DNA of 37,089 nt from Nitrososphaeraceae archaeon (lineage in GTDB: Archaea > Thermoproteota > Nitrososphaeria > Nitrososphaerales > Nitrososphaeraceae): assembly GCA_016782225.1 (NCBI GenBank), contig JADDOW010000082.1, forward strand, positions 1 through 37,089. Reading direction: 5' to 3'. Of this stretch, positions 1-37,089 are shown piece after piece; positions within the stretch are counted from its first letter, which is position 1; the number at the start of each line of letters is the position of its first letter. A model generated the notes under the pieces. That model was not told the origin of the DNA, searched no databases, and saw only the letters and a program-made list of their open reading frames with translations. The translations under genes were made by a program, and so were the position numbers.

Positions 1-979
1 AACGCTGCCTCTTTTTGAGTTGCGCGGATAATATATTATGTTAGTCCTCAATATAATTGTTATTAATTGTAAGGTCAACATTTCGCCAAAAGTAACATAG
101 GTAGGATTTACTTTTTTTATATAGTCACATGGCATTTTGATAGTTTTAAAATTCTAGCCACAACAATAAGTTAAGTATCCATTATAGCATGTGTGTTGGT
201 TTTTTTGCCTCCACACATGCTGTGATAATAATGTTTTTTCCGAAATACAGAAGTAGTGGGGTAATCACACATGGGGATGGGAGACTACTGTCACTACAAC
301 CTTAAGAATACCATACGAAAACCAAGCTATAAACTTTCAGAAAAAAAGTTACATGCCATTCTTCTCAAATTTTACCGATAGAATATCCGATATAAAGTTG
401 AAGACACCACATAACAGAATAAAATTTGACAAAAACAGAAACACAAAGAACCCAAATTCCATTAACCATTAACAAACCATGACAACAGGTCAAGGAAGTT
501 TGAATCTATCCTTGTTTTAGTTCATAATATACAACCAGACACAACTAGACTGTAATAAGGACATTAACCATCATTGTGTTTAGATAAATACATAGTTAAG
601 ATACAGTAAATACAGCAAAGCTTTTTGGTTTATTGAATCATGTTTTGGGTTTGGGTTTTGAATATTACAATTACAATCCATAGAAAAACAGCCTGAAAAC
701 AGAGCTTTTGCTTAAAAGAGCATCATGGAAAAAAGCATGTTTTTTTTTGATGTTATGGACGTAAAAGCAGACAATGAAGCAGTCAACAACAAGACCAAAT
801 ATTACCACCAGAGACTACGCAAGTTTTATTTTATCAAAACCATAACCATAAAATTTAACCTCGGGTTTTTTTATGTATGCGATATTGCATATATATCACC
901 GGGACATTATTAATGATTTTGGTAAACCGATAAAAATAGCAATAATCATTTAAGGTTTTGTTTTTGATAAAGTTATTTA
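1..979. other. gene-poor leading region
   Basis: No convincing gene is visible in these 979 bases. A 62-codon frame at 725-913 has low-complexity composition and no recognisable motif. The stretch is AT-rich with several A and T runs. It holds one clear inverted repeat (187-220, listed separately). The first 60 bases could be the edge of a gene outside the window, but no frame there is long enough to judge. Confidence 0.5.
187..220. repeat. 9-bp perfect inverted repeat
   Basis: GCATGTGTG at 187-195 is matched by its reverse complement CACACATGC at 212-220, with a 16-nt loop containing a T run. It could be a hairpin or a protein-binding site. No adjacent gene decides between these. Confidence 0.4.
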
Positions 980-2008
980 ATGGATAAGGAAAAAAACAAC
1001 ATTGGTATTTTTGGAATACACCATGTTACAGCCATAACAAGTGATCCAAACAAAAACATAGATTTCTATTCAAATTTCCTTGGCCTTCGGTTTGTAAAGC
1101 TAACAGTAAATCAAGACGACCCATCATCATACCACCTTTATTATGGAGATGAACTCGGTAGACCGGGTACATGCCTCACTTTTTTTCATTGGCCATCACT
1201 ATCAAAAGGGAATCGTGGAACAAGTGAGGTAAGTGCAACCGCTTTTCTTATTCCAGAGAACTCAATGGACTATTGTATAAAGAGGCTAAGTGATAATCAA
1301 ATAGAGTTTAGTGGGCCTAGCAAACGTTTTGATAAAGAACAAGTAATAGCACTACATGATCCTGACGGGCTACAGATAGAGATAATAGCACACAATTCTG
1401 CAGAGGAGAGAAATTTCAACTTGTGGAGTGAGGGTCCAGTACCTGTGGAGTATGCCATACGGGGTTTCTATTCCGTAACCCTGTCAGAGGCAGGATACGA
1501 ACAAACCGCTTCTGTTTTGGTTGATGAATTAGGGTTTACACACACTCATCGCAACGGAAATCGTTTCAGATATGAGATACCAAGCACATCTGAAGGTAAT
1601 CAGGTAGAAGAAAAAGAGGTAAAGGGAGCCAATATTGTTGATGTGGTTTGCATACCCTATATCCAAAGGGCAAATATAGGGATTGGGTCGGTTCACCATG
1701 TGGCATGGCGAACACCCACGGATGCAAAACAAAGGACCCTGCGCCAAAATATAGTCAAGGCAGGGTTAAATGCTACGCCAGTCATTGACAGATTTTACTT
1801 TCATTCGGTATACTTTCGTGAACCCGGAGGCATACTTTTTGAAATCGCCACAAACAGTCCCGGATTCGCTGTCGATGAGAAAGCAGAAGAACTTGGTTCT
1901 CACCTTGTCTTGCCTCCGTGGTATGAGCCTTACCGTAAAGACCTTGAGAAAACCCTTCCTCCAATATACAGGCTAAACAAAAAAGGTACAGTGGGGGCAA
2001 TCTATTGA
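980..2008 (+). CDS. VOC-family ring-cleaving dioxygenase-like protein
   Basis: This 342-residue protein has two tandem glyoxalase/VOC modules. Each begins with an HHV signature (GIHHVTAIT near residue 13, SVHHVAWRTP near 238). Each module closes with an acidic ligand strand (HDPDGLQIEI near 126, REPGGILFEI near 276). This layout and length match MhqO/LinE-like proteins, which use a mononuclear metal to open hydroquinone- or catechol-type rings. The substrate cannot be read from sequence. It is probably cytoplasmic, since no signal peptide is seen. It starts at an ATG and stands alone, converging with the aldo/keto reductase 94 bases downstream. A role in quinone or electrophile detoxification is inferred from the family. 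Confidence 0.85.
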   Translation: MDKEKNNIGIFGIHHVTAITSDPNKNIDFYSNFLGLRFVKLTVNQDDPSSYHLYYGDELGRPGTCLTFFHWPSLSKGNRGTSEVSATAFLIPENSMDYCIKRLSDNQIEFSGPSKRFDKEQVIALHDPDGLQIEIIAHNSAEERNFNLWSEGPVPVEYAIRGFYSVTLSEAGYEQTASVLVDELGFTHTHRNGNRFRYEIPSTSEGNQVEEKEVKGANIVDVVCIPYIQRANIGIGSVHHVAWRTPTDAKQRTLRQNIVKAGLNATPVIDRFYFHSVYFREPGGILFEIATNSPGFAVDEKAEELGSHLVLPPWYEPYRKDLEKTLPPIYRLNKKGTVGAIY

Positions 2009-2102
2009 AATGGGGACAATTTAGCCCATCGGGCATGAAAATTATATGTTTGTCAATGTTGCAAAGATAGGTCCCTAACTGTGGTGTGGATATGTTCAAA
2101 TC

Positions 2103-2918
2103 CTAATTTAAAAACACAGTACGCAAATCCTCATTTAAAGAATCCAACATTTTCATATCGTTCGCTTCAATCTGAAAGTCAAAAACCCGGCTGTTCTCAA
2201 ATATCCTATCTCGGTGTGTTGACTTTGGGATTACCCCAAGACCATGTTGCAGGCTCCATCTGATAAGAATTTGTGCTGGTGTTCTGCCATATTTCTTGGA
2301 TACCATTTCAAGGGTTGGATGATCAAGCCTTCTTCCCCTTGTTAAGGGGCTATAAGCTACAACATGGATTTTATTATTTTTACAGAAATGCAACAGATTC
2401 TTTTGGTATAGGAAGGGATGAAACTCCACTTGGTTTATTGCGGGCACAATGTCAGATATTTTCATGGTTTCCTTTAGTTCACCCATCTGGTAATTACTCA
2501 CACCAATTGCCCTAGATTTACCCTCTTTTAGTATCTTAACCATAGCCTTCCATGTTTCAGCAATCTTGCCTTGAACTGGCCAGTGAATAAGATAAAGATC
2601 AACATAGGCCAAGTTTAGGCGCCTCAAGCTACCTTCAAGCGCCCTTAGAGTCAAATCATACCCTTGGTCGCTGTTCCAGACCTTTGTTGTGACAAATATC
2701 TCATCTCGCGGGATTCCGCTATCCATTACTGCCCTTCCAACATCACCCTCATTGCCATACAATTTTGCAGTATCAATATGACGATACCCAACGCTCAATG
2801 CATATTTTACGGCTTGAAATGTCATTTCTCCCGGTGGGGTTTGATAAACCCCAAGTCCCAAGTTAGGGATTTCGGTCCCATTGTTTAATCGGGTTTTAGA
2901 ATTCAGGTTCAAGGACAT
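2103..2918 (-). CDS. aldo/keto reductase
   Basis: A 271-residue NAD(P)H-dependent TIM-barrel oxidoreductase of the usual family length. The catalytic tetrad is visible: Asp and Tyr in HIDTAKLYGNE, Lys in VTTKVWNSD and His in YLIHWPV. The N-terminal GTEIPNLGLGVYQ signature and the C-terminal cofactor loop VIPKSTHRDR are also present. These features resemble bacterial 2,5-diketo-gluconate reductase and methylglyoxal reductase types, but the actual carbonyl substrate is unknown. It starts at an ATG and is convergent with the dioxygenase-like gene. Nothing appears to be missing. Confidence 0.92.
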   Translation of the reverse strand: MSLNLNSKTRLNNGTEIPNLGLGVYQTPPGEMTFQAVKYALSVGYRHIDTAKLYGNEGDVGRAVMDSGIPRDEIFVTTKVWNSDQGYDLTLRALEGSLRRLNLAYVDLYLIHWPVQGKIAETWKAMVKILKEGKSRAIGVSNYQMGELKETMKISDIVPAINQVEFHPFLYQKNLLHFCKNNKIHVVAYSPLTRGRRLDHPTLEMVSKKYGRTPAQILIRWSLQHGLGVIPKSTHRDRIFENSRVFDFQIEANDMKMLDSLNEDLRTVFLN

Positions 2919-3303
2919 TTAGAATAGTAGCGTTTTGACTGCTCTATTAATCCTATTGATAAACGATACCATCAAAAACAAACCATAATTCAAACAGATC
3001 AAAGAAAATGCAGACACATTCCCAATAGTGCAGAAGTCAAAGTCAATTGTATCCGGTAAGGGAAGGTTTTGGTGTTTTCAGCATTAACAAGTTCGTCAAA
3101 AAAAGGATCTCACCATACAAAAGAAAAGACATCAAAAGAATTTTTGATAAATCACCATGTCAATTAGAGGCAATTTTAGCCACATTTGCAGGACGTGTTT
3201 TTATTTTAGATATGACTCTACAATGATAATAATACCAACGGTGCACCAAAATCTTTTTCGACCCTATTAATATGTTATAATATATCTTCAATAAAGCTAT
3301 TTG
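2919..3303. promoter_or_regulatory. divergent intergenic region
   Basis: This gap lies between the aldo/keto reductase (minus) and the propeller gene (plus). It holds AT-rich, TATA-like sequence at about 3268-3283, about 20-35 bases before the propeller start, as expected for an archaeal promoter. No other gene or RNA is seen. Confidence 0.35.
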
Positions 3304-4419
3304 ATGGAATCATCAGGGGGTAAAAATTCTTGGAAAATGTTTAGGGGGGACAGTGGGCGAACAGGAGCATCATACTCCTCCTTTTTGTCAAAAAGACCAC
3401 ATCTCCTATGGGTCATTGAGTTAGGCCCACTCATTGCGTCACCTGTTGTTGATAACGATGTTCTTTATGCCTCAACTATCACGGGAAGGGTTTTTGCAAT
3501 ACAAATAAGCCAAAGGCAAATCAAATGGCACTCAAACATAGGTAGCCCCATCGTATCCACCCCATTGATTCAGGATAGTGTTCTGGTAACCGCCACGTTT
3601 GACTCCTGGATAAGAGAGACAAAATTTCTTGGTAAAAATCTAGTTTTGGGTTTGAATGCAAATACAGGGGAGCAAATATGGAATTTTGAGATTGATGGCG
3701 GGGCATTTTCCTCACCAGTCATATCACATGAGATGGTTATTATTGGTACTATGAATAAAGGTTTGCACGCAATAGACAAGCTTGGAAATTCAAAATGGAC
3801 ATTTAAAACACAGGGGGAGGTGTGGTCATCGCCTTCCTCCAATGACGAACTAATATTTGTAGGCTCTGACGATGGTTATCTATACTGCTTGGATTCAGAT
3901 GGCAAATTGCAATGGAAAACAAAATTAAAAGGCAAAATAAGGTCATCCTCTCCCTGCCTATCAGCAGAGGACAATCCCAAAATGATATTTATTGGAACCC
4001 AAAATGGCGCAATGTATTGTTTAAATCAATTGGATGGGTCCGTTAGATGGGAAAAGCAAATTACCAAGCCCATCTCCAGCTCCCCCGCAACATCAAAGGA
4101 CAAGGTATTCTTTGCAGCATCAGATCGAAAAGTATACTGTTTTGATTGCAATACGGGGATGAAAGCATGGGAGTTCATGACAGGAGACAGGATATGGTCC
4201 TCTCCTGCCATATCAGTAAAAGACGAAACACTGTTTTTTGGCTCTATGGATTCCCACATATATGGCCTTGATATTAAAACAGGTAATAGAAATTGGGAAT
4301 TCCCCACCATGGACATGATTGACTCATCCCCATGCATTGCCAATAACATGCTCTTTATGGGTGGGAGGGATGGCTTATTGTATGCTTTTGGTGAACATAA
4401 CAAGTCACCTTGGATGTGA
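3304..4419 (+). CDS. PQQ-like beta-propeller repeat protein
   Basis: A roughly 371-residue protein made of eight beta-propeller blades. Each blade carries an SSP-type turn (ASPVV, STPLI, SSPVI, SSPSS, SSSPC, SSPAT, SSPAI, SSPCI) followed by a strand of the form FGSxDGxxYxLD and often a W(E/K)F strand. This is the PQQ/quinoprotein-like repeat family (BamB and alcohol-dehydrogenase propellers). No dehydrogenase catalytic domain, signal peptide or cytochrome motif is seen, so it is more likely a cytoplasmic binding scaffold than an enzyme. A TTG lies immediately before the ATG at 3304; the ATG is preferred. The gene is monocistronic. Confidence 0.85.
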   Translation: MESSGGKNSWKMFRGDSGRTGASYSSFLSKRPHLLWVIELGPLIASPVVDNDVLYASTITGRVFAIQISQRQIKWHSNIGSPIVSTPLIQDSVLVTATFDSWIRETKFLGKNLVLGLNANTGEQIWNFEIDGGAFSSPVISHEMVIIGTMNKGLHAIDKLGNSKWTFKTQGEVWSSPSSNDELIFVGSDDGYLYCLDSDGKLQWKTKLKGKIRSSSPCLSAEDNPKMIFIGTQNGAMYCLNQLDGSVRWEKQITKPISSSPATSKDKVFFAASDRKVYCFDCNTGMKAWEFMTGDRIWSSPAISVKDETLFFGSMDSHIYGLDIKTGNRNWEFPTMDMIDSSPCIANNMLFMGGRDGLLYAFGEHNKSPWM

Positions 4420-4741
4420 GTTTATCGTAATCACAAGAAATAAATCCCAAAATGCCCTTTCACTCTTATTGTTTTGGCAATCACACACCCTCAATCAATA
4501 AAACCTCAGCCAATAGCCAAAAGTTTGACAATGAGACTGGTGCATAGTTCAAGGCACAAGTCCCCTTGGACCCATCAGGTTAGTGGGAATAATTGCCATC
4601 GTCTCAAACTCAAATCAGTATAACATGTAGTTTCAAGTTATGGAAACGTTATCAATAACAGCAAACATTCATGTACAGATAGGCAATTTGTCTTGTAAGG
4701 TTCGTGGGAATTTATTGCAGTGGCCACTAACACCAGTCACG
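4420..4741. other. intergenic, convergent genes
   Basis: 322 bases between the 3' ends of the propeller and Nudix genes. No gene, tRNA or strong hairpin was recognised. Confidence 0.5.
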
Positions 4742-5305
4742 CTAACGGGAGTTGTCGTGAAAACTTATGGCTCTGTACAAAGCAACAATAGACGCTGCGT
4801 TTAATATGCGCCCCTCTAAAAGCAATTGTCTGACTTCCCTTATTTTCATTGTGGCAACGCCTATGTTTTCCATTATTCCTAGAGATTGTTCTTGCTCTTT
4901 AGACAAACCATACCCAACAAAAATATTCCCTTTCTGCTCGAACATGGTATAGTCCGTGGTATAGGTGCCAATTGGTACGACATCTTTTGCAGAATAACCT
5001 GTTTCCTCTGCAAGCTCTCTTGTTGCAGCTTGTTTTGGGGTTTCACCTCCATCAATGTAACCTGAGGGCACCTCAATCTGAATTGAATCTACAATATGCC
5101 TATAGCTTTCAATAACCAAAATTTCATCATCGGAAACAAAAGGGACAATGGTAGAATAGTCCTTTCTTACCCCTCTGATGTATGTTTTCTCTTTACCGCC
5201 TATATTAAGAATATCCTCATACAAATGGATATAATAGTCAGAATAAACCTTTGTGGTAGAGACTAATTTCCAGTCTTTTGGTGCATTGTTTAATTGCATG
5301 CACAT
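4742..5305 (-). CDS. Nudix hydrolase, ADP-ribose pyrophosphatase type
   Basis: A 187-residue protein with a perfect Nudix box at residues 82-104. The glycine, glutamate and REL-x-EE-x-G residues all occur at consensus spacing. The region before it (VPFVSDDEILVIESYR, then IEVPSGYIDGGE) is typical of ADP-ribose or nucleoside-diphosphate-sugar pyrophosphatases, which hydrolyse X-linked nucleoside diphosphates using Mg2+ bound by the box glutamates. Substrate assignment is by family resemblance only. Two ATGs near the 5' end (5305 and 5299) are both usable; the outer one is given. The gene is transcribed alone. Confidence 0.9.
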   Translation of the reverse strand: MCMQLNNAPKDWKLVSTTKVYSDYYIHLYEDILNIGGKEKTYIRGVRKDYSTIVPFVSDDEILVIESYRHIVDSIQIEVPSGYIDGGETPKQAATRELAEETGYSAKDVVPIGTYTTDYTMFEQKGNIFVGYGLSKEQEQSLGIMENIGVATMKIREVRQLLLEGRILNAASIVALYRAISFHDNSR

Positions 5306-5788
5306 GTATATGCATCAATACACCTATTATAGAATAGCAACATCCATCAGTGCGAATGAATTTTTGGATTTTTCGCATTGTGCATAACTATCCATAAATA
5401 CAACGTTTTGCATCTGTCATATAGGTAGTTTAACGGCAGATTCAACTACGCATAGATTTGAGATGAAAAGGCAGTAGCGTCTAGGGAAACCAAAACCACC
5501 CTAACTGTTTAAAATAGTAGCACATATGCACAAAACGTGAATCAAAAAACATGGTCATGCTTATTGCCTTCTAGTCATTGTGATAAAGGCAATTGAAATT
5601 ACATCCAGTAGCAGAGGCATATACAGACAAGACAATTTACGAAAAATCACATCACAGCATGCATAAAAAAAATAAGACTTGCAAATAGATTGGACCCAAG
5701 GCATGCGCTAAATTTATGTTATGCTGTAGAACAAAATTAATAAATATTTTTTATGTAGACTAGCTAAAATAGAGCATATGATAAGAAA
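5306..5788. other. intergenic region
   Basis: 483 bases upstream of both the Nudix gene and the broken metallopeptidase-like gene. It must hold both promoters; an A/T-rich stretch near 5735-5755 is a TATA candidate for the rightward gene. No RNA gene or coding frame was recognised. Confidence 0.4.
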
Positions 5789-6185
5789 TTGGCCATAAAG
5801 AGTATCATAGAACTTGACGATTTGGCAAAGGCCAAAGTAGTACAGATGATTTTAGATAAAAAAACCGAGGAGGCGTTGCATAGCCTAAGCGCACACTATA
5901 AAGTCAATCCACTCCAAATAGTTGTTGGGACCATAAAGGGAAAAAAAAGAACGGTATATGCGGTTTATGTTCAAAGAGAGAGAGAGAAAGATATATTGCT
6001 CAAATTCTGGCATATTTTACAATCCCTTTATAGTACTGCATGAGTTTTATCACCACATAAGAACAACAGGAGGCATTCACAAAGGATCAGAAAAATACGC
6101 TAACAGATATGCAAAAGGATTCACCGATTCCTACAATAAAATAATAGAGGTCATAATCAACCGTAATCAGAAAAATCAGATTTAA
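5789..6185 (+). pseudogene. HExxH metallopeptidase-like gene, frameshifted at an (AG)6 tract
   Basis: Two overlapping frames read as one protein of about 132 residues. The first frame (5789-6043, TTG start) gives an N-terminal part ending near VYAVYVQRERE. The second supplies the C-terminal part with FIVLHEFYHHIR and, further on, SEKYANRYA. HEFYH is an HExxH zinc-peptidase motif and the later glutamate fits an ImmA/IrrE-like third ligand. The switch falls in an (AG)6 tract at 5975-5986. Adding one AG unit would join the frames exactly, and there is no stop in the joined frame before 6183. It may be a pseudogene, a phase-variable gene or a sequencing error. As written, the first frame ends in an unrelated tail and lacks the HExxH site. 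Confidence 0.6.
5975..5986 (+). repeat. (AG)6 dinucleotide tract
   Basis: Six AG units lie inside the metallopeptidase-like gene at the point where the reading frame breaks. An A8 run (5941-5948) lies just upstream. Both are slippage-prone. Confidence 0.7.
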
Positions 6186-6585
6186 AAAAAACAACAGGGT
6201 AACTAGTGAAACATAAAATTAAGATGTTATGCATATACAACCAAAACATGCAATAAGCGGGGTAAGAAAATAAAGTATTGGAGAATTGCGTACATTCTGG
6301 ATCTTTTGGTATTGTGTACTAAAGTCAAAACATACTGAAATGTCTAAGGTATTTTTAACTTATGCCTACTTTAATTCATACAGATTATTCTGTTTGTTTG
6401 TTTATGGATCGCAAACCAGTATGTATGTATTTGTTATTTCTGATAATAGCATATATGGCTTTAACATCCAGTCAAAAAGGATTCAATTTATTTTAGGCAT
6501 CCTGAATTAAACCATAAATAAAAAAAACAAACAGCATGTTTTATGTTGTGTATGTCTTTATTTTCCACTCCAATGCTATGTAAGA
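6186..6585. other. intergenic region
   Basis: Contains a 74-codon TTG-started frame (6286-6510) with no recognisable motif and a hydrophobic, aromatic-rich composition that I do not accept as a gene. A probable terminator for the leftward hydrolase gene lies at its right end. Confidence 0.4.
6515..6530 (-). terminator. T-run terminator of the dienelactone hydrolase gene
   Basis: An A8 run on the plus strand (6520-6527) gives an eight-T run on the minus strand, 59-66 bases past the hydrolase stop. Archaeal transcription commonly ends at such T tracts without needing a hairpin. Confidence 0.4.
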
Positions 6586-7452
6586 CTATACATATTTTCT
6601 CAAGAAATCCAAGGTCCTTTTCCATGCGTCAGCAGTTTCTTTCGGTGCAAAATTATCATTAGAAGGGTTTGCAAATGCGTGTCCGACACCAGGGTAGACA
6701 TAAATTTCATTTGTTATTCCTGTTTCGTTTAGGGCCTTTTGGAATTGTTTTACCGAATCAACAGGGATAGCCCTGTCCTGTGCGCCAAATATACCCAATA
6801 CAGGCCATGTTATGTTGGAAAGGGCTTTAGTGTCATTTGTTAGTGGAATGCCATAGTATATTACCGTAGCAGAAAGAGGGTGATCTTTGCTGTTGAGGGC
6901 TAGTTGCAAAGATTGACCCCCACCAAAACACCAACCTAACGATGCGATTCTGGAGGCATTAACGTTATCAAGGGAACTTAGATATCTTACTGCGGATTTC
7001 ATGTTCTCAATTGAAATGGCGGGATTCTCCCTAATCATTGACGTTAATTCCCTTGATCGATTTTGATCTGTGGCGATTTCCCCTTGAAAAAGATCAACTG
7101 CCAATACAACATACCCCTGTTGGGCCAAGATATCTGCCGAGTCTTTGATGTAATCATTTAGTCCTTTGTTCTCATGTATCATAACAATTGCAGGCAGCTT
7201 TTTCTCCTGATTAGTCTGATCTGATGATGGATATACAAGATATCCAGTTGCATTTTCATGATAGATGACAGTCTTGTTTTCTAAGGGACTGGCATTTGCT
7301 TCAGTATTGTTATCTTTATTACCCATGCTACTTACCAAGGTCATTGTTGCTGTTGCAGTTGTCTTTTGAGCATAAGCGGATTGGGCATTTAACGTATATG
7401 AAAATGGTATTATGAAAAACAGTAACAACAATACTATAGCCAGTTGTCTCAT
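6586..7452 (-). CDS. secreted dienelactone hydrolase family protein
   Basis: A 288-residue alpha/beta hydrolase. Residues 1-28 form a signal peptide (basic start, long Leu/Val/Phe core, AxA-like end), followed by a Thr/Ala/Asn-rich linker to about residue 60, so the enzyme is probably exported or anchored outside the membrane. The family triad is present: Cys175 in GWCFGGGQ, Asp226 in GAQDRAIP and His258 in GVGHAF. Glu94 (HENKGLN) matches the glutamate that interacts with the cysteine in classical dienelactone hydrolases. The reaction is hydrolysis of a lactone or ester; the substrate is unknown. The ATG start is clear and the gene stands alone. Confidence 0.9.
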   Translation of the reverse strand: MRQLAIVLLLLFFIIPFSYTLNAQSAYAQKTTATATMTLVSSMGNKDNNTEANASPLENKTVIYHENATGYLVYPSSDQTNQEKKLPAIVMIHENKGLNDYIKDSADILAQQGYVVLAVDLFQGEIATDQNRSRELTSMIRENPAISIENMKSAVRYLSSLDNVNASRIASLGWCFGGGQSLQLALNSKDHPLSATVIYYGIPLTNDTKALSNITWPVLGIFGAQDRAIPVDSVKQFQKALNETGITNEIYVYPGVGHAFANPSNDNFAPKETADAWKRTLDFLRKYV

Positions 7453-7842
7453 AATGTATGGAATACTCTTATCCTTACTTTTAACTATTTATAATGCAAG
7501 CATAAATTCATGTTGGCAACAACACAAGACATAACAGTTAAACCACCCATCTGCAGTAATTAGAGGAAGCTAAATAAAGGTAAAGGAAAAAAATCGAGAA
7601 AGAGAGGTACAAACCAAAATAAAAAGGAATTGAATTTCTCTGCAATCCATAACGATAATGCATATCTGCACACATGATCACCTTTTTTGGGAATTGATCA
7701 TTACAATGATTTTTTATTTGAAAAATTGTGGGAACTAATCATGGTTAACTTAAACCAAATGAAATAAACAATAACTAGTGCATAAAAAGCCCGCTGCTAT
7801 TACTGGCACTTAACTAGTTTTGGGATAACAATGTTGGTTTGC
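7453..7842. other. intergenic region
   Basis: 390 AT-rich bases between two leftward genes. The right part of the gap, just left of 7843, would hold the terminator of the nuclease-domain gene, and the left part the hydrolase promoter. No coding frame or RNA was recognised. Confidence 0.4.
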
Positions 7843-8289
7843 TCAAACACCAATCTCTTTATCCTTTTTCTTCAGCAAAGTCTTTCTTAGTTTTATTGGG
7901 ACGTCATAATATGCGGCTAAAGCTATTGCATCTGATGCGCGATAATTTCTCAATATCAAAATTTCTTTTTTTCTATTTTGAAAGTATAGATTTGCACGCA
8001 ATAGGGATTCACTTTGGTATATTCTTACTTCCAGTAAAAGCAAATCATGCATAACTGCAATTTCTTCAACTAGGTTGTATATTGTAGGTATGGCATTTTT
8101 TTGTCCTTGTTGGAAAAGAGCAATATGCTGAGCCACCTCGCCTGAGAAAGCAACAATTGGAAATTCAACACCATCGATAGATTTTAGAACAAGAGCACCC
8201 TCCAATCCCATAGAGTCAAGAAATCCAATATTGTTTATTCTAGCTTCTACATAGTCTGAATTATCTTCGGGGAATAAATGATCAGACAT
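7843..8289 (-). CDS. bifunctional nuclease (BFN/DUF151) domain protein
   Basis: This 148-residue protein is essentially one BFN domain. The hallmark C-terminal segment, RASDAIALAAYYDVPI, is intact. So are the core strands (GALVLKSIDGVEFPIVAFSGEVAQHIAL) and the conserved acidic HDLLLLEVRI strand. Members related to plant BBD proteins have reported RNase and DNase activity, and a bacterial homologue contributes to oxidative-stress tolerance, but the role in archaea is not established. No signal peptide is present and the length is usual for stand-alone archaeal members. It starts at an ATG and is followed by a short basic KKKDKE tail. Confidence 0.85.
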   Translation of the reverse strand: MSDHLFPEDNSDYVEARINNIGFLDSMGLEGALVLKSIDGVEFPIVAFSGEVAQHIALFQQGQKNAIPTIYNLVEEIAVMHDLLLLEVRIYQSESLLRANLYFQNRKKEILILRNYRASDAIALAAYYDVPIKLRKTLLKKKDKEIGV

Positions 8290-8724
8290 TTTATTTACCT
8301 TATAGTTATAATCATCTTAATTATGGATAAAGGTTCTGGGGTTACGCTTGTAGAACTCAATCCTGTAGTGTATGACAACAACAATAAAAACTAAATTAAT
8401 TGTAAGCTTGTCAATAGCATTTTTTTTGAATGGTGACTCTCTTAAAGGTATTTGGTCCAATTGATAATAAAACCAGTATAACATTATTTATATGGTTATT
8501 CATTGTTTTAAATAACCATATTCCAAGACAAATAAATAATGCGATATCTTATGAGAACACGTAAGGAAAATCCAAATCCAATATAACAGATACAACAAAA
8601 ATCAAATGAAATTTATTTAAAGATGCACAATGCATAACCAACTAAAAATAAAAATCATTACAAACGAAATGCCACATGGCAACATATTGCACAACATATT
8701 AACTATCAGGGCAGAGACCATAAC
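8290..8724. other. intergenic region with palindrome
   Basis: 435 bases with no credible coding frame. The notable content is the perfect inverted repeat at 8490-8521. The right end must hold the terminator of the NTF2-like gene and the left end the promoter of the nuclease-domain gene. Confidence 0.45.
8490..8521. repeat. 11-bp perfect inverted repeat
   Basis: ATATGGTTATT (8490-8500) and AATAACCATAT (8511-8521) are exact reverse complements separated by 10 bases. There is no following T run, so it is not an obvious terminator. It could be an operator or a transcript hairpin about 200 bases before the nuclease-domain gene. Confidence 0.55.
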
Positions 8725-9135
8725 CTAACACAATTGCGGCCATGTCGAAACGTTTGGTGGGACATAGTCTGTTACTATCGAGCCATGATGATGAATCATT
8801 AACCAATCACTTTCAAGTTTTTTGAATATGTTTGTAGCAAGTACTCCAGATTTATTGGCATGTCCATATATGGTGCTTTCGATATTTTCCAAACACACCA
8901 CAACCGCAATATCGCCAAATATCTTTATTTTGGAGTTTGTTATCAAAAACTTTATTCTACGGGTATTTTGGAATATTGTCATCCAGCTTTCACGTATCGC
9001 TAGCCATCCTGTAAATAAATCCCAGCCAGGATGAATACATACAGCATCATCACCATGATCCCAGACTCTCTCCATTTCTTTTATGGATAAACTCTGAAAT
9101 GCCTTATAGAACCTATTGTTGACGTCTCCCCCCAC
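8725..9135 (-). CDS. SnoaL/NTF2-like (DUF4440-type) protein
   Basis: A 136-residue single-domain protein of the cone-shaped alpha+beta NTF2 fold. Features are the N-terminal helix (FYKAFQSLSIKEMERVWDHGDDAVCIHPGWDLFTGW), a conserved Trp/His pocket, and the closing strands (ATNIFKKLESDWLMIHHHGS). Closest by appearance are the SnoaL-3/DUF4440 calcium/calmodulin-kinase-association-like proteins found singly in many archaea and bacteria. No catalytic function can be assigned. It starts at GTG 9135; an out-of-frame ATG overlaps it. It is divergent from the cysteine-rich gene, with a 53-base shared promoter region. Confidence 0.75.
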   Translation of the reverse strand: MGGDVNNRFYKAFQSLSIKEMERVWDHGDDAVCIHPGWDLFTGWLAIRESWMTIFQNTRRIKFLITNSKIKIFGDIAVVVCLENIESTIYGHANKSGVLATNIFKKLESDWLMIHHHGSIVTDYVPPNVSTWPQLC

Positions 9136-9162
9136 ATTAAATCATAATACAAGGTAATAACA

Positions 9163-9176
9163 TATTATTATATAAT
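9163..9176 (+). promoter_or_regulatory. TATA box of the cysteine-cluster gene
   Basis: An uninterrupted A/T stretch (ATTATTATATAATT) sits about 13-25 bases before the ATG at 9189. This spacing suits an archaeal TATA element and a leaderless or near-leaderless transcript. The same gap must serve the divergent NTF2-like gene. Confidence 0.4.
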
Positions 9177-9188
9177 TACTAGTAGAGT

Positions 9189-9707
9189 ATGGCCAAAGAA
9201 TCAGGCATTGCCAAATCAATAGGAAAGCAGACAGAGAAGGATATGAAATCTGCAGATCAATTGCTGTACAATTATCTGAAGACAGGAAAGAAGGTTTCAA
9301 AGTCTGAAGCAGGTTATAGGGAACAACAACAACAAAACGAATACCTTGACCAAAAGAACAGTGAGCAGCAACCTTCTTGTGGCAAATGTAAGTTTAATTT
9401 GCCTGCTGAACAGATATGCCATATTGTAGAAGGCAATGTCAATAATGAGATGGGCATTTCAGAGCATTTTTCTCCAAAAGGTCATGGCATGTTACCGGGA
9501 GACATTGTCTGGGATTATGTGAAAAAAAGTGGGGTAAAATTAGATTATGATATAGGTTGGGTAATAAAAGAAGCTACAGAGGGTTTCAAATGCAAAGATT
9601 GCAAATATTATATGTATTCCCATAGATGCTTGCTGTTGAAAGGCAGATTGGAACCTGAAATGAGCTGTGCGTTTATTGTAAAAACTGGCAACGGAATTGA
9701 TGTATAA
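9189..9707 (+). CDS. hypothetical protein with two cysteine clusters
   Basis: I do not recognise this 172-residue family. The first 60 residues are polar, with a short helical stretch and a Gln run. Two cysteine modules follow: Cys64, Cys67 and Cys77, and then Cys135, Cys138, Cys147 and Cys160. Each opens with C-x2-C-K and each is followed by an aromatic/hydrophobic strand. They look like a duplicated metal-binding unit, with zinc or an iron-sulfur cluster both possible; the second has four cysteines and the first only three. There is no signal peptide or membrane segment. The ATG start follows a TATA-rich sequence. The gene converges on the helicase gene across a 389-base gap. Confidence 0.75.
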   Translation: MAKESGIAKSIGKQTEKDMKSADQLLYNYLKTGKKVSKSEAGYREQQQQNEYLDQKNSEQQPSCGKCKFNLPAEQICHIVEGNVNNEMGISEHFSPKGHGMLPGDIVWDYVKKSGVKLDYDIGWVIKEATEGFKCKDCKYYMYSHRCLLLKGRLEPEMSCAFIVKTGNGIDV

Positions 9708-10096
9708 TAGTTGGCATCCCAAAGTCATGTTTTCCATAAGAATAATTTAAGAATTAAAAATCCAGACATTGCACCTTGCACTTTGCGCTCGGGATACATC
9801 AAATTTGAGCATCAAACTCATTAACTTTTTAATCCTTGAATTTAAAAAAATCGCCCACAATACAACAAAACCCTGATACAATGTCAAACAAAGGCTGGAT
9901 GGCTTAACAATTTAATTAATATAGTAACTTTTTATTGAATGGGAAAAAAAGATATTTCCTAAAGCCGAATGCGCATAGAATAAAGATAAAATAATGATCT
10001 ATGACAACATCATGCTTGTTTTTGCAGAATCTAAAACAAGGATGGTAATGGAGAGTCGAAAAAGAATCTCCAAGACAAAACGGTGGATTCCAAGGG
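9708..10096. other. intergenic, convergent genes
   Basis: 389 bases between converging genes. A slightly more GC-rich patch near 9765-9805 was inspected and does not fold as a tRNA. A minus-strand T7 run at 9945-9951 could help terminate the helicase transcript. Confidence 0.4.
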
Positions 10097-12748
10097 TTAG
10101 GCTTTGCCATGATTCTTTTTTGCATTATCAATTATCCTTTCTGCCAATTGCTCTGATTCAAGAGCATGAGACACAGTCCGTTTGTTATATGGGTTTATAA
10201 GCTGTTTTATTGATTTGATTCCCGCATTTGCAAGGGATAACGATCTAATGCGACCGACTTCTCGTATCCTGCACAATTCCAAAAGGTCGTCTTTTACCAT
10301 TCCAGCGTCAATCCTTTTTGATAAAGTTAAAAGGATGTTGGTTATTTCAACAAACGATGTTGAATTTGGGGTTAAAATAACTTTAGCAATTCTTAATGTT
10401 GCACCTACTAACCAGTCCATATTTTCCTGAAGAGCTGCAAAATCCCCTCGCCCAAATCGAGGATATAAAGATTCAAAGTTTGCCCTATATTCGAGGTCAT
10501 CCATATTTATTTTATCATAAAATGCCATAGAAGTACAAAGACACTTTCGCTCATCCTCAGTCAGTTTTTGCTGCAGATACATTAACGGGTTCACCATTAT
10601 CTCCTCAATGTGATCTCTTGCAAATTCCATCTCATCTTCTTTTCTTTTTGTGGTCTTCCACAGATTTTGAAACTCCCTTGCATGCATTAGTGTATGAATA
10701 AAAGATAAGACGGTAATTTTTCTGGGAACACTCACTCTTAGGAAAAACCCTGAAGAATCAAACTTTGTCTTTGAGAAATAAGATTCTGATGCAAGGAGCA
10801 TATTACGTATAAGATACCCAGTGCGTGGATTCAAATAGAATCTTATTGTCTCATAACCAAGACTTGTAATGCAAAATGCAACGCCTGATTGGCTGTCTGG
10901 TTTACCATTATAATTTTTAGCAACTGTCTCCTCCCTTAAGGCATCCAGACCTTTTCCAATAGTCCTGTTATTTGCATCATTGCCCTGTTTGTCATGTTCG
11001 TTGCAAATGGAAATCATATCCATATTGAGTAACTGCTTTAGGTAACTGCGGACATCGATTTTAAATCCACAGGAAAAATAAAAACTGTTTCTAAAAAAAT
11101 CATCAATATCTTTGATAGTCGTATATTTTTGTCCTTTATCGGCATTTCTTTTTATTATTGATAATGTTTGGAACACAAGGGTATCGAGTGTAAATTGACT
11201 TTCCACCTTTTCTAAAGGTCTTGAGATAAACTGAATAGCGGATGTTATTGAGGAGGCCATAATCAATGCTCTTCCTCGCGTTTCAAACCCAGGCCTACCC
11301 GCTCTCCCACATCCATTTAGAAAATCCCTTTTTGTCATCATCTGTTTGCTGACACCGTTCCAAAATGACAGTGAATCAAAAATCACCAATGTCGCAGGCA
11401 GATTGACTCCGGCAATAAGGGTAGTCGTGCTCAATAGAATTTTAATCTTACCGGACTTGTAGGCGTCTTCGACCAACTTCCTTTTCTGCAAATCAAGACC
11501 GGCATGATGAAAAGCTACACCATTAATCATAGCAGCGACTAGCTTTTCATCCTTTGATTTCATTTTTGAAATATAATTATTCTCAATTTCTTTGACATCA
11601 AATGCAGAAAGATAGTTGTAAAAATTCTTTGAGTTATGCATGGAAAACGCCAATTTAGAGGCAATAGACTCTGCGCTAGCCCTATCCGTGGTAAAGATTA
11701 GAATTTGGCCGTTTTCCTTAATTGTTTGCTCTGACAAAAACCACAATGGATTTTCAACGTTATCTGCCCTCTGAGTAAAGTGTAAATTTTTGTAAACAGC
11801 ATGAAACAGCAATGTTTCATGGCCCCTTCTTCCAAGAGAATCCATATTTTTGCCAGAGACCAAATCAACAGAATTGTTATTATTGGAGGAGGCGGAGGCA
11901 GGTGTGGTTAATTCCTCGCCCTTAGAATGATTTTTCAAGCCAAATCTGTAAATAGAATCATTAATTGCATTGAGACTCCCATATTTTACAAAAAGCTCTC
12001 GGGGTTTCAAAGTGATGTTGGGTATTTTGGATTCAAGGGAATCCATTAGAGATTTGTCAGCAATGCTATTTTTCCTGTTGCCTCCGCCACCGCCACCACC
12101 ACCATAGATAGCAAAACCAACTTCTAAATCAACAGGCCGCCAATTGCTAGTGCCATATTTTGCATTGATCCACTTTGCCACATTCTCCACATTTGGCAGA
12201 ACTGCACTTAGCATGAGGATTCTAATTTTTTTATCAAAAAGGGTTATGACTTTTGTAATGGATGATTCAAGTGTTGGACCCCTCTCGGTATCACTTATCA
12301 TGTGCGCCTCATCTACTACCAGCAATCCCATCTTTCTTAACCAGCCATGAACAAATCGAGCATTATTTAACACTGAATCAAACTTTTCATAGGTCATCGA
12401 AATTATATTAAATTTTGAGTAATCAATATTGTCTTTTGTCTCATCAGGATTTGCAGAAGATACACATTTCCACCCATATTTGTTGTAATACTCAAAGTCG
12501 TTTCTTTTTTCTTCTGCTATTGCTTTATAAGGAGAAATATATACTACTTTTTGCCCTTTCTTCAGAGCATCAACAATGCGCAGTTGTGCGAGTGCCGTTT
12601 TTCCAGTTCCTGTATTTGTGGCGACGATATAATTAAAGGAATAATTGGTAAAGTCTTTATCCAGTATGTCTTTTTGGGCACCATTAAAATCGGAAAAGCC
12701 GTCTACAGAAATCAGATAATCTATGGCCTCAGGATGAATAGTTTGCAT
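10097..12748 (-). CDS. Ski2/Hel308-like superfamily 2 DNA/RNA helicase
   Basis: An 883-residue SF2 helicase with motifs in order: Q-motif Gln25, Walker A TNTGTGKT (Lys50), DEAH at 146-149, motif III LSAVLPN, motif IV LIFTTDRA, motif V TTTLIAGVNLPA and motif VI GCGRAGRPG. Near the C-terminus RIREVGRIRSLSLANAGI is a helix-hairpin-helix as in Hel308. Hel308 proteins act at stalled forks, while Ski2 relatives act on RNA. The family call is firm but the substrate is not. It is longer than typical Hel308 (about 700-750 residues), mainly through a low-complexity insert of about 100 residues between motifs III and IV that includes eight consecutive glycines and an Asn run. The ATG start is clear. Confidence 0.9.
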   Translation of the reverse strand: MQTIHPEAIDYLISVDGFSDFNGAQKDILDKDFTNYSFNYIVATNTGTGKTALAQLRIVDALKKGQKVVYISPYKAIAEEKRNDFEYYNKYGWKCVSSANPDETKDNIDYSKFNIISMTYEKFDSVLNNARFVHGWLRKMGLLVVDEAHMISDTERGPTLESSITKVITLFDKKIRILMLSAVLPNVENVAKWINAKYGTSNWRPVDLEVGFAIYGGGGGGGGNRKNSIADKSLMDSLESKIPNITLKPRELFVKYGSLNAINDSIYRFGLKNHSKGEELTTPASASSNNNNSVDLVSGKNMDSLGRRGHETLLFHAVYKNLHFTQRADNVENPLWFLSEQTIKENGQILIFTTDRASAESIASKLAFSMHNSKNFYNYLSAFDVKEIENNYISKMKSKDEKLVAAMINGVAFHHAGLDLQKRKLVEDAYKSGKIKILLSTTTLIAGVNLPATLVIFDSLSFWNGVSKQMMTKRDFLNGCGRAGRPGFETRGRALIMASSITSAIQFISRPLEKVESQFTLDTLVFQTLSIIKRNADKGQKYTTIKDIDDFFRNSFYFSCGFKIDVRSYLKQLLNMDMISICNEHDKQGNDANNRTIGKGLDALREETVAKNYNGKPDSQSGVAFCITSLGYETIRFYLNPRTGYLIRNMLLASESYFSKTKFDSSGFFLRVSVPRKITVLSFIHTLMHAREFQNLWKTTKRKEDEMEFARDHIEEIMVNPLMYLQQKLTEDERKCLCTSMAFYDKINMDDLEYRANFESLYPRFGRGDFAALQENMDWLVGATLRIAKVILTPNSTSFVEITNILLTLSKRIDAGMVKDDLLELCRIREVGRIRSLSLANAGIKSIKQLINPYNKRTVSHALESEQLAERIIDNAKKNHGKA
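12080..12103 (-). repeat. glycine-codon microsatellite in helicase gene
   Basis: Eight consecutive GGN codons encode a Gly8 run within the helicase insert. Such a trinucleotide tract can change length without breaking the frame. Confidence 0.7.
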
Positions 12749-12945
12749 ATAAAAAGATCTATAAGATTATGCCAATACACATTTTTTAGTTTAATGCAAC
12801 ACTTGCTTTTAGTTTTATTTTTATCTTGATTTTAAGACAGATAGCAAAATACTGACACACATAATCAAAGGGCACACACCGTGTTTCTTCACTATGTGTG
12901 GAACTAACAAGAATCTAGATAATCATTAGGCAAGTTATGCCAGGA

Positions 12946-13788
12946 CTATGGTGTTTCTTTTGGTTTGTTTAGCTGGCGTCTAAAAATAGCTCCAACCATT
13001 GGATTTATAATATATGGCATTGTGTGTTTTAGCCAAACACCCATCCTCACATAAAAAGGAACTATTATCTCAAGGCGATGTGAGTTTGCGGCAGCAAGAA
13101 TAGATTCCGACACCTTTTCCGGTTTAAGCATAAAGCCAGTGTAGTTAGGGACACGATCTTTAAATGACGCATTGCTAAAAAAGTCAGTCTTTACCCCAAT
13201 AGGGCTCACCACAGTTATGCCTACACCAGTTCCATGCAATTCATGATGCAACGATTCAGAGAATCCCAGCATTGCATATTTTGAGGCACAGTACGCAGCT
13301 AGACCAGCTACACCAAAACTAGCAGCAACTGAAGCAACATTAACTATATGTCCCGATCTTCTTGAGATCATGGAATCCAAAAATAGTTTTGTGCAGTATA
13401 TCATACCCATATAATTTGTGAACGTAATTGATTCGATGTCTTCAATGCTTTGGTCTTGCACCCTACCGAGGAGTCCAAAACCGGCATTATTAACCAAAAT
13501 ATCGATAAACCCAAGTTTTTCAAGCAGTTCCCTCCCCATTTTAACAACTTCCACCTTTTTTGAAATGTCACAGAGATAGACAACTATTTTAGATGGAAAG
13601 TTTATTTTTAGGTATTTTTCCAGATCTTCCAATTTTGATTTAGACCTAGCCACCAAAATGATAGTTTTTGCGCCATTCCTTGCAAAATCAATTGCGGTTT
13701 GCCTTCCAATTCCAGAGGAAGCGCCTGTTATCAGTACAACCTTTCCTTTGAATTTGTTTCTGTTACTACTTTTATTTTTTATATTCAA
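12946..13788 (-). CDS. short-chain dehydrogenase/reductase
   Basis: A 280-residue classical SDR with a Rossmann fold. TGASSGIG near residue 20 binds NAD(P)H, NNAG near 100 is the structural motif, and Ser (NVASVAASFG) with Tyr and Lys in YCASK forms the active site. The C-terminal part (a KPEKVSESILAA helix, then a hydrophobic, basic tail) resembles DltE/YqjQ-like and 3-ketodihydrosphingosine-reductase-like members, so a lipid or ketone substrate is possible but not shown. The start is a TTG at 13788; no in-frame ATG precedes the Rossmann motif. The gene lies 197 bases upstream of the helicase start on the same strand and may have its own promoter. Confidence 0.9.
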   Translation of the reverse strand: MNIKNKSSNRNKFKGKVVLITGASSGIGRQTAIDFARNGAKTIILVARSKSKLEDLEKYLKINFPSKIVVYLCDISKKVEVVKMGRELLEKLGFIDILVNNAGFGLLGRVQDQSIEDIESITFTNYMGMIYCTKLFLDSMISRRSGHIVNVASVAASFGVAGLAAYCASKYAMLGFSESLHHELHGTGVGITVVSPIGVKTDFFSNASFKDRVPNYTGFMLKPEKVSESILAAANSHRLEIIVPFYVRMGVWLKHTMPYIINPMVGAIFRRQLNKPKETP

Positions 13789-14094
13789 ACGAGTGCAACC
13801 CAGTATACAGAAAAAAGAATAATCCCTGTCTATATCTTTGTTTTTTAAAACTCTAAATCAATAATTATTACACATATGCGAAAATACCTCATCCTCATTA
13901 TCGAAGTTGACGCACAACCGGCATAAGAGTAGCCAACAATGCCTCAGGCCACTGTATGTCAGTCATCAGCAAACAGAAATTGGTTAAATAAAACATTATC
14001 TTGGCATTCATCAAATCGGCGTTAATTTTATCTCTTGCCGTATTCTAAACCAATAGAATGCAAAATCACGGTGTTTGCATTAGTAGGTGATCTT
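13789..14094. other. intergenic region
   Basis: 306 bases between the leftward rhodanese and dehydrogenase genes. Nothing coding or structured was recognised beyond an AT-rich patch at 13835-13870, a candidate promoter for the dehydrogenase gene. Confidence 0.35.
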
Positions 14095-14895
14095 TTATCT
14101 TAGCGGATTGCGTCGTTGGGCCCAGTCTATAATTGAACCGTCATACACACGTACATTATCAAATCCTGCCTGCTTTAATTGCAAATATTTGTGAGACGCC
14201 CTCATTCCAGCATGGCAATAGCAAATAACTTCCTTATCTGCGGTAATGCCTTTTTCTTCAAAATCTTTTCGTAATGCCTCTTTATCTTTAATCATTTGCC
14301 CATGATCGCCTAATCCTTCTTCCCAGTTGTGCAAAATTGATCCCGGAATCCTTGCCTGAAAATGCTCTTGGGGCGTCCTTGCATCAACTATTACAACATT
14401 TTGGTCATTTTGTTTTTCCTTTATCGTCTGGTCATCTGCTCTTGTTGCATGGTTTATTTTTGCGACAAATTTGGTATCCACGTTTATTGACAAATCTTTA
14501 GTTTTGGAATTGTGGGTAGTAGCATCAGTAGTAATTGGTAATCCTGCTTTTTGCCATTGGTTGTATCCTATATCTAAAAGTTTTACATCCGTGTGTCCAT
14601 AGTATATCAAGGTCCAAACTATTCTTGCAGCAGATGGGTCTGGATATTCACCATAGACTACAACAGTCTTAGAATCATCAATACCAAGACTGCTAAAGAC
14701 CTTTTCTGCTGTTTGAGGGTTTATAACCAGATTAGAACCATTGTCGTCTATAAAAACAACCTGTTCAACATTTAGAGGTGTGGCATTTTTAATGTGTCCA
14801 AATCTGTAAGGCATCAGCCCCCTTCCATCCATAATTACAACATTTGGGTCATTCAAATGGGATAAGAGCCAATTAGCATCCACAGTTATCATCAT
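14095..14895 (-). CDS. sulfurtransferase with two rhodanese domains
   Basis: A 266-residue protein with tandem rhodanese domains, the arrangement of thiosulfate and 3-mercaptopyruvate sulfurtransferases. The N-terminal domain (VVIMDGRGLMPYRFGHIKNA) is inactive by family rule. The C-terminal domain has DARTPQEHFQARIPGS and the active-site loop C-H-A-G-M-R with the persulfide-carrying cysteine at residue 227. That loop differs from the CRKGVT of rhodanese and CGSGVT of mercaptopyruvate sulfurtransferase, so donor preference is uncertain. The likely role is moving sulfane sulfur to cyanide, thiols or cofactor-assembly enzymes in the cytoplasm. ATG ATG start, divergent from the XPD-like helicase. 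Confidence 0.9.
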   Translation of the reverse strand: MMITVDANWLLSHLNDPNVVIMDGRGLMPYRFGHIKNATPLNVEQVVFIDDNGSNLVINPQTAEKVFSSLGIDDSKTVVVYGEYPDPSAARIVWTLIYYGHTDVKLLDIGYNQWQKAGLPITTDATTHNSKTKDLSINVDTKFVAKINHATRADDQTIKEKQNDQNVVIVDARTPQEHFQARIPGSILHNWEEGLGDHGQMIKDKEALRKDFEEKGITADKEVICYCHAGMRASHKYLQLKQAGFDNVRVYDGSIIDWAQRRNPLR

Positions 14896-15067
14896 CTAAA
14901 GAGAATCAGATGCAGTATTATGTAAACGTATTATATCCTTTTAGACTTTATAGAAATCATAATACATAGGAAGGTGCCCTTAGATTAACAAACTGCCCCA
15001 ATCGACAAATAAAATTGAATTCTTAAAGAATTTTCCATTTTCTACCCTGAGAATCAGTCAGGAAAAG
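14896..15067. promoter_or_regulatory. divergent promoter region, rhodanese and XPD-like helicase
   Basis: This stretch contains TATA-like sequences (14929-14936 and 14947-14953). Its right part is translatable without stops from 14963 in the helicase frame. It encodes an FPF...R..Q segment that resembles the start of Rad3-family helicases, so it may be partly coding (see findings). Confidence 0.4.
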
Positions 15068-16963
15068 GTGTTAGACGACATATGCAATGCCTTTAATTCC
15101 GGCTATAAATATATCATTCTGGAAGCACCTGCGGGCTTTGGAAAAAGCCCTGTAGCGATAGCAACAGCTTTGAGTTTAGGGTCAAGTTACATTTGCACTG
15201 CTACCAAGGATTTACAAACCCAATATTCAAAAGATTTTCCATACATAAATGTAGCAAAGGGAAAAAACAATTTCCCATGTCTGGTAAAACAGGATTTTAT
15301 AAGAGATGGCACATACCGGTGTGGGATTTGTGTTTCGGATAATCCAGATGAATGTTATCATACAACAGTAGAGTACGGGCCCTGCGTAACAGATGATTCA
15401 TTCAAATCAAATGGCTGCAAATATAGAACATTTGCAAAAGATTACGAAATAATCAATAGGGGAACAAAAGAGGAACATGCAGATATCCCTAACGAACAAA
15501 AACAACACTATCAAAAGGAATACCGCCAATGGCTGCCAATAAAAAATCTTAAAGAACAAAAAAAGGAGTGGAGGCCATGTGGATACTTTGATCAGCTAAA
15601 CGTTGCATTAGCCTCCAGCCATTCCATATTCAATTATTCCATTTTCTTGGCGCTTGTTTCACACAATAAAAGTTTTCATGAAAGAGATCTGCTGATACTG
15701 GATGAGGGGCATCTGTTAGAAACAGAAATTGTAAAGTTTAGAGGGTTAGCAATATCCAAAAGAAGGTGGAGAAAATACATCGGCAATTTTGAAATTATCG
15801 ATTATGGGTACGACAGCATAGAAAGATGGGTTGATTTTCTGATAGATCTAGAGTCAAAAACGCTTGGGCTAATTGGCAATAGATCTTTAGCAGAATCTCT
15901 GATGATTGAAAGAAATGTCAGATTCGATTACTGTAAAGGGAAAATCAGCTGCAATAAGGAGGGCAATAAAGAAATCAGAAAGAAATTGGTTTCTGCGTCT
16001 GATTTGTTTGACAGTGACGAGGAAATTGCAAAAAAATACGATAACGAAAGCACCGTGCCAAACAAATTAACGAACTTTGGTAGTGAGCTTTCTGTGGACA
16101 TCATCAGGGATACCGAAAGACTTACAAGAACTATAAACAGCATCCTCGCAAATCCAAATAATTGGATAGTCTCTGAAATAAGAAAGGAAGATTACAAAGT
16201 AGTTAGAGTGGAGTTTAAACCTTTGGATATCGCACCCTATTGCAAATTTGTATTTGGAAAAGCCTCAAAAACATTGATAATGAGTGCAACGATATTAAAC
16301 CACAAAACATTTTGTAGAAGTGTTGGCATCAATCCCGACGAGGCAAAATACATACAAATACAATCAGACTTTCCAATTAAAAATAGGCCTATACACCCTC
16401 TGGATATTGCGTATCTTAATTACAGCAACCTGCAATCTAGTGATGTGATCTTTCGTATCGCAAAAACTGTCGACAATTTAATGTTTGTCCACAAGAATGA
16501 TAAGGGGATAATTCACACATCGTCATACGAACAGCTTAGATTCATCAAAGAAAACATATCACAAGAAAATGCAAGAAGGTTGTTGGTAACGGATCCAGAA
16601 ATACAAAGAGATGAGGTTCTTTTCCAACACATGTCCACACAAAAACCAACCGTTCTCATCTCACCATCTTTGCATACAGGTCTTGATTTAAGGGACAATC
16701 TCTCAAGGTTTCAAATAATAACAAAGGTGCCTTATCCAAATAAAAGCGACAGATGGATCAATGCAAAAAGAAAAGAAAACGAAGAGTGGTACTATTGGCA
16801 GACAGCGTTAAAGCTAATACAGGCATATGGCAGGTCCGTCAGGTCAAAAGAAGATTGGGCAAAGACATATGTATTAGATTCTGCATTTGGTTATTTTGTA
16901 AAAAAGAACCAAAACATTCTACCTAGTTGGTTTATTAATGCAATCAAAAGCAGGAATAAATGA
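15068..16963 (+). CDS. XPD/DinG-like (Rad3 family) helicase
   Basis: At least 631 residues of a superfamily 2 helicase. Motifs are Walker A APAGFGKS (Lys26), DEGH in LILDEGHLLE, motif V-like TGLDLRDNLSRFQ and motif VI QAYGRSVRS. Between motif I and the DEGH box lies a cysteine-rich insert (FPC, CGIC, DECY, GPC, GCKYR, RPCGYF) where Rad3/XPD/DinG enzymes hold a 4Fe-4S cluster, so a 5'-3' DNA helicase with an Fe-S pin is likely. The GTG at 15068 is the only standard start before motif I, but the same frame continues open upstream to 14963 with family-like residues, so the true N-terminus may be longer. It is divergent from the rhodanese gene. Confidence 0.85.
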   Translation: MLDDICNAFNSGYKYIILEAPAGFGKSPVAIATALSLGSSYICTATKDLQTQYSKDFPYINVAKGKNNFPCLVKQDFIRDGTYRCGICVSDNPDECYHTTVEYGPCVTDDSFKSNGCKYRTFAKDYEIINRGTKEEHADIPNEQKQHYQKEYRQWLPIKNLKEQKKEWRPCGYFDQLNVALASSHSIFNYSIFLALVSHNKSFHERDLLILDEGHLLETEIVKFRGLAISKRRWRKYIGNFEIIDYGYDSIERWVDFLIDLESKTLGLIGNRSLAESLMIERNVRFDYCKGKISCNKEGNKEIRKKLVSASDLFDSDEEIAKKYDNESTVPNKLTNFGSELSVDIIRDTERLTRTINSILANPNNWIVSEIRKEDYKVVRVEFKPLDIAPYCKFVFGKASKTLIMSATILNHKTFCRSVGINPDEAKYIQIQSDFPIKNRPIHPLDIAYLNYSNLQSSDVIFRIAKTVDNLMFVHKNDKGIIHTSSYEQLRFIKENISQENARRLLVTDPEIQRDEVLFQHMSTQKPTVLISPSLHTGLDLRDNLSRFQIITKVPYPNKSDRWINAKRKENEEWYYWQTALKLIQAYGRSVRSKEDWAKTYVLDSAFGYFVKKNQNILPSWFINAIKSRNK

Positions 16964-17308
16964 ATTCGTGTTTATTTTTGCATCCCAATGTCAATTTTAG
17001 GAGCCAAAATGCACAGGCAATGTAGTTAGCCAACAGAATGTCATTTATGCAGCAAGATGGACTTTTATATGAAATGTATCTTAATTTGGGCGGGTCAAGA
17101 TTGTTTTATCCACATATCTAATGGGCGCTAAAAATAACACGCAGGCAAAAACATCCACTTTACAAACATAATATCAAACAACCAATCAATAATCAATTAA
17201 TCAACAGACACAAAAAAAAACACATATACAAAAGAATAAAGTTTAACTGCACTTTCTTATCATCTTGATCAAATAATTTTTAATCAATAATTTCATATTA
17301 TAACAATA
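16964..17308. other. intergenic region
   Basis: 345 AT-rich bases. It holds an A-rich stretch (17211-17225) and a plausible TATA region (17270-17285) for the next gene. No coding frame or RNA was recognised. Confidence 0.4.
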
Positions 17309-17668
17309 ATGAAACAGCAATCAAACATACCAGAACAATCCAAATCGTATATTGCAATAATATTACCCTATAAAGTCAAAGATACAAAGTTTAAGCCCAT
17401 CCCAATAGAATACATTAGTGGAGATAGTAAAGAGGAAGTATGCATAATTAATGAGACTCTTAAAATAGACTCTACTGGAATTACCACAGAGGAGATAATT
17501 AAGGACTTTACAAAAAAGTTTTTAGACAATTGGAATAGATTCCAAAATAATGAGCCGGTCAAAAACTATCTATACATAAACGCTCCAGATATTTCACCAG
17601 ACGATTATCTGGAACTTAAAAGAAGGTATGATGATCTTGTTGAGAAACAAATAGGATTGCAGGACTAA
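17309..17668 (+). CDS. hypothetical protein, 119 residues
   Basis: I do not recognise this family. The protein is soluble, acidic-to-neutral and without cysteines apart from one in the middle. It has predicted strand (SYIAIILPYKV) followed by an alpha-helical C-terminal half (EEIIKDFTKKFLDNWNRFQ, then PDDYLELKRRYDDLVEKQ). It has a clear ATG, a stop followed by a strong T-run terminator, and codon use like its neighbours, which supports a real gene. It is monocistronic, with wide gaps on both sides. Confidence 0.6.
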   Translation: MKQQSNIPEQSKSYIAIILPYKVKDTKFKPIPIEYISGDSKEEVCIINETLKIDSTGITTEEIIKDFTKKFLDNWNRFQNNEPVKNYLYINAPDISPDDYLELKRRYDDLVEKQIGLQD

Positions 17669-17694
17669 TTATAGCTAAAAAAATAAACAGGCTG

Positions 17695-17717
17695 TTTTAC
17701 TTTTTTTATGTTTTTTT
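17695..17717 (+). terminator. T-run terminator
   Basis: Two runs of seven T or more, split by ATG, begin 27 bases after the stop of the 119-residue gene. This is the form expected of an archaeal intrinsic terminator. Confidence 0.5.
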
Positions 17718-18000
17718 GAAAGGATGTATCTATCTTATCAAATCGTTTTTTATCGCCCTATAAAGTGATTTGTGCAGAAGACGGCATGGTTTGATTGAAT
17801 ATAGCCACAGTCTCAATTCCCTCGTAATTTGCCAATCTTATAAAAGAACATTCAAAAAACATTGTAAACAGTCAATCCATAATAAACCCCATGAATTACA
17901 TTATTGAAACTATCGAGAGACCAGTATCGTTTTTAGTAAAAGAAAAAGCGGATCTTTTAATATCAGAGTGATTCTGACAGGCACAATTGCTAGTTTTTAA

Positions 18001-18045
18001 TATAAAAAAAATGATTAAAGTTATTAGATTAAATAAAAATTAAAG
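18001..18045 (-). terminator. T-rich terminator of the coiled-coil gene
   Basis: On the minus strand, downstream of the stop at 18061, this stretch contains T5 and T7-8 runs in otherwise A/T sequence. Confidence 0.35.
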
Positions 18046-18060
18046 TATTTTTTACTCTTA

Positions 18061-19140
18061 TTAATCTGATTCATCAGAATAAATCAACTTCATTTCGTCG
18101 AATGTAAGTTTTCCCCCACCAGACATCTTCTTCATTGCTGCCTCTTTTAATGAATTCCATAATTCATGGTTTTCTCTATTCTTTTTCATCTTATCTTGGG
18201 GAACGTCATGTTGTCTACTTCTTCTATCAACATTTTGTCTTCGCTGCCTATCAGAAGAATATTGCAATCGAGACTTTTTGAACTCTATTGCATTTAGTTG
18301 GGTATCCACCATCTCTAATTTTGCGCCAGCTTCCCTTACTTGATGGATAATCATTCTTCTCTCCTCATAGAGATCCTCTCTTTTATTCAATAACTCGTCC
18401 AAATTTTCCTTTAACTTTCCGATCCCCTTTCCAATTTCCGCTTTTTGGTCAAATATTTTAGTCATCTTTCCCCGAAGATCGTCAAATTTCATAGCCATGG
18501 ATTTATAAGTATCTTCTTTTTTGTTGATGACTTTTAACGCATGAAGCCTAGTTGCAATTTCCTTAGACTTTAAAACTAGCCTTCTTTCTTCATCTTTAGA
18601 TAATTTCTTTGTTTGAATATCTTTTTCTATTTGGTCTAATGCCTTTGTTAAATTTGAAATATTATAACGGTCTCGCCTAGATCTGCCTCCGCCTCCAACT
18701 CCACTGGAAGAAGCTTTGGTATCCAGGTTTTTCATCCTTTTTCTTTCTTCAATTAAATTATTTTTTAACTCGGTGAATTTGGTGTAATCAGCATCTTTTA
18801 TTTCATTTGTATGCTTTAATTTTAATCGCTCTTCCTCCAACTTTACCCTTTCTTCATCAATTATTTTTTTTGTTTCCTCTATTTTCTGATTAATTCGCTC
18901 TATCTGACTTTCCCCTTTCTTTTGTTCCTCTATAAGTTGTCTTTTGAATTCTAAAAGAGTCTTTTGATTTGAATCTATTGAATTATTCATTCTGTTATCT
19001 TTTTTTATTGCAGAAGCTGTAGCTGAAGCAGTAGAAGCTATAGCTGTATTTCCGCCATTCTGTTCTTGAACCACGCCGCCTAGAACTATTAACATGTGGA
19101 AAAATATAATCTTTATCATTACCGTTGTAAGGCAAAACAC
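18061..19140 (-). CDS. archaeal coiled-coil protein (COG1340-like)
   Basis: An up-to-359-residue protein dominated by charged heptads (for example EEQKKGESQIERINQKIE, and GKLKENLDELLNKREDLYEE), with long stretches of E, K, R and L. It resembles the archaeal coiled-coil proteins of COG1340, sometimes mislabelled phosphoserine phosphatase; no phosphatase motif is present. A Gly4 linker and an R-R-Q-R basic patch interrupt the coils. The start is uncertain. GTG 19140 gives a hydrophobic N-terminus (MIKIIFFHMLIVLGG). ATG 19119, ATG 19095 or GTG 19074 would shorten it, and the last removes the hydrophobic part. The following segment is Ala/Ser/Thr-rich and disordered. The cellular role is unknown. 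Confidence 0.75.
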   Translation of the reverse strand: MFCLTTVMIKIIFFHMLIVLGGVVQEQNGGNTAIASTASATASAIKKDNRMNNSIDSNQKTLLEFKRQLIEEQKKGESQIERINQKIEETKKIIDEERVKLEEERLKLKHTNEIKDADYTKFTELKNNLIEERKRMKNLDTKASSSGVGGGGRSRRDRYNISNLTKALDQIEKDIQTKKLSKDEERRLVLKSKEIATRLHALKVINKKEDTYKSMAMKFDDLRGKMTKIFDQKAEIGKGIGKLKENLDELLNKREDLYEERRMIIHQVREAGAKLEMVDTQLNAIEFKKSRLQYSSDRQRRQNVDRRSRQHDVPQDKMKKNRENHELWNSLKEAAMKKMSGGGKLTFDEMKLIYSDESD

Positions 19141-19318
19141 AATGCCCTTTTTTGGTTTTAAATAAGGTTAACAATATTGTTTCGTTGAAATTTTATGCAC
19201 ACACATAAATGAAATGCTTTATAATGATTTATTTTGAGTGATAAAAGGAATGAAAAAGATTTTTTGTGGATCTTGTAGTTATGTCAAAATATCAAAATTT
19301 TCGAAATTTAGGTTATGA

Positions 19319-19714
19319 TTATACAGGAGGCAATTCAACTTTCTTGTCAAACCCACCAGAACCAAACTTGCAATAAAAACATTTGTCTGACATCATATAT
19401 GGGATTTGTTGAATAACAACAGCACCTAATTTCAACGCAATCTTTGTCATAATTCGGAACTTCAATGGCATTGCAGGAATTACTTCTTTAAAATAAACAT
19501 TATAATGATCAGGACAAAATTTTAGAGTCACATTAGACGATGGCCTCTTATTCATATCGAGGTTTTTAGTAGCTGAATTTAGATTCTTTGCAACATTAAT
19601 CTGTTCTCGAATATACTCATGTTTTGGACATGGACAATCCTTCCCTCCAGGATGCTTATAGGCAGGAGTATTTTTCCAATCAAATCCTGAAAAATCTTTA
19701 TCAAAATCATCCAT
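19319..19714 (-). CDS. hypothetical protein with Cys/His clusters
   Basis: This 131-residue protein is not one I recognise. Possible metal ligands come in three groups: Cys27, Cys29 and His32 (CPCPKH); Cys67 and His70 (FCPDH); and Cys112 and Cys115 (KCFYC). Together they could bind one or two zinc ions. The middle (IMTKIALKLGAVVIQQIPYMM) is an amphipathic or weakly hydrophobic helix, not a clear membrane span. The start is an ATG and an AT-rich promoter region precedes it. It lies 178 bases upstream of the coiled-coil gene on the same strand. Confidence 0.65.
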   Translation of the reverse strand: MDDFDKDFSGFDWKNTPAYKHPGGKDCPCPKHEYIREQINVAKNLNSATKNLDMNKRPSSNVTLKFCPDHYNVYFKEVIPAMPLKFRIMTKIALKLGAVVIQQIPYMMSDKCFYCKFGSGGFDKKVELPPV

Positions 19715-19940
19715 TATTATTTCATGTAATTATATGCCATATAGAATATAAATATATGGTTAACAGGTTGCTCTGATGTGTTTGCAACAAGGCCAGCCTG
19801 TTGAAATTTATGTAACGATAAATTGGATGATCATAGTACAGGTGATTTTTGTTTCATTTTAATAGATAGTTGTCAGTTACGAAAAAAAGGCATCGTCCTC
19901 ACCGAATATATAAACACACCCTCAAATGGGTTATCCATGA

Positions 19941-20645
19941 TTAATCACAACCCATTTTGTAGAGCATATTTGCAATTAAATTATAATGATTGGACGTTAA
20001 ACCTATCGAAGATATATTTCGTACAATAATCGATAAATATGGTATTTTGGATTTAGATTCAAATCTATAGCCCTCTAAAAACATTCTTTCGATTTTAGAG
20101 TATTTTCTTCTATCAAGATCTATTAGGCTTGACAAAAAAAGCCCTATATCCAAACTTTTTGAGTATGTTGAATTTCGTTTTTGAATAAGCCCCAAATCCG
20201 TTCGAACTATATCGGATCTTTTTGTTATCAAATAATTTTGTGCCTTGTTGTCTATAAAACAGAATCCAGCATTGTGTAGTCTGCCAGTAATCACTCCCAC
20301 TTTAAAAACAATTTCTAAATCGCCGTTATTTTTTAAATATTTATATAAATTTCCACCCTCAATATATTCCTCTACGATTGTATTTTTTTCTAGTTTATAG
20401 AGTTGGGGTGTAGGTATTCCAATTTTATTTAATTTTTTTCTGTTTTCTTCACCTTCGTTTGTCATAATTGATTTTCCAAGTTTGAGAGGCGGTGAAGGGT
20501 GCAACAGGAATAACGATATTAATGAGTATAAGAAAATTAATAGGTATTCATTTATCTCCTTTGTGGATTTATCTTTTTTAACAATTGCCTTTATGCCATT
20601 TAATTTTATGATTTTTATATCCCTTTGCCAATTTAATGAATACAA
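19941..20645 (-). CDS. stand-alone Bud32/RIO-like protein kinase
   Basis: This 234-residue small kinase-fold protein has a recognisable core. AIVKK resembles the beta-3 lysine strand, and EGEENRKKLNKIGIPTPQLY resembles the Bud32 alpha-C segment and the strand after it. The hinge is VEEYIEGGNLYKYL. The catalytic loop reads HNAGFCFIDNKAQNYLI, with the Asp and the downstream Asn in place, and the metal-binding motif is DLG. Archaeal Bud32 is often fused or adjacent to Kae1; here no Kae1 gene is nearby. It also has an unusual hydrophobic insert (YLLIFLYSLISLFLL) between the lysine strand and alpha-C. The start is a TTG. Whether it is the KEOPS subunit or another RIO/lipopolysaccharide-kinase-like protein is open. 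Confidence 0.65.
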   Translation of the reverse strand: MYSLNWQRDIKIIKLNGIKAIVKKDKSTKEINEYLLIFLYSLISLFLLHPSPPLKLGKSIMTNEGEENRKKLNKIGIPTPQLYKLEKNTIVEEYIEGGNLYKYLKNNGDLEIVFKVGVITGRLHNAGFCFIDNKAQNYLITKRSDIVRTDLGLIQKRNSTYSKSLDIGLFLSSLIDLDRRKYSKIERMFLEGYRFESKSKIPYLSIIVRNISSIGLTSNHYNLIANMLYKMGCD

Positions 20646-21510
20646 TATATTTTAGTTAAATGATTAAGAATAGTTTATTTTAAATATTTTATGTTTTTCT
20701 TTACAAAGTTTCTGCAACTCTAATATTTTGAAGGTTTAGGTTTATTTTTTTATACATGGTTATTTTGTTAAATACACAGCTATTTTGAAATCGCTACTGC
20801 TTTTATAATTGCAGGAATCTGATTTACCTGTTAGGAAAAAAGCATGCCGACTTAACTACTCCAAATCAACATACGCTCATTTTGCTTCAATTTCAAGTGC
20901 AAATAACAACTGGATCACATCAGGCCAATGGATGCATAAACAAACAAAAAGGCCCAAATGGTGAACGGTTCTTTAGTGTTTTTTACACTTTAACTGAATT
21001 CTAAAGGTGTCTTGGCAAACGTGCCTCTGCCCCCCCCCCACTCATAAAATAAGCAATAATTCAAATGTAAATGAATAATACACATCAACAGGCAAGTAAT
21101 AACATTCAATAGCACTGTTTAAAAAAATGCAAGGCGCCCAGTCAGCATCAATGTTACTACCAATCATACTATGCGAATAACAATACAACAGATATTTCCA
21201 CTTATCTATCGAAAGCAGTTAACCATTTTGGCAACAATCAGTTTATGGTTATTTCACAATTGCAAAAAGCGAATGAGAGAAATAAAAAAGATTAAGGATT
21301 CCCAAGCATTGAGAAAATTGGATTCACCTTAATGCACAGAATGCATAATGCCAGAAAAGAAAAACCGAAAAAGGGATCATTTAATGACGAATGGCATACC
21401 GATAGCAAAGGCAATACAACCAACAATACAAAATAAAATCCATGGTTTGTTTGGAGTCCCTATTTTTTTAGTTTCTTACCCAGCCAAAATGATATTTTTC
21501 CATACCGCTA
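20646..21510. other. 865-base gene-free stretch
   Basis: No convincing gene. A plus-strand frame at 21348-21548 overlaps the 3' end of the beta-helix gene antisense and is rejected. The notable content is a C10 homopolymer at 21030-21039 in an AT-rich background. No tRNA, hairpin-plus-T-run or repeat array was recognised. Confidence 0.5.
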
Positions 21511-22341
21511 TTACCTACCAATGCATAAACCAGAAGGCAGACTACTAATGCAATTATTATTTGTGAAATAGTTTTTATTAATGTTGATTGGAAGGCTATT
21601 GGCATTATTAATATCCAAAACATTGTTGAAAACATTATTAAAATTAACTCTGTTGAAAGAACTTTGAACATCCAAAAAAACACCGTTTGTGGTGTTAAAT
21701 ATATTGTTCCCATCTATTACAGAATCAACAGTATTTATGAAAGTTATTCCAGAAAGGTTATTTTCGCTAAATAGGTTGTATTTTATATTTGTTTGATCGG
21801 ATGTATGAGACGCAATCCCAATGGTGTTATTACTCACCATGTTATTGGTTATATCAAATGATGTAGATCCTGTAACGTAAAGGGCAACTTTATTGTTATT
21901 TATATTTAGGTTTCTAGCAACAGTATCATTACTTCCGGAGATATAAATCCCGGATTGAAACCCGGAAATAATACCATTACCCGTTATTGTGGTATTTTCC
22001 TGACCACCTATCATTATTCCAACTTTATTGCTATTCATTCCCGGGCCCTTTATGGAAAATCCATTAAGATCTATTCGTGTATTATTGTCGCCTACGATTA
22101 ATCCATCACCAGTACATATCAAATTGGAAGTTAGTTTCACTTCACCTTTTATTACCTGGCCACAGGAGGGATTCTCGGTAATAGAATCCTGAACTTCACC
22201 AATCAACGACAGAGAATTACCTGATGTTGCCAATGCGATTGTTTTGCTGTTTGAGAATATCGGAGAAGCAGATAAAATGGAAAAAACTGCGACAAAGAAA
22301 AATGCAAAATGGTAAAAATTTTTTTGGCAAATCATAGACAT
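21511..22341 (-). CDS. secreted right-handed beta-helix (NosD-like) protein
   Basis: A roughly 276-residue exported protein. A signal peptide (KNFYHFAFFFVAVFSILSA) is followed by ten or so parallel beta-helix rungs of the type GIxIxGSxNxTIxxNxIxxN, with the Asn ladders typical of NosD/CASH-domain proteins and polysaccharide-binding beta-helices. Two cysteine pairs are present (SCGQ and LICTG near the start, NNCISS and GLCIG at the end), which could cap the helix by disulfides outside the cell. There is no lyase catalytic motif. Such proteins are abundant in Nitrososphaerales and may coat or bind the cell surface (inference). Possible starts are GTG 22350 and ATGs at 22341 and 22335; 22341 is given. 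Confidence 0.8.
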   Translation of the reverse strand: MSMICQKNFYHFAFFFVAVFSILSASPIFSNSKTIALATSGNSLSLIGEVQDSITENPSCGQVIKGEVKLTSNLICTGDGLIVGDNNTRIDLNGFSIKGPGMNSNKVGIMIGGQENTTITGNGIISGFQSGIYISGSNDTVARNLNINNNKVALYVTGSTSFDITNNMVSNNTIGIASHTSDQTNIKYNLFSENNLSGITFINTVDSVIDGNNIFNTTNGVFLDVQSSFNRVNFNNVFNNVLDINNANSLPININKNYFTNNNCISSLPSGLCIGR

Positions 22342-22457
22342 AACATTCACTTAATAAAGTCTAGATAACTTTATTATATCAATATTACCATTAGCAAAGT
22401 TATACCAACATCAATAAACTAACACTTTTAAACGCTTTATAGAAAATCGTCATAATA

Positions 22458-23627
22458 TTGCGGAGACTGTATTTTACACCATATGGCGTGGGTTTAGGTC
22501 ATGCAAGCCGCCTTTTAGTTTTGGCGGATTATTTTAAAGAGTACCAATTTGAATCAAGATTCTCATCATTTGGCGAGGCGAAAAGCTTTCTGAACCTACA
22601 TGGGTATGAGTGTAATTTAGTGCCGCCAGTTGAGTTTTTGTGGGGAAGGGATGGTGAGTTCTCACTAAAGCACAACATATCAAAGATCCCAAAATGGGTG
22701 ACTAACCTGCCAATTCAAATAAACAGAGAAATAAGATACATTAAAAAGTTTAATCCAGAAATCATAATTTCAGACACAAGGGTATCATCACTGGTTGCAG
22801 GGAAACTGCTAAACATCCCAACGATTTTGCTCATTAACCAAATAAAACTATTATTGACACCAAGGCTTAGAGAAATTCAAATCGCAAAATTTTTTGAGAC
22901 ATGCCTTGGGGAATCAATGGGAGGTTTATGGAACATATCAGACAACATCTTGATACCAGATTTACCCCCACCTTATACAATTTCAGAAGATACGATAAAT
23001 TCGGTTAAATCCACAAAATCCAGAATAAAGCACATTGGATTCATATCACCTAAAAAGATCCTTTCAAATGAGAGAATAAACAGCATCATAAAATTGCTTC
23101 AGATAGATAAAACCAAATTATTGATCTTCGTTCATATTAGCGGCCCCAAGGAAACAAGAAAACCAATTATTGTGAAAATTATGGAGGCATGCCAAAATCT
23201 AACCAATATTCAATTCGTTTTTTCCGAAGGAAAAGCTAATGGAGATATCCGTCCAAAAAAAGTTTCAAGCAACATATGGTATTATGAATGGTGTCCCCAT
23301 AGAGACGAAATATTCCAGCTATCGGACATTTTGATAATTAGGGGAGGCCACACAGCAATATCACAAGCAATTCAATTTGGAAAGCCATTCATATCAATAC
23401 CCATAGAAAATCACGGTGAGCAGCTTTCTAATTCCGTTAAAATACAAAAACTAGGCATCGGAATAACCCTTAATCCCAAAATAATAGAACCATCAATCAT
23501 AAAAAAATCGATTGAAAAGATAAGCAACGACAACAAATACAAAAAAAAGGCATCTCAAATGATGGAGATAAGCAACAATCTAAACGGAATTGAGAATATC
23601 AAGAATATCGTCCTTTCTCATATCTAA
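22458..23627 (+). CDS. glycosyltransferase, MurG/GT28-like
   Basis: A 389-residue two-Rossmann (GT-B) enzyme. The N-terminal YFTPYGVGLGHASRLL loop is the acceptor or diphosphate region of GT28/MurG-like enzymes. The C-terminal domain has WYEWCPHRDEIFQLSDILIIRGGHTAISQAI, ending in the conserved G-G-H and then PFISIPIENHGEQ, the nucleotide-sugar binding signature. It probably adds a sugar to a lipid or surface polymer, with donor and acceptor unknown. The start is a TTG at 22458, immediately before the first beta-strand. Its last 48 bases overlap the 3' end of the convergent THUMP gene, which is unusual. Confidence 0.85.
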   Translation: MRRLYFTPYGVGLGHASRLLVLADYFKEYQFESRFSSFGEAKSFLNLHGYECNLVPPVEFLWGRDGEFSLKHNISKIPKWVTNLPIQINREIRYIKKFNPEIIISDTRVSSLVAGKLLNIPTILLINQIKLLLTPRLREIQIAKFFETCLGESMGGLWNISDNILIPDLPPPYTISEDTINSVKSTKSRIKHIGFISPKKILSNERINSIIKLLQIDKTKLLIFVHISGPKETRKPIIVKIMEACQNLTNIQFVFSEGKANGDIRPKKVSSNIWYYEWCPHRDEIFQLSDILIIRGGHTAISQAIQFGKPFISIPIENHGEQLSNSVKIQKLGIGITLNPKIIEPSIIKKSIEKISNDNKYKKKASQMMEISNNLNGIENIKNIVLSHI

Positions 23628-24812
23628 GTCGAATTGTCTTGTTTCTTTCAAGGAAACTCCATTCATGTGATTAGTTTTGATTTTTTGAAAAACAAGTTCG
23701 AAATCCTCCTGGGTAACGTCTAAATGTAAAGGACAAAAGCCTGAAGACTTTTCATCAACTGTATTGCTATTGAAACTATAAAAGTATCTCAGATGGTGTT
23801 TAAATTCATAATTAAAAAGAAATGGAGTCAATGGAATTTTCCCCGATTCAAAAGACAGTAGAATGTTTTTTTTAAAGAACCATAAAGGATGCAAAAAAGG
23901 TAAAAATGGAAGGCAAATGAAATTTGTTTCAGCCTTTATCTGCAACAAAAATGTGACAATGGTTTCATCAATTATTAATTTCTTCATCATCACCCTTTTG
24001 CTTTGATTTGAGCTAAAACCATAATCTAAAAACGACTTCTCGGTATTTGGAAACAGGTGGGCCAGATCGGTTAAGTTAATGATAATGTTATTGATTGGGT
24101 ATTTTTTGATGATTTTATCAAATGTCTTCAAAGCTTGTCTCAGGTTACTTTCACCATCATAAAAGACAAACGGGATTGGGAAAAACCCATTGTTTAATAT
24201 TGAGATAAGAGATAGAAAAGAGTAATCGTCATAAATTGGGCAAATGACTGCCTCCCTAAAGAACCTAAAGGGAATGGTTTCTTTATTTTTAGTTAGCAGT
24301 ATACTGACATACGCAAAATCATTCCCGATTAGCACAAATAAAGTTTTATCCGCTTCAGATTCATTATTAACATACTTTATGTCAGGAGACAGGCCGGAGA
24401 TCTCACTCATCACAAGAAATTCAAGATCCTTTTTGAAAAATAAAAAATCGTTATTATCTTTTGAATTCTCCATTTTAGACGCTCTGATCGTAATAGAAAA
24501 CCTCTCATTAGGCAATAAAATTTCTTTTCCAATCCGAGTAACTGTTTGTGACAAAACATCAAAGTCAATCATCAGGCATTTGGCTATAAAAATACATGAT
24601 ATTCCAGAAATCTTGCTTAAGAGATCCATCGTAAAAACCATTTCTTTAGTGTTTTTCAATTCCACAATAAAGTAAAACCCATCTTTTTTTATTGCTAAAA
24701 ACAAAATACCGTTTTCATTTAAAGTATCCCTTACCAAGTTATACAGGTAATCCAAAAATGTATCCGACTTGATTACAGGTTCTAACACTAGAACCTTTTT
24801 TTCATAGTCCAT
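23580..24812 (-). CDS. ThiI-like THUMP protein with degenerate PP-loop
   Basis: About 410 residues. The N-terminal half resembles the ferredoxin-like plus THUMP part of ThiI (an LLPNERFSITIRASKMENSK strand, then LEFLVMSEI and a LFVLIGNDFAYVSI strand). It is followed by a segment with the spacing of the PP-loop ATPase domain: REAVICPIYDDYSFLSLISILNNG, then IPFVFYDG. ThiI uses SGGxDS here to adenylate tRNA U8 for 4-thiouridine formation. This protein reads IYDDYS, so ATP use is doubtful, although RVMMKKLIIDETI resembles the later ThiI helix. It may be a tRNA-binding paralogue. A TATA box 19-28 bases upstream favours ATG 24812 over TTG 24827. Confidence 0.55.
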   Translation of the reverse strand: MDYEKKVLVLEPVIKSDTFLDYLYNLVRDTLNENGILFLAIKKDGFYFIVELKNTKEMVFTMDLLSKISGISCIFIAKCLMIDFDVLSQTVTRIGKEILLPNERFSITIRASKMENSKDNNDFLFFKKDLEFLVMSEISGLSPDIKYVNNESEADKTLFVLIGNDFAYVSILLTKNKETIPFRFFREAVICPIYDDYSFLSLISILNNGFFPIPFVFYDGESNLRQALKTFDKIIKKYPINNIIINLTDLAHLFPNTEKSFLDYGFSSNQSKRVMMKKLIIDETIVTFLLQIKAETNFICLPFLPFLHPLWFFKKNILLSFESGKIPLTPFLFNYEFKHHLRYFYSFNSNTVDEKSSGFCPLHLDVTQEDFELVFQKIKTNHMNGVSLKETRQFDLDMRKDDILDILNSV

Positions 24813-24830
24813 TTTTAGTTTGTACAATTG

Positions 24831-24840
24831 AAAATATATA
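24831..24840 (-). promoter_or_regulatory. TATA box of the THUMP gene
   Basis: The minus strand reads TATATATTTT here, 19-28 bases before the ATG at 24812. This is a good archaeal promoter spacing for a leaderless transcript, and the reason for choosing that start. Confidence 0.5.
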
Positions 24841-24859
24841 AATAAAAACTAAGTCAAGG

Positions 24860-25843
24860 TCAAGAATTGAGAAATTGCAGTATATTTTCCTTATCAGCGG
24901 CATCTGGAACATGCTTTAAATATTCTCTAAATGAATCCCTTGCGTCCGCATCAATGCCGAGATTCAATAGGACAACACCCAGGTTTTTGTATATTGGCCC
25001 AAATCGTATTGGATTTATTTCTATTGCTTTAGAATAATATTCCCTTGCCAACGGATAGTTTTTATTTTTGAGGTAAAAGTTTCCCAATCCCCTATAGGCC
25101 AAATAAAACTTGGGGTTTATATCAAGAACTCGCTTATAGAGAGATACACATTTTTCGTCATTAAGTTCATTTAGAATTCCAGCAAGTAAGCACAAGATTT
25201 GAGGGTTTTCATTCTTTTCCTTATTTGGTGAGTTGGCATTCAAAACAAGATTCAACAGGTCTATGGATTCTTGCAGTTTACCCTGGATTCTTAATCTTTC
25301 AGTTTCAAGGTAAATCCTATTAGATTTTTCAAATTCAAACTGCTCATTTTTAAATATATCAGCCATGTCTTTTGGAAATATCAAAATCGAGAAATAGTCG
25401 TCCTGAGACCAATCATCTTCAAATTTATCTTCAGGAATTGCACCATAGGAGTCAGGTTCAGTTACGTATGTTAAGACCCGGTTTTCATTGGCATCATAAC
25501 CGCAAACAATAGTTGCAAATTGAACTGTGTCCCCAATGCCAGGAAGAACAACAATAACTGGAAAACCCTGGGTAACCCTTTTTTTCAGATCAACAAGAGA
25601 CCCCCTGTAAACGATAGACGAAAGATTCAATTTTTTCTCAATTATCTCAAGGCCCTCGATAAAAACAGTTCCCCTAAAGTTTTTGTATTGAAGAGATCTT
25701 TTCTCAATTTCATCAAGAGGTAATTCTTCGCCCCAAAACCTAGACAAAACGTTGATTACAAGAGGAAAAACTACATTTTCCTCATTTTTGTTAACTAGAG
25801 GTAATATTATTTGCTCCAAGTTATCATTTTTGTCTCTTTGCAC
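24860..25843 (-). CDS. C39-peptidase-like domain fused to TPR repeats, catalytic residues missing
   Basis: A 327-residue protein in two parts. Residues 20-160 follow the C39 (papain-like) pattern. The helix that normally starts with the catalytic Cys reads VVFPLVINVLSRFWGEELPLDEI, and the usual catalytic-His strand reads VQFATIVCGYDANENRVL. The Cys position is hydrophobic, the His position is Gln and the DP motif has become EP, so peptidase activity is unlikely. Residues 165-320 contain about four tetratricopeptide repeats (for example YLAYRGLGNFYLKNKNYPLA), which bind peptides or proteins. The start is a GTG. It lies 47 bases upstream of the THUMP gene on the same strand, but that gene has its own TATA box. 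Confidence 0.65.
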   Translation of the reverse strand: MQRDKNDNLEQIILPLVNKNEENVVFPLVINVLSRFWGEELPLDEIEKRSLQYKNFRGTVFIEGLEIIEKKLNLSSIVYRGSLVDLKKRVTQGFPVIVVLPGIGDTVQFATIVCGYDANENRVLTYVTEPDSYGAIPEDKFEDDWSQDDYFSILIFPKDMADIFKNEQFEFEKSNRIYLETERLRIQGKLQESIDLLNLVLNANSPNKEKNENPQILCLLAGILNELNDEKCVSLYKRVLDINPKFYLAYRGLGNFYLKNKNYPLAREYYSKAIEINPIRFGPIYKNLGVVLLNLGIDADARDSFREYLKHVPDAADKENILQFLNS

Positions 25844-25948
25844 AACTTTACAAAAGGCAGCATTAAATAAAAATCATAATGTTGGAAATAGATCATTGCC
25901 AATACGGATAAAAACACACGGTTTTGCTTAGATAGCAGAGGATTATCG

Positions 25949-25967
25949 CAGGCTTAAAGAAAGCCTG
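25949..25967. repeat. 7-bp hairpin, possible terminator
   Basis: CAGGCTT and AAGCCTG are exact reverse complements around a 5-nt loop, about 130 bases past the stop of the leftward amidotransferase gene. No T run follows on either strand, so a terminator role is uncertain. Confidence 0.35.
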
Positions 25968-26097
25968 GAATTTTCGCCTGATTTTTGCCGTGTTTAGTGA
26001 AAAAACAGTATTGATCCAAAATAACACGAAATGGAAAAACGATTAACGAACAAAGAGTGTGTGTGTTATGTGGATATGCATATGTTATTTATCCAGG

Positions 26098-26670
26098 CTA
26101 TATTTTTAGAAAGTTTTCCATCATATATCTACCATGTTTTCCACTTTTCTCCGGGTGAAACTGAGTTCCAAACAAAGGTTTTCCATTAAGGCAAAAGAAT
26201 TCATTATCGCACGCATTGGAACTCCCTAATAACGTGAATTTTTCAGATAGTTTAGACACACAAAAATTATGGCTTTCAAACATTTGCACAGATTCATAGT
26301 TGGGTAACAGTGCAGAGGCTTTCAGTATATCGATTTTTACAATGTCACGAACTTTCTCCATTTTCTTTAATGTGCAACCCAAAGTTAGAGCGAGTATTTG
26401 GCCACCATAGCATATCCCTAACAATGGCTTATCGTAAATTAGACACCCTTTAACAATGCAAGAATTCACTTTGTTGATAAGTACAGAATTGCGTTGTCTC
26501 CCCGACAAAATCACATTATCAAAACCTTTCAAAAGATCAAGATAGCCATCATTTCCCATAGAGAAAAGATGGTTGCAATCATAACAGGCAAAGTCATTGT
26601 CAAGATCATTTAATACTTCAATAATGTTATGAAGATATGGGGAGAAATTATTTATCAACAGTGTTTTCAA
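26098..26670 (-). CDS. class I glutamine amidotransferase (GMP synthase subunit A-like)
   Basis: A 190-residue glutaminase domain. The nucleophile elbow LGICYGGQ places Cys87, and the C-terminal FGTQFHPEKSG places His172 and Glu174, completing the Cys-His-Glu triad. Length and the ending FHPEKSGKHG fit the separate glutaminase subunit of archaeal GMP synthase, which hands ammonia to the XMP-aminating subunit. PabA/TrpG or HisH are alternatives. No synthetase subunit gene is next to it, so the pathway is not proven by context. The start is a TTG at 26670, right before the first beta-strand. Confidence 0.8.
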   Translation of the reverse strand: MKTLLINNFSPYLHNIIEVLNDLDNDFACYDCNHLFSMGNDGYLDLLKGFDNVILSGRQRNSVLINKVNSCIVKGCLIYDKPLLGICYGGQILALTLGCTLKKMEKVRDIVKIDILKASALLPNYESVQMFESHNFCVSKLSEKFTLLGSSNACDNEFFCLNGKPLFGTQFHPEKSGKHGRYMMENFLKI

Positions 26671-26788
26671 TGGTTTTTAAGTAATATAATAACCGAAAAT
26701 ATTTTTAGTTTACTCTGTTTACCCTATTTGCCCCATCGACTGTTTCAAATAAAATTAAATTAAATTAACTCCCAAAAAAACAATTGGA

Positions 26789-27127
26789 ATGAATGCAACG
26801 AAAAAGAAAAGAAAGCCAATTTTGCTGATAGACGACTCAATTGATTCGCAAAGAATCAAAAGATTATTTTGTGAAAGCGAGGTGGATTTTTTGGAATACC
26901 ACATAAAAAAATTTGAGGAAAGATGTTGCGGAGAGTTGCCCACTACAAGGACCCCATCAGTAATTGCAGAAGAGGGCCTCTATAGGGAAGAAGAGAAGAT
27001 AAGGGACTATATAAAACAGTTAAAGCAAAAACAAAATAAACTGTCGCAACCACGACAAATACCCAAACAGGGTGACAACCCAAATCACAATCAAAGAACT
27101 GAGGAGAGTGAAAGCGCCTATTGGTAA
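26789..27127 (+). CDS. small thioredoxin/glutaredoxin-like protein without CxxC
   Basis: This 112-residue protein starts at an ATG. Residues 10-75 follow the glutaredoxin order: first strand PILLIDD, a motif site reading S-I-D-S where CxxC would be, a helix, VDFLEYHI, then TRTPSVIAEEGLY with a proline at the cis-Pro position, and a closing helix EKIRDYIKQL. Three cysteines remain, one after the first helix and an adjacent pair before the cis-Pro. The last 35 residues are disordered, rich in Gln, Asn and Pro. The IDDSIDSQRI start also resembles a response-regulator receiver, but the rest does not. The fold is inferred and the function unknown. It converges on glyS with a 17-base gap. Confidence 0.5.
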   Translation: MNATKKKRKPILLIDDSIDSQRIKRLFCESEVDFLEYHIKKFEERCCGELPTTRTPSVIAEEGLYREEEKIRDYIKQLKQKQNKLSQPRQIPKQGDNPNHNQRTEESESAYW

Positions 27128-27144
27128 CGCATTTGGTTTCAAAA

Positions 27145-28611
27145 CTACCTGTCGACGGAAAGGCTTTTAGTCAAAAAAGAATGCACATCATTTATTTTTA
27201 TTCTTTCCTGATTCATAGAGTCCCTGTATCTTATCGTAACAGTATCATCATCCATTGTCTGATGATCGATAGTGAATGCAAATGGGGTGCCTATTTCCTC
27301 TAAACGACGATAACGCCTACCTATAGAACCAGATTCATCATAAAAAATATCAAAGTCCCTGTTTAAAAGTGACACCAAATTAAACGATTTAGCTTTAAAC
27401 TCATCCTTTTTTAGCAACGGTAAAACACCTGCATGAATTGGGGACAGGTAAGGTTTTAGCTTTAGCAGTATTCGATCGTCCTTTTCCCTGTCTATAAAAT
27501 AAGAATGTTCCAAAATAGAGTAAATGCACCTGTCCACACCCAGAGACAACTCAAACACATGGGGTAGGACTTTAACTTCATCATCCATGACTTGAAGATT
27601 TGCCTTACTTGTGGCAGAGTGTGACAGTAAGTCATAATCTGAACGGTAATTGCAAGCCACAAGCTCCAACCAACCAGATGACGTGTCCACCTCAAAATCA
27701 AACGCAATGCTAGAATAGAACGCCTTTTCATCGTCTGATAATCGCCTAAGTCTCGTTCTTTTGTTAACTATGCCCGTTTTATTGAAAAATTCCACCAATA
27801 ATGCCAGATAGTATGCAACAAGTTTGTTAGGAATGATTTTTCTTTCCAATGCTTCAGCAGCAGTGACCTCCATAGTTTGTTGATTGTCATAAATTCTCAA
27901 AACAGTGTTTCTCACACTTTCAAACTTTTGTAAATCATCTAGTTTGTTGGGGTTGCAAAAAATCTCAATTTCAGCTTGATAAAACTCTCTAAGGCGCAAT
28001 AAACCCTGACGTGGGGAAATCTCATTTCTAAAACTTTTGCCTATCTGTGCTATCCCTAATGGTAATTTTCTACGGCTCACTTTAAATATCCGCTGAAAGT
28101 CTACAAAAATAGACTGACAGGTCTCGGGCCTTAAATAGGCTTCGTCGTGATTAGGACCAATTTCAACCTTAAACATCATATTAAACCTCTCAGAAGTGGA
28201 CAGTTCACCTTTGCAACTAGGGCATCTTATGTTATTTTCTTTAATAAGCATGTCCACCTTATCATTTTGCAAACGCTCTGGAACCTCTATGTTTACCTCA
28301 TCCTGTATCAATTTATCTGCCCTGAAAGAACTTTTGCACTTTGTGCATTTTACCACAGGATCAGAGAAATTTTTAAGGTGGCCTGACGCCTGGAAAACAC
28401 TCCTGCTCATTATTTGAGTACCATCTATCTCAAGCATAGCATCCCTTCTTACCAATTCCCGCCTCCATAATTCCAGAAAATTGTTTTTAATTTTAACGCC
28501 ATTAGGACCATATTCCCAAAATCCTGCGCTAGAATCAGAATAAAGTTCACAACTAGGAAAATAAAAGCCCCTCTCTAAAGCTAGTTGAACAATATCGTCG
28601 TAAGTACTCAT
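27145..28611 (-). CDS. glyS: glycyl-tRNA synthetase
   Basis: A 488-residue class II synthetase of the archaeal/eukaryal alpha2 type, charging tRNA-Gly with glycine. The N-terminal part has FPSCELYSDSSAGFWEYGPNG. Motif 2 is FRNEISPRQGLLRLREFYQAE, preceded by YLRPETCQSIF, and motif 3 is LSLGVDRCIYSILEH. Two CxxC pairs (KCTKCK and RCPSCKG) may form a zinc site. The C-terminal anticodon-binding domain begins at SPIHAGVLPLLKK and ends with GTPFAFTIDHQ and TVTIRYRDS, typical of the family. It is shorter than many archaeal members (about 550-600) but all motifs are present. ATG 28611 is preferred over the TTG just upstream. Confidence 0.95.
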   Translation of the reverse strand: MSTYDDIVQLALERGFYFPSCELYSDSSAGFWEYGPNGVKIKNNFLELWRRELVRRDAMLEIDGTQIMSRSVFQASGHLKNFSDPVVKCTKCKSSFRADKLIQDEVNIEVPERLQNDKVDMLIKENNIRCPSCKGELSTSERFNMMFKVEIGPNHDEAYLRPETCQSIFVDFQRIFKVSRRKLPLGIAQIGKSFRNEISPRQGLLRLREFYQAEIEIFCNPNKLDDLQKFESVRNTVLRIYDNQQTMEVTAAEALERKIIPNKLVAYYLALLVEFFNKTGIVNKRTRLRRLSDDEKAFYSSIAFDFEVDTSSGWLELVACNYRSDYDLLSHSATSKANLQVMDDEVKVLPHVFELSLGVDRCIYSILEHSYFIDREKDDRILLKLKPYLSPIHAGVLPLLKKDEFKAKSFNLVSLLNRDFDIFYDESGSIGRRYRRLEEIGTPFAFTIDHQTMDDDTVTIRYRDSMNQERIKINDVHSFLTKSLSVDR

Positions 28612-29021
28612 CAATAATCAATTTAATATGGAAAATCAGAGCCTTAAATCTATTTGTAAATCACCCGTAAGAAAACACAATCAGCATTGCAAAACAATGT
28701 TATCAGTTTCCAAATGAAAATAGATATAGAGAAAACTCAATACAGGGAACAATGCATGTTGCAAGATTATAAAGCAACATATAACAACGCTAATCACCAT
28801 CCAATTGCATTTTAATGCGAAATAACAACTGTGGCTCAATTTGAAAAGTTACAATTAAGGTCTCTCTTCGTAGATACTATTACCGATCCAACTAACAGGA
28901 CTTCCATTAGTCTAACCAAACATAACATACATCAAAGACCTTTGCTGGTTGCATATCCATAATCCCAATTTATGCACACCATAGATAAGCAATATTAGAG
29001 GTATGATGGTGTAAACAAGTA
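28612..29021. other. divergent intergenic region
   Basis: 410 bases between glyS (minus) and the thymidylate-kinase-like gene (plus). It must hold both promoters; an AT-rich patch at 28988-29000 is the best TATA candidate for the rightward gene. No RNA or hairpin was recognised. Confidence 0.35.
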
Positions 29022-29600
29022 ATGCCTCTTGTAGTATTTGAAGGGATTAACGATACCCTAAAAACAACAATAATTGACCAGCTTTTACAAAAATACCCTG
29101 ATAAGATAAAGACATTTACCTTTCCAACCCCAAAGTATAAAGAACTTTTATCCGCGAATTTTGACAATAACCCCGAGAAACTAATCTTCAAGCACTCCAT
29201 AATTGAAAATGACTTTATAGAAAACAAATTGAAAATTCACAACGAATCAAGGAAAAACCTCGTTATTCTAAATCAATACTATCTATCAAATACGGTTTAT
29301 TTTGAATACGAATCCAAAGCACTAGATGAGAGAATCAGGCAATTTACAAACGTTTTAAGAAACATCAAACACCTTACTCCAGACCTTACAATTTTGTTAT
29401 GGAGTGTGGAAATAAATGAAAGGCAACACAACCTATTTGATAATGATGAATTACCCCAGCTACATAACATATATTTTAAGGAAATCGGGGAGTTAAGGGA
29501 ATTAGGCAAAATAAAACTGTTTGAATATATCGAAACCCTTCGGTCTGACACATACCATGATATTGAGAAAATACTAATAGATAGGGGGTTTCTAAGGTAA
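29022..29600 (+). CDS. thymidylate kinase-like protein with degenerate P-loop
   Basis: A 192-residue protein aligned by eye with dTMP kinases. The N-terminal strand and loop FEGINDTLKTT corresponds to FEGIDGSGKTT: the lysine and threonines (Lys14, Thr15, Thr16) remain but both loop glycines are replaced (Asp11, Leu13). The DRYxxS nucleotide-binding motif reads NQYYLS. PDLTILLWSVEINER matches the family's PDLTILLDVDPE strand. Length is normal. It may be a weak, altered or non-catalytic kinase. The start is an ATG. It is monocistronic. Confidence 0.65.
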   Translation: MPLVVFEGINDTLKTTIIDQLLQKYPDKIKTFTFPTPKYKELLSANFDNNPEKLIFKHSIIENDFIENKLKIHNESRKNLVILNQYYLSNTVYFEYESKALDERIRQFTNVLRNIKHLTPDLTILLWSVEINERQHNLFDNDELPQLHNIYFKEIGELRELGKIKLFEYIETLRSDTYHDIEKILIDRGFLR

Positions 29601-29913
29601 TGCATCACCATAAAGTGGAACAACAATAAATTGGGCCTACAAGGCTTCACAGTCAATGCATCATATTGGCATGATATAAACACAACATAACATAATACAT
29701 CATTTTATGGTATCATTTGTTGTTTGTGACATCCGCATTTTGTATGCGAGTTTGCAAATAGGATCGCAATTTTAAGTCCATCACTGTCGATATGGAAATA
29801 ACATATCAAAGTGTTTTGTTTTGTGTTTTGGGTTTACAAATCCACAAAGGCTTTATTTCTTTCGGCATTAAGGCATCATTATAGCGTGATATGGCGCACA
29901 CTCGCCTTTAGAA
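29601..29913. other. intergenic, convergent genes
   Basis: 313 bases between converging genes with T- and A-rich runs near 29815-29830. No gene or RNA was recognised. Confidence 0.4.
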
Positions 29914-30789
29914 TCAAGTACTGCCTTGCAGCAAGTTTTTTGCAAACAACATGTTATCAGAGTTACCCCTCACCTTATCAATAGGCGTTTCCATGATGAA
30001 AGGGATATGGCGCAACTCTTTGTTATTCAATAGAAATTTAAATGCGTTTTCACCAATTTTTCCAATTCCTATATGATAATGTCTGTCAAGATTTGACCCT
30101 AATTGGCCCTTTGAATCATTTAAATGAATTACCTTTAGTCTATTGAAGCCAATTTTATTTGATATTAGATCCATCAGGTGAACGACACCGTTTTCGTTTG
30201 TAATATCATATCCCGCACCAAAAGCATGACAAGTATCAAGGCACAGTCCAAAATCACCTGTTTTCAACCCATCAAAGATTTCCGAAATCTCATCAATAGA
30301 GCTACCCACACTGTTTTTCTGTCCGGCGCTATTTTCCAATAGTATTTTTACGTTGTTTTTTTTCTCGCTAGAGTCATGGAAATCATTCAGGGCGGTATTG
30401 CATGCATTAGTTAGCTGAGTTATCCCATTTTTTGGTCCTTTGCCCAGATGGCTTCCCAAATGAATAACTAGATTTGGGATATTAAGGATGTTGCACCTGA
30501 TGAGCTCTTCTTTTAGAACTTCAAAAGACTTTGTGTACATTTCGCTTGGGGGTGCAGAGAGATTTGGCAGATAAGGCATGTGAACAACTACCGAATCAAA
30601 ACCTATTGGACTTTCTTTTAGTTTTTTTATAAAAAGTGTCGAGTCCTCAATAGGAATATCCTTTGTTTTCCATTGTCTTGGGCTTCGAGTGAAAATTTGA
30701 AATGCAGAGCAACCAAGGGATAAAGCATTGTCAATTGATTTAGATAGGGAGCCACTGATAGAAACATGGAATCCCAATTTTACAGTCAT
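29914..30789 (-). CDS. nfo: endonuclease IV (AP endonuclease)
   Basis: A 291-residue TIM-barrel enzyme of base-excision repair that cuts DNA 5' to abasic sites using three zinc ions. The ligand signatures are all present: VVHMPYLPNLSAPP, LVIHLGSHLGKG, ILLENSAG, LCLDTCHAFGAGYD, VIHLNDSKG followed by DRHYHIGIG, and FIMETP. Length is normal for the family and the start is an ATG. No neighbouring repair gene is adjacent; the two helicases lie elsewhere in the window. Function is confidently assigned from motif completeness. Confidence 0.97.
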   Translation of the reverse strand: MTVKLGFHVSISGSLSKSIDNALSLGCSAFQIFTRSPRQWKTKDIPIEDSTLFIKKLKESPIGFDSVVVHMPYLPNLSAPPSEMYTKSFEVLKEELIRCNILNIPNLVIHLGSHLGKGPKNGITQLTNACNTALNDFHDSSEKKNNVKILLENSAGQKNSVGSSIDEISEIFDGLKTGDFGLCLDTCHAFGAGYDITNENGVVHLMDLISNKIGFNRLKVIHLNDSKGQLGSNLDRHYHIGIGKIGENAFKFLLNNKELRHIPFIMETPIDKVRGNSDNMLFAKNLLQGST

Positions 30790-31346
30790 TTCATACGATT
30801 TGTTATGGAGGAAATTTAAAAGTTGACAAGGTATATATGGTTGTTATGCAATATGGTTATGCAATCTTTAACGAAACTTGATATAAAGAAATTGTTTACA
30901 GCACATTCCCAAAGAAAATCAAGAGTATTAATAGTTAAAGATAATGTTACCTAAAATAAATCAAAATATATTAACATTATTTGTTTTCAAACTGCTTATA
31001 TCATATGTATGAACTCCTACTGTAGACTCAAAAGATGAACGATCGTGATTTAAATATTGTTTGGGTGTGTACCCAATGTAATCAAAATTTTCTGTTTTAC
31101 TCAGACATCCAAGACCATAATACAAATACAGGCCATTCAAAAATATACAAATTTGATTTACTATCGGGGAAAATGATAGACAGGATTGAAATGAACTAGG
31201 AAACAACAAGCACTTGTAGGTAACCAATATGTCGTTTTGAATATTTTTACATTAGATGTGCTGGGCATATTGTTGCAGTAAACTGCTGCAGACCATCAAG
31301 TCTCATCGGGCCATTCCTTTCACCATATATAAGTTAAACCAATCAT
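30790..31346. other. intergenic region
   Basis: 557 bases. They hold an 88-codon minus-strand frame at 30961-31227 (TTG start, no recognised family) that I do not accept as a gene; it could be a decayed fragment. A small inverted repeat (GCAGT and ACTGC around AA, near 31275-31286) lies to its right. Confidence 0.35.
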
Positions 31347-31532
31347 TCATTTGAAAACCCTAAATTTATTGCGGTTCTTTTTCCAAATGTTTTTTTTGAA
31401 ATTCCTATTATTTACAAAATTTTTTGCGTCTTTTATCACCTTATGGTATGATTGGGCTTGTTGCAGCAAAATAGACAATGCGAGTATCAATATAATAATC
31501 AAAGATACAAAATAAACAAGTTGGTCTCTCAC
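31347..31532 (-). CDS. small single-pass membrane protein, hypothetical
   Basis: A 61-residue frame with a GTG start, an N-terminal hydrophobic helix (LVYFVSLIIILILALSILL) and a basic C-terminal tail rich in Lys, Arg and Asn. That arrangement suggests an inner-membrane anchor with a cytoplasmic tail. No family is recognised. Other overlapping frames on both strands are shadows. Reality of the gene rests only on the coherent membrane-plus-basic layout. Confidence 0.35.
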   Translation of the reverse strand: MRDQLVYFVSLIIILILALSILLQQAQSYHKVIKDAKNFVNNRNFKKNIWKKNRNKFRVFK

Positions 31533-31883
31533 AGGCTAAATTGAAACCAAATTTATTTAAATTTTTAAAGGATAAACCCCACAAACACAAATAAAACCAG
31601 TGGTTAGCCCAGTCAAAGCAATGGTAAAAAAAGTTGACAAAAGGCAAGGAGAAATAAAATTATTGAGTTTTGTGATGAGGAAATATTTGCAGGTTAATGT
31701 AATGTAATGCAATGTTATTTGTACCAAAATAAACCAAATGAATTCATAAAAAAAGACAAAGCGGAAAATGGGTATTGTGTCTTAACCACAAAAAGAGTTT
31801 TTCTTAATATCATGTTTTAATGGTCTGCAAATATAAATTAATATTAGATAGATTCAAAGAAAACGTTTAGTCAACAAAGACAT
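31533..31883. other. region upstream of tRNA-Ser
   Basis: 351 bases. They hold a short AATGT-type tandem repeat at about 31694-31714 and, at the right end, a TATA candidate for the tRNA (31830-31838). No coding gene was recognised. Confidence 0.4.
31830..31838 (+). promoter_or_regulatory. TATA box for tRNA-Ser
   Basis: AATATAAAT lies 46-54 bases before the mature tRNA 5' end, which fits an archaeal tRNA promoter with a short 5' leader. Confidence 0.35.
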
Positions 31884-31980
31884 GCCGGGGTCGCCTAGCC
31901 TGGTAGGGCGCAAGCCTGGAATAAGATTACATAAAGCTTGTGACCGCAAGGTCCCGAGGGTTCGAATCCCTCTCCCGGCG
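31884..31980 (+). tRNA. tRNA-Ser (anticodon GGA) with 13-nt intron
   Basis: The acceptor stem GCCGGGG (31884-31890) pairs with TCCCGGC (31973-31979), followed by discriminator G. The D-arm is 31893-31909. The anticodon stem CAAGC (31911-31915) pairs with GCTTG (31936-31940). The long variable arm has a GACC/GGTC stem around GCAA (31942-31953), which marks a class II tRNA. The T-arm is GAGGG TTCGAAT CCCTC (31956-31972). The anticodon loop is 13 bases too long. Removing 31922-31934 leaves the loop CU-GGA-AA, so the anticodon is GGA (Ser) with an intron at the canonical 37/38 site. No CCA is encoded. The D-arm also contains the stop codon of the minus-strand frame described below. Confidence 0.93.
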
Positions 31981-32422
31981 CTGATTTTCTTTTGTTTTTT
32001 ATATCGAGATTAGTGGTTTTGGTATGTTTTTGAGGCACATTGCTGTTGGGAGATTGATTTGAACCCTCGAGTCCCTCACGGTTCACAGGCTTTTGTTGTT
32101 CTGATTTGTTATTATTACTCTTAAAATTAGAATTATGATAAACGTCAGCCTTTTTCTTACTGATTTTAGTAAGGTTTGTTAAAGAATGATTATTATGGTT
32201 AACCTTACTGATTTTATTAATATCTATTTCTTTGCCTTCCTGAAATATCTTACTGAATTTAGTAAGGTCAGGGTTAGTAGAAAACAATGATGAAAGTAAA
32301 GGAAGTTCCTTATCTAACAAGTTGGATATCTTCCTCATGATAATTGACCTTAACTTGTATTCATAGGCCTTTGAAACCTGCATTTGGCCACTTAAATACA
32401 AAACTTCAGTTTTTGATAGCAT
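31895..32422 (-). CDS. integrated-element remnant ORF running antisense through tRNA-Ser
   Basis: A 175-codon frame from ATG 32422. Residues 1-45 (LSKTEVLYLSGQMQVSKAYEYKLR, then KELPLL) look like a real small helical protein of a type I associate with archaeal mobile elements. Residues 50-90 contain three LTKxSK-like repeats encoded by near-palindromic DNA. Residues 111-127 translate a decayed tRNA-Ser 3' half in sense. From residue 147 the frame reads antisense through the live tRNA-Ser (GEGFEPS is a well-known artefact of that kind), with its stop in the tRNA D-arm. Only the first 100 or so residues are likely to matter. It could be the N-terminal piece of a split integrase or a small accessory protein; no recombinase catalytic residues are visible. 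Confidence 0.45.
   Translation of the reverse strand: MLSKTEVLYLSGQMQVSKAYEYKLRSIIMRKISNLLDKELPLLSSLFSTNPDLTKFSKIFQEGKEIDINKISKVNHNNHSLTNLTKISKKKADVYHNSNFKSNNNKSEQQKPVNREGLEGSNQSPNSNVPQKHTKTTNLDIKNKRKSAPGEGFEPSGPCGHKLYVILFQACALPG
31922..31934 (+). other. tRNA-Ser intron
   Basis: Thirteen bases at position 37/38 that must be removed to leave a 7-base anticodon loop. It is very short for an archaeal bulge-helix-bulge intron. The exact splice sites are inferred from loop length only. Confidence 0.7.
32044..32090 (-). pseudogene. decayed, inverted tRNA-Ser 3' half
   Basis: Read on the minus strand, 32090 to 32044 matches the 3' half of the tRNA-Ser (31936-31980) at 34 of 45 aligned positions, with two single-base gaps. 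Similarity runs from the 3' strand of the anticodon stem through the variable arm, T-loop (GAGGGTTCAAATC) and acceptor strand (TCTCCC). The T-stem no longer pairs, so it is not a working tRNA. Such 3'-half copies are the usual attachment-site form for archaeal and bacterial integrating elements. Confidence 0.75.
32156..32267. repeat. three evenly spaced near-palindromes
   Basis: Copies of CTTACTGAWTTTAGTAAG start at 32156 (perfect 6-bp arms CTTACT/AGTAAG), 32204 (right arm partly decayed) and 32249 (perfect arms), at steps of 48 and 45 bases. They resemble iteron-like binding sites and also encode repeated LTKxSK residues in the minus frame. Confidence 0.6.
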
Positions 32423-33009
32423 GATAATATGGTATTGTTTGGAGTAAGAGCAATTAAGCTTTATTGTTCGAGGAAAGGATTAGAAAAGCATGTTCTAATG
32501 GTCCGGTTGTTGAGCATTTGTCTTTGTTTTTGGTTCGATGATCAATCTGTTATCTGAGACCTTTATAGGTCCTGACTAGATAACTTTTAGCCTAGAATCA
32601 TAATAAAATTTGGACAATAATAGGATCGTCGTGATATCGTCCATAGTAGTTATTACATTAAATTAAATTGCTGCTAGATTGACAAATCTTTAACGTCTAA
32701 ACCGAAACATACAGCGGACTACGGTAATTAACAGATTATTATAAATAAAGAATTGTCGGCGTATGTGTATTTTATCATATATATAGTAGAATTGAAGGGG
32801 TTGGTTCGGTGCTGCAAGGATAAGATCTTTACGGAATACGGGTATTGCTGGTTTTTAATCGATATTGGTGCGAAAAGATATTATTGAAACCATATTATAA
32901 TAACATTTGCTAAATATTATTTGCATAATGCAAATCGGCTTCATATACCCATGGTCATATGGAAAAATCTAGATTTTTTACGTGGTCAGTATAATAACTT
33001 ATTTTAATA
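32423..33009. other. gene-poor stretch beside the tRNA-Ser locus
   Basis: 587 AT-rich bases. A 25-codon plus frame (32464-32541) followed by another short frame in a shifted phase (about 32532-32579) looks like a decayed protein segment, but no family is recognised. No tRNA or terminator is evident. Confidence 0.4.
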
Positions 33010-33216
33010 TTAACTTGTTATTTGATAGACGAACCACATAACAGTATTCCTTTTTTCTTCGTGTCTGTTTCCTGTATTTTCGTCATAATATCTTTTATTT
33101 TTTTTATAAAACAAGACAATTATTACTACCGGTAAAAATAGTGCAAATGGTAATACTCCAAAAATGTGAAAAGCCAAACTCTCTAGATAAGTTTTGTAGT
33201 CATTATGGAAATGCAT
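33010..33216 (-). CDS. small single-pass membrane protein, hypothetical
   Basis: A 68-residue frame with an ATG start. It has a polar N-terminus (MHFHNDYKTYLES), a hydrophobic helix (IFGVLPFALFLPVVIIVLF), then a basic stop-transfer patch (YKKNKRYYDE) and a polar tail. It suggests a one-span membrane protein with the charged end in the cytoplasm. No family is recognised. It lies in the gene-poor stretch next to the tRNA-Ser locus. Confidence 0.4.
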   Translation of the reverse strand: MHFHNDYKTYLESLAFHIFGVLPFALFLPVVIIVLFYKKNKRYYDENTGNRHEEKRNTVMWFVYQITS

Positions 33217-33394
33217 TGCAGTAAAAAAAACCAGGTTAGTTTTTGCAATAACACTTTTTTCATTTCATTATTATCGAATAAGAAAAAATATTAAAAATTA
33301 ATTAAATTGTTATATACAAATAATTTATTTATCTATGGCTATATTTTGCAAGATATAGTTATTCTTTATATCATTTGTTACCTATTTGATTACA

Positions 33395-33662
33395 ATGAGT
33401 GAGGATAGCGATCTCAATAATCTTGATAAACGCATAAAAAAATTAACAAATGATTTAGATATAAAAATCGAAGGTCAAATGCGTGAAGGTATGAAAAGAA
33501 TGGACGAATATATCAAAAGAACAAACGAAAACAATAGAAGATATTACCGACAGATTAAATGAAGAATTAGAACAAATGGAAAGGGATATTGCTTCAGGGA
33601 ATACTTTAAGCGCTTTAAACCATAAATTAAATATAAATATGTTTATATATTTGTTAGATTAG
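33395..33662 (+). pseudogene. frameshifted coiled-coil gene
   Basis: An ATG frame (33395-33562, 55 codons: SEDSDLNNLDKRIKKLTNDL and onward) has a strong heptad pattern and stops just after EYIKRTNENNRR. The +1 frame across the same region continues the coiled coil (TIEDITDRLNEELEQMERDI) to a stop at 33660-33662. Joined near the A-rich segment at about 33515-33535 they would form one protein of about 88 residues. This is probably a recent frameshift or a sequencing error. No function is assigned. Confidence 0.45.
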
Positions 33663-33853
33663 AATATTCACCACATTAACTGGAAACTTCCTAATGGTTT
33701 GTTTTGGATTAGCAGTCCCCTCAATAAATTGAAAAGTCATGCTTTAATGGAGATCCATTGGATTTGGTATTTCCCTGTAATAAGAAGGCCAACGATTTGT
33801 GTTTCTTAGCTGTATTATCAATTTCAAGGCGAAATTCTTAATATCCTTGGTTA

Positions 33854-34390
33854 ATGTATATAGTGGCAGAGGATATGGAGGCCTTTGATTGCATTGCAAC
33901 CAAGCTTGACATAAGGGAGTATAGTAGTGAGGATGTTCCGGCGAGTATAAGGTCAAACATTCTAGAGGCAGCCAGGCTAACGGGCACAGGCCTCAATACT
34001 CAACACTGGCGATTTGTTTTGGTTAAGGATAAAGACAACCTCAAAAAGTTGGCAGAGGATAGCACAAGTGGAAAATGGGTTGCTGGTGCTAATTTTGCGA
34101 TAATAGTGTTAACAAATCCAAAATATGGATTTCATATGATTGATGCAGGCAGAGTCCTGCAGAATATGCAGTTGGCTGCCTGGAACCAAGGAATAGGTTC
34201 TGGTTTATTTACTGGAGTAAATGAAGAAAAACTTAGAAACGACTTTTCAATTCCGATGGATCTCAATCCAACTGTCATAGTGGGTTTTGGATATCCTGTT
34301 AGGAAACTTACGGGCAAAAGAAAGAATCGCCTTCCACATGATGATCTAGTTTTCTATGAAAAATACGGCAGAACAAATGGACAAGTATAA
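33854..34390 (+). CDS. nitroreductase family protein
   Basis: A 178-residue FMN-dependent oxidoreductase of the nitroreductase fold. Family marks are the N-terminal IREYSSEDVP, the flavin-binding SNTQPWRF-like segment GTGLNTQHWRFVLV, the FAIIVLTNP strand, the MQLAAWNQGIGSG helix and the closing TVIVGFGYPV. It probably reduces nitro compounds, quinones or flavins with NAD(P)H as a dimer in the cytoplasm; the substrate is unknown. ATG 33854 is taken; ATG 33875 (MEAFDCIATKL) is an alternative start that loses no motif. It is monocistronic. Confidence 0.9.
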   Translation: MYIVAEDMEAFDCIATKLDIREYSSEDVPASIRSNILEAARLTGTGLNTQHWRFVLVKDKDNLKKLAEDSTSGKWVAGANFAIIVLTNPKYGFHMIDAGRVLQNMQLAAWNQGIGSGLFTGVNEEKLRNDFSIPMDLNPTVIVGFGYPVRKLTGKRKNRLPHDDLVFYEKYGRTNGQV

Positions 34391-34632
34391 TTCTTTTATA
34401 ATCCAAAATTAGGATATGAACAAATGAAGATCAACGCAAAGGTAGTTTTTGTTTTCTTTTAAATTGTCTAATATTTTTGTTTTTGTTGCAAACAGACACC
34501 ATATGCGCCAATATAATGGGCTATAATAAGGAATGATAAAACGTCAAACTCAACAACAGACTGTTACAAAATATTTTCCCATCTTCTCTATGGACGAACA
34601 TTCTTCAAAAATAGAGCAATCAGGTGGCAAAG

Positions 34633-35763
34633 ATGCATAACAATATTTACAAAGACAATAACACCGAGCAAAAACCCAATGCAGAAACAGATAAGGAGTC
34701 TCTTGCCAAAACAGATGAAAATTTGGCTGAGATTATAACAGTTGGTTCAAGCTGTTCTGTCCCTACACCCGACAGAGGCTTACCCTGCACTCTGATAAGT
34801 ATAGGTAAAGTTAAACTGGTTTTTGATTATGGGGATGGAGCCACACAAAAACTTTTAAGATTTGTCGATTTTGGTCAAGACGAAGTATTCATATTCTTTA
34901 CGCACGACCATCCTGATCACTGGACAGGTATTTTGGCATTGCCTGGAATTATCTATACAATGCTTATTGAGAAAGTGCCAATCAAAAAAATCCATATTTA
35001 CGCAAATGCATCTATTGCCAATTCTTTAGTGAAATTTTTAAAAAGTAATAGAATGTATGAGTTGCGCAAGTACTTTGAGATTAACTACATTAGCAAATAT
35101 GGTTCTTGTTTGGATGACTATCCAAACCATGACACACACTTTAAGACTGATGCTGCATTTAAAAGGGCCATAAGGTCTTTTTCAGAAGGAAAAAGAAAAG
35201 CACCGACTCCCGAGGGTTCGGATTGGAAGATAACCAAATCCACCAACTCAAACATGACAGTCAACATCAAAAACCTTAACAATTGGAATGATTTTGTTTC
35301 AGTGAGATGGAGTCCTGTTCTTCATGTTTCATCCTCGTTGGCCTTTCGTGTAAATGTCGGTAAGTTTTTGTTTTCTGCCAATATGGAGTCATGCACAAAT
35401 GCTGGGATTGACCACACTGCACCTCCCGAAATTGAAAACTATTGTTCAATTGGGATTACAGGTGATACCAAATACTTTCCGCACATGAATGACTTTTTCC
35501 AGTCCTGCTCAGCCTTGGTGTGTGATTGTACTTTTTCAAAAAGGCTGCCCAACAAGACAAAAGCAAAGCACATGTCAATTGAGCAAGCCTGCCAACTTTG
35601 TAGGATGGCCAAGATAAAATTACTGATAGCAACTCATCTTCACATCAAATTCAGTGAAAAAGGCCAAGACAAAGGATACCTGCAAGAACTAAAAGGAATT
35701 TGGCATAACTTCCCTTTGATAGAAATTGGCGCCGACTCATCAGTTTACAGAATTAAGCATTAG
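34633..35763 (+). CDS. metallo-beta-lactamase fold hydrolase, RNase Z-like
   Basis: A roughly 376-residue protein of the MBL fold. The metal motif THDHPDHWTG (HxHxDH) lies near residues 90-96. Later ligands are the His in SPVLHVSSSLAF, the Asp in GITGDTKYF and the His in LIATHLHIKF. The N-terminal TVGSSCSVPTPDRGLPC strand and the overall order are those of RNase Z/arylsulfatase-like members, which process tRNA 3' ends or hydrolyse esters. It has no clear RNase Z exosite and carries an extra insert of about 60 residues before the SVRW strand, so RNase Z activity is not assured. GTG 34624 is possible, but ATG 34633 has AGGTG at SD spacing and is preferred. Confidence 0.8.
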   Translation: MHNNIYKDNNTEQKPNAETDKESLAKTDENLAEIITVGSSCSVPTPDRGLPCTLISIGKVKLVFDYGDGATQKLLRFVDFGQDEVFIFFTHDHPDHWTGILALPGIIYTMLIEKVPIKKIHIYANASIANSLVKFLKSNRMYELRKYFEINYISKYGSCLDDYPNHDTHFKTDAAFKRAIRSFSEGKRKAPTPEGSDWKITKSTNSNMTVNIKNLNNWNDFVSVRWSPVLHVSSSLAFRVNVGKFLFSANMESCTNAGIDHTAPPEIENYCSIGITGDTKYFPHMNDFFQSCSALVCDCTFSKRLPNKTKAKHMSIEQACQLCRMAKIKLLIATHLHIKFSEKGQDKGYLQELKGIWHNFPLIEIGADSSVYRIKH

Positions 35764-35924
35764 TTTTCAAAAACATCCATTAACAACATGAGAAAAACTA
35801 AGAGAAAGAATCGATACAATATTAATAGATAGGTTATTGGTGGACTTTATCCCAATGGAAAGTTTAGCAGTGGATATGGTAGGTATTATTTATACCAAGC
35901 CAAAGTGGAACAAGTACTGTAGTA

Positions 35925-36656
35925 ATGAGTGAATTTTGGGACAGGGTATACAAATCAGACAGCACTTTCTTTGGCGAGGAACCAAGCAGTTTTGCAAACC
36001 TTTCTTTTAACCACATGAAATCAAACAACGTAAAGAAGGTATTGGAGATAGGGGCAGGTCATGGAAGGGATACAATGTTTTTTGCCTCCAATGGCCTTGA
36101 GGTAGAAGATCTAGACTACTCTAGTAAAGTTATCAATATAATAATCAAAAAGGCACATGAGAAAAAGCTACCAGTAAAACCACAACTATTTGATGTCAAA
36201 GAGCCATTACCATTTAAAGATGCATGTTTTGATGCCGCATATTCACATATGCTTCTAAACATGAGGTTTTCACAACATGAGCTTCATTCAATTTTTTCAG
36301 AGATTAGGTGCGTATTAAAACCAAATGGAATGAACTATTTTTCAGTCAGAAACCATAATGGACAATTCCACGGTTCGGGGGTTAAAGTTGAAGAAGTAGA
36401 AGGCATTTATGACATAAACGGTTTTGAGGTGAGATTCTTTTCAGAAAAGGAAATACTTGATTTGATGGCAAAAGAAGGTTTTAAGATGCTCTGGATGAGA
36501 GAAGAATATGAAGAGCCGGTAACGCTTTATCTTGTGGCTTCCATCAAACTTAAAAAACCAATATATGTAAATGTTGAGTCGCATCTGGAAATATTCAATT
36601 ATCTTCGTTTACATCATTTTTTGCAGACCCACGCTAAGTATATGATGATTATTTAG
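35925..36656 (+). CDS. SAM-dependent methyltransferase (class I)
   Basis: A 243-residue Rossmann-fold methyltransferase. Motif I is VLEIGAGHGRDTMFF (residues 39-53) and binds the S-adenosylmethionine carboxylate. The acidic residues at the end of the second strand (EVEDLDYSS) bind ribose. AAYSHMLLNMRF and VLKPNGMNYFSVRN form motifs IV and VI. An N-terminal WDRVYKSDSTFFGEEPS start is typical of TehB/thiopurine-methyltransferase-like members, which methylate small molecules including metalloids; the substrate is not determined. It starts at an ATG. It converges on a P-type ATPase gene, which would be consistent with metal handling but does not prove it. Confidence 0.88.
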   Translation: MSEFWDRVYKSDSTFFGEEPSSFANLSFNHMKSNNVKKVLEIGAGHGRDTMFFASNGLEVEDLDYSSKVINIIIKKAHEKKLPVKPQLFDVKEPLPFKDACFDAAYSHMLLNMRFSQHELHSIFSEIRCVLKPNGMNYFSVRNHNGQFHGSGVKVEEVEGIYDINGFEVRFFSEKEILDLMAKEGFKMLWMREEYEEPVTLYLVASIKLKKPIYVNVESHLEIFNYLRLHHFLQTHAKYMMII

Positions 36657-36852
36657 CAATGAAGAGCATTTCCGTATTGTATTTGGCTTAGGATCGTTTC
36701 AGTTCTAAAGACCATTAAAAGTGACAGTAAAGGAGTAAGTGGAATTGGCGATTTATATGCCCACTATCACATAGGCTCTGTCAAGTTCCCGCAGACAAAC
36801 GCCTAAATTGTACCTGTCAAAAGTCGCCTGATAGAAAATTATTTTTTTGCCA

Positions 36853-37089
36853 TCACGTTACTGCTTTTTTTGTACCAAATCGCCTCAAGAACAGCGAGTT
36901 TCCAAACACCAAGGTGTCACTTATAACCCATCCCAGTGCCCCCAATGCGGGAGTAAGTATAAGTGAATTGGTCATGCCATAGAAAAGGCCAGCCGCTATT
37001 GAAATAGTTATGACATTATAGGCAAAAGACATTGTCAGGTTCTGCTTTATTTTTTTCATTGAATATCCGGCAAGTTTAGATGCATAAAC
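36853..37089 (-). CDS. heavy-metal P-type ATPase, C-terminal fragment
   Basis: Only the C-terminal 78 codons lie in the window; the frame is open to the edge at 37089 and the 5' part lies beyond it. The sequence (KLAGYSMKKIKQNLTMSFAYNVI, then ISIAAGLFYG, PALGALGWVISDTLVFGNSLFLRRF) is the final transmembrane pair of P1B-type metal-exporting ATPases such as CopA, where the last segment carries the ALGW...NSLRLRR-like motif. The pumped metal cannot be told from this piece; copper or another soft metal is most likely from the motif. Catalytic DKTGT and metal-binding domains lie outside. Confidence 0.9.
   Translation of the reverse strand, partial: VYASKLAGYSMKKIKQNLTMSFAYNVITISIAAGLFYGMTNSLILTPALGALGWVISDTLVFGNSLFLRRFGTKKAVT

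Follow-up and report, generated by a model that had tools for sequence, protein, structure and literature searches.

The window, that is, the whole stretch of 37,089 nucleotides from a soil-type archaeon analyzed here, contains a small gene for a predicted HExxH protein whose reading frame is broken at a dinucleotide repeat. The break is probably the result of a recent inactivation by slippage that left an early pseudogene, and as such it would represent ordinary gene loss and not an on/off switch.

Frame break at an (AG)6 tract

The (AG)6 tract coincided exactly with the reading-frame change of the gene (Table 1). Residues 1 to 72 of ORF1 aligned with homologues; past the tract, ORF1 was out of frame and ended at a TGA codon (positions 6041 to 6043), and the overlap of ORF1 with ORF2 spanned the tract. 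When joined, the two ORFs gave a protein of 132 amino acids that aligned end to end with that of an intact relative at 92% identity. This indicated that ORF1 and ORF2 belong to a single broken gene rather than being two ORFs that arose by chance. The first-pass annotation, which had placed the break exactly at the tract and had noted HEFYH plus a downstream Glu in the joined protein, was thus borne out, since the two ORFs met at the tract and together made up the relative's full length, and since both sequence elements were present and were conserved in homologues. It had also proposed that one more AG unit would restore the gene; seven units are in frame arithmetically, but the intact allele of the relatives is two units shorter.

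Table 1. Features of the broken gene, in window coordinates
Feature	Positions	Strand	Description
ORF1	5789..6043	+	84 aa, TTG start; N-terminal part of the HExxH gene, original frame
A8 run	5941..5948	+	Arose in this lineage by AGA to AAA (R53K) in a conserved GKRRTV motif; no indel relative to relatives
ORF2	5958..6185	+	75 aa, with HEFYHH; C-terminal part of the same gene, shifted frame
(AG)6 tract	5975..5986	+	Site of the frame break; exceeds the length in both closest relatives by 4 bases (2 units)
HEFYHH	6039..6056	+	Predicted zinc-binding/catalytic HExxH motif
Glu of GSEKYAN	6090..6092	+	Candidate third zinc ligand; corresponds to E100 in the intact homologue; conservation in alignment A2 of 90% or more

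Polarity of the change in tract length

A search of 61 genomes around the window's own recovered the gene in 37; relatives were compared with one genome per species. In the closest relative, a Nitrososphaeraceae metagenome-assembled genome (G001; L001/L031) with 95% nucleotide identity, the gene was intact and the tract region read CAA AGA GAG AGA AAG, that is, (AG)4. The gene was likewise intact in the second-closest relative (G010; L002/L032; 84% nucleotide identity), where the corresponding region, CAA GGG GAG AGA AAA, had the same length as in G001 but with the repeat interrupted. The check for an intact gene in relatives thus had a positive outcome, and because gene order in both genomes was the same as in the window, the intact orthologue stood in the same place, as is expected of the counterpart of a pseudogene. 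Both relatives were 4 bases shorter than the window at the tract, and no AG tract was found at the equivalent position in approximately 28 further Nitrososphaeria homologues, which were intact. On this comparison, the additional 4 bp (two AG units) in the window is a derived insertion. It was the sole frame-breaking difference from G001 and G010 found to disrupt a window gene, and the neighboring window genes were intact ORFs, most of them with clear Pfam domains. The A8 run, put forward earlier as a second slippage site, did not hold up as such: it is a derived, one-substitution novelty private to the window lineage and shows no indel relative to the relatives.

Among the related genes, nearly all of which were intact, a distant homologue (L045, 1060-1360; G341:C136) also appeared to be frame-broken near its middle. 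It was ruled out as a sign of a recurrent frameshift site because the sequence at its break was different and contained no AG tract.

The overlap of two frames at a repetitive purine tract might also point to programmed ribosomal frameshifting or transcriptional slippage, either of which would yield a full-length protein. However, the relatives encode the protein in a single continuous frame with no slippery site, so that no frameshift signal is conserved; programmed frameshifting was rejected on this ground, and recoding as a whole is very improbable.

Substitutions in the broken copy

Changes on the window branch were polarized with G001 and G010, which gave 8 nonsynonymous and 6 synonymous changes. 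The ratio was not different from that in other close pairs of the family (P = 0.53), and its departure from neutrality was only weak (P = 0.04 to 0.15, depending on transition bias). The positions of the changes were more telling. Of five polarized amino acid changes, three (P42L, R53K, and I111T) fell in columns at least 90% conserved, as scored among more distant relatives, compared with 0 of 21 changes on two sister branches (Fisher's exact test, P = 0.004). P42 was invariant in 26 phylum-wide homologues, and a fourth change, D73G, affected a column that was always D or E. Although the numbers are small, these conserved-site changes suggest that constraint on the window copy has relaxed. 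No further nonsense mutation was found in the broken gene, and the apparent decay rests on few substitutions and is very recent.

An error of assembly or consensus, in which the real gene would be in frame at the tract and functional, is unlikely, but it is the strongest of the alternatives. The source is a single draft genome of 118 contigs, and many frameshifts that occur singly among intact homologues are expected to be sequencing errors, according to a broad survey of frame transitions in prokaryotes (PMC3711429). On the other hand, short-read errors do not typically take the form of a clean 4-bp difference in a dinucleotide tract of 12 bp, none of the other window genes compared with the two relatives was broken, and an error in tract length would leave the substitutions at conserved residues unexplained.

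Probable slippage inactivation versus phase variation

The first-pass annotation had taken the tract for a site of slipped-strand phase variation, at which changes in repeat number would reversibly switch the gene on and off in the population. The break does coincide exactly with a dinucleotide tract, one of a length seldom seen in this genome; the number of repeat units sets the reading frame (as in phase-variable genes), and one or two slips from (AG)6 would give an open frame. The tract is not conserved, however, being (AG)4 in the closest relative, interrupted in the next, and absent from the others, and a tract-linked break was seen in only one genome of the family. Moreover, the changes at conserved residues hint at relaxed constraint. 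No second allele has come to light, viral contigs contained neither a relative nor such an allele, and a polymorphic tract is unlikely.

The genome is also poor in such repeats. In its 2.62 Mb, (AG)6 occurred three times; one of the other two copies lay inside an intact proteasome-type gene and the other had no long ORF around it. In a 289-kb sample used for a census of dinucleotide tracts, the window (AG)6 was the only tract of at least six units, and none exceeded six. A Markov model gave an expectation for this sample of approximately 0.3 tracts of at least six units over all dinucleotide types, and none of the AG type. The (AG)6 in the proteasome gene, the sole other coding copy, was unchanged in length in the sister genome, a comparison whose value is limited because selection on the frame of that gene must be strong. 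A C10 homopolymer at positions 21030 to 21039 of the window was the only G/C run of at least eight in the 289 kb sampled; it lies in a region without a long ORF, and its length makes it a likelier site of slippage than the AG tract.

Of two published schemes for phase variation, one requires a cluster of at least five frameshifted homologues with repeats (PMC3711429) and the other defines it by measurable reversible switching (PMC11868660); neither feature was seen here. The window gene resembles the simple-sequence-repeat phase-variable genes of bacterial phasomes (PMC11868660) in having a coding dinucleotide tract whose number of units determines the frame. Unlike those genes, its tract is short, is not kept in relatives, and has no second allele, and it belongs to a tract-poor genome and to a gene that is neither a surface nor a restriction-modification gene. 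Phase variation is hence a doubtful reading of this locus, with poor prospects even next to an assembly error. Its most specific form, a newly arisen population-level switch of a metallopeptidase-like gene caught in the off state in a lineage of ammonia-oxidizing archaea, is less probable still.

Inactivation by slippage, the reading that we prefer, would have started from a short AG run encoding Gln-Arg-Glu-Arg-Lys in a single-copy, stand-alone gene. The run would have grown by two units, in a single step or in two, and slipped-strand mispairing during replication is the most likely cause. The resulting frameshift would stop translation at the TGA beside the HExxH codons, so that no metal site would be made, and the broken copy would then begin to lose residues that are conserved elsewhere. 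The data show the 4-bp difference and its polarity, the intact relatives, and the substitutions at conserved sites; from these we infer slippage as the mechanism, loss of function, and absence of switching. The case resembles the singleton "hypothetical pseudogene" class (PMC3711429) in that one genome is hit while homologues are intact, a short tandem repeat carries the indel, and conserved sites have changed; it differs in that decay is very recent, with few substitutions, and a sequencing error, although unlikely, is a rival reading. The gene is dispensable, since it is missing from G005 and G025, both of them complete and from the same genus and family, and no second copy was found in the window's own genome. 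If events were as they appear, the case is clean but minor: slippage in a short repeat disabled a small gene that the cell can do without. It also serves as a warning that phase variation should not be concluded simply from a repeat at the site of a frame break.

A conserved HExxH family in Thermoproteota

Intact homologues are stand-alone proteins of approximately 115 to 145 amino acids, and their distribution within Thermoproteota is patchy (43 of 300 genomes). One genome, G339, carries three copies (C60, C38, and C16) of this normally single-copy gene. The core motif is NPF(V/I)(I/V)LHEFYHH(L/I)R...H(K/R)G(T/S)E..A..FA, in which H83, E84, Y86, and H87 were invariant in 26 diverse homologues (alignment A2) and E100 was nearly so. 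No family member reached a curated Pfam or NCBIfam cutoff or gave a convincing model match. Pfam M78 (PF06114) had no match over its cutoff in 41 genomes, and below the cutoff it matched 2 of the 26 homologues (E ≥ 0.04). The best profile match of the family was to the "metallo-protease" profile phrog_87, which matched 23 of the 26 members (best E value, 1e-10) as well as the window's own C-terminal piece (E = 5e-4). An AlphaFold2 model built from seven homologues was too poor (pLDDT 57) for a claim about the fold; a Foldseek search of this model against the PDB and profile searches of solved structures returned no match.

The earlier assignment to ImmA/IrrE-like metallopeptidases was therefore weakly supported, by the phrog_87 matches but not by Pfam M78. 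The family shares with ImmA/IrrE (COG2856; PF06114, Peptidase_M78) the HExxH motif, a later Glu in an E..AN.FA-like motif, and weak profile-level similarity to phrog_87, a metallo-protease family of phages. It differs in falling below the Pfam cutoff, in being short, and in having no HTH fusion, and the window gene has no recognizable adjoining Xre-type gene. The product is regarded here as a distant ImmA/IrrE-like predicted zincin that is not a member of M78. That a conserved HExxH family with no curated name spans Thermoproteota, as a candidate distant relative of ImmA/IrrE, is the more useful side result.

Gene neighborhood

An Xre partner is typical of COG2856 (PMC2701414). The window neighbors identified by Pfam were a NUDIX gene and a dienelactone hydrolase gene, and thus no Xre-family HTH gene, adjacent or fused, was found among them. 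The HExxH family has no obvious operon partner. The dienelactone hydrolase gene of the window (6586-7452) was intact, unlike that of the sister genome G001, which was split between two frames (L040; + strand, 1315-2261 of a contig of 3265 bases in all). The stretch of approximately 330 bp that separates the broken gene from the hydrolase gene (6197-6523) was absent from the sister genome, and both of its ends carried a similar A-rich repeat (AAAAAAAACAA), which suggests either an insertion or a deletion bounded by short direct repeats.
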